A program made the translations under genes and the position numbers. This document shows, piece by piece, positions 1 to 64,000 of a stretch of 64,000 nt of DNA. A model generated the notes under the pieces. It worked only from the letters and a program-made list of their open reading frames with translations. It was not told the DNA's origin and searched no databases. Each line of letters begins with the position of its first letter. Position 1 is the first letter of the stretch. The DNA lies in the NCBI GenBank assembly GCA_021787665.1, contig JAJYLN010000012.1:1-64000 (forward strand), written 5' to 3'. Source of the DNA: a bacterium. GTDB taxonomy: Bacteria; JAMCPX01.

Positions 1-77
1 TCTTCTGCGCACAGTTTTCCATCCATAACCCCTGCCATAACATTCGCCCTCTGCTTGTCCTTCATTGTCAGTATCAT
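1..77 (-). mobile_element. 5' end of an ISNCY-like transposase gene (partial)
   Basis: An open frame starts with ATG at 77 behind a strong AGGAGG-type ribosome site and runs off the left edge; 25 codons are visible. The start reads MILTMKDKQRANVMAGVMDG, which resembles the N-terminus of ISNCY-family (helix-turn-helix plus integrase core) transposases, where a short conserved start leads into a DNA-binding helix. The family call rests on these few residues and on the repeated end sequence just upstream at 109-153. Whether the element is complete cannot be seen. Confidence 0.55.
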
Positions 78-108
78 CCTTTCCTCCTGCCTTTATTGCA
101 GGATATTC

Positions 109-153
109 TACTGACATTTTCACGTGGCAGTTAGTACTGACATTTTCACGTGG
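109..153. repeat. Two direct copies of a 19-bp motif at the IS end
   Basis: The motif TACTGACATTTTCACGTGG occurs at 109-127 and, identical, at 135-153, one start every 26 bases. It lies between the transposase start at 77 and the pilB promoter, so it probably belongs to the outer end of the insertion sequence, where repeated short motifs bind transposase. The exact outer boundary of the element is not resolved. Confidence 0.75.
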
Positions 154-177
154 GTATCACAAAGAAAAACAAGGGGG

Positions 178-206
178 TTGACACTGCCCGCAATTTCCCG
201 TATACT
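178..206 (+). promoter_or_regulatory. Sigma-70-type promoter of the pilBTCSR operon
   Basis: TTGACA at 178-183 and TATACT at 201-206 are separated by exactly 17 bases, close to the housekeeping consensus. The site lies about 30 bases before the pilB start and 25 bases beyond the second IS-end repeat. The IS insertion may therefore have removed or replaced the original upstream control region. Confidence 0.75.
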
Positions 207-236
207 TGAAACAATATCTGAAGGGGGGTGACGCGT

Positions 237-1928
237 ATGACTTCGAGACTCGGCGAGCTTCTCGTGAAAGAAAACTTGATAACGACAGACCAGTTGAAGA
301 AGGCTATCGAGGAGCAAAAAACCGAAGGCGGCCGACTCGGCTCGAGTCTTACGAAACTCGGGTTCGTCACCGACGAAGAGCTGCTCACCTTTCTCAGCAA
401 GCAATACAATGTCCCGGTCATAAACCTCGAAGAGTTCGAGATAGACAAGGAAATAGCGCACAAGATACCTGAGAATATAGCGAAGAAGCACCTCGTCATC
501 CCGGTCAACCAGACCGGTGCCACCCTCATCGTGGCGACTTCCGACCCGACCAACCTCGCCGTGATTGACGAGATAAAATTCCTGACCGGCTACAACGTCG
601 AGTTCGTGGCGGCCACGGAGGGCGCCCTGAAAAAGTCCATCGAGAAGTACTTCGAGATATCCACGGATTACCAGGGTATCCTCGACGAGGCGGCCGAGGA
701 ATACGAGGTCATCGGGGATGAAGACAACATAGACATCAAGACCCTCGAGAAAGCGAGCGAGGAGGCCCCGGTCATCAAGCTCGTGAACTCTATCCTGAAC
801 GATGCGATCAAGAGGGGGGCGAGCGACATCCATGTGGAACCGTACGAGAAGAGCTTCAGGGTGCGGTTCAGGATAGACGGCATGCTCTACGAGATCATGA
901 AGCCTCCCCTGTCGCTGAAGAACGCCATCAGTTCCAGGCTCAAGATCATGGCAAAACTGGACATCGCAGAGAGGAGGAGACCGCAGGACGGCAGGATCAA
1001 GATCCGGTACTCGGACGGGAAAGACATAGACTTCCGAGTCTCAGTCCTCCCCACGCTCTTCGGCGAAAAGATCGTCCTGCGGCTGCTCGACAAATCCAAC
1101 CTCCAGCTCGACATGACGAAGCTCGGATTCAACGAGAAGCAGCTCAAGGACTTCAAGGACGCTGTGCACAAACCCTACGGCATGGTACTCGTGACCGGGC
1201 CGACAGGAAGCGGCAAGACCACGACGCTCTATTCAGCACTGTCCGAGTTGAACCAGATATCCAAGAACGTCTCGACCGCGGAGGACCCGGTCGAGTACAA
1301 CATGCCCGGCGTCAACCAGGTGCAGATGCACGAGGAGATAGGCCTGAACTTCGCTGCCGCGCTCCGCGCGTTCCTCCGTCAGGACCCCAACATCATCATG
1401 GTCGGCGAGATAAGGGACTATGAGACCGCAGAGATAGGCGTCAAAGCTGCGCTGACCGGACACCTCGTGCTGTCGACGATCCATACCAACGATGCACCGA
1501 GCACCATCAACAGGCTTCTGAACATGGGTATAGAGCCGTTTCTCGTCGCGTCCTCCGTCCATGCCATACTCGCACAGAGGCTGGTCAGAAAGATTTGCGA
1601 GAAGTGCAAAGAGGATATCGAGATCGAGAAGAAGGCACTCCTCGATATAGGCATCACGGAATCGGAAACCGCGAAGGTCAAGGTCTACAAGGGCAAGGGG
1701 TGCTCGACCTGCAACAATACCGGCTACAAGGGCAGGATAGCCGTTTACGAGATCCTCACTATAGCGGAAGAGATACGGGAATTGATATTAGCGGGTGCAT
1801 CTGCTAATGAGATAAAGAAGGAAGCTATGAGGATCGGTATGATGACCATGCGACAGAGCGCTATAGAGTTATTGAAAAAGGGACTCACGACCGTGGACGA
1901 GGTCGTACGGGTAACGGCAAAGGACTGA
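237..1928 (+). CDS. pilB: Type IV pilus extension ATPase PilB
   Basis: 563-residue hexameric ATPase that powers pilus assembly from the cytoplasmic face. An N-terminal MshEN/GspE-N domain (about residues 5-150) precedes the secretion ATPase core with Walker A GPTGSGKT at about 321-328. An Asp box and His box follow. A zinc site made of two CxxC pairs (CEKC and CSTC) near residue 460-495 is typical of PilB and GspE. The ATG at 237 is chosen because it lies about 9 bases after the GGGGGG ribosome site; a GTG at 228 touches that site and is less likely. First gene of the pilBTCSR cluster, 13 bases before pilT. Length is normal for the family. Confidence 0.96.
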   Translation: MTSRLGELLVKENLITTDQLKKAIEEQKTEGGRLGSSLTKLGFVTDEELLTFLSKQYNVPVINLEEFEIDKEIAHKIPENIAKKHLVIPVNQTGATLIVATSDPTNLAVIDEIKFLTGYNVEFVAATEGALKKSIEKYFEISTDYQGILDEAAEEYEVIGDEDNIDIKTLEKASEEAPVIKLVNSILNDAIKRGASDIHVEPYEKSFRVRFRIDGMLYEIMKPPLSLKNAISSRLKIMAKLDIAERRRPQDGRIKIRYSDGKDIDFRVSVLPTLFGEKIVLRLLDKSNLQLDMTKLGFNEKQLKDFKDAVHKPYGMVLVTGPTGSGKTTTLYSALSELNQISKNVSTAEDPVEYNMPGVNQVQMHEEIGLNFAAALRAFLRQDPNIIMVGEIRDYETAEIGVKAALTGHLVLSTIHTNDAPSTINRLLNMGIEPFLVASSVHAILAQRLVRKICEKCKEDIEIEKKALLDIGITESETAKVKVYKGKGCSTCNNTGYKGRIAVYEILTIAEEIRELILAGASANEIKKEAMRIGMMTMRQSAIELLKKGLTTVDEVVRVTAKD

Positions 1929-1941
1929 CCGGGGAGGGCCG

Positions 1942-3069
1942 ATGAGCTTTAATCTGCACCAATTGCTGAAGGTAATGATAGAGAAGGGGGCAAGCGATCT
2001 CCATATAACCACGGGCAGCCCGCCTCAGCTCAGGATAGACGGCGAGCTGGCACCGTTAAAAGTGCCTCCCCTCACCGCGACCGAGACGAAGCAGTTGTGC
2101 TACAGCATTCTTACGGACGCACAGAAACAAAAATTCGAGCAGGACAATGATCTCGACCTGTCCTTCGGGGTAAAGGGGTTGAGCAGGTTCAGGGCGAACA
2201 TCTTCATGCAGCGGGGGGCCGTCGCCGGTGCATTCAGGACAATCCCCTTCAAGATCCTGAGCTTCGAGGAACTCGGCCTCCCGCAGGTCGTGTCCGACCT
2301 TACCAGGAAGGCACGGGGACTTATCCTCGTAACCGGCCCAACGGGTAGCGGCAAGACGACGACGCTCGCCTCGATTATATCCAAGATAAACGAGGACAGA
2401 CACGAGCATATCGTTACTATCGAGGACCCCATAGAATACCTGCACCCCCACAAGAATTGCATCGTAAACCAGAGGGAGGTCGGTGCGGACACGAAGGGCT
2501 TCTCGAGCGCCCTGAAATATATCCTGAGACAGGACCCTGACGTCGTACTCATCGGCGAGATGCGGGACCTCGAAACGATCGAGGCGGCACTGAACACCGC
2601 GGAGACCGGGCACCTCGTCCTCGCGACACTGCATACGAACTCCGCGGTCCAGACCATAAACAGGGTGGTCGACGCGTTCCCCCCGCACCAGCAGCCCCAG
2701 GTGAGGGCACAGCTCTCCTTCGTCCTCGAAGGCGTGCTGACCCAGTCCCTCATACCCAAGCATAACCAGCCCGGCAGGGTACTTGCATGCGAGCTCCTGA
2801 TACCAACGCCCGCCATAAGGAACCTGATACGGGAAGAGAAGGTCCACCAGATTTATTCCCACATGCAGGTTGGGCAGTCGAAGTTCGGCATGCAGACAAT
2901 GAACCAGTCACTATTCAACCTCTTCCAGCGGAAGCTCATCTCGGTGGACGACGCTATGGTATACTCGACGGATCTCGAAGAGCTCAAACAGATGCTGCAG
3001 GCCGGTACTGCTGCACCGCCGTCTATCCAGGCCCAGGCAAGGATGCAGAATGCCCAGAAAAGCTTTTAA
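1942..3069 (+). CDS. pilT: Type IV pilus retraction ATPase PilT
   Basis: 375-residue hexameric ATPase that drives pilus disassembly and hence twitching. It has the PAS-like N-domain and the RecA-like core with Walker A GPTGSGK at 132-138. The Asp and His boxes are clear, and the AIRNLIRE motif conserved in PilT, needed for retraction, is present near residue 290. The start follows a GGGGAGG ribosome site. A roughly 25-residue Ala/Gln-rich tail after the core is not unusual. It sits between pilB and pilC and is probably co-transcribed with both. Confidence 0.96.
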   Translation: MSFNLHQLLKVMIEKGASDLHITTGSPPQLRIDGELAPLKVPPLTATETKQLCYSILTDAQKQKFEQDNDLDLSFGVKGLSRFRANIFMQRGAVAGAFRTIPFKILSFEELGLPQVVSDLTRKARGLILVTGPTGSGKTTTLASIISKINEDRHEHIVTIEDPIEYLHPHKNCIVNQREVGADTKGFSSALKYILRQDPDVVLIGEMRDLETIEAALNTAETGHLVLATLHTNSAVQTINRVVDAFPPHQQPQVRAQLSFVLEGVLTQSLIPKHNQPGRVLACELLIPTPAIRNLIREEKVHQIYSHMQVGQSKFGMQTMNQSLFNLFQRKLISVDDAMVYSTDLEELKQMLQAGTAAPPSIQAQARMQNAQKSF

Positions 3070-3082
3070 ACGGAGGTAGTCT

Positions 3083-4294
3083 ATGGCCGTTTTTACGTGG
3101 GAAGGAATCAAAAAGACAGGCGAGATCGTTAAAGGCAGCACAGAAGCCCAGAACGAGAACGCTGTAATAGCTATACTGAGGCAGCAGGACGTCCGGCCCA
3201 CCGCCATCAAGGAAAAGAAGGCGGCCTTCGATATCGCCAACATGAGCATCTTCAAGGAGAAGGTCAAGGGAAAAGACCTGTCCATCTTTACGCGGCAGTT
3301 TGCGACGATGATAGACTCCGGTCTCCCGCTTGTCCAGTGCCTCGACATACTCGGCAGCCAGCAGGCCAACAAGAACTTCCAGAAGACCATTCGGGACATA
3401 AAGTCATCCATAGAGGGCGGATCCACGTTCGCCGCTGCCCTGAAAAAACACCCGGACACTTTCGACTCCCTGTACACCAACCTCGTAGCCGCGGGTGAGG
3501 TGGGCGGCATGCTCGACACGATTCTCGCGAGGCTCGCGACCTATATCGAGAAGGCAGAAAAGCTCAAGGGCAGGGTAAAAGGCGCAATGATGTACCCGAT
3601 AATCGTGCTCACGGTCGCAGCAGGCGCGGTCACGATCCTTCTGCTGTTCGTGATCCCCGTGTTCGCGAAGATGTTCGCCGATGTGGGCGCTGCCCTGCCC
3701 GCGCCGACCCAGATCGTTATGGACATCAGCTACGGCCTGAAACACTACATCATCTACATCCTCGTCGCGATAGGCGCGATCATATACGGAGTAAGGTACT
3801 ACTATAAGACCGCCAATGGTAAACTCATGATAGACGGACTGCTGCTCAAGACACCCGTATTCGGCGAGATTATACGAAAGAACGCGGTGGCGAGATTCAC
3901 GAGGACGCTCTCGACGATGATTTCCAGCGGCGTACCGATCATGGACGGCCTCGAGATCGTCGCGCGCACGTCGGGCAACGTGATCATCGAGAACGCCATC
4001 ATGAAGGCGCGTGAGAGCATCGCTGCCGGGAAGACAATCTCCGAGCCCCTCGCGCAGACCAAGGTCTTCCCCTCTATGGTCGTCCAGATGATCTCCGTGG
4101 GCGAGGCCACCGGAAACATGGACGCGATGCTTTCGAAGATCGCAGACTTCTATGACGAAGAGGTGGACACCGCGGTCGCTGCGATGACGTCGCTCATTGA
4201 GCCGCTGATGATAGTGTTCCTCGGCGTCGTCATCGGTGGACTTGTCGTCGCCATGTACCTGCCAATCTTTAAGATTGCAAGTACGATCCATTGA
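3083..4294 (+). CDS. pilC: Type IV pilus inner-membrane platform protein PilC
   Basis: 403-residue integral membrane protein with two T2SSF domains (about 70-190 and 270-395), each ending in hydrophobic segments; three transmembrane helices are expected (near 170-195, 215-240 and 375-400). In this family the protein couples PilB/PilT to pilin insertion. It begins MAVFTWEG after a GGAGG ribosome site and ends in TGA overlapping the pilS ATG, so pilS translation is probably coupled to it. Confidence 0.96.
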   Translation: MAVFTWEGIKKTGEIVKGSTEAQNENAVIAILRQQDVRPTAIKEKKAAFDIANMSIFKEKVKGKDLSIFTRQFATMIDSGLPLVQCLDILGSQQANKNFQKTIRDIKSSIEGGSTFAAALKKHPDTFDSLYTNLVAAGEVGGMLDTILARLATYIEKAEKLKGRVKGAMMYPIIVLTVAAGAVTILLLFVIPVFAKMFADVGAALPAPTQIVMDISYGLKHYIIYILVAIGAIIYGVRYYYKTANGKLMIDGLLLKTPVFGEIIRKNAVARFTRTLSTMISSGVPIMDGLEIVARTSGNVIIENAIMKARESIAAGKTISEPLAQTKVFPSMVVQMISVGEATGNMDAMLSKIADFYDEEVDTAVAAMTSLIEPLMIVFLGVVIGGLVVAMYLPIFKIASTIH

Positions 4295-5934
4295 TGAAAG
4301 ACCGTAGCGATATCCCTCGCCCGGAACCGCCAATCGAGAAACAAGAGCTCCTGAGCAGGCTCTACTGGTCTACCGGGATCAGAATGGCCATCGTGACCCT
4401 GCTCGTCGGGTTCGCGGTGACCATCTACCAGTACCGGACGGTATTCAGCCTGCTGCCGTGGCTGTCTCCCCTGATCATCCTGATCATCTCCCTCTACGTT
4501 CTCAGCCTCATCGAGCTGCTGAACCTGAGAAGGCAGGAGGCACTCAGGAGCATAGCTTATCTTGCCACGGCGCTGGATGCCGTGTTCGTGTCCGCCGTCG
4601 TCGTCATGACCGGTGGCATCGACAGCATCTACACCTTCCTCTACCTGTTCGTTGCCGTGGAGGGCGGATTCCTGCTTTCCAAAAGGGGAGCGCTCATGTT
4701 CGCGTCCCTGTCCTCGATACTCTACGGGCTGCTCGTTGACGTCCAGTACTACCACCTGCTTCCCTCGCTGATACTACCGTCGCAGCTCTTTACCTCGATC
4801 GGGGGCACGCTGGTCAACATGATCACGTACATGAGCACGACGTTCATCGTGGGGATCCTGAGCGCCTTTCTCGGAGACAGCCTCATCAGGGCAAAGAAGG
4901 CTCTCTCTGCAAGCAGCTCGGACCTGCTTCGTCTGAAAAACCTCCACACCATCATCATCGATAGCATAGATACCGGCTTGATAACCCTCGATGCCTACGA
5001 CAGGATCGGCACCATGAACCCCGCGTCCTGCCACATAACCGGGTACAGCATCGGCGAGGTCGCCGGCAAAAACATCGGGAGCATCGTGCCCGGCATTCGG
5101 CTCAGGGACTTCTCCACCAAGAGGAACGAACTCGCCATAAAGAAGAAGGATGGCACCACGATCCAGATAGGCTATACCGTGTCGAACCTCTATAAGGATA
5201 CGGACAGGCCGATCGGCATAGTCATAGCCTTTCAGGACCTGTCCGAGTTGAAAGAGATGGAGGCGCGCCTGAAACGGGCCGATATCCTCGTTACTGCCGG
5301 CAAACTCGCAGCGAGCGTCGCACATGAGATACGTAACCCTCTCGCATCCATCAGCGGGATGATCCAGTTGCTCCGGGAGGATCTGAGAGGTAACGAAAAA
5401 TTCGAGAAGCCGCTGGACCTCGTATGCAGGGAGGTGGACAGGATAGACAACCTGGTCACCGAGTTCCTCTCCATGTCGAAGCCCGTAACAAACATTCGGG
5501 AGGGCGTGACGCTGAAGCCGATCGTCGATGAGGTCTTCGAGAGCGTCAGGGAGAGAGGAGACTACAGCCCCTCGATAATCCTGCTCAACGCGGTAAAGGA
5601 CGGGACATCTCTGCGGGCGGACGCGCTGAAGATGAAACAGATATTGCTCAACCTTGTTCTTAATGCTATTCATGCAATCAAGGAGGCAGGCACAGTGACC
5701 GTAGCATGCATCGAACAGGACAACCATGTTACGATCCTGGTGAAGGACAACGGGCGTGGTATGGACGAAACCGAGGTACAATCGTCCCTCGAGCCTTTCT
5801 GGACGACAAACCCGGGGGGCACGGGGCTTGGTCTTCCGGTCGTGCTGTCCATCGTTGAGCAGCACAACGGCGCCCTGTCCATAACGAGCAGGAAAGGAGA
5901 AGGCACGACCGTTGAGGTCAGGCTGCCGTTGTAA
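4294..5934 (+). CDS. pilS: Sensor histidine kinase PilS
   Basis: 546-residue membrane histidine kinase. About six hydrophobic segments occupy residues 25-190, followed by a PAS domain (about 205-320), a dimerisation domain with phospho-acceptor His344 in AHEIRNP, and a C-terminal ATPase domain with N, G1 and G2 boxes (DNGRGM, GTGLGL). In known PilS proteins the membrane part senses pilin levels and the kinase signals to PilR. The ATG at 4294 overlaps the pilC stop (TGATG); a TTG one codon earlier is possible. Gene order and topology support the PilS call over a generic NtrB-like kinase. Confidence 0.92.
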   Translation: MKDRSDIPRPEPPIEKQELLSRLYWSTGIRMAIVTLLVGFAVTIYQYRTVFSLLPWLSPLIILIISLYVLSLIELLNLRRQEALRSIAYLATALDAVFVSAVVVMTGGIDSIYTFLYLFVAVEGGFLLSKRGALMFASLSSILYGLLVDVQYYHLLPSLILPSQLFTSIGGTLVNMITYMSTTFIVGILSAFLGDSLIRAKKALSASSSDLLRLKNLHTIIIDSIDTGLITLDAYDRIGTMNPASCHITGYSIGEVAGKNIGSIVPGIRLRDFSTKRNELAIKKKDGTTIQIGYTVSNLYKDTDRPIGIVIAFQDLSELKEMEARLKRADILVTAGKLAASVAHEIRNPLASISGMIQLLREDLRGNEKFEKPLDLVCREVDRIDNLVTEFLSMSKPVTNIREGVTLKPIVDEVFESVRERGDYSPSIILLNAVKDGTSLRADALKMKQILLNLVLNAIHAIKEAGTVTVACIEQDNHVTILVKDNGRGMDETEVQSSLEPFWTTNPGGTGLGLPVVLSIVEQHNGALSITSRKGEGTTVEVRLPL

Positions 5935-5967
5935 TCCGATGGCGTGGAGGACAAAAAGGGTCCTACT

Positions 5968-7350
5968 ATGATTCAGATACTGGTCGTGGACGATGACAGG
6001 AGCATGCGTGAGTTCCTCGAGCTCGTGCTAAAGCGCGAGCGTTACAGCGTGACGTGTGCCAAAGACGGCGCGGACGCCATCCTGCTCCTCAAGGAGAACT
6101 ACTTCGATCTCGTTATCACCGATCTCATGATGCCCGCGATAAACGGGCTGGAGGTGCTGAAAAAAGCGAAGGAGCTGTATCCGGATATACAGGTAATCGT
6201 CATAACGGCGTTCGGGGCCATCGAGACAGCGGTGAAAGCGATAAAGCTCGGCGCCCACGACTATATCACGAAGCCGTTCAACAACGACGACCTGAGACTT
6301 CGGATCCATCGCGCTATCGAGACCCAGAAGATCGAGCACGAAAACAGGAGGCTCAAGCAGGAGCTCGGCATGAAGGATGGGAAGTGGGACATCATCGGCG
6401 TCAGCAGCAGCATGCAGGAGGTCTTCACCCTCATCAACAGGGTAAAGGACACGAGGACCAATGTCCTCATCTCCGGGGAATCCGGAACAGGCAAGGAACT
6501 CGTGGCCCGCGCAATACATAATCAGGGAGTGCGCAGGGACGAGCCGTTTATACCGATCAATTGCGGAGCGATCCCGGAGAATCTCGTCGAGAGCGAGCTG
6601 TTCGGTCACAAGAGGGGCTCGTTTACCGGGGCCATTGAAAACAAAAAGGGACTCTTCCTTGATGCAGATGGCGGCACTATTTTTCTCGACGAGGTCGGCG
6701 AACTGTCGCTCCAGGCACAGGTGAAGCTCCTGCGGGTCATCCAGGACAAAAAGATAAAGCCCATCGGGGACCCGACCGAGTACCCGGTGGATGTCCGGAT
6801 ACTATCCGCTACCAATAAGGATCTGAGGCAGCTCGTTAAGGAGTCCCGGTTCAGGGAAGACCTGTTTTATCGTCTGAACGTGATACAGATAGAAATGAGG
6901 CCTCTGCGGGACAGGAGAGACGATATACTTCCCTTGGCGAGACACTTCCTCGAGAACTATAGCGCGGAGTTCTCCAAAAACATTCAGAACTTCTCGAAAG
7001 AGGCAATGGACCTATTGAAAAACTACTCTTATCCGGGCAACATCCGTGAGCTTGAGAACATCGTGGAGAGGGCGGTCGCCATAGAATCAACGCCGGTCAT
7101 ACTGCCTGAATCGCTTCCGAAGGAACTAACCCTCGTGGCTGCCGACAAGGGTGGACGCAGCTATACCCTGGAGGACATCAGGCTCACGTTCAACGGCGTC
7201 ATTGATAATCTCCTCGCTACCATAGAAAAAGGACTCATAGAAGATGCGATCAGGGCATGTTCCGGCGACCGGACAAAGGCGTGCGGGATGCTGGGCATAC
7301 CAATGCGCTCGCTGCGGTACAGGATAAAAAAGTACAATATCATAGATTAG
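5968..7350 (+). CDS. pilR: Sigma-54-dependent response regulator PilR
   Basis: 460-residue NtrC-type activator and likely partner of PilS. Receiver domain at 1-120 with phospho-acceptor Asp52. AAA+ domain at about 140-380 with Walker A GESGTGKE. C-terminal Fis-type helix-turn-helix, with TKACGMLGIPMRSLRYRI near the end. The sigma-54 contact loop reads GSFTGA instead of the usual GAFTGA. ATG at 5968 is preferred because AAGGG lies just upstream; the in-frame GTG at 5944 lacks a ribosome site. PilR normally activates pilA from a sigma-54 promoter, but no pilA gene is present here. Confidence 0.92.
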   Translation: MIQILVVDDDRSMREFLELVLKRERYSVTCAKDGADAILLLKENYFDLVITDLMMPAINGLEVLKKAKELYPDIQVIVITAFGAIETAVKAIKLGAHDYITKPFNNDDLRLRIHRAIETQKIEHENRRLKQELGMKDGKWDIIGVSSSMQEVFTLINRVKDTRTNVLISGESGTGKELVARAIHNQGVRRDEPFIPINCGAIPENLVESELFGHKRGSFTGAIENKKGLFLDADGGTIFLDEVGELSLQAQVKLLRVIQDKKIKPIGDPTEYPVDVRILSATNKDLRQLVKESRFREDLFYRLNVIQIEMRPLRDRRDDILPLARHFLENYSAEFSKNIQNFSKEAMDLLKNYSYPGNIRELENIVERAVAIESTPVILPESLPKELTLVAADKGGRSYTLEDIRLTFNGVIDNLLATIEKGLIEDAIRACSGDRTKACGMLGIPMRSLRYRIKKYNIID

Positions 7351-7433
7351 GCTTTGCGCGTTTCCGTATTTATTGCCAGCTCCCTTTGTTTATGCTTGAT
7401 TGAATCGTGTACCTATTTATAAAAGGAGGCACC

Positions 7434-8642
7434 ATGAAAATTTTGAAGACCGCAGGGGCAATACTCTTTATTACCATAGTACCTGCGATTGCAATGGCAT
7501 CATCCCCTATCAACATCGATTCGAGTACCTACCTCGGAACCTACGGCCTCACGCTGAACAACACCGACAACAACTACCTGCCTTTCTATGAAAATGTAAA
7601 CTTTACCTATTCGATACCGAGAGACGACCTGAGCATCAATGCATCGGGCTGGCTCAGGTACGATATGCTAACGGCCCCGTATCCACAGAGAACAGCTGCG
7701 GACTTCCCTTACGCGTACGTTACTTACAAGCCCGTATCGCTGCCATTAAAGGTCAAACTTGGCAGGATCTACAGCTGGTTTGGTGTGGCGAATGATCAAT
7801 ACGACGGACTTGAACTGATGCTCGGCAGCATGTACGGGCTAGGCCTGGACGCATTCGTGGGCAGTGAAGTGGACTCGGAACTACACAACAGCCCGGGCGG
7901 CATCACGACGGGCGGCAGGCTGTTCTACAACAACGCCTTATTCGGCGTGGGCGCTTCCATGCTCTATGCCGGAAACGACGGCCTCATATCGCAGGAGCGT
8001 TGGGGCGTCGACGGATGGGTAACCCCCGTCAGTATGTTGTACCTGTTCGGGAGATACTATTACGATATCGTCGATAAAACGGCTTATGACGGTACGATAA
8101 AGGTGTCTTTGAGCCCGTTGAAGAAGCTGTTCATAGACGCCCAGTACGGGCTATTCAATCCCGCATCCCTGATTGACAAGACGAGCATATTCTGGGTATT
8201 CAATACGGAATCCTACCGGAACATCAACGGCGACGTGGGCTACAGGATCCTCGATAATCTATCGCTCGCCATCGAAGGCACAAGGTACCTGTACAGCTCA
8301 TACGGCAACTCGTACAGCTACGGAGCAAAGGTTACCTACGATAAACACCCCTACGCGCTGGGCCTGGAACTCGACAAGGTGGACTCCATGCCCACGGATT
8401 ACCTGACGACGAGACTCTATGCATTCAGGACATTTACCATGGCATTTTACGCCGATATAGACGTCATATACACATCGTACATGGGCATGCTGAACGGCTA
8501 TAGCCAGAGCTTGACCGGGCACGTCGCCGTAGGCAAGACTATCATCGACGACCTGAAGATTACCCTGTCAGCGGATTCCATAGACGGACCTTATGTGCGG
8601 CATGGCGGGTTCGGCATGCTCAGCTTGAAATACGAACTTTAA
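7434..8642 (+). CDS. Predicted outer-membrane beta-barrel protein (porin-like)
   Basis: 402 residues. A clear signal peptide (KILKTAGAILFITIVPAIAMA, cleavage near residue 22) is followed by alternating polar/hydrophobic segments rich in Tyr, Gly and Asn, the pattern of a transmembrane beta-barrel; there are no long hydrophobic helices and no cysteine motif. The start has a perfect AAGGAGG ribosome site. It is 83 bases after pilR and 12 bases before a 13-haem cytochrome gene, so the pair may form a porin-cytochrome conduit across the outer membrane. That role is inferred from context. I do not recognise a specific family such as MtrB or OmbB. It could also be a substrate porin or biogenesis partner. 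Confidence 0.65.
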   Translation: MKILKTAGAILFITIVPAIAMASSPINIDSSTYLGTYGLTLNNTDNNYLPFYENVNFTYSIPRDDLSINASGWLRYDMLTAPYPQRTAADFPYAYVTYKPVSLPLKVKLGRIYSWFGVANDQYDGLELMLGSMYGLGLDAFVGSEVDSELHNSPGGITTGGRLFYNNALFGVGASMLYAGNDGLISQERWGVDGWVTPVSMLYLFGRYYYDIVDKTAYDGTIKVSLSPLKKLFIDAQYGLFNPASLIDKTSIFWVFNTESYRNINGDVGYRILDNLSLAIEGTRYLYSSYGNSYSYGAKVTYDKHPYALGLELDKVDSMPTDYLTTRLYAFRTFTMAFYADIDVIYTSYMGMLNGYSQSLTGHVAVGKTIIDDLKITLSADSIDGPYVRHGGFGMLSLKYEL

Positions 8643-8654
8643 AGAGGAGATATT

Positions 8655-9704
8655 ATGAAAAAAAAGGCCCTTTTGACCAGTGTCTTCATACTGCTCTCGG
8701 TTTCCTGCAACAAGGTACTCTCTTCGGGCAAAAACACCCTGATATTCTCGCACAAGCTGCACGTGACAACCAACGGTATAGACTGCCTCACGTGCCATGC
8801 AGGCATCGATACCACGACCACGACGGCCGGCAGTTACATTCCGAAGATGGACATCTGCTTCCAATGTCACAGTGACGCACAGAACAAGTGTACCATGTGC
8901 CACACGAACCCGGACAAGGCCGCGCCGTTTCCGATAGAGAAGCGTGACATCATTTTCCCCCACAAGTCCCACCTGCCGAGAGTCAAGGGCGATTGCACGT
9001 ACTGTCACACAAAGATACCCTTCGAAACAAGACCGAAGCCGGGCAATCTCCCCACGATGCAGGTATGTATGTCGTGCCACCAAAAGGACTATGACACCCT
9101 GCAATGCTCGAAATGTCATACCGCGCTCAGCTCGTTATCTATTGAAAGGCTGTCAAAATTCACGCACAATGCCGGCTTCAAGGAAGACCACGGCAAGTTT
9201 GCAAGGATGGATTCGAAGACGTGCGAGCAGTGCCATCAGCTGTCGTTCTGCAACAACTGTCACAACACCAATGCCAAGATACTCCCGGCGGTCCGTTATC
9301 CGGAAGCACCGCAGCAGCCGCTTATTCACCGGGGTGACTGGCTTGCCGTACACTCCATAGATGCGCAGCAGGACCCCATGGCATGCTACCGGTGTCACAC
9401 AGCATCCAACTGTCGTGACTGCCATCTGCGCCATGGAGTCGCTGCGAACGGATCGCCGAATACGGCCTCTCCCCACCCTGCAGGGACGGACTTTCTCTTT
9501 AACACGGCCTCGCCGCAGTTCCACGGAAGACTCGCCAGGCAGAACATCAACACTTGTGCGTCGTGTCATAGCGGCGGTGCGGACGCGGTGTGTATACAAT
9601 GCCACAAGGTCGGCGGCATAGGAGGCAACCCGCACCCCGCGGACTTCAGATCCAGCCTCTCTATGAACAAGGACAAGGTCTGTGTCGTCTGCCACGGACA
9701 ATGA
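8655..9704 (+). CDS. 13-haem c-type cytochrome, probably exported
   Basis: 349 residues with 13 CxxCH haem-binding motifs (CLTCH, CFQCH, CTMCH, CTYCH, CMSCH, CSKCH, CEQCH, CNNCH, CYRCH, CRDCH, CASCH, CIQCH, CVVCH), about one haem per 27 residues, plus many extra His for distal ligation. The N-terminus is a signal peptide; Cys18 in LLSVSC could be a lipidation site, though the lipobox is imperfect. The gene follows the beta-barrel gene by 12 bases behind AAAGAGGAGA. Multihaem cytochromes of this kind transfer electrons in the periplasm or through or onto the outer membrane. The physiological donor and acceptor are unknown. The haem count is direct from sequence. Confidence 0.9.
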   Translation: MKKKALLTSVFILLSVSCNKVLSSGKNTLIFSHKLHVTTNGIDCLTCHAGIDTTTTTAGSYIPKMDICFQCHSDAQNKCTMCHTNPDKAAPFPIEKRDIIFPHKSHLPRVKGDCTYCHTKIPFETRPKPGNLPTMQVCMSCHQKDYDTLQCSKCHTALSSLSIERLSKFTHNAGFKEDHGKFARMDSKTCEQCHQLSFCNNCHNTNAKILPAVRYPEAPQQPLIHRGDWLAVHSIDAQQDPMACYRCHTASNCRDCHLRHGVAANGSPNTASPHPAGTDFLFNTASPQFHGRLARQNINTCASCHSGGADAVCIQCHKVGGIGGNPHPADFRSSLSMNKDKVCVVCHGQ

Positions 9705-9856
9705 TAGGAAGTTCTGACGATGAGCCGGACCCTTGCTTTTCTGAAAAGAGGTAATACGTTTTCTAACCTCATGAAGTGCGTTACACTTGAAAGGTTGCTC
9801 CGTTCTGGACCATGCTGCAATTTATAAAGACATTCATAAAGAAAAAAGGAGCTCAT

Positions 9857-10462
9857 ATGGCAGCCCCAAAAAAGAAGACCAAGAAAGGGACAAAGGCCGT
9901 CAAGACCGTACGGCCGGCAGTCCGGCCCAAAGGTAAGGTGCGATCGGCAAAACTGAGATCCGGGAGGGCGCTGCGGAAGACGAAACCCGTACTGAAGGCC
10001 ACAACAGCCACAACGAAAGCGCCTCTGCAGAAAAGGCAAGCCGCCCACGGAGAGTATGAGCATATCAAACAGATGCTCCTGAAGATGAAAGCAGAAATCG
10101 TTGACCAGCTTGTGAAGAAGAAGTCTTCCCTGGAAGAGGAGAAGACTATCGAGATAGAAGACCTCGATGCAATAGCAGAGGACAGAAACAGGGAGTACGA
10201 GTACCTGCTGACGACCATGGACACGAAGAAGCTCAAACAGATCGACGAGGCGCTCACGAAGATAGAGAACAAGACCTACGGAGTATGCGAGGTGTGCGGC
10301 GAAGAAATACCCGTTGCGCGACTGAAGATATTGCCCTTCGCCAAACTCTGCATAGACTGTGCATCGAATGTGGAAAAAGAAGAGGCCTTGAAGCAGTCGC
10401 TCGAGAGCGAGAAAGACATCTTTACACCGGGCAATAGCGAGGAAGAGAACGATATAGAATAG
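9857..10462 (+). CDS. DksA/TraR-family zinc-finger protein with basic N-terminal tail
   Basis: 201 residues. Residues 1-65 are rich in Lys, Arg, Ala, Thr and Pro and look disordered. Residues 65-150 form a predicted coiled coil (DLDAIAEDRN region), and the C-terminal zinc finger has CEVC and CIDC pairs around residues 155-180. DksA-type proteins enter the RNA polymerase secondary channel; others in the family bind elsewhere, so a direct ppGpp-cofactor role is not certain. ATG at 9857 follows AAAAAGGAG; an upstream in-frame ATG at 9812 has no ribosome site. The gene stands alone, convergent with sat. Confidence 0.85.
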   Translation: MAAPKKKTKKGTKAVKTVRPAVRPKGKVRSAKLRSGRALRKTKPVLKATTATTKAPLQKRQAAHGEYEHIKQMLLKMKAEIVDQLVKKKSSLEEEKTIEIEDLDAIAEDRNREYEYLLTTMDTKKLKQIDEALTKIENKTYGVCEVCGEEIPVARLKILPFAKLCIDCASNVEKEEALKQSLESEKDIFTPGNSEEENDIE

Positions 10463-10665
10463 CGCCCCCCCTGCGCCGGTTACTACCTACGGCCCCGCGG
10501 ACGCACCGATAGCGTGCGCCAGCACCGTGCTCAAGTCCGACCTCTGCTCAAAGCGGGCTGCTCTGTGAAATCGGTCAGCCTCCCGTGCTTTCCATAAGCT
10601 CTCCGAACCTACCCCCGATCGCATGAGATCTTGCATCATCCACCCTTATTTTCAGCTCTTCCTTT

Positions 10666-11895
10666 TTACCTCTTTTCCATCCCTACGCCCTCGGACGCGG
10701 CGTGTGTTTTGATCTCCACCGTATGCTCGAGGTGCGCATAGTAGTCTTTCAGTATCTCCAGAACCTCGGGTCTGCTGAATTCCTCCGCTACCGGCTTACC
10801 TTCCGACAGGGACTTGCGCAGTGCAGTCCCGCTCAGGATGAGCCTGTCCTCTTTGCCATGCGGGCAGGTCTTGGTCGAAGCCATGCCCCTGCACTTGTAG
10901 CAGTAGAAGGTCCAGTCGATTTTGAAGGGCTTGAGCTCGAGCGCGTCCCTGGGTATCTCGTCGAATATCTTCTGGGAATCGAACGGACCGTAATAGCTGC
11001 CAACACCCGCGTGATCTCTGCCCACGATGAGGTGCGTGCAGCCGAAATTCTGTCTGAAAACGCCGTGCAGCAGCGCCTCGCGCGGGCCCGCATACCTCAT
11101 TTCCATGGGGTACCCGCCCATCAGGACGGTGTTCTTCACAAAATACCTGTCGACAAGAACATTGATGCACCTGGTCCGGACATTGGCCGGGATGTCCCCT
11201 TCCTTGAGCTTCCCGACGAGCTGATGGATAAACACGCCGTCCACGACCTCGATCGCAATCTTTGCGAGGTACTCGTGGGACCTGTGCATGGGATTGCGCA
11301 ACTGGAGGGCCGCTATCGTCTTCCATCCCTTCTCTTCGAAGCGTTTGCGGCTCTCCGCGGGCCTCATGTAGATGTCGCTGAACTGTTTTGGATATGAGCT
11401 CTCACTCAAAACCTTCACCGGACCAGCAAGATTTATATCGGCCTGAGCCATGACTTTTGCAACGCCGGGGTGTTCCCTATCGCCCGTCCTGAAAATCTCC
11501 GCGCATTCATACGCTTTATCGATGGTGTATTTCTCCTTTACCCTCATGGTCCCCATGACCTCTGAGGTCTCATCGTCCACGAGCGCCACCTCGGACCCGT
11601 TCTTCAGGCCTTCCGCAACAGACTTTTGTGCCGAAAGCGTTATCGGAATGGGCCAGAATAGTCCCGTGCTTGTCTTATACTCGGCACATACGCCCTTCCA
11701 GTCGTCATGCCCCATAAATCCATCAAGGGGGGTAAACGCACCTATCCCGAGCATGATGAGATCGGACGTCTCCCTGCTCGTCATGGTAACCTTGGGCAGT
11801 CCCTGGGCCTTTTTCAGCTCTTCCTCCCGTGCTTTCCCCTCCAAGAGGAGGGGCTTTAATACCTGAGAGCCATGCGGTGAAATCAGTGTTCCCAT
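10666..11895 (-). CDS. sat: Sulfate adenylyltransferase (ATP sulfurylase)
   Basis: 409-residue single-chain enzyme that makes adenosine phosphosulfate (APS) from sulfate and ATP, or runs in reverse in sulfur oxidation. The [11 protein letters not shown] and GRDHAGVG active-site motifs are intact. A Cys/His cluster (CYKC and CPHG) near residue 325-345 matches the zinc site of many sulfate-reducer and archaeal enzymes. Start ATG has an AAGGAGGT ribosome site. No APS reductase, dsr or APS kinase gene is nearby, so dissimilatory or assimilatory use cannot be decided here. It is the last gene of the minus-strand group, 116 bases after ridA. Confidence 0.96.
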
Positions 11896-12011
11896 TTGTT
11901 GCTACCTCCTTTTTCCTTTTTTCCGTTTCAATGAAATTCTTGTCTTGTGGTCGCCCCCCCCTTTTTATACTTGTAGCCGGCCACCGTGATCCGGGAAGGG
12001 GAAAAGCGGCC

Positions 12012-12389
12012 TCAGGCGTGCGCGATGATGTCGAGTTCCACCCGTGCTCCCTTGGGCAGGGCGCTAACAAAAACGGTCGTCCGGGCGGGTGGGGCGTCGC
12101 TGAAGTAACCCGCGTAGACCGTGTTGAAGGCACCGAAGTCGTCTGCGTCGACAAGATACGCGGTCACTCTGACGACATGCCCCATGCCGATCCCCCGCTC
12201 TTCCAGTGCATCCCTGACGGCGCTGAGTATGGTCCGTGTCTGCACAGCCACGCCGCCGTCCACGACCTTGTCGTCCGAAGGCTCCAGCGCTATCTGGCCG
12301 GACAGGAACAGGAACCCGCCGCTTTCAACGATCTGCGAATAAGGTCCCATGGGCTTAGGCAGCCTGCTGCTCGCTGCGACGCGCTTCAC
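12012..12389 (-). CDS. ridA: RidA-family enamine/imine deaminase
   Basis: 125-residue YjgF/YER057c/UK114 protein. It keeps the GPYSQ motif near residue 15-19, the SGQIAL strand and the C-terminal RVELDIIAHA segment; an Arg in PPARTTV corresponds to the catalytic Arg of RidA. Members hydrolyse reactive 2-aminoacrylate made by PLP enzymes. The GTG start overlaps the relA/spoT stop (GTGA) and uses a GGGGAGG site inside that gene, so translation is coupled. Confidence 0.93.
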   Translation of the reverse strand: MKRVAASSRLPKPMGPYSQIVESGGFLFLSGQIALEPSDDKVVDGGVAVQTRTILSAVRDALEERGIGMGHVVRVTAYLVDADDFGAFNTVYAGYFSDAPPARTTVFVSALPKGARVELDIIAHA

Positions 12390-14548
12390 GATGCCTCCCC
12401 GGACAGAATCCTCTCCACGTTCGTGACATTCTTTATCTTCGATATGCTGTTCACGACCTCCCGTAACTGGTGGGTGTCACGAACCGCAATCTCGAACATC
12501 AGGGTTGACTTCTGATTCCTGTCCGGCGCGACGGACGCCCGTATGATGTTTACCCCGAGCGTCGAGATGGAATTTGTTATACCGGCGAGCAGGCCGGGCT
12601 TGTCCACGCCTGTTACCATGATCTTCACGGGCCTCAGAATATTGCTCGCGGCATGCCACTCGGCCTCAATCTTGCGCTCCGGATCCAGCTCGATAGTCTT
12701 GGGACAGCTTGCCGTATGGATCGTGATACCCCTGCCCCTGGTGATGAAGCCGACAATGGGGTCACCCACAATGGGATTGCAACAGTGGGCGAACCTCACG
12801 AGGATATCGTCCATGCCCTTTATCTTCACCGCACTGGACGATTTCCTCGCCACCAGCTTGAAGAGCTTCGATATCGTGCTGTCGGTCTGCGGCCGCTGCT
12901 CCTTGAGCTTATCGATCGGGATCAGGTGCTTAATGGTCTGGAGCGGGGAGAGCTTCCCGTACCCGATCTGCGAGTACAGGTTGTCGATGTTCTTCAGGTT
13001 TGCATCAGCGAGGTACTTGTCTATCTCGGTTGAGTTTACGAACTTCGAGAAATCGAGGTTGAACTTGGTGAACTCACTCTCGAGTAGCTCCCTGCCTATC
13101 TTCTTGCTCTCCTCCCGTTCTTCCTTGCTGAGCCACTGCCTGATCTTCGCTTTCGTCTTCGATGCGGCGACGATCCGCAGCCAGTCCCTCGTTGGGTGCG
13201 CCGTGGGCGAGGTTACCAGCTCGACCGTATCTCCGTTTTTGAGCTGTGCCTTGAGAGGCACAATCTTGCCGTTGATCTTGGAGCTTGCGCAGTGGTTACC
13301 GATATCCGAGTGTATCGCATAAGCGAAGTCCAGCGGCGTCGCGCCGACCGGGAGCTCAATCACGTCGCCCCTGGGCGTAAACACATAGACCTCGTCCGGA
13401 AAGAGGTCGACCTTCACGAACTGCATAAAAGATTCCGGATCTTTCAAGTCCTGCTGCCACTCGATGAGATGGCGTATCCATCGGAAGGTGATGTCCTCCT
13501 TCGTCTCGAGCAGCTTGCCCTCCTTGTACTTCCAGTGTGCGGCGATGCCCTCTTCGGCGACCGTGTGCATATCGCGCGTCCGTATCTGTATCTCGACCCG
13601 TTCTCCCTTGGGCCCTATCACCGTGGTGTGGAGAGACTGGTACATGTTGGTCTTGGGCATGGCGATGTAGTCTTTGAACCTGTCCGGGACCGGCCGCCAT
13701 GTCGTATGAATGATGCCGAGTGCCTGATAGCAGTCCTTCACGGACTCCACGATGATCCGAAAGGCAGTAATGTCGTAGACCTGCTCGAAATCGAGGTTTG
13801 ACTTCTCCATCTTCTGATAGATGCCGTAAAGGTGCTTGGGTCTCCCGGTCACCTCTGCCTTCAGCCCATCCTTCGCGAGTGTCTCCGCGAGGATGTGCTC
13901 GACCTCGAGCACGTACTTCTCACGCTCCTTGCGGCTCTTGGCAACCATTTTCGAGAGGCGGTAGTAGAATTCTGGCTTCGTGAAGCGGAACGATAGGTCC
14001 TCGAGCTCGGACTTCAGCCAGTAGATGCCCAGCCGGTGCGCGATGGGGGCATAGATGTCAAGCGTCTCCTTCGCTATGCTTTCCCGCTTCTCCTCCGGCA
14101 TGTACTCGAGCGTTCTCATGTTGTTGAGCCTGTCAGCGAGCTTGATGATGATAACCCGAATGTCTTTCGCCATTGCAATGAGCATCTTGCGGAAATTTTC
14201 CGCCTGCTTTGCAACCTCGGTGTTGAACGTGATGTTGCTTATCTTCGTGACGCCCTCGACCAGGCCGGCAACCTCCGGGCCGAACAGCTCGGTGATCTCC
14301 TCCACGGTCGCCCACGTGTCTTCTACGGTATCGTGCAGCAGACCAGCAGCGATGGTGGGCACGTCCATCTTCAGGGACGCGAGTATCCCCGCGACTTCCA
14401 TAGGGTGTATGAGGTATGGTTCACCGGACATACGTACCTGTCCGTTGTGCACCTTGGCGGAGAAGACGTACGCCTTGTTGATCAGATCTACATCGGCATC
14501 AGGATTATAGGAAAGAATCTTCTCATGGATTTCGTTCAGCCTGATCAT
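12386..14548 (-). CDS. spoT: Bifunctional (p)ppGpp synthetase/hydrolase (RelA/SpoT)
   Basis: 720 residues, full-length Rel. The N-terminal HD hydrolase domain has LLHDTVEDT intact (about residues 70-78). The synthetase domain has the GRPKHLYG motif near residue 240. TGS domain at about 380-440 and C-terminal ACT domain at about 645-720 complete the protein. The intact HD motif argues for hydrolase as well as synthetase activity. It is probably the only long Rel protein of the organism, as in most non-gamma-proteobacteria. It lies downstream of rpoZ by about 55 bases, the common rpoZ-spoT pairing, and overlaps ridA. Confidence 0.95.
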   Translation of the reverse strand: MIRLNEIHEKILSYNPDADVDLINKAYVFSAKVHNGQVRMSGEPYLIHPMEVAGILASLKMDVPTIAAGLLHDTVEDTWATVEEITELFGPEVAGLVEGVTKISNITFNTEVAKQAENFRKMLIAMAKDIRVIIIKLADRLNNMRTLEYMPEEKRESIAKETLDIYAPIAHRLGIYWLKSELEDLSFRFTKPEFYYRLSKMVAKSRKEREKYVLEVEHILAETLAKDGLKAEVTGRPKHLYGIYQKMEKSNLDFEQVYDITAFRIIVESVKDCYQALGIIHTTWRPVPDRFKDYIAMPKTNMYQSLHTTVIGPKGERVEIQIRTRDMHTVAEEGIAAHWKYKEGKLLETKEDITFRWIRHLIEWQQDLKDPESFMQFVKVDLFPDEVYVFTPRGDVIELPVGATPLDFAYAIHSDIGNHCASSKINGKIVPLKAQLKNGDTVELVTSPTAHPTRDWLRIVAASKTKAKIRQWLSKEEREESKKIGRELLESEFTKFNLDFSKFVNSTEIDKYLADANLKNIDNLYSQIGYGKLSPLQTIKHLIPIDKLKEQRPQTDSTISKLFKLVARKSSSAVKIKGMDDILVRFAHCCNPIVGDPIVGFITRGRGITIHTASCPKTIELDPERKIEAEWHAASNILRPVKIMVTGVDKPGLLAGITNSISTLGVNIIRASVAPDRNQKSTLMFEIAVRDTHQLREVVNSISKIKNVTNVERILSGEAS

Positions 14549-14603
14549 GGTCTATGCGCGGGCAGGACCGCTGTCATGAGGCCGTACCACCCTGTCATGC
14601 AAA

Positions 14604-14816
14604 TTACCTTCTTTTTTTGGGGATGCCGACCGTGTACGGGATCTTGCCGGCAGCGATCTCCCGAAGGGCTAGGACCACCTCCCTGTTGTCGTCCTTGTTG
14701 TCGATGAGCGCGTGGGCGCCCTTGATCAGCTGCTTTGCCCTCTTCATAACAAGCTGTGTGAGTATGAACCTGTTATTGGTAATCTTGAGCGAGTCTTCCA
14801 CTGTTACTCTTGCCAT
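14604..14816 (-). CDS. rpoZ: RNA polymerase omega subunit
   Basis: 70-residue omega subunit. The start MARVTVEDSL and the following RFILTQLVMKRAKQL helix are typical, as is the EIAAGKI segment. Omega helps fold beta-prime and contributes to the ppGpp site of RNA polymerase, which fits its place directly upstream of relA/spoT. A ribosome site (GGAGAAGGAAC) precedes the ATG. Confidence 0.95.
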   Translation of the reverse strand: MARVTVEDSLKITNNRFILTQLVMKRAKQLIKGAHALIDNKDDNREVVLALREIAAGKIPYTVGIPKKRR

Positions 14817-14865
14817 TGTTCCTTCTCCTTACTTACTCTTATTGTACTATTCCTGTCGCCGGGTG

Positions 14866-16578
14866 TCAATTCCGCGAGCTCACGACGTCCTTCACGACGA
14901 GTTCTACGCTCTCGGAGCCGTTGTACACATTGTTTCTGACATAATAGGCTATGTTAGCATACTTTGGCAAGCTGTCGATGGACGCGACCGCATTGAACGA
15001 CACGAGGTTCATTATGGAGCCGTCCTGTACTCCCCGACATCTCAGGACGTTGTTCTTCAGCATGACCGGGTCGGCGATCTTGACGTCGTACGAGGTGAAC
15101 ACGGGCTCGGCGTTGCCGGGACCGTACGGCATCAGGAGCCCCAGGTCGCTGACGAGCTTCTTCGTGATCTCCCGGAATCCCAGTACCGCGTCTATGCTCA
15201 GCGAGGGGACGAGCATGTCCTGTGTTAGTGTCGCATCGAGTAGCCTGTAGAAGTCGTCCCTGAAGCTCTTCAGGTTCTCCGCTTTTATCAGGAGCCCCGC
15301 CGCGAGCCGGTGCCCTCCGAATCCCACGAGATACTCGCTGAGCTCCTTCAGCGTCTCGTAGATGTGGATCGGCTTGATGCTCCTTGCCGATCCCTTCCCC
15401 ATACCGCTATCCAGCGATATCAGGATCGTGGGCCTGTAGTAGGCCTCGACGAGCTTGGAGGCCACGATGCCGATGACGCCGGGGTGCCATTCCTCGGACG
15501 CAAGCACTATCCCCTTGCTTCCCAGCATGAACGGATCCTTCCTGATGAGCTCAAGGGCGTTCCTGAATATCCTCTGCTCGATCTGCTGCCGGTCGGTATT
15601 GATCCTGTCGAGCGTATCGGCAAGCCTGGCGGCGAGCAGCGGATTGTCGGCGGTCAGGAGCTGTACGCCTATGGCAGGATTGTCGAGTCTGCCTGCCGCG
15701 TTTATCCTCGGAGCGATCCTGAAGCTCACGTCCGACGCACGAACATCGCCGGACAACGAGGAGATATCCTTGAGCGCCTGTATCCCGAACCGCTCGGACT
15801 TCTGGAGTTCCGGCATACCCGCGCTGATAAAAGTCCTGTTCTCTCCCACGAGCGGGACGATGTCCGCAATCGTCCCCAGCGCTACGAGATCCAGGTAGTG
15901 CTTCAGGTTCGGCATCTCCGCATGATTGAAGAACCCTTCCTTCTTCATCGTGCTGCGCAGCGCCATCAGCAGGTTGAAGGCCACGCCCACTCCTGCGATG
16001 ACACTGAGATCCTCGACACTGTTGTTCTTCGGGTCAAGGATGGCGTACGCCGGGGGCATGGTGTCCGGGATCTCGTGGTGGTCCGCTATGATAGTGTCAA
16101 TGTTGTTCTGTTGTGCGAACTGTATCTCATCGTTGTTCGCTATGCCGCAGTCGAGCGTAATGAGGAGGCTGTACCCGTTGCTGACGAACCGCTTGATGCT
16201 GCCGATGTGGAGGCCATAGCCCTCGTCGAGCCTGCTCGGGATGTGGTAGTCCACGCTCGCGCCGACCGACTTCATGTAGAGGTACACCACAGACACCGCG
16301 GAAATACCGTCGACGTCGTAGTCTCCGTACAGCATGATCTTCTCCCGCCTCTTCAGGGCAAGGATTATCCTGTCCACGGCACGCTCCATACCTTCTATGA
16401 GGAACGGCGAAGGAAGATGCCGGAGGGCCGGGTGCAAGAACTGGTGCGCCTTTTCCGGGTCGGTAATTCCCCGGTTTATCAGGATGGTCGACAGAACGTC
16501 CGATATACCCGCGCTGCGCGACAGCCCCCTGACGGTGTCGTTCGGGGGACTGGTCCTGCTCTCCCACCGTCGCGCCAT
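14866..16578 (-). CDS. recJ: Single-stranded-DNA-specific exonuclease RecJ
   Basis: 570-residue 5'-3' single-strand exonuclease of the DHH superfamily. Visible motifs include GDYDVDGIS (motif I), LDCGI, ADHHE (the DHH site) and GGHRLAAGL of the DHHA1 domain; a C-terminal OB-like domain follows. The protein acts in RecF-pathway recombination and mismatch repair. ATG at 16578 overlaps the secDF stop (TGATG); a GTG one codon earlier is equally compatible with the AGAGGA ribosome site. Confidence 0.94.
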   Translation of the reverse strand: MARRWESRTSPPNDTVRGLSRSAGISDVLSTILINRGITDPEKAHQFLHPALRHLPSPFLIEGMERAVDRIILALKRREKIMLYGDYDVDGISAVSVVYLYMKSVGASVDYHIPSRLDEGYGLHIGSIKRFVSNGYSLLITLDCGIANNDEIQFAQQNNIDTIIADHHEIPDTMPPAYAILDPKNNSVEDLSVIAGVGVAFNLLMALRSTMKKEGFFNHAEMPNLKHYLDLVALGTIADIVPLVGENRTFISAGMPELQKSERFGIQALKDISSLSGDVRASDVSFRIAPRINAAGRLDNPAIGVQLLTADNPLLAARLADTLDRINTDRQQIEQRIFRNALELIRKDPFMLGSKGIVLASEEWHPGVIGIVASKLVEAYYRPTILISLDSGMGKGSARSIKPIHIYETLKELSEYLVGFGGHRLAAGLLIKAENLKSFRDDFYRLLDATLTQDMLVPSLSIDAVLGFREITKKLVSDLGLLMPYGPGNAEPVFTSYDVKIADPVMLKNNVLRCRGVQDGSIMNLVSFNAVASIDSLPKYANIAYYVRNNVYNGSESVELVVKDVVSSRN

Positions 16579-19214
16579 CACTTCCTCTTCTGGAAGAGCT
16601 TGCCCTTCTCCCCTATCCAGTCGACCACCACGGCGCTCGCTATGAACACGGATGAGTACGTCCCCACGATCACGCCGATCAGCATAGCGAGGGAAAAGTC
16701 GTGCAAAACCGAGCCTCCCATGAGGTACATGGCGAGCACCACCAGGAAGACCGTGAGTGAAGTGATGATCGTCCTGCTCAGCACCTCGTTGATGCTCCTG
16801 TTGAACAGCTCTATGTTCGTCTCGCCCTTCCTCGTCCTCAGCCGCTCCCGGATCCTGTCGAACACGACGACCGTGTCCGTGAGTGAGTAGCCCGCCAGGG
16901 TAAGGAGCGCCGTGACAACGAGCAGCGTTATCTCCTTGTCAAGCAGGTAAAAGATGCCGAGCACCACGAGCACATCGTGTGCGGTCGCTATCGTGGCAGC
17001 GACGCCGAACTTGAACTCGAAACGCCACGCAATGTAGATGATAATCGCGACCAGCGAGAGGATGATCGCCCAGAGGGCGTTCTTCTGCAGGTCCTTGCCC
17101 ACGACCGGGCCTATCTCGTTCGTGCTCTCAACATCGAAACTGTTGTTCGGAAAGGACGCCTTCAGCGCTGCGATAATCTCGTCCGCCACGCTCGTGCGCA
17201 AGCCCTTGACGTTCTTGACGTCGATCAGGAACTCGTCCAGCCTGGGCAACTCCTGGATCTCCGGGGCCGGGATGTCCGTCTTCCTCAGGGCCTTCCGAAT
17301 ATCCGAGGTGCTGATGGGCTTCGAGAATTTCACCTGAACCGAGGTGCCGCCGCCGAAATCGATCCCGAGGTTCGCCTTGCCTCTGCCTATCTGGACGCTC
17401 GCGATGATGCCGAGAAGGACAAGCACGCCTGATACGACGTACGTGTACCGCCTCATCTCCATGAAGTGGATGTCGTGCTTGCCGATGAACTCGAGGAACC
17501 TCAGCCTTGTCAGCCTCACCCGGGAGTTCAGGTAGTCGAAAAATGCCCTGGTCGCGAAGAGCCCGGTGAACAGGTTCAGCGTGACGCCGATGCTGAGGGT
17601 CACGGCGAAACCCTTGATGGGACCGGTCCCGAACAGGTACAGAATAACGGCCGTAATCAGGGTCGTTATGTGGGAGTCTATGATGGTGTAGAACGCCTTG
17701 TCGTACCCGGCGTCAACGGCCGTTCTCACGGGCTTACCGAGCTTGAGCTCCTCCCGTGTCCTCTCGAAGTTCAGCACGTTGGTGTCCACGGCCATACCGA
17801 TGGACAGGATGATGCCAGCGATGCCGGGCAGCGTAAGGGTCGCTCCAAACAGGGCGAGCAGGGCGAGGAGCATCACCACGTTGATGACGAGACCGATGTC
17901 CGCAATGACACCGGCGATGATATAGTAAACGAGCATGAACAAGACCACGAAGATGCCCCCGGCCACGGCCGCGGTCATACCGTCCTTGATGGAGTCCGTA
18001 CCGAGCGTCGGTCCGACGACATTCTTCATGAGCACCTTGACCGGGGCCGGTAAGGCACCAGCTCGCAGCACGATCGCGAGGTCCTTCGCCTCATTCTCGG
18101 TGAAGCTGCCGGTTATCTGGGCTACGCCGCCGCTGATCCGCTCACGGATGCTCGGCGCGGAGTAGACGATATTGTCCAGAACGATCGCCAGCCTCTGCCC
18201 CACGTGCGCCGCGGTGAGCTGATCGAACAGCCGAGCGCCTCTGGAGTTGAAGCGTATCGAGACATACGGCTGGTTGTATTCGCCGCCAATCTGCATCCTC
18301 GCATCCGTGAGCATGTCCCCGGTCATGGAGATATCCCTGTCCAAGACGTACGTCTGGTAGGTCGTGATGTTGGTACTGGTGTCCCTGTTTACCTGGTACC
18401 CGATCTCGTACTGGGGTGGGACCTTGCCCGCAAGGAATTGCACGAGCTTGTCCTTGTCGTACGACCAGAGGTAGGGGCTGTTGACGGTCCCCCCTGCTGC
18501 CACGGGGACCGGGCTCGATCCCGCGTAGATCCCCTCCGGCAGGGCCTTGACGTCCTTCGTGAGGTCCGTCATAAAGGCCGGCGACTCGTCCACGAGCATG
18601 AACTCGAGCTGTGCGGTCTTCCCGATAACCTTTATGGCCCTCTCCGGGTTCTTTATCCCCGGTAGCTCGACGACTATCTGCTGGTTGCCCTGCGGCTGTA
18701 TGATCGGCTCGGTCACACCGAACTGGTCCACGCGGTTCCTGATGTTTTCCACCGCCTGGGACAGGATGTGTCCTTTCATGTAGGCCACTTCAGCGCTCGT
18801 CAGGGCCAGCACGAAAGACGGCGGCCTGGAAGTGTCGAGCTTCCTGAGGTCCGGGAAGTCGTCCTTCACGATGGTCAGGAAGCTGTCCACATCGCCCGGC
18901 CGCACGAGCGTGACGTCGATCTCGCCGGACGTCGTCACGGAGATAGACTGGAGGGCGATCTGTTTGCTATTGATGGACGTCTTCAGCTCATTCGCCTTCC
19001 TCGTCAGGTCGTCCTTGATGGCCTTATCGATGTCCACGCCAAACACGAGGTACGTTCCCCCCTTGAGGTCCAGGCCGAGGTTCAGCTTGGCGGACGGGAA
19101 CAGGCTCTTCCACCACCCCGGCAGCGTCTCTATGAACGAAGGCAGGACGATGAAGACGGAAAGGACCGTCAGCAAACCTACGAGTACCAGCCTCCATACA
19201 ATATTTTTCCGCAT
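16578..19214 (-). CDS. secDF: Fused protein translocase subunit SecDF
   Basis: 878 residues carrying SecD and SecF in one chain. The SecD half (about 1-565) has a first membrane helix, a large periplasmic P1 region (about 60-395) and five clustered helices. The SecF half begins near residue 580 with another signal-like helix, a smaller periplasmic domain and five helices ending near 865. SecDF uses proton flow to pull exported proteins out of SecYEG. Start follows AAGGAGC. The junction is continuous without a stop. The fusion is common in Gram-positive bacteria and occurs in some other phyla. Confidence 0.95.
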   Translation of the reverse strand: MRKNIVWRLVLVGLLTVLSVFIVLPSFIETLPGWWKSLFPSAKLNLGLDLKGGTYLVFGVDIDKAIKDDLTRKANELKTSINSKQIALQSISVTTSGEIDVTLVRPGDVDSFLTIVKDDFPDLRKLDTSRPPSFVLALTSAEVAYMKGHILSQAVENIRNRVDQFGVTEPIIQPQGNQQIVVELPGIKNPERAIKVIGKTAQLEFMLVDESPAFMTDLTKDVKALPEGIYAGSSPVPVAAGGTVNSPYLWSYDKDKLVQFLAGKVPPQYEIGYQVNRDTSTNITTYQTYVLDRDISMTGDMLTDARMQIGGEYNQPYVSIRFNSRGARLFDQLTAAHVGQRLAIVLDNIVYSAPSIRERISGGVAQITGSFTENEAKDLAIVLRAGALPAPVKVLMKNVVGPTLGTDSIKDGMTAAVAGGIFVVLFMLVYYIIAGVIADIGLVINVVMLLALLALFGATLTLPGIAGIILSIGMAVDTNVLNFERTREELKLGKPVRTAVDAGYDKAFYTIIDSHITTLITAVILYLFGTGPIKGFAVTLSIGVTLNLFTGLFATRAFFDYLNSRVRLTRLRFLEFIGKHDIHFMEMRRYTYVVSGVLVLLGIIASVQIGRGKANLGIDFGGGTSVQVKFSKPISTSDIRKALRKTDIPAPEIQELPRLDEFLIDVKNVKGLRTSVADEIIAALKASFPNNSFDVESTNEIGPVVGKDLQKNALWAIILSLVAIIIYIAWRFEFKFGVAATIATAHDVLVVLGIFYLLDKEITLLVVTALLTLAGYSLTDTVVVFDRIRERLRTRKGETNIELFNRSINEVLSRTIITSLTVFLVVLAMYLMGGSVLHDFSLAMLIGVIVGTYSSVFIASAVVVDWIGEKGKLFQKRK

Positions 19215-19224
19215 GTTTGCTCCT

Positions 19225-19899
19225 TTAGATTAATTTCACGTTATTGATAAACATCGAAAACCTGGTCCCCAGGTACTCCGCGGCACGCCTGCACAAGAGC
19301 ATCCTCGTCAGGAATATCTCGAAATACTCGACGACTTCGGATATCCCGGTATCGATCTCCAGGTTCAGCTTGATCTGCTTCTCCTCCCCGTCGACCTCGA
19401 GCCCGGACTGGGTCACTGCATAGTTGACCCGGTCGTGGATGTCGAACGAGATGAAGTTCCTGTTCCGTACGCGCGTCCGATGGACGTCCGCCTTGTCCGC
19501 AACGATGACTGCAGCCGTGACCGCGCTCGTGATCTCCACGCTCTCTTCCTCGTGGTTGCCGATCGCGCTCATCACCACTGCGGCGTCCTCGATGCTGAAG
19601 CCGTTGTTCTCGAGGATATCCTTCGCGACGAAGGCGCTGAACACATTGTGGTTCACACGGCCGATGAAGTTACCGATATCATGGAGGTAGCCGGCCGCGC
19701 CCGCGAGCAGGATGCTCTTCGCCGGGAAGCCGAGTCTCTCGAGGATGTACCCAGCCCGCTGCGAAACGAACAGGGCATGCCTCCTGCCGTGTTCCGTGTA
19801 TCCTATTTGCTCGAGATGCCGGTCAGCAAGGTCGATGTACACGGCGGTTCTGGGATCGTCCATGACCTGCTGCAGGACCTTGCTGACCGGGACGTCCAT
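19225..19899 (-). CDS. HD-domain phosphohydrolase of unknown substrate
   Basis: 224 residues. An HD domain spans about 25-140 with the metal ligands H (EHGRRH), HD (LHDIG), H (GNHEE) and D (VADKAD) all present, so it should be active. The C-terminal 70 residues are a separate alpha/beta segment without a recognised family. It is placed between yajC and secDF with 8- and 10-base gaps, so it is co-expressed with the Sec accessory genes. The substrate cannot be predicted; nucleotide or cyclic-dinucleotide hydrolysis are possible for this superfamily. Confidence 0.8.
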   Translation of the reverse strand: MDVPVSKVLQQVMDDPRTAVYIDLADRHLEQIGYTEHGRRHALFVSQRAGYILERLGFPAKSILLAGAAGYLHDIGNFIGRVNHNVFSAFVAKDILENNGFSIEDAAVVMSAIGNHEEESVEITSAVTAAVIVADKADVHRTRVRNRNFISFDIHDRVNYAVTQSGLEVDGEEKQIKLNLEIDTGISEVVEYFEIFLTRMLLCRRAAEYLGTRFSMFINNVKLI

Positions 19900-19906
19900 C
19901 GCTGCT

Positions 19907-20275
19907 CTACTTGCCCGTATCTCCGACCTTTTCCGCTGGCGCAGGCTGGGCCGTATAGCCGGTGATGTGCGCCTTCTCTATCTTTATCCTGACGCCCTCG
20001 GCGATCTCGAGTGTGATCGCATTGTTCGATATGCCGGCGATCTTGCCGTACAAGCCGCCCGAGGTAATGACCTCGTCGCCCTTCTTCAGGTTCGTAATGA
20101 ACTCCTGGTGTTTCTTCATCTTTTTCTGCTGTGGTCGTATCAGCAGCAGCCAGAAGATGGCAAAGATTATGATCAGGGGCAGGAACATGCTCATCAGGCC
20201 GGACATGCCGCCTCCCTGAGCGCCCGTCGTACCGGTCTGCTGCATGGCACCCATTGCGTATGCGATTGTATCCAT
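19907..20275 (-). CDS. yajC: Preprotein translocase accessory protein YajC
   Basis: 122 residues. A single transmembrane helix (about 27-48: SMFLPLIIIFAIFWLLLIRP) precedes the conserved QQKKMKKHQEFI and GDEVITSGGLYGKI segments. YajC associates with SecDF at the SecYEG translocon, and the gene is first in the yajC-HD-secDF-recJ set. The N-terminal 25 residues are Gly/Gln/Met-rich. ATG follows GGAGAG. Confidence 0.95.
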   Translation of the reverse strand: MDTIAYAMGAMQQTGTTGAQGGGMSGLMSMFLPLIIIFAIFWLLLIRPQQKKMKKHQEFITNLKKGDEVITSGGLYGKIAGISNNAITLEIAEGVRIKIEKAHITGYTAQPAPAEKVGDTGK

Positions 20276-20309
20276 CGTGTCTCTCCTTCTTTTTTTCTAT
20301 CTTTTCTAA

Positions 20310-20354
20310 AGGGACAGCGCCCTATTTATTGGAACGAAATAAGGCGATGTCCCT
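20310..20354. repeat. Near-perfect 18-bp inverted repeat (possible mobile palindrome or hairpin)
   Basis: Arms at 20310-20327 (AGGGACAGCGCCCTATTT) and 20337-20354 (AAATAAGGCGATGTCCCT) pair with two mismatches around a 9-base loop. The outer AGGGACA/TGTCCCT ends recall the small GTCCCT-ended palindromes linked to IS200-type REP transposases in many GC-rich genomes, but that link is from memory. It lies between the divergent yajC and xer genes, so it is not a simple terminator for either. Confidence 0.6.
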
Positions 20355-20394
20355 ATCCACCGTAAATGAACCGCGGGACCTTGTCAAATTAAAG

Positions 20395-20411
20395 CGTACC
20401 GATCGGGTACG
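20395..20411. promoter_or_regulatory. Palindrome between yajC and the tyrosine recombinase gene
   Basis: CGTACC and GGTACG flank GATCG, a perfect 6-bp inverted repeat. It is 43 bases before the xerC ATG and could be an operator or the target of a dimeric DNA-binding protein. No function is known. Confidence 0.35.
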
Positions 20412-20453
20412 ACGGTTGAAAAACCGGCCAGGGTGTGGTAGATTCGTTCACTG

Positions 20454-21356
20454 ATGGAACGTACTGTCGAGATGTTCAGGACCTACCTTGGCGTAGAGAA
20501 GGCCGCTACATCCAACACCATCGACGCCTACCTCGCCGACGTCGGGCAGTTCGCCCTTTATCTCGACGGCCTGCGCCCCCGTAGGACCCTGGAATCGGCC
20601 GGCGTTCCGGAACTGAGGGGTTTCGTAGCCTCGCTGCTCAAGACGGACAAAAAAAGCTCGGTGGGGCGCAAGCTCGCAGCGCTGAAGACCTTCTACAAGT
20701 TCCTGCTCAGAGAGCACATCATCGCGATGAATCCTGCCGCCCTCCTATCCCTGCCGAAGAAGGACAGGACCTTGCCGGGCTTCCTGAACGTCGACGAGAC
20801 CTTCGGGCTGCTCGGGCTACCGGAAACTGACAGCGTGTCCGGCCTGAGGGACCGGGCCATACTCGAGCTGTTCTATGCGAGCGGCCTGCGGGTCTCGGAG
20901 CTCGCCGGACTGGATATCGGGAATATTGACCTCGCCATAGGGTATGTCAGGGTCATCGGCAAGGGCCGCAAGGAGCGCGTCGTGCCGGTCAACGCCAAGG
21001 CACTGCAGGCCATCCAGGCATATCTGACAGCAAGGACAGGCTTCTTCAGGAACGACGACGGAAAGGCGCTCTTCGTGAACAGGCGTGGTGCCAGGATTAC
21101 GAGGAGGGGAGTAGGCCTGATCGTAAGAAAATACATGGTACAGTCAGGCATAAACAAGCATATAAGCCCGCACTCCTTGCGGCACACCTTCGCGACGCAT
21201 CTGCTGGACGCGGGCGCGGATCTGCGGCTGATCCAGGAGCTCCTCGGACACGCGAGCATTTCGACCACGCAGGTCTATACCCACACGAGCATGGACAGGT
21301 TGATGAAGGTCTACGACGATGCGCATCCCCGTGCGCATAAGAAAGACCGGGGATAA
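20454..21356 (+). CDS. xerC: Tyrosine recombinase XerC/XerD-like
   Basis: 300 residues. A SAM-like N-domain (about 1-85) precedes the catalytic domain, where all active residues can be placed: Arg146, Lys170, His240, Arg243, His266 and nucleophile Tyr275. Size and its place beside hslVU, as in many bacteria that have xerC-hslV-hslU, suggest the housekeeping chromosome-dimer resolvase rather than an element integrase. No good ribosome site precedes the ATG at 20454; the Met at residue 7 is an alternative start. Confidence 0.9.
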   Translation: MERTVEMFRTYLGVEKAATSNTIDAYLADVGQFALYLDGLRPRRTLESAGVPELRGFVASLLKTDKKSSVGRKLAALKTFYKFLLREHIIAMNPAALLSLPKKDRTLPGFLNVDETFGLLGLPETDSVSGLRDRAILELFYASGLRVSELAGLDIGNIDLAIGYVRVIGKGRKERVVPVNAKALQAIQAYLTARTGFFRNDDGKALFVNRRGARITRRGVGLIVRKYMVQSGINKHISPHSLRHTFATHLLDAGADLRLIQELLGHASISTTQVYTHTSMDRLMKVYDDAHPRAHKKDRG

Positions 21357-21534
21357 AGGCCTTCCGTGAAGAATACTCAACCCAAAATTCCATCGTGGTT
21401 TCCATGGACCCGAGACCGAGGGTCCTCGACGGTATATCCACACTGCCGTGGAACATATTTCTGGAGAGACTCTGGGCCGACGAAATAATCCAGTGAGTAA
21501 CCGGGTCATCCCTTCACACTGTTTTATGTAAGTC

Positions 21535-21563
21535 TTGATATTGACTATCTGCTGCAATATATT
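21535..21563 (+). promoter_or_regulatory. Predicted promoter of hslVU
   Basis: TTGATA at 21535-21540 and TATATT at 21558-21563 are separated by 17 bases, and the hslV ATG lies 31 bases further on. A heat-shock-type site was not recognised. Prediction is by pattern only. Confidence 0.5.
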
Positions 21564-21594
21564 CGGAAGTATATCTTTTTTACAGGGAGATACC

Positions 21595-22122
21595 ATGTTT
21601 CAGGGGACCACGATCATAGCGGTTAGGCGCAACGGCAAGGTCGTCATGGCCGGGGACGGCCAGGTGACCATGGGAGACACGATCATGAAGCACACGGCAA
21701 AGAAGGTGCGGAGGCTGTACAACGATACGGTACTCGTAGGCTTTGCAGGCTCCACGGCGGACGCCTTCACGCTGTTCAGCAGGTTCGAGTCGAAGCTTGA
21801 GGAATTCAGAGGCAATCTCATGAAGGCCGCGGTACAGCTCGCTAAAGACTGGAGGACGGACAAGATCCTGCGCAGACTTGAGGCACTGCTCATTGCAGCG
21901 GACCGGACTTCGTCCCTCCTGCTGTCCGGTACCGGGGATGTCATCGAGCCGGATGAAGACATCATCGCCATAGGCTCCGGGGGCAGCTACGCGCTCGCAG
22001 CTGCAAAGGCACTGAAAAGCTTCTCCAATCTCGAGGCGAGGGCTATTGCTGAAAACGCGATGAAAATAGCGTCGGAAATCTGTATTTACACGAACAACAC
22101 TATTACGTTAGAAGAACTCTAA
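21595..22122 (+). CDS. hslV: ATP-dependent protease subunit HslV
   Basis: 175-residue proteasome-like peptidase. The nucleophile Thr is in the conserved [10 protein letters not shown] segment; here MFQG precedes the Thr pair and must be removed. AGDGQVT and the SGTGDVIEP region match the family. It assembles as a double hexamer capped by HslU. ATG at 21595 follows AGGGAGA, and hslU starts 12 bases downstream. Confidence 0.96.
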
Positions 22123-22134
22123 AGGGGTAAAACA

Positions 22135-23553
22135 ATGAGGAAACCAAGGAACGCCGCCGTCCAGATCGAGAAAACGGAGCAGCCCGATCTGAGCGATACG
22201 CTTATGCCCGTCGGCATAGTCCAGGAACTCGACCGGTACATCGTCGGACAAAAGGACGCAAAGAAGATGGTCGCCATTGCGCTGAGGAACCGGTGGCGCA
22301 GACAGCACGTCCCCGCAGAGATTCGCGACGAGATAGCGCCCAAGAACATTATCATGATAGGCCCCACCGGCATCGGGAAGACCGAGATCGCGCGGCGGCT
22401 CGCACGGCTCGCTCAGGCGCCCTTCATCAAGGTGGAGGCATCGAAGTACACAGAGGTCGGGTACGTGGGGAGGGACGTGGAGTCCATCATCAGGGACATC
22501 GTGGAAATTTCCGTCAAGATGGTCCGTGAGGAGGAGGAAGACAAGCTCCTGCCCAAAGCCGAAGAACTCACGGAGGAGCGGCTGCTGGACCTGCTGCTCC
22601 CGCTAAAGAAAAAACCCGTGAACAACAAGCAGCAGGACGGGGAACAGAAGGCGCTCGAAGTCGTCGAGGACGCAAAGAGCACCAGGGAAAAATTCAGGGT
22701 GATGCTGCGGGACGGCAAGTTCGACAACAGGTATGTCGAGATGGACATCCAATACATGCCTACGCCGGTCATCGAGGTTTTCTCCGGCATGGGGAGCGAA
22801 GAGATGGAGTTTAACCTGAGGGAGATGTTCGAGACCATGCTCCCGAAGAAGACGAAGAAAAAAAAGATAAAGATAAGCGAGGCCAGGGAGCTCATCGTTC
22901 AGCAGGAGCTCGAAAAGCTCGTGGACATGGACAAGGTCGTCAGGACCGCGACAAAGAAGGTCGAGGAGTCGGGCATCGTGTTCGTGGACGAGATAGACAA
23001 GATAGCGAGCAAGGACTCCGGCTACGGCCCGGACGTTTCCAGGGAGGGCGTGCAGAGGGATCTGCTCCCGCTGATCGAGGGCACGACGGTCATGACGAAG
23101 TACGGTATGGTGAGGACCGACCACATGCTCTTCATAGCTGCGGGCGCCTTCCACGTCAGCAAGCCATCGGACCTGATACCCGAGCTGCAGGGGAGGTTCC
23201 CCATACGGGTGGAGCTCGACCCTCTGACCAAAGAGGACTTCGTGAGGATACTCACCGAGCCGGACAACGCACTGACCAAGCAGTACACCGAGTTGCTGAA
23301 GACCGAAGACATACAGCTCACCTTTACCCGGAGCGCCGTGGAAAAGATAGCAGAGATAGCGAGCATCAGCAACGACAGGCTCGAGAACATCGGAGCGAGG
23401 AGGCTGCACACCGTCATGGAGAGACTCCTCGAGGACATATCCTTCGACACTGCGAAGTACAAAAGCACGCGGATCGCGATAGACGAGAGTTACGTGGCAG
23501 AGAAGCTCAACCCGATCCTCAAAAACGAGGACCTCAGCAAGTACATCCTGTAG
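22135..23553 (+). CDS. hslU: ATP-dependent protease ATPase subunit HslU
   Basis: 472-residue AAA+ unfoldase. Walker [10 protein letters not shown] lies near residue 83, followed by the GYVGRDVE pore loop. An inserted I domain (about 120-260) precedes Walker [10 protein letters not shown] and the arginine-rich sensor region ([10 protein letters not shown]). The C-terminus SKYIL matches the tail that docks into HslV. The I domain contains long charged, probably flexible stretches. Likely co-transcribed with hslV and argB. Confidence 0.96.
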
Positions 23554-23559
23554 GCCGGC

Positions 23560-24429
23560 ATGGAAAAGTTCATCCAAAAAGCGTCGGTCTTGGTAGAGGC
23601 GCTCCCGTACATCAAGCAATTCTACGGCAAGACCTTCGTGTTCAAGCTGGGCGGGCACGCGATGCTCGACGAGCAGCTCAAGGAAAACTTTGCACGGGAC
23701 ATCATTCTGCTCTGGTACATCGGGCTCAAGCCCATCATCGTGCATGGCGGCGGTCCCCAGATAGATGACCTGCTGAAGCAGCTCGGTAAGGAGAGCAAGT
23801 TCGTTGACGGGCTTCGCGTCACGGACAGCAAGACCATGGACGTCGTGGAGATGGTGCTCGTGGGTAAGATAAACAAGGACATCGTCGGACTAATCAACCA
23901 CCATGGGGGAAAGGCCGTAGGCATCAGCGGGAAAGACGGCAAGCTCTTGGTCGCAAAGAAGATCGAGATGCAGGGGCACAGCGGCGAAGGAGCTGGCGTT
24001 GACATGGGAAGGACCGGCGACATTATCGGTACGGACACCAAGCTCATACGGACACTGGAGCTCAACCACTTCATCCCGGTCATAGCCCCGGTGGCCGTCG
24101 GGGACGATGGCCAAGCATTCAACGTGAATGCCGATATCGCCGCCGCAAAGATAGCGGCATCGCTCAAGGCGGAGAAGCTCATCCTGCTCACGGACGTAGC
24201 AGGTGTCATGGACAGCAGCAGTAAGCTGATCTCGAACATAAAGTCACCGGACATCGATGACCTCATACGCTCTGGCGCTATCACCGGCGGCATGATACCC
24301 AAAGTGACGTACGCGTCCGAGGCGATAGCGCATGGCGTACGGAAATGCCACATCATCGACGGCCGGATCCCCCACGCGATCCTGCTGGAGATATTCACGC
24401 CTGAGGGCGTGGGCACCGAGATAGCGTAG
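23560..24429 (+). CDS. argB: Acetylglutamate kinase
   Basis: 289-residue amino-acid kinase. The HGGGPQI glycine-rich loop lies near residue 65, with KLGGHAM at the N-terminus and GGMIPKV near residue 245; these bind N-acetylglutamate and ATP. The N-terminal helix (residues 1-20) is the type found in hexameric, arginine-inhibited enzymes. It catalyses the second step of arginine synthesis. Only 6 bases separate it from the hslU stop and the ribosome site is weak, so translation may be coupled. No other arg gene is nearby. Confidence 0.95.
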   Translation: MEKFIQKASVLVEALPYIKQFYGKTFVFKLGGHAMLDEQLKENFARDIILLWYIGLKPIIVHGGGPQIDDLLKQLGKESKFVDGLRVTDSKTMDVVEMVLVGKINKDIVGLINHHGGKAVGISGKDGKLLVAKKIEMQGHSGEGAGVDMGRTGDIIGTDTKLIRTLELNHFIPVIAPVAVGDDGQAFNVNADIAAAKIAASLKAEKLILLTDVAGVMDSSSKLISNIKSPDIDDLIRSGAITGGMIPKVTYASEAIAHGVRKCHIIDGRIPHAILLEIFTPEGVGTEIA

Positions 24430-24432
24430 CCG

Positions 24433-25179
24433 CTATTTCATGCGGCTCTTGATCTCGAACAGGGCGATGCCGGCGGACACGGAGGCATTCAGGGATGCCG
24501 GACGACCGGACAGAGGTATCGAAACGACAACATCGCACACGTCAATCACCGGTCTCCGTATGCCGCTGCCCTCGCCCCCTACAACGAGCACAGCACCGGC
24601 CCGTGCATCCACATCGCCGAACCCGGCCTTCCCCTGCATATCGAGCGCTACCGCGGTCAGCCCGCCGGCTTTTAACGACTCCACCTCTGAACGCAGGTTG
24701 GCGACCACCGCAATGTCGATGAACTCCGTAGCCCCGCTCGATGCCTTGACCACGACCGGGGAGATGCCGACGGAGCGCCGCTTCGTAAGAAGCACGCCGT
24801 GGAGCCCAAGACACGATGCCGTCCTGATGATCGCACCGGTATTATGGGGGTCCTGGACCTCGTCGAGCGCTATGATGAAGGGCCGCTCGCCTCGCTGGGC
24901 CGCCTTCGCGAGCATGGACTGGATATCGGAGTACGGGTACGGCACGAACATGCCAACGACCCCCTGGTGATCATTGGTCGAGGCAATCCTTGCAAGCTCC
25001 TGCCGCGGGACGGCACTGAGAGGTACGCCCCGCTCCCTGGCAAGACGCCGCAGGACGTCCTCGTACCTGTCGCCCCTCGAGCCTGACAGGTAGATTCTGA
25101 GGGCCCTCCTCTTCCCTGCGGTCAGGGCCTCTACCACCGGATTGATACCGTAGATGACGTCAGCGGATTTATGCTCCAC
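24433..25179 (-). CDS. rlmB: TrmH-family RNA 2'-O-methyltransferase (RlmB-like)
   Basis: 248-residue SpoU/TrmH methyltransferase. An N-terminal substrate-binding domain (about 1-75) precedes the knotted SAM domain with ALDEVQDPHNTGAIIRTA, GGEGSGIR and the final IPLSGRPASLNASVSAGIALFE motif, matching the three SpoU motifs. RlmB methylates G2251 of 23S rRNA; related TrmH paralogues modify tRNA, so the exact target is inferred. The GTG at 25179 follows GGAGGAGGG and overlaps the protease stop by 11 bases. Confidence 0.85.
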   Translation of the reverse strand: MEHKSADVIYGINPVVEALTAGKRRALRIYLSGSRGDRYEDVLRRLARERGVPLSAVPRQELARIASTNDHQGVVGMFVPYPYSDIQSMLAKAAQRGERPFIIALDEVQDPHNTGAIIRTASCLGLHGVLLTKRRSVGISPVVVKASSGATEFIDIAVVANLRSEVESLKAGGLTAVALDMQGKAGFGDVDARAGAVLVVGGEGSGIRRPVIDVCDVVVSIPLSGRPASLNASVSAGIALFEIKSRMK

Positions 25180-27970
25180 GTTCCCTCCTCCGGGCCAGGG
25201 CGTATCGTGCAACGAGCAGCAAGGCCGGCAACAACAGCAGGAGGGCCATGCCGTACATGCAGGACGCACTCCCGGACGTACCGTAGGCCAAGCTGCATGA
25301 GAATCCCCTGTTTGGGTAAAGCCTGCCCTCCACCGGCCTCCTGAACACGCCGCCGGAGACGACGAGCGCGTAGGGCTGGTCGTCAGCCGGCTGTACGCCC
25401 TGCGGTACGTTGTGCCCCTTGATCGTGAGCCTGTAGATGCCGGTCTCCGGGTCCGGTATCTCTATCTGCTGAATGTTGTTCGTAAGGTCCGGCTGGTCCA
25501 TCCCGTTGGGGTAGTATGTCCTTCCAGCCGGGTCGGTAACGGACACCTCAAGCTGGTTGACGATAGCTTTGCTCGCTCCCGGGGACGCCGGATAGTCGGT
25601 CCATACCAGCGTGATCATGAGCAGTTCATGGTCGAGCACCTCGAACTCGAGGGTCCTCTGTCCGGCCGTCGTCATGCCCCGACCGGTCGGATAGTCAAAG
25701 ACGTGCAGATACCAGCCCCGGGGAGGTGACAGTAGCCTGCGCAGGTCCAGCCTGCCCCAGCCCTCGACATTGTTGGGCCTGCCGGGCACCTCGAGGTACT
25801 TCCCGATGCCGTACTGTCCCGGATACATGTCGTGGGCCGTGTTGATCAGAACGGCCTTCACCAGCGCCGCAGACGGCGCGGTCATACCCCGCAACGCAAG
25901 CCACTGCCGTACGATCGCTGCTCCGCCGGCAGCGACCGGCGTCGCCATGCTCGTCCCGCCGAGGAACACATAGCGCCTGTCCTCGCGCGACGTGGCCGTT
26001 ATCCCCCAGGAAGACGCCGAGCCCCATCCGTCGGTAACCGTACTGATGGCGATATCGTCGAGCATCACGTAGTCCGCAGGATCAGACGCGGACACCGTGA
26101 ACCGCAGGCCGAACCCGTTCAGATTGTCCGTACTGGTATCGGTAAGATAGGAGAGGATATCGTAGTCCTTACCCTGCCAGCCGGTCGTTTCCGTAAAGGT
26201 GTCCATGGTTATCCATGACCCGGACGACGGGTCATAGCATTCCAGGGAAAGAACGCCGTCCGGCAGGTAAGAGCTCACGGAAAACGAGAGTTCCGCTCGC
26301 CCGCTCACGCTTGCGATGGAGAGTGGGGTGAAGAGCTCTGCAGCAGACAGCACCGGAGCGGTCACAACGGTCACCCCGAGCGCCTGGGCACTCTCGTAGC
26401 CATACTTCTGTATCGCGAAACCCTGCGACGTGCCGCTTATCGAGAACGCCCCCGGACCGTGCTCGAAGCCGTTGGAGTAAAACACGGAGCCGGACCGCGC
26501 GGACAGGATAAAGGTGCCGGGAGCAACGAGGTCCGGCTCTATCCTGCCATCGGATGCAGGGCCCCGACTCGAGAACGCGGCCATGCCGTCAGGATCGTCA
26601 GCGATCCTGCCCGTACTGATGGGGGGCGCGGGGAAGCTCGCCGGCCAGGCAACGCCGTAGGTCAGTTTGATCGTGGGCCGGTAGCTCTCGGATGCACCCA
26701 CGGTCAGACAGTCCTTGGCCAGCGCCGGTGTCTCTATGCTACCAGGGTCCACGATCCCGTCCGCGTCCGCGTCCATACCGTCATTGCCTGCCGCAAACAG
26801 GACGAGCATGTCCGGGTGCGACCACATGAAGGTGTCGAGCTCCCATGCGAGTATGTCGTAGTAGTTTATATTCGATACGCCCCAGCTATCGCTGTGAATG
26901 CGGGGAGCGAGCGGGTCGTCATAGGCCTGCTCGAACAGCTTGCCTATGGAGAAGGATATGCCGGTGAATTGTCCTTGTCTGTTCATGACGGCCTGGAACA
27001 CGAACCGGTCAACGCCGTACGCCATGCCGTCGTGGGGCATACCGGCGAACGGCGTCACGGTGTCGTGCCCGAGCAGCGTGCCGGCCACGTGTGTTCCGTG
27101 GCCCACATTATCTGCAAAGGAATACACGTCCGGATAGCCCTCCGCGTACACGCTCACCTGCTTGCCCAGGAACGCAGGATGGAACGGCATACCGGTGCCT
27201 GTGTCTGTAATCGTCCCATAGAACCTGCCCTCCGAAGGATCGTAAGCAAGCCCGGCATTGCCGGTATCGAGCCCGGTGTCTGCTATCGCTACGGCCTGGC
27301 CCCGGCCGTCATAGCCGTTAGTATTCTCGTACACGGTGGACGCAGACATCCTTGCGCCGATGATCCATGACGCCACGTCATTAAGCAGGATAAAACGCGG
27401 GTAGGGCTGAATCCACCTGACGTCGCTGGAGGACGCAAGCGAGAGGAGCGATCCGGCGCCGGCACGCACATGGGCCAACGGGCCGTCGCCGCTCCGTGCT
27501 GTTCCGACGACCGTTCCCTCGAGAGACTCGATGTCCTGCACGAGCGTCCCGCCGGTGACGGATCGGAATCCGAGCACGAGCGCGTCATAGGTTGCGTCCG
27601 GGCCGGATGCAATGAGCCGGTCGTAGAAGTCAGGCGGTACTCTGAATGAGGGCCGGTAGGCCCATACGCCGGCAAGCCTGTCTTTCAGGTTCAGCAGGTC
27701 TCCCCGGTTCGCAAGCACGATGAACCCGTTCTCCGGAACATAGCCTTCCTTGACCATCCCGGACGATTCGAGCATCGAGACGTCCGCAGGCATGACCCTG
27801 CCCCTGAACCGGATTATATAGGGCAATCTGCCGGAAGGCAGGGACGACATGCGCAGGGAGGCGTCCCGGTCCACGACGTGGCCGTTGAATATCAGGGGCC
27901 CTGTCCCCCGGCCACATCCCGCCAGGGACAGTCCTGCCAAAGTCATCAACCTAATGAAATACCGTGTCAT
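25169..27970 (-). CDS. Membrane-anchored S8 subtilisin-like protease, KP-43-like
   Basis: 933-residue exported protease. A lipoprotein-like signal has LSLAGC at Cys19. The S8 triad is Asp231 (ADTGLD), His291 (HGTHVAG) and Ser674 (GGTSMATP). About 170 residues separate APGTFILSAR (near 485) from the Ser motif; this inserted segment ends in VMLDDIAIS and looks like a MAM/jelly-roll beta domain. A C-terminal beta-sandwich (about 760-880) resembles that of the KP-43 subtilases. The end is Cys-Met-Tyr-Gly, a hydrophobic helix and an Arg-rich tail, like a membrane anchor or sorting signal. It overlaps the rlmB-like start and the amidohydrolase stop. Substrate unknown. Confidence 0.88.
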   Translation of the reverse strand: MTRYFIRLMTLAGLSLAGCGRGTGPLIFNGHVVDRDASLRMSSLPSGRLPYIIRFRGRVMPADVSMLESSGMVKEGYVPENGFIVLANRGDLLNLKDRLAGVWAYRPSFRVPPDFYDRLIASGPDATYDALVLGFRSVTGGTLVQDIESLEGTVVGTARSGDGPLAHVRAGAGSLLSLASSSDVRWIQPYPRFILLNDVASWIIGARMSASTVYENTNGYDGRGQAVAIADTGLDTGNAGLAYDPSEGRFYGTITDTGTGMPFHPAFLGKQVSVYAEGYPDVYSFADNVGHGTHVAGTLLGHDTVTPFAGMPHDGMAYGVDRFVFQAVMNRQGQFTGISFSIGKLFEQAYDDPLAPRIHSDSWGVSNINYYDILAWELDTFMWSHPDMLVLFAAGNDGMDADADGIVDPGSIETPALAKDCLTVGASESYRPTIKLTYGVAWPASFPAPPISTGRIADDPDGMAAFSSRGPASDGRIEPDLVAPGTFILSARSGSVFYSNGFEHGPGAFSISGTSQGFAIQKYGYESAQALGVTVVTAPVLSAAELFTPLSIASVSGRAELSFSVSSYLPDGVLSLECYDPSSGSWITMDTFTETTGWQGKDYDILSYLTDTSTDNLNGFGLRFTVSASDPADYVMLDDIAISTVTDGWGSASSWGITATSREDRRYVFLGGTSMATPVAAGGAAIVRQWLALRGMTAPSAALVKAVLINTAHDMYPGQYGIGKYLEVPGRPNNVEGWGRLDLRRLLSPPRGWYLHVFDYPTGRGMTTAGQRTLEFEVLDHELLMITLVWTDYPASPGASKAIVNQLEVSVTDPAGRTYYPNGMDQPDLTNNIQQIEIPDPETGIYRLTIKGHNVPQGVQPADDQPYALVVSGGVFRRPVEGRLYPNRGFSCSLAYGTSGSASCMYGMALLLLLPALLLVARYALARRRERGA

Positions 27971-29138
27971 AAAGGTTCCTTATCTGCGACGATGGCGTGT
28001 TGATAATCGAGAGGTACGGGTCCTTCACCACGTCGGTATCGAGGTATATGAGCCCGGCACGCTTGCCCCTTTCTATGCTCCCGAGCCTGTCCTCAATGAA
28101 CAGGGCGCGCGCCCCCCGGATCGTTGCCGCCTCTATGGCAAACATACCTGCCTTCGATTTCAGCACCGGCCGTGCGATCAGGTACAGGAACCGTATCTCG
28201 TCTATCATGTCGAGCGAATAGTTACTGCTCAGCCCGTCCGTGCCGATACCGAGCCTCGGATAGTCACGGAGCAAGCCTATGTCCGGCAGACCCACGCCGA
28301 GATACGCGTTGCTCCTCGGACACAAAACGATGCCGGCCCCGTGCGAAGCGGCGAGCGCGAGGTCGTGCCTGTCGGTGTGGACAAAATGCACGAGCGTAGC
28401 GTGCTTTCTGAAGAACCCGAGCCGGTACAGGTAATCGACCGGGGACCTGCTCCCGGCCATGGCAGGATCCCTTCGTACCAGCAGGCCCAGCCTCCGCGCG
28501 AAGTTGTTGTCCTGCCCGGCGACGAGCCTGCATTCATCGATGCTTTCTGCTATGTGCGTCCCGTACGTAGCGAACCGTGCAGGCGCCTCCCGGTATGCCT
28601 CTGCCGGGGTCGAGTACGGCGCGTGCAGGAACGGCCTTTCTTCTATGGCAGCGCCGCGGGTATACGGCCTCTCTACGAGCTTGCGGAGGGACGTGGCTTC
28701 CCGGAAGAGCACGGTATACAGGGGGGCATCGAGGAGGGGCTGTCGGTCGATACCGATGGTTGATATCTCGCCTACCCCGACAACGCCGGACCGAACGAGC
28801 ACCTCTATACCTTCACGGACGCCGATCGCGGCCTTCTTCCGGGAGAGTGTGAGTCTTTGTTTCACGATCCCGAGTATCCATGCAGGGAAATCATCCTCCG
28901 GATCGAGCTTTGCCTGCAGGAAACCGAGCTCGAGGTGCACGTGCCCATTGATGAACCCGGGCATGAGCATGCCACTGCCGAGTTCCACGGTGTCGGCCCT
29001 GTACCTCCTTGCGAGCCTGCCCAGACGGTCCACATCATGAATGAGGCCGTCCCTCACATACACGGCGCCGTCCTTGATTACGGGTGATACAACCGGGAAC
29101 ACGTGGCGCGCCGAGAGAATGATGCCCTTAGTATTCAT
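27951..29138 (-). CDS. Amidohydrolase, probable aminodeoxyfutalosine deaminase (MqnX-like)
   Basis: 395-residue metal-dependent deaminase of the cog0402 amidohydrolase group. The metal-binding HVHLE motif, HAPYS, THIAES, LVHFVH, CPRSN and GTDGLSSNYSL motifs are visible in order. From memory, the last three and the overall layout resemble the 6-aminodeoxyfutalosine deaminases of Campylobacterota (HP0267/Nis0429 type). With mqnD in the same window, a role in futalosine menaquinone synthesis is plausible. Alternatives are S-adenosylhomocysteine, guanine or chlorohydrolase-type deaminases. The ATG at 29138 is preferred over one six codons upstream. Its end overlaps the protease start by 20 bases. 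Confidence 0.7.
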   Translation of the reverse strand: MNTKGIILSARHVFPVVSPVIKDGAVYVRDGLIHDVDRLGRLARRYRADTVELGSGMLMPGFINGHVHLELGFLQAKLDPEDDFPAWILGIVKQRLTLSRKKAAIGVREGIEVLVRSGVVGVGEISTIGIDRQPLLDAPLYTVLFREATSLRKLVERPYTRGAAIEERPFLHAPYSTPAEAYREAPARFATYGTHIAESIDECRLVAGQDNNFARRLGLLVRRDPAMAGSRSPVDYLYRLGFFRKHATLVHFVHTDRHDLALAASHGAGIVLCPRSNAYLGVGLPDIGLLRDYPRLGIGTDGLSSNYSLDMIDEIRFLYLIARPVLKSKAGMFAIEAATIRGARALFIEDRLGSIERGKRAGLIYLDTDVVKDPYLSIINTPSSQIRNLYDTVFH

Positions 29139-29235
29139 GCCCAGTCCCTGCCGCAAGCTATCCTGCTAATCTCCCTGCCATGCAGCAGCTTCCCGGCTTC
29201 TGTCAAAATCTGGCAGACAATGTCTTTAAACAAGT

Positions 29236-29529
29236 TCATACTGAAAGAGTGCCTTTCCGAATAAGATACTTTACCGCCTTTTCCTGACGCTCATTTAAAC
29301 CTTTTATTTTAATCTTTTGAAGCCGACTGTCCTGTTTAATCAACTGCTTGCCCGTAGTCTGGATTTCGGTCATCTGGGACCGTAGCCCGTCTACAAAATA
29401 TGCAAGCCAATTGGTCATGTCCCTATCGTTCTTGAGATTTATCGCGTCCGGAAAACCGCGCACCCGCTCGACCTCAACGAGTCCCCTGTGTATCTTCAGT
29501 GTTATGGTATATTTCTGATTAAATACCAT
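29236..29529 (-). pseudogene. Fic-family remnant with the catalytic core deleted
   Basis: 97-codon open frame. Residues 1-32 (YTITLKIHRGLVEVERVRGF region) resemble the N-terminus of Fic-family proteins. Residues 37-55 (DMTNWLAYFVDGLRSQM) and the LNERQEKAVKYL helix resemble the C-terminal part that follows the Fic domain and leads into a winged helix. The central Fic domain with its HPF motif is missing, and the wing ends early at KGTLSV. It is best read as an internally deleted relic. The resemblance is from family memory only. Confidence 0.5.
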
Positions 29530-29655
29530 TGTTTTCCGCCTTTTTTATCTCTTGCCTTCCTTCAGGAGTATGTCCAATTCCTTCTTATCCATGTTTGGTC
29601 CTTATGAACTTCTTCGCTGAGAACTATTGACTCTATTATCTGGACTCTTTAGTTT

Positions 29656-30573
29656 TCATTTCCCCAACACCTTACTTACACGATTGAGCCAGACATCAGT
29701 TAATGATGTTAAATCACCTGTGTCACCTAACCTCAAGGCTGTAAGGTATTTTTCTTTTTCTTTGAGTTCTATGGAAGCGGTTTCGATAGGAGGAAGTCTA
29801 AGTTTAAAGAAAATGGCTGTTAAAAGTATTCTGCCTATACGGCCAGTAAAATCTCTAAACGGATGAATCCATGCAAAACGCCAGTCAATCCATGCGAGCA
29901 GTTCAGCCAATGCATTCATGTCGTCCCTAAGATTGTTTATTCTTGTTTTTAAATCTTCACAAAATAGCCTGCTCTGTATAGGGACTTCATAGAATGGCGT
30001 TGGGATGAGTGTACCTACTTGAACATTTATATCTCTGAATCTGACCGCCCAGTCAGGGAACAGTGCACCGGCAATATCTTTATGGAGCTTGCATATCCAT
30101 TCCGGGGTGACCAATATATCTTCCGGTCTTTGGGCTACTATGCTCTCTATAACTTTCACTACAGTAACGGCGAGAAGCTCAGAAACTTTTGAATAGGCTT
30201 TAACACCATCGGATGTTTCAAAGGAGCGGGTTGAGTCTAACGACTTCGTACGGTCTTTTTCAGGAGAGTCTTCAGGCGGTTTATATCCACCGGCTCCTTC
30301 TCGAACTCCATGGATCTTACCACCAGATCCAGAATCTTTCCCTGATATGCCTTCCTCAGAGTTATTATATCTGAGTGTTTTTTTTGCCAGTTTATCAGGG
30401 CTTGCTGAAGTTTTCTTTTGTCTCGCTCTGTCATGTTTTTGCTCCCCACGTGTATTTTGACACGAATTTTCATTTAATGCAATGGGACCGGCGCGTTGAT
30501 TATCCTTGCCTTTAAAAGATTTCTTCATGGTTTTATTTGGATCGCACCAGTCGATTTGTGTAGCATTTTTCAA
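29656..30573 (-). CDS. Fic/DOC-domain protein (possible AMP-transferase)
   Basis: The Fic motif is at 29835-29870, reading HPFRDFTGRIGR; compared with HPFxxGNGRxxR it has Phe-Thr where Gly-Asn is usual, so the anion loop is altered and activity is uncertain. Family-like sequence starts only near codon 112 (about 30240). The first 110 codons of the open frame are charged, low-complexity and overlap another frame that looks more protein-like (30237-30434). The true start is therefore unclear: a GTG near 30155, a frameshifted fusion, or a broken gene. Fic proteins attach AMP to target proteins and often act as toxins. The neighbourhood is full of gene debris. Confidence 0.6.
   Translation of the reverse strand: MKNATQIDWCDPNKTMKKSFKGKDNQRAGPIALNENSCQNTRGEQKHDRARQKKTSASPDKLAKKTLRYNNSEEGISGKDSGSGGKIHGVREGAGGYKPPEDSPEKDRTKSLDSTRSFETSDGVKAYSKVSELLAVTVVKVIESIVAQRPEDILVTPEWICKLHKDIAGALFPDWAVRFRDINVQVGTLIPTPFYEVPIQSRLFCEDLKTRINNLRDDMNALAELLAWIDWRFAWIHPFRDFTGRIGRILLTAIFFKLRLPPIETASIELKEKEKYLTALRLGDTGDLTSLTDVWLNRVSKVLGK
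30237..30434 (-). CDS. Small helical protein upstream of and overlapping the Fic gene
   Basis: 65 residues from an ATG at 30434 behind GGGGAG (a longer form starts at 30473). The sequence is charged and helical, with no membrane segment. It stops inside the Fic frame. It could be an antitoxin partner, or the true N-terminal module of the Fic protein joined by a -1 shift at the AAA AAG pair (30255-30260). The class I Fic antitoxin signature, Ser/Thr-xxx-Glu-Gly/Asn, is not met: the nearest match, SMEFEK, has Lys in the last position. No family is recognised. Confidence 0.4.
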   Translation of the reverse strand: MTERDKRKLQQALINWQKKHSDIITLRKAYQGKILDLVVRSMEFEKEPVDINRLKTLLKKTVRSR

Positions 30574-31166
30574 CCAATTTTATACCAATTTTCGTAATAC
30601 TCCCTTGCCGACATTCCGCCCAATCTCTCATGAGGACATACCGTGTTATAGTCCTCGATCCAGCCGGACATTTTGGCGCGTACGTCTTCAAAGCTCGCGC
30701 ACAGGTTCTGGTTAACATAATCCGCCCGTATCCACCGATTCATAGATTCAGATACCCCGTTACTCTCAGGACTCCGTACCGGCGTATTGCACACCTCAAA
30801 CCCTACACTCTCCATCCATGCCACCAGCTCCTTGTCGATGTATTCTGCCCCATGGTCCGTCAAAAGCTGGAGCTTGGTTCCCTCGGGGATGCGTTCCATC
30901 CCAAACCGTTTCACAAGCGCTTCTTGTATCATCTTCTGCACAACACTTAAAACCAGGGACCTCTCCCCTGCATACGAGAGCACCGCGATATTACCACAGT
31001 CCGTTATCATAGCCAATCTCCCTTTTCCCCGGTTCCAACACCGTATCTCAAGGATGTCCGATGACCAGCGCTGATTCAGCAATGCCGCGATTACCTGCAC
31101 GGTGTGAGGTCGTTTCTTATGCCGCCGTGTATTGCGTTCGGTACTCAGCCTGTGATTCAAGCGCAT
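30570..31166 (-). pseudogene. IS3-family (IS2-like) transposase OrfB, 5'-truncated
   Basis: 198 codons covering the integrase catalytic domain. The DDE residues fall in SSDILE, LLTDHGAEY and SPESNGVSES, as in IS2-group OrfB proteins. The N-terminal helix-turn-helix part (about 80-100 residues) and OrfA are missing: upstream in the same frame is a stop (TAG at 31182) and then an unrelated stub. No inverted repeats could be assigned. The element is most likely an inactive fragment. Confidence 0.75.
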
Positions 31167-31181
31167 ATTCGAGGGGGTTGA

Positions 31182-31304
31182 CTATAGGAATGAAAGATTC
31201 TGTGACCTTAACAGGGCCACATCTTTCATTTTGGCAAACGGTTTCTTGTTTGTTTCGAACCGTTCGATGAGATCGGATACTTGTTGAGGAAGCGGTTCAT
31301 TCAT
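31182..31304 (-). pseudogene. 40-codon gene stub upstream of the transposase fragment
   Basis: An ATG at 31304 opens a 40-codon frame containing LIERFETNKKPFAKM and ending in TAG at 31182, directly in frame with the transposase fragment. The composition looks like the start of a real protein cut off by the insertion, but no family is recognised with confidence. Confidence 0.3.
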
Positions 31305-31683
31305 AACATCATAACTCCCTTATCTTAAGGGAGAGATATACACCTTTATCTTATGTAAGGAGGATGACGCTGGAGTACAGGCATGCCTGCGCGCTAAAAC
31401 AAAGGTGAACTTCGCTGTGCAGGTACGCCTTATTGATTGGCCATCCATGAATATCCTTTGTTCAGATTTTCATGCCTTTTGCTATGAAATCTTGTTTCGC
31501 TTCATGCGCAGGGGGCCTGGAGGTGTCGTTTTTTTTCTGTTGCCGGAGCATGGTGCGCCTTTGTTGCTCTTTTGACGCACGACCATACCATCTCGCATAG
31601 GTGTAGATCAGTATGGAGTGGGGCTTTGTTCGGCCGATGTGACCCGATGGCGAAGGGTGCCCGCCTGAATCTATCCTTCTTTT
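31305..31683. other. Non-coding stretch at the island edge
   Basis: No convincing gene is seen in these 379 bases. An 8-bp perfect hairpin (CTCCCTTA, loop TCT, TAAGGGAG) lies at 31315-31333, just before the gene stub on the minus strand. The rest is unremarkable. Confidence 0.5.
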
Positions 31684-32964
31684 TTACTCGCCGAACAGAT
31701 GGAACACCAGCCCGGACAGGAGCTTGGGATAGAAGTAGGTCGTCTTCTGCGGCATATTGAGCCCGCCGAGGGCAACGGCCTTCACGTCCCCGGCCGTCGG
31801 CGCATTGAGGACGAACACTGCGTCGCCTTCCTTCATAGACATCAGCGCGCTGTCCAGCTCGTGGTGGTAGGACAGCCTCCCCCCGGAGGAAAACGACTGT
31901 TCCGGTATACCGAGGACCGCTTCGAGTATCTCCTTGTTGAGGATGTACACGTCGAGCGACTTCAACGCCTCAGGGGTAGGGTCGTCCCTGAGCCGCAGGG
32001 GCCTGTAGCCGTGGAGCACATAGTGGTTATCGCTGCCGTGGAGCTTGAACCCGAAGGCCTTGCCCCGGGCCTCTATCTCCCTGACCCATGACTGCACGCG
32101 GTCTCCACCGCCGGTACCGCTCAGCATCTCAACCTCGAAGCAAGCCTTCAGCCTGTCGACCAGCTCTCTCTCGCTGGAGGTGATACCGTGGACGACCCGG
32201 TGCGTGGGGAGTATCACCAGGCCGGGGTCGCTGATATTGGTAAAGTAGGACATAACGTAGTTATAGCCTGCGTCGTCGTCCCGGCCGTGCATGGACGTCC
32301 TATAGTCCCGGTATCGTATCGCGGTCTCGTACCGGTGGTGACCGTCTGCGATATAGGTCTTTTGCCTGCCTATCAGCTTCTCCACGGTGCCGATGATTTT
32401 CTCGTCCGTTATCCTGTAAAAGAAGTGCTCCTCGTCGCCCTCCTTGATGTGCGCAAGCAGGGTGTGTATGGCCGGACTAATCGTGATGCACTCGACGCAC
32501 CTCTTCTCGTCATCGTACAGCACGAAAATGGGCGATAGGTTCGCCGCGCATGCCTTCATCAGCTCGAACCTGTCCTCTTTGGGCTTGGACAGGGTCTTCT
32601 CGTGCGTATAGACGTCGCTCCCGATACGCATAAGGGTGACGAAGCCGTGCCGCTCGAACATCCTGCCTTTCGCCTTGAACCTCTGAATGTAGAGGTAGAT
32701 GGACGGCCGGTCATCGCTGACCAGGACGTTCGTCTGCTTCCACTCCTCTATGAACTTCTTCGCCCTCGAATACCGGTTATTATTGTCCCCGTCGCCCTCG
32801 TGCTGCCTCCCGAGAATGAGTCTGACCACGTTGTACGGGTGCTTCTTATACAGGGCCTCCTGCTGGACCTCACTGATGACGTCGTAGGGCGGCGCGACCA
32901 CCTGCGATAGGTCGAGCAGTTTGTCGTTGTATCGTGTTCCCCTAAACGGCCGTATTTCTGTCAT
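31684..32964 (-). CDS. DUF1015 family protein
   Basis: 426 residues spanning the whole DUF1015 family. The N-terminal PFRGTRYN and VVAPPYDVI segments and the YIADGHHRYETA motif (near residue 215) are diagnostic, and FFYPKLLSG-like sequence closes the protein. The ADGHHR motif has a ParB/sulfiredoxin-like nucleotide-binding look. A few members have been linked to serine phosphorylation; I would not assign that here. It overlaps the tsaC/sua5 stop by 23 bases, so the two are probably in one operon. Confidence 0.85.
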   Translation of the reverse strand: MTEIRPFRGTRYNDKLLDLSQVVAPPYDVISEVQQEALYKKHPYNVVRLILGRQHEGDGDNNNRYSRAKKFIEEWKQTNVLVSDDRPSIYLYIQRFKAKGRMFERHGFVTLMRIGSDVYTHEKTLSKPKEDRFELMKACAANLSPIFVLYDDEKRCVECITISPAIHTLLAHIKEGDEEHFFYRITDEKIIGTVEKLIGRQKTYIADGHHRYETAIRYRDYRTSMHGRDDDAGYNYVMSYFTNISDPGLVILPTHRVVHGITSSERELVDRLKACFEVEMLSGTGGGDRVQSWVREIEARGKAFGFKLHGSDNHYVLHGYRPLRLRDDPTPEALKSLDVYILNKEILEAVLGIPEQSFSSGGRLSYHHELDSALMSMKEGDAVFVLNAPTAGDVKAVALGGLNMPQKTTYFYPKLLSGLVFHLFGE

Positions 32965-33601
32965 ACAATACCCTCTCTATTTCAGCCTTCGTAATAATGC
33001 CATCCCGTACATAGAATATTCGTTCCTCGGTCACATCGACCACCGTGGAAGGCACCGTGCGTATCATACCCCCGTCAATTATAAGGTCAACCTTATCGGT
33101 AATGGACCGCGGCGTGCCTGACACAGACCCGACCTGCTCCTCGCCGGTCCTGTTTGCGCTCGTGGACACGAGCGGATGATCATAGACAGAAAATATTGAC
33201 CCGATCAACGGATGGGGGGACAACCTCAGCCCGATCGTGCCAGTGCCTGCTGTGAGCATGCTGCTGAGGCCGGGCCGGGCCCTGAACACGAGCGTCAGCG
33301 CACCAGGCCAGAACGCCCGTATCAGCCGCTCTGCAACAGGCGTTACCTCCGCGGCGAGCCCCTTCAGCATGTCCCTGTCCCTGATAAGTAGGATCAGAGG
33401 CCTGCCCTGTGTGCGCTGCTTTATCTGCGAGACCCGCTCGACAGCGGCCTCGTTGAAGGCATCGCAGCCTATCCCGTAGACGGTCTCGGTGGGGTAGAGG
33501 ATGGTCCTGCCCTGTCTCAGGGAATCGGTTATGACCCGTATCTTCTTGCTGTCCACGAGGACATCGCTGAGGCTTAAGATGCGGTACGGAAGTTCGTCCA
33601 T
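32942..33601 (-). CDS. tsaC: L-threonylcarbamoyladenylate synthase (YrdC/Sua5 type)
   Basis: 219-residue YrdC-domain protein. It has [14 protein letters not shown] near residue 35, KQRTQGRPL with the basic nucleotide-binding residues, FWPGALTLV, and STSANRTGE. The enzyme makes threonylcarbamoyl-AMP for the t6A37 tRNA modification. It lacks the C-terminal Sua5 domain, so it is the short TsaC form. The first 20 residues may be an extension. It overlaps the DUF1015 gene downstream. Confidence 0.93.
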
Positions 33602-33646
33602 GTATGAAATCCTGGCCCGGGGGAGATCCTGCCCCGCCGGCCACGG

Positions 33647-34120
33647 CTACTTCTTTTTGCTGCCGGCAAGGTCTCGCCTGTATTTCAGGAGCTTACGGTT
33701 CAGGGACCTGTCGTTGAGCGCGAGTATTTCCAAGGCGAGCAAAGCAGCGTTCTTTGCACCGGCCTCCCCGATGGCAACCGTGGCAACCGGTATACCCCCC
33801 GGCATCTGCACGGTCGATAAGAGCGCGTCCATGCCGGACAGGTATGATGAGGGGAGCGGCACGCCTATCACCGGCAGCATGGTTTCAGAGGCCATTGCCC
33901 CGGCGAGGTGGGCGGCGCCGCCGGCGCCGGCGATAATGATGCTGTAGCCGTTTTCGCCCGCCCGTGCGGCAAGCTCCCTGGTCCTGCCCGGAGCCCTATG
34001 TGCCGAGGAGACCACCATATCGTAGCCTAAGGAAAAATCGTCCAGCACCTTTGCGCATTCGGACATGAACTTCGCGTCCGAACTGCTACCCATGACGATC
34101 AAAATCTTCTTTGTCTTCAT
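33647..34120 (-). CDS. purE: N5-carboxyaminoimidazole ribonucleotide mutase
   Basis: 157 residues, class I PurE. The start [10 protein letters not shown] binds the nucleotide phosphate, [10 protein letters not shown] contains the catalytic His, and [14 protein letters not shown] completes the active site. It acts in purine synthesis with PurK, which is not in the window. It lies 45 bases after the pth-side genes' opposite neighbour and upstream of tsaC in the same direction, possibly one transcript. Confidence 0.95.
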
Positions 34121-34174
34121 ACAGGCTGTGTATCACAGGGGAGCGATCCGATCAAACAAATGCCCGGCAGGCCA

Positions 34175-34789
34175 CTACGCGGCAGTAATCCTGTTTACGG
34201 ACTCCACCGCCTTCTGTCTCTCCCCGTCTATGAACATGAGCAGCCCGTCCATAATCCTATCGAACTCGCTCCGGAGCACGTCGAGCTCGTGCTCGTCGAA
34301 CTCAGCCAGCACATAGTCAGCCGTCTCTTCCTGATTGTCCGGTCTGCCGATGCCTATCCTGATACGGTAGAACGCCCTTGTGCCGAGCTTCCCGACAATG
34401 GACTCGATGCCCTTGTGCCCGGCGCTGCTCCTGTCATAGCTGAATTTTACCTTGCCGGTCGCGATGTCCACATCGTCGTGCACGACAACGATGTCGCGCG
34501 GTACCAGCCCGAATTCCTTCATGGCGGCGTGGAGCGCGGTGCCGCTCAGGTTCATGTAGGTGAGCGGCGCCATCAGCAGGACGACGCGATCCTTCACCTG
34601 CCAAACGCCGGTCAGGGCGTTGAACTGCTTCTTTTTGATCGGGACGCCGAACCGGTCGCTGAGGGCCGACAGGAACAGAAAGCCAGCATTATGCCGTGTA
34701 AGCTCATAGCGGCGTTCAGGATTCCCCAGGCCCGCGAGTATGAGGCCCGGCGCATGTGCGGGTTCCGATGCTCGGTGGAAACCAAACAA
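34175..34789 (-). CDS. pth: Peptidyl-tRNA hydrolase
   Basis: 204 residues. LILAGLGNPERRYELTRHNAGF carries the catalytic His (RHNAGF), and PLTYMNLSG, HDDVD and GHKGI follow as in all bacterial Pth. It recycles peptidyl-tRNA released from stalled ribosomes. About 15 extra residues precede the usual start, with the ATG 7 bases from the rplY stop. Position after rplY and prs is the common bacterial order. Confidence 0.95.
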   Translation of the reverse strand: MFGFHRASEPAHAPGLILAGLGNPERRYELTRHNAGFLFLSALSDRFGVPIKKKQFNALTGVWQVKDRVVLLMAPLTYMNLSGTALHAAMKEFGLVPRDIVVVHDDVDIATGKVKFSYDRSSAGHKGIESIVGKLGTRAFYRIRIGIGRPDNQEETADYVLAEFDEHELDVLRSEFDRIMDGLLMFIDGERQKAVESVNRITAA

Positions 34790-34795
34790 GAGGGC

Positions 34796-35554
34796 TTACT
34801 TCGATTCCTTCTTTGGCTCTTTCTTGGGCTCCGGCTTTTCTTTCGCCTGCGGGGCAGCCAGCTTCGTATCCTTGGCAGCCTCCTTGCCCTCTTCCGCGGG
34901 TTGTTCGCCTTCCCTGGCTTCCTTGCCTTTCTTTATGACCTCAGGCTCCGCAGTTGTGGCCTCCGCGACAACAGGCTGGACGATCGCCTCTTCCTTGGCC
35001 GGGATCATGACATGGACAACGGGCGTCTCCGGACTGTCCATGAACTCTATTCCCTTGAGAGGATTGATGTCCTTCACGTGCAGCGTGTGCCCGATGTTGA
35101 GCTGCGAGACGTCGATCTCGATGTGTCTTGGGATCGCGGTAGGCAAACATTTGATGTTCAGCTCCCTCGTAACGATCTGGAGTATGCCGCCGAGCTCTAT
35201 GCCCTTCGCCTTCCCCGTGACGAGCACCGGGGCCTTCGTCTTTATGGCCTCCTTCTCCGAGACCTCGTAGAGATCCACATGCAAAAACTCGTCCGTCACG
35301 ATGTGCCTCTGAATTTCCTTTATGAGCGCGAGCTTCTGGCCGGCATCGCCGTTGTCTTTGATGTTTACCCTGAGTATCTCGTTACTGCCGGCCTTTATAA
35401 TCTTCTTCAGGCTTTCGACGGGTATCGCCACATGGACGGTGTCGTGGTGTTTGCCGTAGATAACCCCCGGTACTTCTGCGCGACCCCGTATGCTTTTCGC
35501 CTTCTGTTTCCCAAACTCTGTCCTTCGCTTAACGTCAATGATGAGCTCTTCCAT
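34796..35554 (-). CDS. rplY: 50S ribosomal protein L25 (Ctc/TL5 form)
   Basis: 252 residues. The N-terminal L25 domain (about 1-92) binds 5S rRNA and the TL5 C-terminal beta domain extends to about residue 185. The last 65 residues are a Lys/Glu/Ala/Pro-rich, probably disordered tail. ATG at 35554 follows AAAAGGAG; a much longer upstream frame does not look like protein. Located between prs and pth, the same order as ctc in Bacillus. Confidence 0.94.
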   Translation of the reverse strand: MEELIIDVKRRTEFGKQKAKSIRGRAEVPGVIYGKHHDTVHVAIPVESLKKIIKAGSNEILRVNIKDNGDAGQKLALIKEIQRHIVTDEFLHVDLYEVSEKEAIKTKAPVLVTGKAKGIELGGILQIVTRELNIKCLPTAIPRHIEIDVSQLNIGHTLHVKDINPLKGIEFMDSPETPVVHVMIPAKEEAIVQPVVAEATTAEPEVIKKGKEAREGEQPAEEGKEAAKDTKLAAPQAKEKPEPKKEPKKESK

Positions 35555-35571
35555 TTTCTTCTCCTTTTGAT

Positions 35572-36519
35572 TCATACGAACAACGAACTCACGGATGTCT
35601 CCTCGTGGATGCGGATGATCGCCTCCGCGAGCAGGTGTGCTATGCTCTTGACGACGATCTTCCTGCACGCTGCGGTCAGCTCGTTCGGCCGTATGGTATC
35701 CGTCACGATGAGTTCGGACATCGATGAGCCGTTGATCCTTTCGATCGCATTGCCGGACAGCACCGCGTGCGTCGTGCACCCGAACACCCGTGCGGCCCCG
35801 TTCTTTATGAGCGCCTCCACGGCCTGTGTCATCGTACCGGCCGTATCGACGATATCGTCGACGATGAGCGCGTTCCTGTCCCGCACATCGCCGATAATAT
35901 TCATGACCTCCGACACGTTGGGTCCGGGGCGTCTCTTGTCGATGATCGCTATGGACGCATCGAGCCTCTTTGCGAACGCCCTGGCCCTCTCCACGCCGCC
36001 GGCGTCGGGAGACACCACGACGATGTCCCTGTCGATCCTCCCCTTGATGTACTCGAGCAGGACAGGCATCGCGAAGAGGTTATCCACCGGTATGTTGAAA
36101 AATCCCTGGATCTGACCCGCGTGCAGATCGACGGTCAGTATCCGGTGGGCGCCCGCCGTCGTCAGGAGGTCCGCCACGAGCTTTGCCGATATGGGGGTCC
36201 TCGGGTTTACCTTCCGGTCCTGCCGTGCATAGCCGTAGTAGGGAATCACCGCGGTCACCCGCTTCGCCGACGCCCTCTTGAGCGCATCGATCATGATCAG
36301 CAGCTCCATGATGTGGTGGTTACCGGGTATGGAAAGAGACTGGACGGCGAATACATCCATTCCCCTGACGTTCTCGTTGATCTCTATCCTGCTTTCCCCG
36401 TCGCTGAAGGTCTTCACCATCGCGTCTCCGGGATAGAGGTTGAGGTCCTTGCAGATGTCCTCCGAAAGCTTCCTGTTCGAGCTGCCGCTGAATATTTTTA
36501 AATTCTCATTCATTTTCAT
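35572..36519 (-). CDS. prs: Ribose-phosphate pyrophosphokinase
   Basis: 315-residue PRPP synthetase. It shows FSDGESRIEINENVRG, YYGYARQDRK (ATP loop), the DLHAGQIQGFF site and the PRPP loop DDIVDTAGT, as in class I enzymes. It supplies PRPP for nucleotides, His and Trp. The gene starts only 10 bases after the 3' end of tRNA-Gln, so the tRNA and prs probably share a transcript that is processed. Confidence 0.96.
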   Translation of the reverse strand: MKMNENLKIFSGSSNRKLSEDICKDLNLYPGDAMVKTFSDGESRIEINENVRGMDVFAVQSLSIPGNHHIMELLIMIDALKRASAKRVTAVIPYYGYARQDRKVNPRTPISAKLVADLLTTAGAHRILTVDLHAGQIQGFFNIPVDNLFAMPVLLEYIKGRIDRDIVVVSPDAGGVERARAFAKRLDASIAIIDKRRPGPNVSEVMNIIGDVRDRNALIVDDIVDTAGTMTQAVEALIKNGAARVFGCTTHAVLSGNAIERINGSSMSELIVTDTIRPNELTAACRKIVVKSIAHLLAEAIIRIHEETSVSSLFV

Positions 36520-36529
36520 TGTCCCATAC

Positions 36530-36600
36530 TGGGGCGGGAGGATTCGAACCTCCGCATGGCAGATCCAAAGTCTGCTGACTTACCGCTTGTCTACGCCCCA
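36530..36600 (-). tRNA. tRNA-Gln (anticodon TTG)
   Basis: A 71-nt cloverleaf can be drawn. Acceptor stem TGGGGCG/CGCCCCA, anticodon stem GCAGA/TCTGC with loop CTTTGGA, T arm GGAGG-TTCGAAT-CCTCC. The anticodon TTG occupies 36566-36568. The CCA tail is not encoded. Position between spoVG and prs, 10 bases from the prs start, is unusual and suggests processing from an operon transcript. Confidence 0.95.
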
Positions 36601-36671
36601 AATAAGCAAACGCACTTCCCCGTGTCGCCCCCGCGGGATCCCGTCCAGACTCGCGTCCCCTACCCCCGGCA

Positions 36672-36968
36672 TCAGGCCTCCACCTGCTCCGGTGCGGGGT
36701 CTTCTCCGGTACCTTTCTCGATCCTCCTCTTGTATGCTCCGATTACCGTGTCCTCGATCTTCTGTCTCGTCTCGTTGTTCAGCGGATGGGCTATGTCCTT
36801 GAAGCTGCCGTCCTTCATCTTTTTGCTCGGCATGGCAACAAACAGGCCGCTGTCACCGCTGATGACCCTGAGGTCTCTGATCACGAAGCAGTTGTCCAGA
36901 ACAATGGTCGCAAATGCCTTCAGTCTCTCCTCGTTGACCGAGAACACCTTAACCTCTGTAATCTCCAT
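36672..36968 (-). CDS. spoVG: SpoVG family RNA/DNA-binding regulator
   Basis: 98 residues. The start MEITEVKVF and the segments VLDNCFVIRDLRVI and FVAMPSKK are the family's hallmarks. SpoVG proteins bind RNA or DNA and regulate varied processes; outside spore-formers the role is unknown. The gene sits 16 bases after ispE and before tRNA-Gln and prs, which mirrors ispE-spoVG-(glmU)-prs-ctc-pth of Bacillus. Confidence 0.94.
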   Translation of the reverse strand: MEITEVKVFSVNEERLKAFATIVLDNCFVIRDLRVISGDSGLFVAMPSKKMKDGSFKDIAHPLNNETRQKIEDTVIGAYKRRIEKGTGEDPAPEQVEA

Positions 36969-36984
36969 ACCCGTTTACCTCCTT

Positions 36985-37905
36985 TTAAACGCCCCGAACT
37001 TTGTACACCGACGCGTATTCCTCCGACGCCTTCTCAAGCGCCGCCTCAGCTTCCTGCTCTCCAGGAAAGATCCCAAAGACACAGGACCCGCTACCGGTCA
37101 TCATCGCCGCTCTCGCTCCAAGGGATAGGAGTCTCTCCTTTATGGTCTTAATCACCGGTGCATATACGCCGGTACCCCTCTCCAGGTCGTTCCGAAGACA
37201 CCTCATAATATCATCCTCTCTGTAGATTGCAAGATCGCACATAGAGGGTACGGTGTTTTCTGTCAATATTTTTATCTGCGAATATGCCCCTGTCGTAGAT
37301 ATACCGAAATCCGGCTTTACGACGACGTAGTGCAGCGGACATTCGATCCTGACCGGTCTGATGGTATCGCCCCTGCCGCTCGCCAGCGCTGCGCCTTCGA
37401 TCATAAAGAAGGGGACATCGGAGCCCACCCGCTTCGAAAGCTCGAACAACTGCCCGTCCGAGTACGACGGCATGATCCGGTTCAGCGCCTTCAAAACACA
37501 GGCCGCATCGCTGCTTGCCCCTCCCATGCCTGCCTCCACCGGGATGTGCTTCTCTATCTCAATGCTGACCTTTCTTTTCTTCAGGTCACGAAGCCCGAAG
37601 AACAGCTCCGCTGCCGTGTACGCGGTGTTCCTCCGGTCAACGGGTATGCCGCCGGTGGCGCCGGGCGTACCCTGAACACCGGCCCGGTCTTCTCCCTTGT
37701 CTGCCGGCGCCTGCCGACCCTGACCGGTCAGGGTGCTGACGCGGATATCGATCGTGCTGCCCTCTTCAACGGATACAGAAATCCTGTCATAGAGGGACAC
37801 CTTCTGCATGAGCGAAACTATATTGTGGTAGCCGTCGTCCCGCTTACCGATGATATAGAGAAACAGATTGAGCTTCGCGGGCGCGAGCGATGCGGACAGG
37901 TCCAT
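36985..37905 (-). CDS. ispE: 4-diphosphocytidyl-2-C-methyl-D-erythritol kinase
   Basis: 306-residue GHMP kinase of the non-mevalonate isoprenoid pathway. KLNLFLYI near the start and the ATP loop PVEAGMGGASSDAA (about residue 120) are intact, as is the C-terminal MTGSGSCVFG. About 28 extra Gly/Pro/charged residues (near 60-88) are inserted before the IPVDRRN segment, probably a surface loop. ATG at 37905 lies 4 bases after the bactofilin stop. Confidence 0.93.
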   Translation of the reverse strand: MDLSASLAPAKLNLFLYIIGKRDDGYHNIVSLMQKVSLYDRISVSVEEGSTIDIRVSTLTGQGRQAPADKGEDRAGVQGTPGATGGIPVDRRNTAYTAAELFFGLRDLKKRKVSIEIEKHIPVEAGMGGASSDAACVLKALNRIMPSYSDGQLFELSKRVGSDVPFFMIEGAALASGRGDTIRPVRIECPLHYVVVKPDFGISTTGAYSQIKILTENTVPSMCDLAIYREDDIMRCLRNDLERGTGVYAPVIKTIKERLLSLGARAAMMTGSGSCVFGIFPGEQEAEAALEKASEEYASVYKVRGV

Positions 37906-37909
37906 GGTC

Positions 37910-38293
37910 TCAGGAGACTTCCTTAACGATGGCGGACTCCTTGCCCCTGTCCATGGTAGAGCTGCCGTTGAACAGTGCACCCTCTTCTACGGTAAGAGAG
38001 GGGGCATGGATGTTGCCGGAAAACCGGCCTTTTCCCTTTATCTCGACCTTATCACTCGCCGTAATGTTGCCGCTCATCTCGCCGTTGAGGATGAGGGAGC
38101 TCGTCTCTATCTCTGCCTCTATCTTCGCCGACTCTCCGATAAGCAGCTTCCCCTTTGACTGGATGTTGCCCTTGAAGGTGCCGTCTATCCTCACGACGCC
38201 GTCGAACACCAGCTTCCCCTCGAACGTGCTTTCCCTGCCTATTATCGTATGGATCTCTTCCCGCTTTACGTCGTTCTCTTTCTTCTCAAACAT
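37910..38293 (-). CDS. Bactofilin
   Basis: 127 residues. A single bactofilin domain (about 20-115) made of short beta repeats with the IIGRESTFEGKLVFDGVVRIDG start. These proteins form nucleotide-free filaments that scaffold envelope enzymes or chromosome-segregation factors. ATG at 38293 follows GGAGGTATACC. It lies 10 bases after parB; in Myxococcus bactofilins work with ParAB, so a link to segregation is plausible. Confidence 0.9.
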   Translation of the reverse strand: MFEKKENDVKREEIHTIIGRESTFEGKLVFDGVVRIDGTFKGNIQSKGKLLIGESAKIEAEIETSSLILNGEMSGNITASDKVEIKGKGRFSGNIHAPSLTVEEGALFNGSSTMDRGKESAIVKEVS

Positions 38294-38303
38294 GGTATAC
38301 CTC

Positions 38304-39170
38304 CTACTGCTTCGCCCGTATGATATCCAGAATCCTGTCGAGGTCGTCGATGGAGCTGTAGTGGATCTCGATCCACCCCCTGCTGCCGGTGTGGCTGATC
38401 CTGACCTTTGCGGCAAAGCGCCTCCTCAGCTCTTCTTCCATCGCGCCTATCTGAACGCTCTGCTCGTCCGGCCGCCCGGGCCCCGGCGCGCCCTTTGTTC
38501 CGCGGCCCCTCTGCCTGGTGTAGCTCTCCGCCCCTCTCACGGTCAATCCCTCGTCCCGTATCTTCCTGAAGAGCTTAATCTGCTCCTCCAGCGTCCCGAG
38601 CGCAAGGATGGCCCGTGCATGCCCAGGGGTGATGCCGTTGCTCCGCAGAGCTTCCATTATCTCCCCGGGCAGCTTCAGCAGCCGTATGGCGTTCGTCACG
38701 GTCGTTCTGTCCTTACCGACTCTCCTGGCAACTTCGATCTGGTTCAGCCCGAAGTCGTCCGTGAGTCTCCGGAAGCCCTCGGCCTCCTCGATCGGGTTTA
38801 TGTCTTCCCTCTGCAGGTTCTCAATCAGGGACAGGAAGAGCTGGTCCTTGTCGTCCACTTCCTTTATAACGACGGGCACCTCTTTGAGACCTATCTTCCT
38901 CGCCGCCCTCAGCCGCCGCTCCCCGGCTATCAGTTGATATCCCTCGCCGACCGATCTGACGAGCAAGGGCTGGAGAATGCCGTTTGCCCGTATGGACTGG
39001 GCGAGCTCCTCGATGGTCTCCTCATGGAACGACTTCCTCGGCTGCTGACGGTTGACGGATATCTTCGCAATGGGGCACATACGGTATCCCGTACCGGATG
39101 CCGGCTCCTTCGCCTTCACGGGTATAAGCGCCGACAGTCCCCTGCCCAGGGCGTTATGCTTTTTTTCCAT
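38304..39170 (-). CDS. parB: Chromosome partitioning protein ParB
   Basis: 288 residues. The N-terminal GRGLSALI box stimulates ParA. The CTP-binding ParB domain has GERRLRAAR, and ENLQRED with a helix-turn-helix (QIEVARRVGKDRTTVTN) follow. The C-terminal dimerisation segment closes the protein. A Gly/Pro/Arg-rich linker lies near residues 215-235. It overlaps the parA stop by 17 bases. No parS site (TGTTTCACGTGAAACA) was found in the window by eye. Confidence 0.95.
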   Translation of the reverse strand: MEKKHNALGRGLSALIPVKAKEPASGTGYRMCPIAKISVNRQQPRKSFHEETIEELAQSIRANGILQPLLVRSVGEGYQLIAGERRLRAARKIGLKEVPVVIKEVDDKDQLFLSLIENLQREDINPIEEAEGFRRLTDDFGLNQIEVARRVGKDRTTVTNAIRLLKLPGEIMEALRSNGITPGHARAILALGTLEEQIKLFRKIRDEGLTVRGAESYTRQRGRGTKGAPGPGRPDEQSVQIGAMEEELRRRFAAKVRISHTGSRGWIEIHYSSIDDLDRILDIIRAKQ

Positions 39171-39954
39171 GGTTTGCAGTTATCCCCTTTTCCTTATGCT
39201 TGAGGAGCAGCTCCTTCGCCATCTCGATGTAGCTCGTCGCACCCTTCGACGTGATATCGTACAGCAGCACGGGTTTCCCGAAACTCGGTGCCTCGCTGAG
39301 CCTCACGCTTCTCGGTATCACTGTCTTGAACCGCAGGGACGCAAAATGCCGGTCGATCTCCTCCTTTACCTGAAAGGAAAGGTTATTTCTCGGGTCGAAC
39401 ATTGTCAACAAAATGCCTTCTATCTTGAGCTGATGGTTTATATTCTCTGTAACGAGCTCCACGGTCTTCAGGAGTTGACCGAGGCCCTCCATGGCATAGT
39501 ATTCGCACTGGAGCGGGATGATGATGCTGTCCGATGCCGTGAGCGCATTGACGGTGAGCAAGCCGAGGGAAGGTGGACAGTCAATGATAATGTAGTCGTA
39601 ATCGTCGGCTGCCTCCTTCAACGCATTCTTCAGCCTCGTCTCTCTGGAAATGACGTTTATCAGTTCTATCTCCGCACCGATGAGCTCCTGGTTCGCGGGT
39701 GCGATCCGGAGAAACTCGAGTTCCGTCTGCCTGACGATTTCGCCCATCCTGGCCTTACCGATGATCGTATGGTATATGTTCTTGGCAACACCGTCCCTGC
39801 TGATATTGTACCCGCTCGTCGAGTTGCCCTGCGGGTCGAGGTCCACGAGCAGGACGCGACGCTCTGCAACTGCCAGGCTTGCAGAGAGGTTCACTGCCGT
39901 CGTTGTTTTGCCGACCCCGCCTTTCTGGTTCGCTATGGAGATGATCCTTGCCAT
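39154..39954 (-). CDS. parA: Chromosome partitioning ATPase ParA/Soj
   Basis: 266-residue deviant Walker ATPase. The start MARIISIANQKGGVGKTTTAVNL holds the signature Walker A. DLDPQGN and DCPPSLGLLTVNAL follow. It forms a gradient on the nucleoid that moves ParB-parS. First gene of the parA-parB-bactofilin-ispE group; divergent from the release-factor-like gene with 115 bases between them. The usual neighbours mnmG and rsmG are not on the other side. Confidence 0.95.
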   Translation of the reverse strand: MARIISIANQKGGVGKTTTAVNLSASLAVAERRVLLVDLDPQGNSTSGYNISRDGVAKNIYHTIIGKARMGEIVRQTELEFLRIAPANQELIGAEIELINVISRETRLKNALKEAADDYDYIIIDCPPSLGLLTVNALTASDSIIIPLQCEYYAMEGLGQLLKTVELVTENINHQLKIEGILLTMFDPRNNLSFQVKEEIDRHFASLRFKTVIPRSVRLSEAPSFGKPVLLYDITSKGATSYIEMAKELLLKHKEKGITANHGKKA

Positions 39955-40069
39955 AGATCCCCTTTATGTCAAAACATCACGGGCATGTCAATGCGACAGA
40001 AGACCACGCACGCGTCTCTTGCAGGGTTGAAGAATAAGTCCTATAAAGATCCGAGGACCTACACGGCCT

Positions 40070-40477
40070 ATGATCAGCACCAGTAAAGAACAGGTGATTG
40101 CAGAAAGGATGCGGACCCTCGGTATTCGAGAGGAGGACATCGTGGAGAAATTCGTCCGCTCCCGGGGACACGGGGGACAGAACGTCAACAAGACATCCAC
40201 GTGCGTCTATCTCAGGCATGTCCCGACAGGGATCGAGATCAAAATGCAACGGGACAGATCCCAGTACGTCAACAGGATACTTGCAAGGAGCCTGCTGGCC
40301 GATAAGGTCGAGGCGTTGGTACTCGGGGAGGAGAGCCGGGTCCGGCAGGAGATCGAAAGAATCCGACGGCAGAAGAAGCGGCGATCGAGGCGCGCAAAGG
40401 AGAAAATACTGAGGAACAAGAAGTGCCAGTCCGTAAAAAAGGGGTTGCGAGGTATGGTGCATGAAACCGATGAATAA
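40070..40477 (+). CDS. Small release-factor-like peptidyl-tRNA hydrolase (ribosome rescue type)
   Basis: 135 residues. One release-factor domain with the GGQ motif (RGHGGQNVNKTST, near residue 34-46) that triggers peptide release, then a long basic helical tail (RRQKKRRSRRAKEK). There is no stop-codon recognition domain. The build matches RF-like rescue factors such as ArfB, mtRF-R and the bacterial PrfH-related group, which rescue stalled ribosomes. Which subgroup is unclear. It overlaps the start of pncC by 17 bases. Confidence 0.85.
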   Translation: MISTSKEQVIAERMRTLGIREEDIVEKFVRSRGHGGQNVNKTSTCVYLRHVPTGIEIKMQRDRSQYVNRILARSLLADKVEALVLGEESRVRQEIERIRRQKKRRSRRAKEKILRNKKCQSVKKGLRGMVHETDE

Positions 40478-40997
40478 TGCGGCCATGGATACCCTTTCCA
40501 GAAAACTCGGGGCATCGCTGCTCAAACGAGGCAGGACCCTCTCGACCGCAGAGTCGTGCACCGGCGGTATGGTCGCAGAGGTCATTACCGATGTCCCGGG
40601 TAGCTCGCGGTACTTCGTGGGAGGCGTGGTGGGCTATTCGAACGGGGCCAAGGCAGGAGTACTGCGCGTGGGCAGGGGTCTCCTCGCCAGGCACGGCGCG
40701 GTATCGAAAGAGGTGGCCGGCGCAATGGCGAAGGGCGTCAAGCGGCTCATGCACACGGACTGCGCAATAGCGGTCACGGGCATTGCCGGACCGGACGGCG
40801 GTACGGCCCGGAAGCCTGTGGGGCTCGTCTACATTGCCGTTGCAGACCGGGGGAAGGTCCATATTCAAAAATTTATCTTCAAAGGAGACAGGCACGCCAA
40901 CAGGGAAATGGCCACACGTAGAGGCATCAGGATGCTGATGGCACTCCTCAGGTCCTGCCCCCCCCGGCCTTCTCGATGCGCAGAAGCTTCTTCTTGA
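40461..40997 (+). CDS. pncC: Nicotinamide-nucleotide amidase (CinA C-terminal domain only)
   Basis: 178 residues covering just the CinA C-terminal domain. TAESCTGGMVA carries the catalytic Ser, GVVGYSN and VTGIAGPDGGT complete the active site. It converts NMN to nicotinate mononucleotide in pyridine-nucleotide salvage. The final 17 residues lie in sequence that also encodes, antisense, the end of ogt, and are probably not conserved. It is translationally linked to the rescue-factor gene. Confidence 0.9.
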   Translation: MKPMNNAAMDTLSRKLGASLLKRGRTLSTAESCTGGMVAEVITDVPGSSRYFVGGVVGYSNGAKAGVLRVGRGLLARHGAVSKEVAGAMAKGVKRLMHTDCAIAVTGIAGPDGGTARKPVGLVYIAVADRGKVHIQKFIFKGDRHANREMATRRGIRMLMALLRSCPPRPSRCAEASS

Positions 40998-41433
40998 TCT
41001 CTACCCCTGAACTGAATCCTCCGAGGGATCCGTTTGCCCGTACGACCCTGTGGCATGGGATGATGATCGGGACAGGGTTCCTGCCAAGGCTGTTCCCTAC
41101 GGCGCGTGCCGCCCTGGCACTCCCCAGAGCCGAGGCGAGCTGCTGGTAACTTACGGTCCTGCCGTAGCGGACCCTGCGCACTTCCTCCAACACGAGCCTG
41201 GTAAACCCCGAGACAGCGGTCATGTCGACCGGCACTGAGAAGTCTTTCAGGAGGTGCCGGGCATAGAGTCTGAGCTCCTTCGCAGCCTTATCGAGAATCA
41301 GGTGCGTGGCAGCGCAAGAAGCACCACCGCCCGCTCCGTGCCTCCTGCCCCTCAAAAACGTAATGCCTTTCACGCCGGCGTCGGACGCCGTAATCCTGAT
41401 TCGACCGAGCACAGGGATGGTCACGAAAGCCAT
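40948..41433 (-). CDS. ogt: Methylated-DNA--protein-cysteine methyltransferase
   Basis: 161-residue suicide repair protein for O6-alkylguanine. The acceptor Cys is in IPCHRVV, the DNA-binding helix contains YQQLASALG, and the Arg finger is in SARAARAVGN. A poorly conserved N-domain of about 75 residues precedes it. ATG at 41433 lies 15 bases after the secA stop. The 3' end overlaps pncC, which is on the other strand, by 50 bases. Confidence 0.92.
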   Translation of the reverse strand: MAFVTIPVLGRIRITASDAGVKGITFLRGRRHGAGGGASCAATHLILDKAAKELRLYARHLLKDFSVPVDMTAVSGFTRLVLEEVRRVRYGRTVSYQQLASALGSARAARAVGNSLGRNPVPIIIPCHRVVRANGSLGGFSSGVEIKKKLLRIEKAGGGRT

Positions 41434-41447
41434 GGAGGACTTCTGGC

Positions 41448-44126
41448 CTATTCGTTTTTCCCGTGGCAGTTCTTGTACTTCTTGCCGCTCCCGCACCAGC
41501 ACGGGTCGTTCCTCCCTATCTTTTTCTCACTCCGAATCGGGCCGGTCACGCCCTGGCCCGGGGGCGGGGACGCCGCCGGGCCAGCAGACGCGCCGGCAGT
41601 CTGGGCCATGTTCAGGTTGAGCTTCAGGGGTGCCCTCTGGAGAAGGGGCACTTTTTTATCTTCCTTCTCCTTTATCTGGATCTTGTAAAGCCTGGTCATG
41701 GACTCGTCCCGTATCTGGCTCATCATCTGCTGAAACATATCGAAGGCCTCTTTCTTGTATTCGACCAGCGGATCTCTCTGCCCATAGCCCCTGAGCCCGA
41801 TCCCTTCCTTGAGATGGTCCATATTCAGGAGGAAGTCTTTCCAGTTGCTGTCGAGCACCTGGAGAAAGATGAACTTCACGAGCTCCATGAACGGGACATC
41901 GACAATGGCACTCTTTTTCTCCCCGAGGCGCGCCTTCGCCTGCTGGATAAGCATGTCCTTCAGTCTGTACGCAGTCAGGTCGTCCTTCTGTGCCTCAGCG
42001 TGCTCCACCTTCAGGGAGAGCATGCCGTCGAGCGCGCCATTGATGGCGTTGAAGTCCCATTCCTCCGGTCTGTTCGGGTCTTCTATGTGCTTGTGGAGGA
42101 TGTCGTCTATGGTCTCCTCGGTCATCGTGCTGATGAGTCCGTCGAGCCCATCGCCGTTCAGGACCTCCTTCCTCCTCGCATAGATGACCTCTCTCTGCTT
42201 GTTCATCACGTCGTCATACTCGAGGAGCTGCTTTCGTATTTCGAAGTTGTGCTCCTCGACTTTCTTCTGCGCGTTTTCGATCGCCTTCGAGATCCACGGG
42301 TGCGTGATCGGCTCCCCCTCTTCCATGCCGAGCTTCTGCATGAACGACGAGATGCGCTCCGAGCCGAACCGCCTGAGGAGGTCGTCCTCCAGGGACATGT
42401 AGAACCGCGATGAGCCGGGATCTCCCTGCCTGCCCGACCTGCCCCGCAACTGGTTGTCTATCCGCCGCGCATCGTGTCTTTCGGTACCCACGATGTGCAG
42501 GCCGCCTGCTTCAAGGACTTCCTTCTTCTCCCGGTCGCACTGCTCCTTCGCAACCTTGGAAAGTTTTTGAAAATCTTCCTGCTTCGCCTCGCCGGTCTTT
42601 ATCCGGTCCTTTACCATAATCTCCGGATTGCCTCCGAGCAGGATGTCGACGCCCCTGCCTGCCATGTTCGTTGCTATCGTTACGGCGCTCTTCCTGCCGG
42701 CCTGGGCGATGATCATGGCCTCCTTCTCGTGGTACTTTGCGTTCAGCACGTGGTGCTTGATGCCCCGCTTTGTCAGCATCCTGCTCAGGACCTCGGACTT
42801 CTCTATCGAGATAGTGCCGACGAGCACCGGCCTACCCTGACCATTGAGCGTGATGATCTCGTCTATCACCGCATCGAACTTCTCTTTCTGCGTCCGATAG
42901 ATCATGTCGTGGTTATCCGTACGAATCATGGGCAGGTTGGTGGGTATGATGTTCACATCGAGGTCGTATATCTTCTTGAACTCCGTGGCCTCGGTGTCCG
43001 CCGTGCCAGTCATGCCGGCGAGCTTTTTGTACATCCTGAAGTAGTTTTGAAAGGTCACCGTCGCAAGGGTCTGGTTTTCATTTTCTATCTTCACGGCCTC
43101 CTTCGCCTCGATCGCCTGGTGGAGCCCGTCGCTCCACCTCCTTCCCGGCATGAGTCTTCCGGTAAACTCGTCCACGATGACGACCTCTCCATTCTTAACG
43201 ACGTAGTCCACGTCCTTCTTGAAGATGACGTGCGCTTTGAGTGCCTGGTTGACGTGGTGGAGCGTCTCCATCTGGGACGGATCAAAGATGTTCTTGAGGC
43301 CGAGCAGCCCCTCGACCGTCAACGCACCCTGCTCGGTCAGGACGGCATTCCGCTGCTTCTCGTCTATGGTGTAGTCGACCTCTTTCTTCAGCCGCGGGAT
43401 GACCTTGTCTATGGTGTAGTACTTGCTCGTGGACTCCTCGGACTGCCCGGAGATGATCAACGGGGTCCTGGCCTCATCTATGAGGATACTGTCGACTTCG
43501 TCCACGATGGCATAGTTGAGATCCCGCTGCACCATCTCCTGAAGGGTGAACTTCATGTTGTCCCGCAAATAGTCGAAGCCGAACTCGTTGTTCGTGCCGT
43601 AGGTAATGTCCGAACCGTACGCAGACTGGCGCTGCTGGTCGTCGAGATCATGGAGGATGACGCCGACGGTGAGTCCGAGGAATTTGTATACCTCGCCCAT
43701 CCACTCCGCGTCCCTCTTTGCAAGGTAATCGTTCACGGTGACAATATGAACGCCCTTGCCCCCCAGCGCATTAAGGTACGCCGGCATCGTGGCGACGAGG
43801 GTCTTACCTTCGCCGGTCTTCATCTCGGCAATGCGTCCGTTATGGAGCACGATACCCCCGAGGATCTGTACATCGAAGGGCCTCATCTGCAAGGTGCGTT
43901 TCGATGCCTCCCGGGCAACCGCGAACGCCTCCGGGAGTATATCGTCGAGCGTCTCACCCTTCGAGAGTCTCGCCTTGAACTGTCCCGTCTTTTCCTTGAG
44001 CTCGCTATCGGAGAGGGCGGATACTGCGGGTTCCAGACCGTCGATGTCGTCGACCAGGTACTGGATTTTTTTCAGGTCCCGCTCATTCTGGGAGCCGGCT
44101 ATCTTTTTTAAGATCGTATCAAACAT
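41448..44126 (-). CDS. secA: Preprotein translocase ATPase SecA
   Basis: 892-residue SecA. Walker A MKTGEGKT lies near residue 105; the nucleotide-binding domains, preprotein cross-linking domain and helical scaffold are complete. After a Pro/Ala/Gly-rich linker the C-terminal zinc motif has Cys-x-Cys-x8-Cys-His ([13 protein letters not shown]), which binds SecB and phospholipid. No ribosome site stronger than GGTAC is obvious before the ATG. It is 70 bases after rsmI, same direction. Confidence 0.97.
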
Positions 44127-44196
44127 CGTGTTGTACCTTTCGGGATTTACCGGCTAACGTATTCCTTCGGCGGTACGATGTCAAACGGGCCCGGCC

Positions 44197-44997
44197 TCAG
44201 CGGTCGCTTTTCCGGAACAGCCTCTTGTATACCTCTCGCTTGTCCAGGCCGGTCATGGACGCCGCCGCTGTAACGAGGGACCGCCTGTCGTACAGGGACA
44301 GCCCCACGTCCTTCCCGTGCCCTTTGCAGTCCACGATGACCGTGTACTCTCCCTTGATAACGCCTGCCTCCAGTCTGCCGATGACCTCGCTTATGCTGCC
44401 ACGGACGACCTCCTCGTAGACCTTGGTGAGCTCCTTGAATACCAGCGCGGTGCTCTCGCCAGCCGCATCCCTTATGGACCTCATGGTGCCGAGCAGTCTT
44501 CGCGGGGACTCATAGAAGACGACCGGCATGTCGAGCGTGCAGTATTTTTTTATGGCACGCTCCCTGGCTCCGGCGGTCGAAGGCATATACCCGATGAATA
44601 CGAAGCCTTGTCCCTCGATCCCGCTGACCGATACCGCGCAGACGAGCGCCGAAGGCCCGGGCACCGGCACAACCTTTATCCCGCTGCCCAGCGCCTGGTC
44701 CACGAGGTGCGCACCGGGGTCCGCTATGCCAGGCGTGCCTGCATCCGTTATCAGGGCTACGCTCATACCCTGTCTGAGAGATCCGATAAGCTCGGCGTAT
44801 CTCTCCGCGTCCGAGTACCGGTGAAGGCTCATCAGCCTCTTTCGGATGCCGTACCTCCTGAGCAGCACCAGGGACTGCCGCGTGTCTTCGCACGCTATGA
44901 TGTCCACCGTGCGCAGGACGGCGAGGGCCCGGAGGGTTATGTCGTCGAGATTGCCGACGGGCGTCGAAACGACGAACAGACTACCGGTATTCTGCAT
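44197..44997 (-). CDS. rsmI: 16S rRNA (cytidine(1402)-2'-O)-methyltransferase
   Basis: 266-residue tetrapyrrole-methylase-fold enzyme. The N-terminal VVSTPVGNLDDITLRAL and EDTRQS motifs, GTPGIADPG and PGPSAL are diagnostic. It methylates the ribose of C1402 with SAM. Its start overlaps the yraN stop by 17 bases, a pairing common in bacteria. Confidence 0.94.
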   Translation of the reverse strand: MQNTGSLFVVSTPVGNLDDITLRALAVLRTVDIIACEDTRQSLVLLRRYGIRKRLMSLHRYSDAERYAELIGSLRQGMSVALITDAGTPGIADPGAHLVDQALGSGIKVVPVPGPSALVCAVSVSGIEGQGFVFIGYMPSTAGARERAIKKYCTLDMPVVFYESPRRLLGTMRSIRDAAGESTALVFKELTKVYEEVVRGSISEVIGRLEAGVIKGEYTVIVDCKGHGKDVGLSLYDRRSLVTAAASMTGLDKREVYKRLFRKSDR

Positions 44998-45361
44998 CGA
45001 ATGCGTTCTTGATCAGCTCCACGGAGCTGTCCGGGTTAATGGCGATAACATCGAACCGTACCGGCCTGCCCTCGAGGCGGTTCCTCTGTATGTAGTCGAT
45101 GGCGGTCAGGGTGATCCGCCTCCTCTTCCTGCTCACGACGGAGTCCTGCGGACTGCCGAACAGGGATGTGCCTCTGCTCTTGACCTCTACAAAGACCGTG
45201 TGGGTCCTGTCCTTCGCTATGATATCTATCTCTCCGAAGTGAGACCTGTAGTTCCTCGTAAGGATCTTATAGTGGTGCCTTTCGAGGAACCGTGCGGCCT
45301 CGTCTTCAGCGGCATTGCCGATCATCCTCCTGTTGACAGACCTCTTCTTCACGGCGTCCAT
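44981..45361 (-). CDS. yraN: YraN/UPF0102 family nuclease-fold protein
   Basis: 126 residues. The Holliday-junction-resolvase-like core has GEIDIIAKD and VFVEVKSR, the PD-(D/E)xK-type acidic pair and Lys. The true substrate is unknown. It overlaps rsmI, and 90 bases separate it from the lipoprotein gene upstream. Confidence 0.9.
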   Translation of the reverse strand: MDAVKKRSVNRRMIGNAAEDEAARFLERHHYKILTRNYRSHFGEIDIIAKDRTHTVFVEVKSRGTSLFGSPQDSVVSRKRRRITLTAIDYIQRNRLEGRPVRFDVIAINPDSSVELIKNAFDAEYR

Positions 45362-45451
45362 TTCGGTCGTACTGCTCTAACCGGTCCTTGGTGGTACTTA
45401 CACGCCCGTCCAACTCCTCGCCGCGGCATGCCAAGTGTCTGCGCCCTATCG

Positions 45452-46006
45452 TTAGTTCACGGCTACCGCTACCTGCACACCCGGCGTAGCGCCGGACGAG
45501 ACATCTATGTTGTCCTTGTACGATATGGTACTCGCAGTGATGCCCTGGCCCGTCGGTATCGTGCAGTTGAGGTACGGCACCTGGAGAGGGCTCCCGGGGC
45601 TCGCGAAGTACCCGGCGGTCACGAATCTGACATGGAGCATGCTGACGCCGTTCGCGTCCGTAATGTTCGTGTACGGCGATGTAGTCGGGTTACCATTCTT
45701 GTCCAGGAATATGATGACGGGCAAGTTGTTGTCCCCGCTGTTGGTCAGCGTGAAGGTGGCCTTGTACTGCACCTTTACGCCCTGCATGGGCACCGACGAG
45801 GATACGCCATTGGTCCCCATCACATTGTTCCTCTGCACAAGCGCCATGATGTACTGATCCACACACACATCCACACTGTCGTTCAGGGTAATGGCCGTGG
45901 GGAAGACGGTTATTGATGCGTTGCTCGGGGCACCGGTAGTACCGCAGCCCATAACGAGTATCATTGCTGCAAACGATACAGCAAACAAAAGTTTCTTTAG
46001 CCTCAT
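45452..46006 (-). CDS. Hypothetical lipoprotein, Ig-like fold suspected
   Basis: 184 residues. The signal peptide ends in the lipobox LVMGC (Cys21). The mature part is rich in beta-strand residues, Asn, Thr and Val, with VKVQYKATFTLTNSG and LDKNGNPTTSPY segments that look like an Ig-like adhesin domain. The ATG overlaps the aroB stop (ATGA), and its GGAGGT ribosome site lies inside aroB, so it is translated with the aro operon. No function is recognised; the pil genes upstream on the same strand hint at a surface role. Confidence 0.8.
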   Translation of the reverse strand: MRLKKLLFAVSFAAMILVMGCGTTGAPSNASITVFPTAITLNDSVDVCVDQYIMALVQRNNVMGTNGVSSSVPMQGVKVQYKATFTLTNSGDNNLPVIIFLDKNGNPTTSPYTNITDANGVSMLHVRFVTAGYFASPGSPLQVPYLNCTIPTGQGITASTISYKDNIDVSSGATPGVQVAVAVN

Positions 46007-47094
46007 AGTGTTACCTCCGTTAATGTTTTCTTCAATAATCTTTTGTCCATCCTGTAAACCAAGGGCATACCGATGTCTTTCAACAGCACCATGTTTATCG
46101 TATCCACACCCCCCTTTTTATCATAGTCCATCGATTTACTCAAGCCCTGCATGGAGGTGCCGCCCGGCGACGTGGGCAGCCCCACGCTTCTGACCGCATG
46201 TTTTATCCTCTCCGGAACGTTTTCCGTGCACAAGCCCAGACGGTGCGATAGCTGCGCTGCCATGATCATACCGAGTCCTACGGCCTCGCCGTGCAATACC
46301 CGGTAGCGAGTTGAACTTTCTATGGCATGGGCAAAGGTATGACCGAAGTTCAAGAGCGTCCTCGTGCCGGCGGTCTCCCGTTCGTCCGCTTCTACAAACG
46401 CCGCCTTTATCCGGCTCGATCCGAACACGATGCTCATGAGGGCACCTGGCGCATGGTGCAGGACATCGTCCCGGTGTCCCTCGATATACGAGAACAGCCT
46501 CCTGTCCCTTATCGCCCCGTACTTTATGGCCTCGGCGATGCCTGCCCGGTAAGTCCTCGCCGGGAGCGTCCTGAGCAGGCCTATATTCGAGTACACGAAA
46601 GCCGGTTGGTGGAACGTGCCAACGACATTCTTGATGAACGAATAGTCGACGCCTGTCTTGCCGCCGATGGCAGCGTCGACCTGAGCGAGCAGTGTGGTGG
46701 GAACCTGGATGAACCGTATCCCCCTCATGTACGTCGAAGAGACAAAGCCGGTGACGTCACCGACAACGCCGCCCCCGAAGCCGACAAGCACGGAGTTCCT
46801 GTCCGCGCGGTACGTGAGGAGCCTGCCGTAGATCCTCCGTGCCGTATCGAGGCTTTTCTGCCTCTCCCCGTCCGGCAGCACGATCGACCGGTACCGAAGG
46901 CCTGCCCCTTCGAGGGCCGAGCTCATGTCTTTGCCGTACAGCCTATTGACAACGGTATTGGTGATGACGAACAAGCTGCTGGGACTCAGGGAACTGACTA
47001 TCCTGGCCAGCGAGGCGAACAGGGGCTCGTCGGTAATAGCGATACTGTACCGGCAGGGCATGGATCGGAGCCTGAGATTGACCGTCTTCCTCAT
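46003..47094 (-). CDS. aroB: 3-dehydroquinate synthase
   Basis: 363 residues. NAD- and substrate-binding motifs include GGGVVGDVTGFVSSTYMRGI and PTTLLAQVDAAIGGKTGVD, and FGHTFAHAIE provides zinc ligands. It catalyses the second shikimate step. The start overlaps the aroK stop (ATGA) and the stop overlaps the lipoprotein start. Third in the aroC-aroK-aroB series downstream of pilQ. Confidence 0.96.
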   Translation of the reverse strand: MRKTVNLRLRSMPCRYSIAITDEPLFASLARIVSSLSPSSLFVITNTVVNRLYGKDMSSALEGAGLRYRSIVLPDGERQKSLDTARRIYGRLLTYRADRNSVLVGFGGGVVGDVTGFVSSTYMRGIRFIQVPTTLLAQVDAAIGGKTGVDYSFIKNVVGTFHQPAFVYSNIGLLRTLPARTYRAGIAEAIKYGAIRDRRLFSYIEGHRDDVLHHAPGALMSIVFGSSRIKAAFVEADERETAGTRTLLNFGHTFAHAIESSTRYRVLHGEAVGLGMIMAAQLSHRLGLCTENVPERIKHAVRSVGLPTSPGGTSMQGLSKSMDYDKKGGVDTINMVLLKDIGMPLVYRMDKRLLKKTLTEVTL

Positions 47095-47594
47095 AGCCCG
47101 AGCAGCCTCGCTATCTCATTTGCTATAGCCGACGGTGATCGTTCGTCCGACTCTATAACGAGAGCGGAATCCAGGTACCTCTTTTCCCTCTTCTCGATGA
47201 GGCCCCGGATGGTCGCAAGCCTGTCCGTGCCCCGCAGGAGAGGCCGCGTGTCCGTGTTCGCTGTTCTTTTATAGAGGACATCTGCTGACGCCCTCAGATA
47301 GACCATCTTCCCTATGTTCTTAAAAAACGCGTGAACCTCGTCGTTCATCACGGCCCCGCCACCGGTTGCTATAACCGACGGAGATACCAGATTCATGGAC
47401 AGAATGACTTGCCTCTCTACCATTCTGAAATACTCCTCTCCCTTGCTACCGATAATGCCGGAGATGTCCATTCCCTCGCGTCTCTCTATGAGGAGATCCG
47501 TGTCGACGAAGTCCCTCGCCGTAAGCCCGGACAAGGCTTTCCCCACCGTCGTCTTGCCCGCTCCCATCATGCCTATCAATATCACATGCACCAT
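47091..47594 (-). CDS. aroK: Shikimate kinase
   Basis: 167-residue P-loop kinase. Walker A GMMGAGKTTVGKAL starts at about residue 8, DTDLLIE and the GGGAV motif (near 80) bind shikimate, and the lid Arg is in RPLLRG. It makes shikimate 3-phosphate. The 5-base gap after aroC and overlap with aroB show tight coupling. Confidence 0.95.
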   Translation of the reverse strand: MVHVILIGMMGAGKTTVGKALSGLTARDFVDTDLLIERREGMDISGIIGSKGEEYFRMVERQVILSMNLVSPSVIATGGGAVMNDEVHAFFKNIGKMVYLRASADVLYKRTANTDTRPLLRGTDRLATIRGLIEKREKRYLDSALVIESDERSPSAIANEIARLLGL

Positions 47595-47599
47595 ACATA

Positions 47600-48784
47600 C
47601 TAATACCTTTTGAGGGATGCGACATAAGCCCGGTAGTTCCTTACCAGCTCCTTCATCGTGTCCCCTCCGAACTTTTCCATGACAGCGCCCGCAAGCTCCA
47701 CGGCAGCGACGGACTCGCCCACGACCGAAGCAGCCGAGACGGCACAGACGTCCGACCTCTCGACTGTCGCCCTGACGGGCCGCCTGGTCCTGATGTCCAC
47801 GCTGTGCAGGGGCCTGTACAGCGTGGCTATGGGTTTCATGTACGCCCGGACGATGATCTCTTCGCCATTGCTGATCCCCCCTTCGATACCCCCGGCCCTG
47901 TTCGTCTTTCTGTAGAACCCCTTCCCTGTAGAAAAAAATATCTCGTCATGAACCTCGGATCCATGCAGGGAAGCGTTTATCATGCCGTCCCCGATCTCGA
48001 CCGCCTTTATCGCCTGGATACTCATCATGGCCCGTGCGAGCCTGCCATCGAGCCGCCTGTCCCACTGGCTGTACGACCCAAGCCCTGCCGGCATGTTCGT
48101 TGCCCTGACCTCGAACACTCCGCCCAGCGTGTCCCCCCTCTTCGATGCGCTTTTTATGAGGGCGACCGCCCGTGCAGAACGCCGGGCGTCCGGGATATTC
48201 ATGCCGTGCGGGTCCGCTGCTGCCACCCTTCGGAGCCTCCCGAGGTATTTGTCACCTAACGTCCTCGGAGGCAGTACCTCCGGGGAAATCGCTACCGTGC
48301 CGACGGAGACGACAAAGCTGTAGAGCCCTATGTGCAGCTCCCTCAGCAGCAGCCCTGCCAGTGCCCCGACCGCGGTCCTGACGGCAGTCTCACGTGCGCT
48401 CGCCCGCTCCAGGACGTTCCTGAGGTCGTGGTGATCATACTTCATGCCACCCGCCAAGTCAGCATGGCCGGGCCTCGGCATCGTAACGACCCGTGCTCCT
48501 GAGACGTGGAAAGGGGACATGACCTCCTGCCAGTGGTCCCAGTCTTTATTCTCGATGTACAGCGAGACCGGCGATCCTATTGTATAGCCGGCCCTCACGC
48601 CGGAGAGGACGTCCACCCGGTCCTTCTCGATAGACATCCGCTTCCCTCTCCCATAGCCGGCCTGCCTCTCCGACAAAACGAGGTTTATCGTGTCCACGTC
48701 TATGAAGAGACCAGCAGGAAGTCCTTCGACTATGGCCGTCAGGCCTCTGCCGTGGGACTCCCCGCCAGTCATGTATCGTATCAT
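47600..48784 (-). CDS. aroC: Chorismate synthase
   Basis: 394 residues. TGGESHGRGLTAIVEG, RPGHADLAGGMKY, RASARET and the late GIEGGISNGEEI are all family signatures; it needs reduced FMN. It makes chorismate, the precursor of aromatic amino acids and of futalosine-pathway menaquinone, whose later gene mqnD lies upstream. It is 26 bases after pilQ. Confidence 0.96.
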   Translation of the reverse strand: MIRYMTGGESHGRGLTAIVEGLPAGLFIDVDTINLVLSERQAGYGRGKRMSIEKDRVDVLSGVRAGYTIGSPVSLYIENKDWDHWQEVMSPFHVSGARVVTMPRPGHADLAGGMKYDHHDLRNVLERASARETAVRTAVGALAGLLLRELHIGLYSFVVSVGTVAISPEVLPPRTLGDKYLGRLRRVAAADPHGMNIPDARRSARAVALIKSASKRGDTLGGVFEVRATNMPAGLGSYSQWDRRLDGRLARAMMSIQAIKAVEIGDGMINASLHGSEVHDEIFFSTGKGFYRKTNRAGGIEGGISNGEEIIVRAYMKPIATLYRPLHSVDIRTRRPVRATVERSDVCAVSAASVVGESVAAVELAGAVMEKFGGDTMKELVRNYRAYVASLKRY

Positions 48785-48810
48785 GGAACTGTGGTCGTCG
48801 GTCCGTTCCC

Positions 48811-51405
48811 TTATTGGTTCACGATCCGGGGTGTAATGAAGATGAGCAGCTCGGTGGTCGTGTTTGTGTTAGTCGTGTTCTTGAACAGCCAGCCGATCAG
48901 AGGTATCTTGTAGAACCACGGAACACCGGACACGGTGGTGGACTTGTTGAACTGGTATATGCCGCCGATGACGGTGGTCTCACCGTTCTTCACGAGCACC
49001 TCGGTGTCTGCCTCCTTCTTGGATATACTCGGCACACCGCTCGCGCTGAGTATGGAGGTATCAGGCGCGTTCTTGGCGGCCTTTATCTTCATGATGACGC
49101 TGCCGTTCGCGGTGATGTGCGGAGTCACCTCGAGGCTGAGGACCGCATCGATGAATTGGGTCTGTGTACCCTGCTGAGATACCGTCTGGTAAGGTATCGA
49201 GAGACCCTGCTGGATAGTCGCCTGGGTATTGTCGAGCGTCGTGACCTTGGGGCTCGAGATGATCTTGCCTTCGCCGGTCTGTTCCATAGCGCTCAACTGG
49301 AGATCCAGAAGGATGCTGTTGGTGATGTTCCCGAAGGTAAAGCCTATCGTACCGCCAGCTCCAGTCCCGACCGCTGCCGGGAGGTTGACGATGTAGTTGC
49401 TTCCGCTCGCACCGGTTCCTCCGGCCAGCGGTGTGGGCGGAGTCGTCGCGTTCTGCCGTATGATACCGCCTCCGATCCCTATGGTGTTGGGGAACGAGAC
49501 GCCGGTCGGATTGCCGTAGGCAGGGCTTGCCACATAGTTCGTGCCCCATTGCACGCCGAGCTGCCTGCTGAAGTTCGTGTTAGCCTCGACGATCCTCGCC
49601 TCGATCAGGACCTCCGGGGTCTGGAGGTCCAGTGCCTTCACGAGCTTCTCTGACTCTGTTATCACTTTGGGCACGTCCTTGATGATGAGGGAGTTCGTCC
49701 GTACATCGACGTTCACGGATCCACGGGATGTCAGGAGCGACTTGATCTGCGTGGCAAGGTCGCTCGCCTTCGCATAGTTGACAGGTATTATCCTGGTGAT
49801 GAGCTCCTCGAGCTTCTCTTGCTTCTGCTTGGACTCGAGCTGGGCCTCTTCTTCCTTCCTGAGTTTCGCGAGCGGCGCGATCCGTATGATGTTGCCGACC
49901 TGCACCATGCCGAGGTTGTTCGTCTGGAGTATGATATCGAGGGCTTGGTCCCAGGGAACATTGACCATCCTCATCGTGATCTTGCCGGCAACATCATCGC
50001 CCGCTATGATGTTCTTGTTGCTCACCTCTGCTATCAGCCTGAGTATGTCCTGGATGTCCGCATCCTTGAAATCGAGAGAGATTCTCCTCCCGGTGTACAC
50101 CCGCTTCATCCCGAGACTCTGGGGAGAGAAGGCGACTGGCGACGCCGCGGGTCCGCTTATCTGTTGGGGAGCCGGGGCTCCGGGTATTTCGCCCTCCGGC
50201 TTCGGCAGGACCACTACGCCCTGTTCATGCACGCCCGAACCGATGGTGGCAACGAGCTTATTGCCCTTCTTCTCGATCGTGTAAGGCGGAAATGACCCAC
50301 GGGGGGTATCGAGCACAAACCTCACCTTGTCCGGGTACTGCCCGATCCTCACTCTCTGCACATCGCGCGTGTTGATGGGCATCTCGAGCGCGGGAAACAG
50401 GTTACCCACATTGAGGACATCTATAACCAACCTCGGAGGGTTGTTGAGCTTGAACGCGTTGTAATTCCCGATGTCTCCGTTCCCGACAAAGTCTACGACT
50501 GTTTTATTGTCGTTCACTGCATACTTGATATCAATGATCTTTGATGCCGTGGGCTGCTCCGACTGTGTCGGCTGGGGGAGGGACTGCTCTTCGACGACAG
50601 GAACTGCAGGGGTCGACAACGGCTGTGCCGATAATGGCGGTAATGGTTCTGCCGACACCGGGGATAACGGTGGTGCCGACTCAGTGGGCATGACCTCTCC
50701 GGTGGGCTGTGTTGCCGCCTCGGGCTGGAGGGACTGGATCCCCACCTCCGGTGTGGGCCCCACCTCCGGTGTGGGCGCAAGTCCTGCGGCAGGCGCCATC
50801 TCCGGCAGGAGAGGCTGCTGGGTGGTCTGTGGAGCTGACTCCCCGGCCGGCGATGTTATCGTTGGAGAAGCACCCGACTCCGGCGTCCCGGTCAGTAGCG
50901 GGGCCAACGCTGTTCCTGTCTCCTCCGATCCGCTGACCGGGATCTCGGGCAGGAGGCCAGAGGGTTGGGCCTGGGCCACCGAGGCCGTCTTGGAGACATT
51001 CACGACGAGATTGTTCCCTTGGACCACGGCGTTGTAATCAACGAGCTTGTCCAGTCCTATGTCGATCCTGCCAACGACGTTCCCGGACTCCTCCTTTACA
51101 GGCTTCGTCTTGATCGTGTTTATCACGCCGTTGTCGATGGGAAGGCTCTTGGACAACGCGGATATGTCCGCGTTGGTCAGGTCCACGACCACCCGTAACG
51201 GGTTGGTCATCTTGTATACCGTGTATACCGGGGGAACGCTTCCTTCTATCGTAAGGATGGTCGAATCGGCCTGATCCGCCACGTTTATATTACCGATAAG
51301 ATCCTTGTTTGCGGTCGGGGCGGGCCGTGCGCCCGCACACGCACCCACAAGAAAGACCACCATCGAATTCAGCAATACAATCCTCGTCTTGATTTTTATT
51401 TGCAT
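48811..51405 (-). CDS. pilQ: Type IV pilus secretin PilQ
   Basis: 864 residues. A signal peptide with a possible lipidation Cys (LVGAC) starts the protein. A first AMIN domain spans about 45-130; residues 150-285 are Pro/Thr/Glu-rich and include tandem TPEVG; a second AMIN domain is near 285-395. An STN domain (about 435-500), a secretin N-domain and the secretin barrel with the VPWFYKIPLIGWLF motif end at ITPRIV. The AMIN domains bind peptidoglycan, the barrel is the outer-membrane gate for the pilus. Last of pilMNOPQ and co-oriented with aroCKB. Confidence 0.95.
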   Translation of the reverse strand: MQIKIKTRIVLLNSMVVFLVGACAGARPAPTANKDLIGNINVADQADSTILTIEGSVPPVYTVYKMTNPLRVVVDLTNADISALSKSLPIDNGVINTIKTKPVKEESGNVVGRIDIGLDKLVDYNAVVQGNNLVVNVSKTASVAQAQPSGLLPEIPVSGSEETGTALAPLLTGTPESGASPTITSPAGESAPQTTQQPLLPEMAPAAGLAPTPEVGPTPEVGIQSLQPEAATQPTGEVMPTESAPPLSPVSAEPLPPLSAQPLSTPAVPVVEEQSLPQPTQSEQPTASKIIDIKYAVNDNKTVVDFVGNGDIGNYNAFKLNNPPRLVIDVLNVGNLFPALEMPINTRDVQRVRIGQYPDKVRFVLDTPRGSFPPYTIEKKGNKLVATIGSGVHEQGVVVLPKPEGEIPGAPAPQQISGPAASPVAFSPQSLGMKRVYTGRRISLDFKDADIQDILRLIAEVSNKNIIAGDDVAGKITMRMVNVPWDQALDIILQTNNLGMVQVGNIIRIAPLAKLRKEEEAQLESKQKQEKLEELITRIIPVNYAKASDLATQIKSLLTSRGSVNVDVRTNSLIIKDVPKVITESEKLVKALDLQTPEVLIEARIVEANTNFSRQLGVQWGTNYVASPAYGNPTGVSFPNTIGIGGGIIRQNATTPPTPLAGGTGASGSNYIVNLPAAVGTGAGGTIGFTFGNITNSILLDLQLSAMEQTGEGKIISSPKVTTLDNTQATIQQGLSIPYQTVSQQGTQTQFIDAVLSLEVTPHITANGSVIMKIKAAKNAPDTSILSASGVPSISKKEADTEVLVKNGETTVIGGIYQFNKSTTVSGVPWFYKIPLIGWLFKNTTNTNTTTELLIFITPRIVNQ

Positions 51406-51416
51406 TTTGTTCCCCC

Positions 51417-51947
51417 TTAAAATTTTTCAGTCTTTTTCAGTTCCATCGTAACCTCGTTCGTCTTCACTTTCCCGGTAAAGACGTCCGTGTACTGCTCCAG
51501 AACAACGAGCCTGTCGTTCATTATGCGGATGATAACTCCGTTGTTCTTGCCAATCTTCGTCCCGATACCGACGATGTAGGTCTTGTTCGTCGGGTCTGCT
51601 ATGATGGCTTTTGCATTCGTCACGCCCCATATGATGCCCTTCAGCGTGAGCTGATCGAGCGAGAACTGCTGGAGCGGGGTCAGTGCCGCGTTGGGCTTTA
51701 CCTTCGAAATATCGAACGGCTCGAAAGGGTCAGGCTTGCCTGCCGGGTTGTAATAATACGTCGATGTTGTCGCGGTAACAGCGGCCGGGGCAGGCGGCTG
51801 TGCGGTCACGTTCGGCTGCACCGCAGGAGCCGGGACCTGTGCCCGCTGTGGTGCGGCGGTGCTCTGGACGCCAGGCTTCTTGCAGCCTGCAGTGGCAAGC
51901 ATCAGCACGCCGAGATTGATCACGAACAGCAATCGCATCTTTTTCAT
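51417..51947 (-). CDS. pilP: Type IV pilus lipoprotein PilP
   Basis: 176 residues. Signal peptide with lipobox LATAGC; a Pro/Ala/Gln-rich linker of about 60 residues follows, then the beta-domain with LDQLTLKGIIWG and AIIADP, the PilP signature. It links the PilNO alignment complex to PilQ. The Met at 51947 is chosen over one six codons upstream because GAGGG precedes it by a suitable distance. Confidence 0.93.
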   Translation of the reverse strand: MKKMRLLFVINLGVLMLATAGCKKPGVQSTAAPQRAQVPAPAVQPNVTAQPPAPAAVTATTSTYYYNPAGKPDPFEPFDISKVKPNAALTPLQQFSLDQLTLKGIIWGVTNAKAIIADPTNKTYIVGIGTKIGKNNGVIIRIMNDRLVVLEQYTDVFTGKVKTNEVTMELKKTEKF

Positions 51948-51961
51948 ACATTTTCCCTCTC

Positions 51962-52558
51962 TCATTTTTTGGCTCCGGGTAACGGGGTTGTCTCCACGAA
52001 CCTGAATATCTTCGTCATGAACGACGCGTCGAGCATAGCCTTGCCCGTAGAAGTTTGCTGCAGGACCGTGAGACTAATGTCCGCCACGTTGACGATCCTC
52101 TGGAGTTCCGCAAGCTTAAAGAGAAACATGGCGATATCGGTATACGTGCCGGTCACGTGCAGTTGGACCGGTATTTCGGCGTAGAAGCCCTTCACAACCT
52201 CGGGCATCGGCTGCACCTGTATCACGTTGAGTTCCGATGTCTTTGACAGGGTGTTCAGGGTGACCAGGTACTTGTCCACGTCGGAGCTATTCGGCAGCTT
52301 GGTCAGGGCCTCGCTCAACTGCTCCGAAAGTTTGTTGAGCTCGTCCTGAAATTCCTGCTTGTGATCAGCTATTGCCTGGGTCTCCAGGACCTTTGCTTGG
52401 AGCGATCTCTCCTGCGACTGGAGTGCGGCGAGGGTATTCCTCTCAGACAGGTAGCCGGGCCAGACATACAGGTCCAGCAGCAGTATCAGTACCAGCACGA
52501 CTCCCAGTATCAGCAGCTTCTGCTGCATGTTCAGCTTCGATAAGGCGCTCATATCCAT
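51962..52558 (-). CDS. pilO: Type IV pilus inner-membrane protein PilO
   Basis: 198 residues. A short cytoplasmic start, a transmembrane helix (about 15-35), a coiled coil (about 40-95) and a ferredoxin-like periplasmic domain ending near residue 185 match PilO. ATG at 52558 follows AAAGGAGGA. It pairs with PilN in the alignment complex. Confidence 0.93.
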   Translation of the reverse strand: MDMSALSKLNMQQKLLILGVVLVLILLLDLYVWPGYLSERNTLAALQSQERSLQAKVLETQAIADHKQEFQDELNKLSEQLSEALTKLPNSSDVDKYLVTLNTLSKTSELNVIQVQPMPEVVKGFYAEIPVQLHVTGTYTDIAMFLFKLAELQRIVNVADISLTVLQQTSTGKAMLDASFMTKIFRFVETTPLPGAKK

Positions 52559-52586
52559 GATAATTCCTCCTTTATTCCTTTCGTCC

Positions 52587-53183
52587 CTACTGTCCGTGAC
52601 CAGTCCCCGGGACGGCATGGAACTTGCAAGTCAGCGAGAACTTATACAGCAGCAGGTCGTTCGACTTTACCTGCTGCGTATTGGCAAGGCTGACGTTCCC
52701 GAAATACGGATCGTGGGAAAGGTTGTCCATAAACTCGGCCAGAGTGCTGTTATCAAGCGCCACACCGCTCATGCCGAGCATGTCGCCGTGCTGCTGCAGC
52801 GATGTAAGCCACAGCTTTTTCGACAGGATGCTCGTTTGGTCTATGGGGATGCATTTCGACAGCTCGTCCATGAGGTGGACCTCTGCTGTCCTGTTTTTCT
52901 CGAGCGTGGATATGATGTTGAGCTTGGCCTTGATTTGGTCCTTCATCTTCTTGAAGTCATTGATATCACTCACCTCTTTATTGAGTTGGACCAGCCTCTG
53001 GTTGAGACGCGAGATGCCCGCATGTGCCGAGGAGATCGATCGCCCCATGGTGTACTCCATGAAGAACAGAATAGCGACGACGACCACCACCAGGGCCCCG
53101 CCCATGGCGAGCTGCTGGTATATCGCGACTTCCTTTGCGGTTGTACCTTTCTTTGCCTGTTTGAGTAGATTGATTGTTATCAT
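52587..53183 (-). CDS. pilN: Type IV pilus inner-membrane protein PilN
   Basis: 198 residues. The N-terminal INLL motif, which fits into the PilM groove, is at residues 4-7. A transmembrane helix (about 28-48), a coiled coil and a small periplasmic domain follow. It starts 2 bases after the pilM stop. Confidence 0.93.
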   Translation of the reverse strand: MITINLLKQAKKGTTAKEVAIYQQLAMGGALVVVVVAILFFMEYTMGRSISSAHAGISRLNQRLVQLNKEVSDINDFKKMKDQIKAKLNIISTLEKNRTAEVHLMDELSKCIPIDQTSILSKKLWLTSLQQHGDMLGMSGVALDNSTLAEFMDNLSHDPYFGNVSLANTQQVKSNDLLLYKFSLTCKFHAVPGTGHGQ

Positions 53184-53185
53184 AG

Positions 53186-54241
53186 TCAGTTACCGGTCCT
53201 TCTTATTGCCAGGCCAACGGCGATGGATACGATGGGCGCTATATCATTTATATAGTTGATGTCGAACACCTTGGTGTTGACCGCCACGTTCTTAAACGGA
53301 TTAATGAGCTCCACAGGCAGGCCCGTCTTCTGGGTTATAGAGTCTGTAAAGCCAGGGGTCTTGGCAGTCCCCCCGCTCAGCATAATCTTCGCTATCTTCT
53401 CCCCGCCGGTCGACAGGTAGAAGTCTATGGACCTCTGGACGTCCGCGGAGATGGCCTCGGACGCTGACTTGATGATCTCCATGACGTCCGGGGTAACCGG
53501 GGCCCCGTCGCTCCCCACCTTCCGCTTTTCCGCTTCCTCCCTGGATATGTTCAGGCCCTTCTGAATTTCCTCGGTGATTTGGTTGCCCCCTGACTGGGTG
53601 AGGTCCCTCGCAAAAATGGGTATCCCCTTGCTTACGACGTTGAAGTTGGTTATGCTCGCCCCGACGTTCACCACGGCCACCGTATCGTTGATGTACTCGG
53701 GATAGTTAATCTCGAACATGTTCTGAAGGGCGAAGACGCCGATGTCGATTATGGTCGTGTGGAGCCCGGCATCGCCGATGGCGGTGATATAGTTGTTGAT
53801 GAGCTCCTTCTTTGCCGCGACCAGAAACACCCCCATCTGACCTTCTGCGGTCGACCTCTCGAGCACCTGGAAGTCGAGGTTCACCTCATTGATGTTGAAC
53901 GGGATATACTGCTCCGCCTCCCACTGTATCGATTCCGCCAGCGCCTCATCCGTGGTGATGGGCATGTTTATCTTCTTCATGATCACGGAGTGTCCGGACA
54001 CGGCGGTTGTGACGCCCTTCGTTTTCAGCTTCAGGTTAGCGAGGATGCCTTTGATGGCGTCCGTGACGGCTGATGGGTTGATGATGTCACCGTCGACTAT
54101 CGTGTCTGGCTGAAGATCCGCTGTACCGAGGTTGATCAACTGGTAGCCTTTTTTCCCGACAGCTTTCAGTTCGATCAGCTTTACGCTGCTCGTGCCGATG
54201 TCCAGCCCTATGAGTTGTTTACCACCACCAAAAAAAGCCAT
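53186..54241 (-). CDS. pilM: Type IV pilus cytoplasmic ATPase-like protein PilM
   Basis: 351-residue FtsA/actin-like protein. LIGLDIGTSSVKLIEL is phosphate-1, VNVGASITNF phosphate-2 and LSGGTAKTPGF the adenosine motif. It binds ATP and the PilN INLL motif at the cytoplasmic membrane. ATG at 54241 follows AGAAGGAGG. First of the pilMNOPQ set, 17 bases after the small HTH gene. Confidence 0.95.
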   Translation of the reverse strand: MAFFGGGKQLIGLDIGTSSVKLIELKAVGKKGYQLINLGTADLQPDTIVDGDIINPSAVTDAIKGILANLKLKTKGVTTAVSGHSVIMKKINMPITTDEALAESIQWEAEQYIPFNINEVNLDFQVLERSTAEGQMGVFLVAAKKELINNYITAIGDAGLHTTIIDIGVFALQNMFEINYPEYINDTVAVVNVGASITNFNVVSKGIPIFARDLTQSGGNQITEEIQKGLNISREEAEKRKVGSDGAPVTPDVMEIIKSASEAISADVQRSIDFYLSTGGEKIAKIMLSGGTAKTPGFTDSITQKTGLPVELINPFKNVAVNTKVFDINYINDIAPIVSIAVGLAIRRTGN

Positions 54242-54258
54242 AAAACCTCCTTCTCCTC

Positions 54259-54459
54259 TCAATCAGGAAACACCTTGTCCTTGTCGGTGATCTTGAACCC
54301 CAGTGCCTGGATGATCTTCCTCTTGGTGTCCACCCTGCATTCCTTGCCCTGCTCTATCCTTGTTATGGTGAGGACAGATATGTTCGCCTTCCTTGCCAGC
54401 TCTGCCTTACTCATCAGCGCTTTGCTCCGCACTTGTTTCAGATTGTTATGCTTCCCCAT
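54259..54459 (-). CDS. Small XRE-family helix-turn-helix regulator
   Basis: 66 residues forming one Cro/C1-type HTH (SKAELARKANISVLTITRIEQGK) with a short C-terminal extension. There is no other domain. It is 17 bases upstream of pilM and shares the direction, so it may regulate or be co-transcribed with the pilus assembly genes. The ATG at 54459 follows GAGG. Confidence 0.82.
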   Translation of the reverse strand: MGKHNNLKQVRSKALMSKAELARKANISVLTITRIEQGKECRVDTKRKIIQALGFKITDKDKVFPD

Positions 54460-54482
54460 ATAGTATACCTCACTTGCTATCA

Positions 54483-54511
54483 TGGATACATGAACGGAAA
54501 CATAATGTCAA
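54483..54511 (-). promoter_or_regulatory. Predicted promoter of the HTH-pilMNOPQ operon
   Basis: On the minus strand TTGACA (54506-54511) and TATCCA (54483-54488) are 17 bases apart. The -10 box is weak. A very AT-rich stretch (54538-54563) lies upstream. It is the only plausible sigma-70 site between the Ig-lipoprotein gene and the HTH gene. Confidence 0.45.
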
Positions 54512-54557
54512 GTATTCTATAACTACAGTACATTCATTGATATATAATTATATATAA

Positions 54558-55460
54558 TTATTGTTTCCCTCTCTGGAGGTTGAGCGTGAATTTCTGGGAC
54601 GCAGTGCCTCCGTATCCGTCGTCCACGACCACCGTGACGGTAGTCTGTACGGGCGGTTTCACATCCTTCGTGTCCCACGTGATCAGGCCATCTTTGCTCA
54701 CGATCATGCCACGGGGCGCGGACTCGAGCCTGTACGTCAGCGGGTCGTGGTCGCTGTCGGTCGCAGATACCTGGTATGCGTACGTTTCTCCCGTGAAGGT
54801 GGCCGGAGGGCTCGATACGATGACCGGGGGCGTGTTCCGTATGGCGATGTAGCCGCTCGATATGGCCGTCCCGTTTAGCCCGCCGGCCGAGGGCGTTACG
54901 ACGACGCGCACCACGTCACCATGCCGATACGCGCCGCAACTGAAGCTATCACCGGTCTGGTCCTCCACCTCAGTGTTGTTGACGTACCACCGGTACGAGA
55001 AGCTGACTGGTGCTCCGCTGGCGTCAGCTGCCTGTACGGAGACATGCATCGTCGTCGCGATGGTGGGGTATAGCGGCTCGAGGTCTACCGAGGTTATAAC
55101 CGGCAGGGCGACCGTTACGGTCACCGGAGGTGAGGTTAATGCAACCTCCCTGCCGCTGCTGTCTTTGCCAGCAACCACGGCGGTAATGGTGTCACCCTTC
55201 CCGAAGCTGGCGCGGAGTTCGTTCGAGACCTGCCCCTGTTGGCCGTTGATATACCAGGTGATGTCCTTCGCACTTATACCCTCGGGTATCTGAACCGTAA
55301 GGGTATCGCCCGGCACCGGGTTGCCCGGCCGTATCGCCACGAACTGATTGCGCGGATGCACCGGCACCGTGCTGCCGGAAAACACGGTCCTGACCGGGGG
55401 CCCCTTCTGGCAGCCTACCGTGAGCGCCAGCATGCCAAAAAACAAAGCAAGCCATTTCAT
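54558..55460 (-). CDS. Lipoprotein with Ig-like/cadherin-like domains
   Basis: 300 residues. Signal peptide with lipobox LTVGC (Cys17). At least two beta domains follow: Ig-like strands around 110-200, and a C-terminal cadherin-like He_PIG domain (about 210-300) with YQVSATDSDHDPLTYRLES and GLITWDTKD. Such domains occur in surface adhesins. It is 12 bases after the sigma-54 regulator and ends 98 bases before the HTH gene of the pil operon. Confidence 0.8.
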   Translation of the reverse strand: MKWLALFFGMLALTVGCQKGPPVRTVFSGSTVPVHPRNQFVAIRPGNPVPGDTLTVQIPEGISAKDITWYINGQQGQVSNELRASFGKGDTITAVVAGKDSSGREVALTSPPVTVTVALPVITSVDLEPLYPTIATTMHVSVQAADASGAPVSFSYRWYVNNTEVEDQTGDSFSCGAYRHGDVVRVVVTPSAGGLNGTAISSGYIAIRNTPPVIVSSPPATFTGETYAYQVSATDSDHDPLTYRLESAPRGMIVSKDGLITWDTKDVKPPVQTTVTVVVDDGYGGTASQKFTLNLQRGKQ

Positions 55461-55472
55461 ACTGTCCTCCTT

Positions 55473-56855
55473 CTATGGTTCGATGCCATACTCTTTCAAT
55501 TTATACATCAGGGCTCTGAGGCTTATTTCGAGGAACTGAGCCGCGCGCGTCTTATTGCCGCCTGTTTCCTTCAGTGCCCTCTTGATCAGATCGACCTCCA
55601 GACTGGCCTGAGCCCGCCGTATCGAGAGGTCCTCCGCGGCCGGGGGACGGGCTCCTTTCTCTGCCCTGATGGAGTCCGGTATGTTCTCTGCGGTTATGCT
55701 CTCTCCCTCGCTCATAATGCACGACCTCTCGATGACGTTCTCGAGTTCCCTGACATTACCGTACCACGGATAGGCCATGAACAGATCTATGACCTGATCG
55801 TCGAATCCCCGGATCCGCTTCCCCAGGACCTCGGCGTTCTTTTTCAGAAAGTGTGCCGCGAGAAGCGGTATATCTTCCCTGCGCTCCCTGAGAGGGGGCA
55901 TCTGTATAGTGAACACGTTCAGCCGGTAGAACAGGTCGTCCCTGAATGTTCCTTTCTTCACTTCTTCCGGAAGCGACTTCGACGTGGCCGCGATCAGCCG
56001 TAGGTCCACAGCCGTGGACTTGGTGTCACCGATGCGGGATATTATGGACTCCTCGATGGCCCGCAGCAGCTTCACCTGAAGATTGAACGGCATGTCCCCG
56101 ATCTCGTCGAGGAACAAGGTACCGGTGTCCGCGGTCTCGAACAGACCCTGCTTTGCCGCGTACGCCCCGGTGAATGCCCCTTTCACATAGCCGAACAGCT
56201 CGCTCTCGAGCAGGCTCCCCGGGATCGCTCCGCAGTTGATCGAGACGAACGGCTTGTCCTTCCGGTCACTGTTGTAATGTATCGCTTTGGCAACGAGGTC
56301 CTTGCCGGTCCCGCTCTCCCCGGTGATGAGCACGGTGGTCTTGTAGCTGGCCACCCGCTTTATCTCGTTCAGCACGCCGAGGACCTTCTCACTCTTGCCC
56401 ACTATCGAACTGAAATCGTAGTCACGCGCCACGGCCTTTCTGAGGACGAGGTTCTCCCGGTACAGCCGCAGGCGCTCTTCGGCCTTCTTAACGGTCAGGA
56501 CGAGATCGTCCGGCCTGAAGGGCTTCGTGATGTAGTCGTACGCCCCGGCCTTGATGGCGTCAATTGCGCTATCGAGGTTCCCGTAGGCCGACATCATGAT
56601 GACGGTGGTCTCCATCCTGTTGTGCTGCAGCGCCCTGAGGAGTTCCATGCCATCCATCCCCGGCATCCTGATGTCGCAGATCACAAAGTCGTACGGCTGT
56701 CGCTTCAACTCGAGGAAGGCGTCCTCACCATTCTGGGCGACAGCCACGGCATAGCTGTTCGTCTTGAGAATATTGGACACCGCGAACCGTATGTTCTCCT
56801 CGTCGTCAACGATGAGTATTTTTGTCTGTTCAACCACTGGCGTACAGTATATCAT
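55473..56855 (-). CDS. Sigma-54-dependent response regulator (NtrC family)
   Basis: 460 residues. Receiver with phospho-acceptor Asp61 (VICDIRMPG), AAA+ domain with GESGTGKD and canonical GAFTGA, and a C-terminal Fis-type HTH ([18 protein letters not shown]). Its kinase is not adjacent. Unlike PilR in this window it has the standard sigma-54 loop. It is followed by the Ig-like lipoprotein gene, which it might control. The true start may be a few codons inside (GTG at residue 7). Confidence 0.92.
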
Positions 56856-56902
56856 GCAACGCGGAGCGATCTCAAGTAGTCGGAGAAACTGTGTTGTCCG
56901 GT

Positions 56903-57697
56903 CTATCCACGCCGGATCGCAGACTTGATGGCATGGGCCAGAGTGTGCAGGCTGTTCGATGCGTCCGGATGGTCCTCCACGAGCTTTACAAATGCACTGC
57001 CCAGAACGATGCCGTCAGCAACAACGGCTGCACGTCCTGCCTGCTCTGGTGTTGAGATACCGAAACCGACCGCGACCGGAACACGCGTGCGCTCCCTGAC
57101 CCACGCTATGTCACCGAACACTGCACTGTTGATCTCTTTTGATGAGCCGGTCACACCGGTCAGCGAGATGTAGTACAGGAAACCCTGCGTGTTTCGCGCG
57201 AGCTGGAGGAGTCGCCTCCTGCCGGACGTGGGCGCGGCAAGCATAATGACGTGGATGTCGGCGATATCCGCGTGGTCACGCAGGAGCCCGCTCTCCTCCA
57301 GGGGCACGTCCGGCAGTATCACGCCGCTGACGCCGCTCGATGCCGCGTCCCTGAAAAAGTTCCCGGCGCCGTACTTTATGACCGGGTTCACGTACCCCAT
57401 CAGGATCACCGGGACAGCGGAGGCCTTCCTGAATGTCCGGACCGCCTCGAATATCCGCCGTATGTTCGTCCCGGAGCCGAGGGCGCGCTGGGCCGCCCGC
57501 TGGATCACCGGACCGTCGGCAATGGGGTCCGAAAACGGCATACCGAGCTCTATGATGTCGGCCCCACCCTCGGCGAGTGCCTTCGCGTAAGCCACTGTCT
57601 TCTGGATCGAGGGGTCCCCGGCCATGATATACGCGATGAGCGCCTTCTCGCCCCTATCCGCCAGTGCCGCAAACGTCGAGTCAATGGGATTCGTCAT
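56903..57697 (-). CDS. trpA: Tryptophan synthase alpha chain
   Basis: 264 residues, TIM barrel. [14 protein letters not shown] contains catalytic Glu and Asp, and GFGIST is at the phosphate site; [10 protein letters not shown] is intact. It cleaves indole-glycerol phosphate and passes indole to TrpB. ATG at 57697 overlaps trpB by 17 bases behind GCGGGGG. No other trp gene is in the window. Confidence 0.95.
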
Positions 57698-58916
57698 GCC
57701 CCCGCTCATTCTCGAAGGCCATGTGTTCCCGTATGATATCCATGTCCTTGTCGCCCCTGCCGGAAATGTTTATGATGACGACGGAGCCCTTCCGGAGCCC
57801 CGGAACATACCGGAGGGCGAACGCAACTGCGTGCGCGCTCTCGAGTGCCGGGATGATGCCTTCGGTCTTCGAGAGGTAAGCGGTTGCGGACAGGGCGTCG
57901 TCGTCCTTCACCGTGTACACCTTAAGCCTTCCGGTATCTTTGAGGTGGCTCAGCTCCGGGCCGACGCCCGGGTAGTCGAGCCCGGCCGAGATGGAATGGG
58001 GAATAACGATCTGGCCGTCCGTGTCCATGAGGACCCTGGTCATGGCGCCGTGGAGTACGCCCTTATCGCCCGCCGTCAGGGATGCGCCGTGCTTCCCGGA
58101 CTCGATACCGAGGCCACCGGCCTCGACGCCGATCAGGGCAATATCGTCGTGCCGCAGGAACGGGGTGAAGAGCCCCATCGAATTGCTGCCGCCCCCGATA
58201 CATGCGATCAGGACGTCCGGGAGCCTGTGCTCGAGCCCCCGTATCTGCCTCATCGCTTCCCTGCCGATAACCGACTGGAAGTCCCTGACGATCATCGGGT
58301 AAGGGTGCGGTCCGGCAACGGAGCCTATGACGTAGTGTGTCGTCGCTACGTTGGTGACCCAGTCGCGGATCGCCTCGTTCATGGCGTCCTTCAAGGTCAT
58401 CGAGCCGGATGACACGGATATGACCCGTGCGCCGAGCAGGCGCATCCTGTCCACGTTCAATGCCTGCCTTTTCACGTCCAGGTCACCCATATAGACTTCG
58501 CAGGGGAGCCCGAACAGTGCCGCCGCGGTCGCCGTAGCTACGCCGTGCTGTCCTGCTCCGGTCTCCGCGATGATCCGCCGCTTGCCGAGCTTCTGTGCGA
58601 GCAGGACCTGCGCGATGGTATTGTTTATCTTGTGCGCGCCGGTATGGGCGAGGTCCTCGCGCTTCAAATACACCCGTGCGCCGCCCAGGTCTGCGGTCAT
58701 GCTCGCCGCGAAATACAGGGGCGTTGGCCTGCCCACGTAATGCCTGAGGTAATATCCGATCTCCTCCCGGAACGATGCCTGGCGAACGGTACGCCTGTAC
58801 CCCTGCTCGAGCTCCCGCAGCGCGCGCATCAGGGTCTCCGGCACGAACCTCCCCCCGTATCCTCCGTAATACCCAGCCACGTCCGGCATGCTGTTCTTCC
58901 TGTCCGGCTTTTTCAT
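57681..58916 (-). CDS. trpB: Tryptophan synthase beta chain
   Basis: 411-residue PLP enzyme. The PLP lysine is in [21 protein letters not shown] and [10 protein letters not shown] follow. It is the TrpB1 type with the [10 protein letters not shown] start. It joins indole and serine. It starts 24 bases after mqnD on the same strand. Confidence 0.96.
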
Positions 58917-58940
58917 ACCGTGCGTGTACCTATCTGAACC

Positions 58941-59783
58941 TCATGCAACAAATTCGACTGTCACGTCCGGGATAAGGCCGAGGTGAACGGCCTGCCCGAT
59001 GAATTCCTGGACTGCATCCCTGCCTTCCCTGCCCGGCTCAAGGGTATAGTCGTTGACGTACATGAGGGCGAACCGCTTTACCCTCTCCATATCCAGCCCC
59101 CGCGAATATCCGGACGCATAAGCCATCGCCTCAGCCTCGTGCGAGAACCCATACGCGATGCTGTCCTTAATAGACTGGTTGATCGTGCGCTTGAGCTCCT
59201 TGCCGAGCGAACGCCTGACGAGGTTTATGCCGAGCGGCAAGGGCAGACCCGTTTTCTTCAGCCACCATGCGCCCAAGTCCACCAGTACGCTCAGCCCCTC
59301 GTCCGCGTACGTGATCTGGCCCTCGTGGATGATGAGCCCGGCATCCACCTCGCCGGCCTTCACCGCGGGCATTATCCTGTCGAACGGCATCGTCCTGGGG
59401 TGGAACGCTCCGATGCACATTTTCAGAGCGAGAAATGCGGAGGTATACTCCCCCGGTATCGCGATGACAGCGTCCTTCAGCTCGCGCCTCTCCCGGCTGA
59501 CGACGATGGGCCCGTATCCCTTGCCCATGCTGGCGCCACACGAAAGTATCTGGTACGTGCCGGCGATGTACGGATAGGCGTGCAGGGACGCCGCGGTGAC
59601 GTCCAACAGGGGTACTTTGTACGGTGGGCTCTGCATGGCCCGCCTGTTGAGCGTCTCTATATCGGTCAGCACATGCTCGAACCGCACGCCGGCGACGTGC
59701 ACCCGGTCGTGCGTCAGCGCGTAGAACATGAACGCATCGTCCGCGTCCGGGCTGTGCCCTATCGTCAGAACCTTGTCACTCAT
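58941..59783 (-). CDS. mqnD: 1,4-dihydroxy-6-naphthoate synthase
   Basis: 280 residues with a periplasmic-binding-protein fold. GHSPDADDAFMFYAL, KVPLLDVTAASLHAYP and AGLIIHEGQITY match MqnD, which converts cyclic dehypoxanthinyl futalosine to 1,4-dihydroxy-6-naphthoate. It indicates the futalosine route to menaquinone. ATG at 59783 follows GGTGGG; an ATG 11 codons upstream is less likely. Upstream of trpBA. Confidence 0.93.
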   Translation of the reverse strand: MSDKVLTIGHSPDADDAFMFYALTHDRVHVAGVRFEHVLTDIETLNRRAMQSPPYKVPLLDVTAASLHAYPYIAGTYQILSCGASMGKGYGPIVVSRERRELKDAVIAIPGEYTSAFLALKMCIGAFHPRTMPFDRIMPAVKAGEVDAGLIIHEGQITYADEGLSVLVDLGAWWLKKTGLPLPLGINLVRRSLGKELKRTINQSIKDSIAYGFSHEAEAMAYASGYSRGLDMERVKRFALMYVNDYTLEPGREGRDAVQEFIGQAVHLGLIPDVTVEFVA

Positions 59784-59881
59784 GGCATCCCACCTCCGGG
59801 GAATAGAACCGAGCACCTGTAGTCATAGGGTGTACTGTTTACTACATTATGGGCCTTTAGACAAGAGGCCGCGGACCGGGT

Positions 59882-60040
59882 GTGCTTGATCATTATATTC
59901 TCGATTTCTTTGCTGTAAAAGCAAGACTCGTCTTTGAACTGGATGGTGGTCAACATTATACGGATGAAGGAAGAGACAATGATAAGAAAGCCCTCGGGTT
60001 AATCCTCTCCCCAAAGGCGAGGAGACAGGAGGAAGAATGA
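59882..60040 (+). pseudogene. Remnant of a DUF559/Vsr-like endonuclease gene
   Basis: A 52-codon stretch reads ILDFFAVKARLVFELDGGQHY, the strand-turn-strand of DUF559 (PD-(D/E)xK-like) proteins with the Glu-x-Asp-Gly-Gly-x-His core, then continues into unrelated sequence and a stop. Upstream is a stop at 59858. Only about a third of the domain is left, so it is a relic. The remaining sequence to 60191 shows nothing recognisable. Confidence 0.5.
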
Positions 60041-60191
60041 GCTTCACTAACTGACCCCGCACCTTTTTCGAAGAAACCGCACTAATTGGGAAACTCAGGG
60101 GGCCGGCCGGTGCATCGCGTGCGATAATCCTTGTGTGCGCCACGGCGAGTGGGTATAGAGGGATCGATCTACGGAAAGGACTGGAGGAGAG

Positions 60192-60545
60192 ATGAAGGTA
60201 CTGACGATAATAAACGATCCGCCGTACGGGTCCGAGAAGGCCTACAACGCGCTGCGGCTCGCCATGGCCATCCAGAAGGGTTTCAAGGACGCGAAGGTCA
60301 CCGTGTTCCTCATGGGCGACGCGGTCGTCTGTGCGATGCCGGAGCAGTCGACCCCGGACGGGTTCTACAACATAGAGCGCATGCTCAAGTCCATCATGAA
60401 GAACGGTGGCACGGTAAAGACCTGCATGTCCTGCCTGAGCGTCAGGGGCATGCTCGAGACCATGCTCATGGACGGCGTGGAGCTCGGCACGATCGATCAG
60501 CTCGCCGAGCTCACGATCCAGACGGACAGGCTCGTCAGCTTCTGA
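60192..60545 (+). CDS. DsrE/DsrF-like family protein
   Basis: 117 residues with the Rossmann-like DsrE fold: KVLTIINDPPYG start, AKVTVFLMGDAVVCA, and a Cys pair in KTCMSCL near residue 77-80. The second Cys is in the position used in sulfur-carrier relatives such as TusD/DsrE, so sulfur transfer is possible. The closest group looks like the stand-alone YchN-type proteins. ATG follows GGAGGAG. It ends 1 base from the GH31 gene's end (convergent). Confidence 0.85.
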   Translation: MKVLTIINDPPYGSEKAYNALRLAMAIQKGFKDAKVTVFLMGDAVVCAMPEQSTPDGFYNIERMLKSIMKNGGTVKTCMSCLSVRGMLETMLMDGVELGTIDQLAELTIQTDRLVSF

Positions 60546-60546
60546 G

Positions 60547-62985
60547 TCAGAACACCTCTATCCGATAGCTCGTCCCCGGATCCGAAGGCACACCCTGCAG
60601 CATAAAGATGCCTGTCGTGCCGATAAATCCCTTCACCTCCCACGCGCCGCCCGCGATCGTGCCGCACGCGACCGCGCCGGCGTCCTGCGTAACGCACGTC
60701 CCAAGCAACTGGCCATTCTGGTCGGTCAGCACAAGCCCGCTGCCGGGGTCCAGTCCGGACGACGACGAGGTGAGCGTGAACACGGATCCGTCGTACACCG
60801 AAAACCCGCCGTTCGCGCCCGGGTATACCCGTATCGTCTGGGCCGTTATGACCTCCGCAAGGGTCGTGACGGTCACCGTTGTCCCGGTTATCAAGGTGTC
60901 CGGCGCCTGCGTGAGCAGGGGAATGACCGCGCCCGCAGGGACGAACACCGGTATCGTGTCTATCGGTGCGCTCACGGTAACGCTCACGCCTCCTGCAACG
61001 GAAGGCCCGCCATCGAGCGGGTACCATGCGCCTGCCGGCAGGTACAGGGTCCTGCTGGCGGCGCCCTGCGTGATCACCGGTGCCACGAGCATATCGTCAC
61101 CGAACAGATACTCGTCGTCTATCAGCGCAGTCTTCGGATCGCGGTAATACCTGAGCCACAGGGCCTGCATGATCGGGGTCCCGAGATCGTGGGCCTGCAT
61201 CAGGTAGGTATAGATGTATGGAAACAGGTCTACGTGCAGGATTGCATATCGTTTGAACATCTGGATCGTGCCTGCATCCCTGTTCCAGTTCCAGTTCGTA
61301 TAGTACTCGAACCCGTTGTGCGTCCTCATGACCGGGGTGAAACAGCCGAACTCCGTCCACCGGAAGTAGAGCTCCTTCGTCGAAGGTATCACTCCGGCGA
61401 AGCCTGCTATGTCCGGCGTGAAGATAGGCACGCCTGACACGCCCATGTTCAGCGCGGCGATCACCGCAGTGGGGAACCCGAACTGGGAGTCGAAGTCCGT
61501 GTTCTGGTCCCCTGCCCAGACAACCGGCTGGTACGGCTGCGACCCGAGGTAGCCGGAGCGCATGAAGAATGCAAAGTCCCCGGAGGGTATGGCGGCAGAC
61601 ATGGTATCGTAGTTGAATCTCGCCCAGAGCACCGGGTACTCATTATGCAACAGGGTTGCCGGGCCGGCCTTCATAAAAGAATCGTAGGGGAGCCATTCGC
61701 CGAAGTCCGCCATCCATCCGCTGAACCCCAGCGTCGTTGCGCTCTGCATGAAGCCCTGCATCCATGCCGCTGCGGCCGGGTTGGTCAAATCGACCATGCT
61801 CTCGGGGCTTAAATGTGCACCGGTAAAGGTGTACGGCTGGCCCGCGCTGCCGGTTATAAGATAGCCGCCGGTCACGGCCGCGTCCCACTGGTCCTGGGAT
61901 TCGTCCACGAAACTGTTGAAGTACGCCAGTGCCTTGAGCCCCATCGTGCCGAGGGTCGCGTTGACGCCGGCCATGTCCGGGTAGAGCGAGAAGTCCGGGG
62001 TCCAGTGATAGGGCAGGTCGTATCCCCCGAGCATGGTGCTCCCGCCCACCCAGTCCTGATACCACAATGCCGACGAGGGCACGCCATCCGCCCGGAGCTG
62101 GTCCGCGGTGGTGGTCAGCGACAGGCTGCCACCCTCCACCGATATCCACGGGCCGATGACCCATGGATTGGACAGGGGCTGCCTGCCCACGATGCCGGTA
62201 AAGTCCTGGATTATATGGATAGGGTCCACGTCCGCAATCAGGACGATGTGCATATCCGTGTCCCAAAGCTCGATACGCGCCCGACTCGGATCAGAGGCGC
62301 AGAGGTCGAACCTGCTGTAGGCAGTCGAACTGATAAGGATGCCCGCAGGCCTATTGGTAAGCATGAACGGCTCCGGGAAATACGTGGGATGGAGGGCTGC
62401 CTGAATGGCCGATGGATTGGGAAGATCTTGCAGGAATCCGTGGTCCTGCGTCCATATCCCTACGACGTTGCCCTTCTGATCAAGGCTGTTGAACTGCTCG
62501 CCCAGGCCGTAGAAGTGGTCGCTGTCGCTACAGGAGAGATCCAGGACCGTCCTGTTTATGGCCTGACCGGGGGAGGTCGTGCCGGCCGGCGCAGTGACCG
62601 TGATACCGAGCATGTGGTCGTTTATCGGCGCAACGACCATGTACCCGTCCCCGGCCGGCGTAACTATTCGTACGACGATCCGGGCCGGGCCGGCATAGGT
62701 CACGTCGAACGCAGTGGGCTGAATCCATGCTGTCGTCTCGGTAATAGCAAAGGAACCGAACTGCTCCTTAACGGACGGCGTGCCGCTCCCGAAGACGATC
62801 GTGCCGTCCGGGGCGCCGGGCAGTATCGTCCGTCCGTACCTGTCCGTCACGGAAAGGTCGGTCCCACCGACCCGAACCCCGAAGGTGCCGAGCGTGTACG
62901 ACTGCGCACCGGACGGACCGCCGCAGCCCGCTGCTCCGGCAAACGCCACCAACGCTCCCAGGAGCCAATAGGATATCCTCTTCAT
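60547..62985 (-). CDS. Glycoside hydrolase family 31 lipoprotein
   Basis: 812 residues. Signal peptide with lipobox AGAAGC (Cys21). N-terminal beta domain about 30-260, catalytic TIM barrel about 270-600, C-terminal beta domains. The nucleophile is Asp427 in WMADFGE and the acid/base Asp493 in WAGDQNTD. These motifs resemble sulfoquinovosidase YihQ, but at the two positions I recall as Arg301 and Trp304 of YihQ this protein has Asp323 and Tyr326. It is therefore more likely an alpha-glucosidase or xylosidase with an altered pocket. Its start is preceded by GGGGGC. Confidence 0.88.
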   Translation of the reverse strand: MKRISYWLLGALVAFAGAAGCGGPSGAQSYTLGTFGVRVGGTDLSVTDRYGRTILPGAPDGTIVFGSGTPSVKEQFGSFAITETTAWIQPTAFDVTYAGPARIVVRIVTPAGDGYMVVAPINDHMLGITVTAPAGTTSPGQAINRTVLDLSCSDSDHFYGLGEQFNSLDQKGNVVGIWTQDHGFLQDLPNPSAIQAALHPTYFPEPFMLTNRPAGILISSTAYSRFDLCASDPSRARIELWDTDMHIVLIADVDPIHIIQDFTGIVGRQPLSNPWVIGPWISVEGGSLSLTTTADQLRADGVPSSALWYQDWVGGSTMLGGYDLPYHWTPDFSLYPDMAGVNATLGTMGLKALAYFNSFVDESQDQWDAAVTGGYLITGSAGQPYTFTGAHLSPESMVDLTNPAAAAWMQGFMQSATTLGFSGWMADFGEWLPYDSFMKAGPATLLHNEYPVLWARFNYDTMSAAIPSGDFAFFMRSGYLGSQPYQPVVWAGDQNTDFDSQFGFPTAVIAALNMGVSGVPIFTPDIAGFAGVIPSTKELYFRWTEFGCFTPVMRTHNGFEYYTNWNWNRDAGTIQMFKRYAILHVDLFPYIYTYLMQAHDLGTPIMQALWLRYYRDPKTALIDDEYLFGDDMLVAPVITQGAASRTLYLPAGAWYPLDGGPSVAGGVSVTVSAPIDTIPVFVPAGAVIPLLTQAPDTLITGTTVTVTTLAEVITAQTIRVYPGANGGFSVYDGSVFTLTSSSSGLDPGSGLVLTDQNGQLLGTCVTQDAGAVACGTIAGGAWEVKGFIGTTGIFMLQGVPSDPGTSYRIEVF

Positions 62986-62995
62986 GCCGCCCCCT

Positions 62996-64000
62996 TTACT
63001 CGTATATTTTCTCGTCCCCTCTGTCTGCCTCCGGCGCGTCTGCCTCCAGGTCCCTCAGAGTGGCCTTCTCGCCGAGTACCTCTCTGTAGTACTCGTGCTG
63101 GATGATGAGGTTCATGATCTCGCTCGTGCCGGTCCATATCATGGCCAGCCTCGCGTCCCTCAGGGCCCTCTCGACCGGGTAGATGTTCGTGTAGCCGATG
63201 CCCCCGAGGATCTGCATCACGTTGTTCGTGACCCTCCACGCCATCTCGGTCGCGTACCGCTTCGCCTCGGACACGAGCCGGCGGGTGGTGCCGGTGCTGC
63301 CGTACTCGTCCACCGAGCGTGCGGCAGCGTGAACGAGGGCGCTCGCTGCGTCCAGGTCCACGATGCCGTCAGCCACCTTGAAACTCACGCCCTGGAACGA
63401 CCGTATCTTCTGGCCGAACGCCCTGCGCCTGTCGGAGTATCTCGCCGCGATCTTGAGGAGCTCGCGCGCACCTCCCAGCGCGCCGGCCGCGGAGGTCATC
63501 CGCTCCGGGATCATCATCTGGTTGAATATGAGCCCGCCGGCCCCCTCTTCCCCGATCAGGTTTTCCGCCGGTACCCGGGTGTCCTTGAACAGGATCCTCC
63601 CGGCCCCGCCCCCGCGTGTCCCGAGGAGCCCGTACACGTGCTTCACCTCCACGCCCATGTCCCTTTCCACGACGAACACGCTGAGGGACATCTGCGGCTT
63701 CGCCTTCTCGTCGGTCTTCGCGTACACCAGGAACAGGTCCGCACCCTCGGCGCCGACCACGAATCTCTTCTGACCGTTCAGGACGTAGTGGTCACCTTCC
63801 TTCTTCGCCGTGGTCGTGGCGCCGAAGAAGTCCGAGCCGCCGCGCGGCTCGGTGAGCGCCTCGGCACAGAACATCTTCCCCTCGAGAAGCGGTTTGAGGT
63901 ATTTCTTCCGCTGACCGTCGCTGCCGAACACCTGAAGGGCCTCGCCCACGATGCTCACGAGCGAATACAGGCAGGCGAGGGACGTCCCGAGGACCCCCAC
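62996..64000 (-). CDS. Acyl-CoA dehydrogenase, C-terminal part (gene continues off the window)
   Basis: 334 residues of the 3' part; the 5' end is outside. [10 protein letters not shown] is the flavin/substrate signature, with [17 protein letters not shown] and [10 protein letters not shown] in the helical domains. At the end of the domain the motif reads IWTGTSEIM; the Glu that serves as base in short- and medium-chain enzymes (usually IYEGT) is Thr here. The base may sit elsewhere, as in isovaleryl-CoA-type enzymes. The GH31 gene starts 10 bases downstream. Confidence 0.9.

Follow-up and report, generated by a model that had tools for sequence, protein, structure and literature searches.

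A beta-barrel and 13-haem cytochrome gene pair downstream of a pil operon as a probable two-gene Pcc-type electron conduit

Gene content and conservation of the locus

The locus lies in a 64,000-nucleotide stretch of DNA (hereafter, the window) belonging to a 2.25-Mb assembly (the window genome, G000), and nine genomes of its phylum were compared. An open reading frame with an ATG start, preceded by an AGGAGG ribosome-binding site, begins 83 bases past the end of a pilB-pilT-pilC-pilS-pilR run, on the same strand, and encodes a putative outer-membrane beta-barrel; the gene for a multihaem c-type cytochrome starts 12 bases after it (Table 1). The first-pass annotation had described a signal-peptide-bearing barrel and a 13-haem cytochrome with this spacing after the pil genes, and its coordinates and counts are correct. 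The gene following the cytochrome encodes a DksA-like protein, and no surface-cytochrome gene lies beside the pair. Farther downstream, a run resembling pilM/pilO/pilP with a pilQ-like secretin was noted on the reverse strand (48814-54262), judged by gene order and sequence only.

Table 1. Features of the locus, with positions given in window coordinates.
Feature	Position	Strand	Remarks
pilB-pilT-pilC-pilS-pilR	228..7350	+	Domains: T2SSE twice, T2SSF, PilS-type 6TM kinase, sigma-54 activator
Predicted Pcc (OmbB-like) outer-membrane beta-barrel, 402 aa	7434..8642	+	Signal peptide; C-terminal ...LSLKYEL
13-haem c-type cytochrome, OmaB-like, N-terminal extension, putative lipoprotein, 349 aa	8655..9704	+	
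Cytochrome gene part: signal/putative lipobox and five c7-like haems, residues 1-141	8655..9077	+	Not in OmaB
Cytochrome gene part: five-haem core, residues 148-261	9096..9437	+	With HRGDxLxxH
Cytochrome gene part: C-terminal three haems, residues 265-349	9447..9701	+	Common to OmaB (hhalign)
DksA/TraR-type zinc-finger protein	9812..10462	+	PF01258 5.8e-15; synteny

Within the phylum, the barrel was identified in eight of the nine genomes; the ninth is a fragmented assembly with 80% completeness. The 13-haem gene follows the barrel wherever the contig goes on. The relatives of the window genome, which include the metagenome bins DX4.bin27, DBS2-1.bin76 and WY2.bin9, are 57-77% identical to the window in the barrel and 73-83% in the cytochrome, with a gap of 9-12 bases between the two genes and all 13 haem motifs invariant. 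Since both genes, the short gap and the haem motifs are conserved in these relatives, the pair is not a chance arrangement. The DksA-like gene comes after the pair in all four genera and is hence its stable neighbour.

In genus g4 (G007), an octahaem cytochrome gene in divergent orientation lies in front of the pair (L019:8523-10055); its counterpart in the window genome is located elsewhere (contig C19, L189:5636-7132). This cytochrome bears a distant likeness to the tetrathionate-reductase family, its TIGR04315 score of 125 bits falling short of the cut-off. DsrA (TIGR02064) was detected above cut-off in seven of the nine phylum genomes, with no more than weak matches in G000 and G007.

Homology of the two proteins to Pcc components

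CXXCH occurs exactly 13 times in the cytochrome, at residues 44, 68, 79, 114, 138, 151, 190, 199, 244, 253, 301, 313 and 343. The Pfam and NCBIfam libraries returned generic haem families only (Cytochrome_C7, covering residues 30-84, paired CXXCH and an MtrC-like domain), and a sequence search of the PDB likewise produced generic c7-like matches only. When the cytochromes of the window phylum were compared with an alignment of 8-haem OmaB-type proteins, residues 169-347 were matched with a probability of 99.7% (hhalign, E 3e-26, 34% identity). The last eight haems are colinear with those of the 8-haem protein of OmbB-OmaB-OmcB-type clusters, and about five c7-like haems precede them; the match extends beyond CXXCH to the non-haem motifs HR[GS]D, DPxxCYRCH, R-N-[IL], CIQCH and NPHP. 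The alignment of both OmaB-type and 5-haem proteins to the cytochrome starts no earlier than about residue 142. A profile of the five-haem core, in which HRG are the invariant non-haem residues, matches the Pcc-type cytochromes examined, and this core is encoded beside a barrel across the family. The tree of the core had very long branches and little resolution, and no placement was drawn from it. The free histidines that are invariant number eleven against 13 haems, which leaves two distal ligands unassigned. The motif SCNK at residues 17-20 is also invariant and, with Cys18, fits a lipobox, which suggests a lipid anchor for the cytochrome.

Sequence searches of Pfam, NCBIfam and the PDB gave nothing significant for the barrel, which corresponds to no ordinary porin family in these resources; the first-pass annotation had recognized no conduit family for it. 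AlphaFold models computed from four sequences per protein had a mean pLDDT of 25.5 for the barrel and 31.9 for the cytochrome and were discarded. The assignment of 7434-8642 as a predicted beta-barrel is based on homology, on the signal peptide and on the strand pattern, for which a crude home-made count gave about 20-22 peaks; Pcc barrels are described as having 18-22 transmembrane strands. Direct profile comparison of the barrel with OmbB-type barrels was weak (hhalign, 80% probability, E 1.4e-5), whereas a mixed barrel profile (A5) reached the OmbB-type barrels via intermediates at E 6e-34; as judged from these profiles, the strong link between the barrel and OmbB is transitive and the direct one weak. 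The profile links of the barrel extend to barrels located beside 5-, 8- and 12-14-haem cytochromes. In the barrel tree, barrels paired with 8-haem cytochromes and those paired with 5-haem cytochromes group separately, each with support. The window phylum constitutes a long branch of its own (support 100/100); it falls outside the OmbB group, and the tree does not resolve its position among barrels whose partners have 12-14 or 5 haems.

The barrel and cytochrome profiles were run over 386 genomes. Barrels in other phyla were retrieved by the barrel profile (A1) at E-values of 1e-13 to 1e-33, with weaker ones at 1e-7 to 1e-5. A core-type cytochrome directly follows the barrel in 10 of 10 testable places found with the barrel profile (E-values up to about 6e-5), and the barrel directly precedes the cytochrome in 9 of 10 testable fetched places found with the cytochrome profile (E-values no higher than 1e-25), bearing out the earlier expectation that homologues of the two genes co-occur. 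The sole exception is a cytochrome without a barrel (L111), which is a second copy in its genome (G182). The cytochromes outside the phylum differ in size: some have 12-14 haems and are colinear with the window cytochrome over nearly its full length, and others have 5 haems, which match residues ~148-257 only and are usually followed by another cytochrome. Most other multihaem proteins beside these loci were unmatched by the cytochrome profile, and no relatives of the pair were found in the viral contigs and plasmids searched.

In one order, whose cytochromes bear a Geobacter-type motif, the barrel was detected in 116 of 141 genomes. Four genomes of that order (G410, G411, G432 and G436) encode in succession a barrel of 403-417 residues, a cytochrome with 8 or 9 haems and 231-259 residues, and a large lipoprotein with 8-9 CXXCH; G432 and G436 each have two of these sets next to one another. 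In L158, L160 and L162, the gene of the OmaB-type protein is flanked on one side by that of an OmbB-like barrel and on the other by that of a large lipoprotein with 8-9 CXXCH, which is the published OmbB-OmaB-OmcB gene order. Adjacent, non-identical OmbB-OmaB-OmcB-type sets have been described in G. daltonii and G. uraniireducens (PMC4245776). The OmbB-, OmaB- and OmcB-type proteins of L158 had no relative in the PDB by sequence search.

The gene content, homology, colinearity and co-occurrence observed here coincide with what characterizes Pcc members: a porin-like gene immediately adjoining that of a multihaem cytochrome, in the phylum as well as in other bacteria, a cytochrome of OmaB-type homology with 13 haems (family range 5-14), and a barrel with OmbB-type homology, weak in direct comparison and strong with the family profile. 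Clusters of two genes without a surface cytochrome count as Pcc members, the surface-cytochrome gene being usual and not obligatory (PMC4245776).

Proposed conduit function and its relation to the pilus genes

On this evidence, the pair can be classified, by homology, as a distant Pcc (OmbB/OmaB-like) member of the two-gene sort with 12-14 haems. The first-pass annotation had likened a porin plus multihaem cytochrome to outer-membrane electron conduits, a likeness that the Pcc homology of both proteins upholds; it had also suggested that the pair may be a new conduit tied to pilus regulation. A new conduit family is not supported, in view of the two-gene 12-14-haem systems published in 2014, and neither is the tie to pilus regulation. 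The pair is probably an extracellular electron conduit, and not a novel pilus-tied one.

We consider it highly probable that the two genes encode a two-gene Pcc conduit in which the barrel sheathes the five-haem core and the extra haems lengthen the chain. Outer-membrane location, complex formation, lipid anchoring and electron transfer are predictions from sequence. The barrel, with some 18-22 strands, would sit in the outer membrane around the five-haem core of the cytochrome. The additional N- and C-terminal haems would extend the chain on the periplasmic side, towards the surface or in both directions, and a single protein would in this way do the job performed in Geobacter by OmaB and a second cytochrome. 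Electrons would thereby move between cytochromes of the periplasm and a partner outside the cell, either a mineral or surface cytochromes whose genes lie elsewhere in the genome. The window genome encodes many further multihaem cytochromes; two of them are large and lipoprotein-like and others are of an NrfH-like inner-membrane type, and these could be partners of the pair. Its contig C15 also harbors, at ~101500-109600 (L183:6565-14594), genes for multihaem cytochromes with 17, 9, 7 and 11 CXXCH together with a b-type cytochrome, a cluster that is likely a quinol-oxidizing module. A more ambitious version of the model, which we put forward as a tentative and somewhat doubtful idea, is that of a minimal conduit, in which the lipid-anchored 13-haem cytochrome and the small barrel would span the outer membrane on their own, the cytochrome acting as both periplasmic and surface partner, and would represent the only recognizable outer-membrane conduit of this small, uncultured phylum.

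The direction of electron flow defines a sub-case of the Pcc explanation, with which its probability overlaps: the conduit might run inwards, as in Fe(II) oxidation. Two-gene conduits of the Mtr family without a surface cytochrome have been discussed for Fe(II) oxidizers, and the bin names of the relatives suggest, by inference, acid mine drainage; the NrfH-like and b-type inner-membrane modules, however, fit quinol oxidation and outward flow, and we regard inward operation as unlikely.

Under a different explanation, PilS-PilR would turn on the pair with the pili as parts of one extracellular electron-transfer programme. Its appeal lies in the position of the pair immediately behind pilR on the same strand, an order found in three of the four genera (g1, g2 and g3), and in the partial conservation of the pilR-barrel gap, where a conserved stretch around TTGCCA...TGATT(G/T)AA (window 7351-7433 and the corresponding gap in L015, L016, L017 and L022) has no match to the sigma-54 consensus. 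In addition, a similar barrel and 5-haem cluster in G436 lies directly downstream of a different kinase and an NtrC-type regulator (L161:10030-13923), the latter 44% identical to the window PilR. In g4, however, the pair and pilBTCSR are on different contigs, and hence the adjacency to the pil genes is a local feature; it is the DksA-like gene that stays beside the pair, no relatives of pilB, pilT or pilC were found near those homologous loci that were retrieved from outside the phylum, and no -24/-12 site scoring above shuffled sequence was detected upstream of 7434 or upstream of the window genome's pilA. The latter, a typical pilin gene with an N-methylation signal, was found on contig C8, away from the pair. 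Neither the stable linkage to pilSR nor the upstream sigma-54 site that would mark a PilR operon is thus found here. The pair was also said to occupy the usual pilin position: there is indeed no pilA after pilR in the window, but in g4, where the gene after pilBTCSR is unrelated and lies on the other strand, pilA does not come after pilR either, and therefore the pair is not obviously its displacer. PilR control of the pair is unsupported, and the pilus-regulated conduit very unlikely, although regulation by some sigma-54 system is possible.

That the barrel is a porin for soluble nutrients, by chance beside a periplasmic cytochrome and conducting no electrons, would suit its size, smaller than MtrB, and the missing adjacent surface-cytochrome gene, but is hardly credible for a barrel that matches no porin family in Pfam, NCBIfam or the PDB, stays with its cytochrome across distant bacteria and follows the cytochrome type in the barrel tree.

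Comparison with known conduits

With the pair read as a Pcc-type conduit, the carriers of such conduits now include a whole small phylum. The comparison also lends itself to a modular reading of Pcc, consisting of an invariant five-haem core by the barrel, to which three C-terminal haems are added in OmaB and further N-terminal haems in the two-gene versions, and this reading makes the replacement of a missing surface cytochrome by added haems a testable idea.

MtrAB and PioAB resemble the proposed conduit in working principle, a barrel sheathing a cytochrome in a two-protein complex. They differ from it in that MtrB/PioB (PF11854) has no match in the barrel or in any of the nine phylum genomes, and in that the window cytochrome is kin to OmaB. 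The Geobacter ExtBCD/ExtEFG type, made up of a barrel, a 5-haem lipoprotein and further cytochromes, was compared through loci of such architecture (L100-L107 and L161-L166), where the barrels are, by profile, of the family found in the window and the cytochromes share its five-haem core; in the window this core is embedded in a 13-haem chain. Geobacter OmbB-OmaB(-OmcB) shares with the window a barrel of about 400 residues followed by a cytochrome, with eight colinear haems and the non-haem motifs in common; the window cytochrome differs in its five extra N-terminal haems, the window pair has no OmcB-like gene and the barrels are distant. The two-gene Pcc clusters of Anaeromyxobacter and Ca. 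Kuenenia, likened here by description, consist of a porin-like protein and a single cytochrome of 338-344 residues with 12-14 haems and have no surface-cytochrome gene, and it was proposed in the 2014 survey that the extra haems compensate for that absence (PMC4245776). In contrast to these clusters, the window pair comes from a different lineage, with its own long branch in the barrel tree, and its cytochrome looks lipid-anchored.
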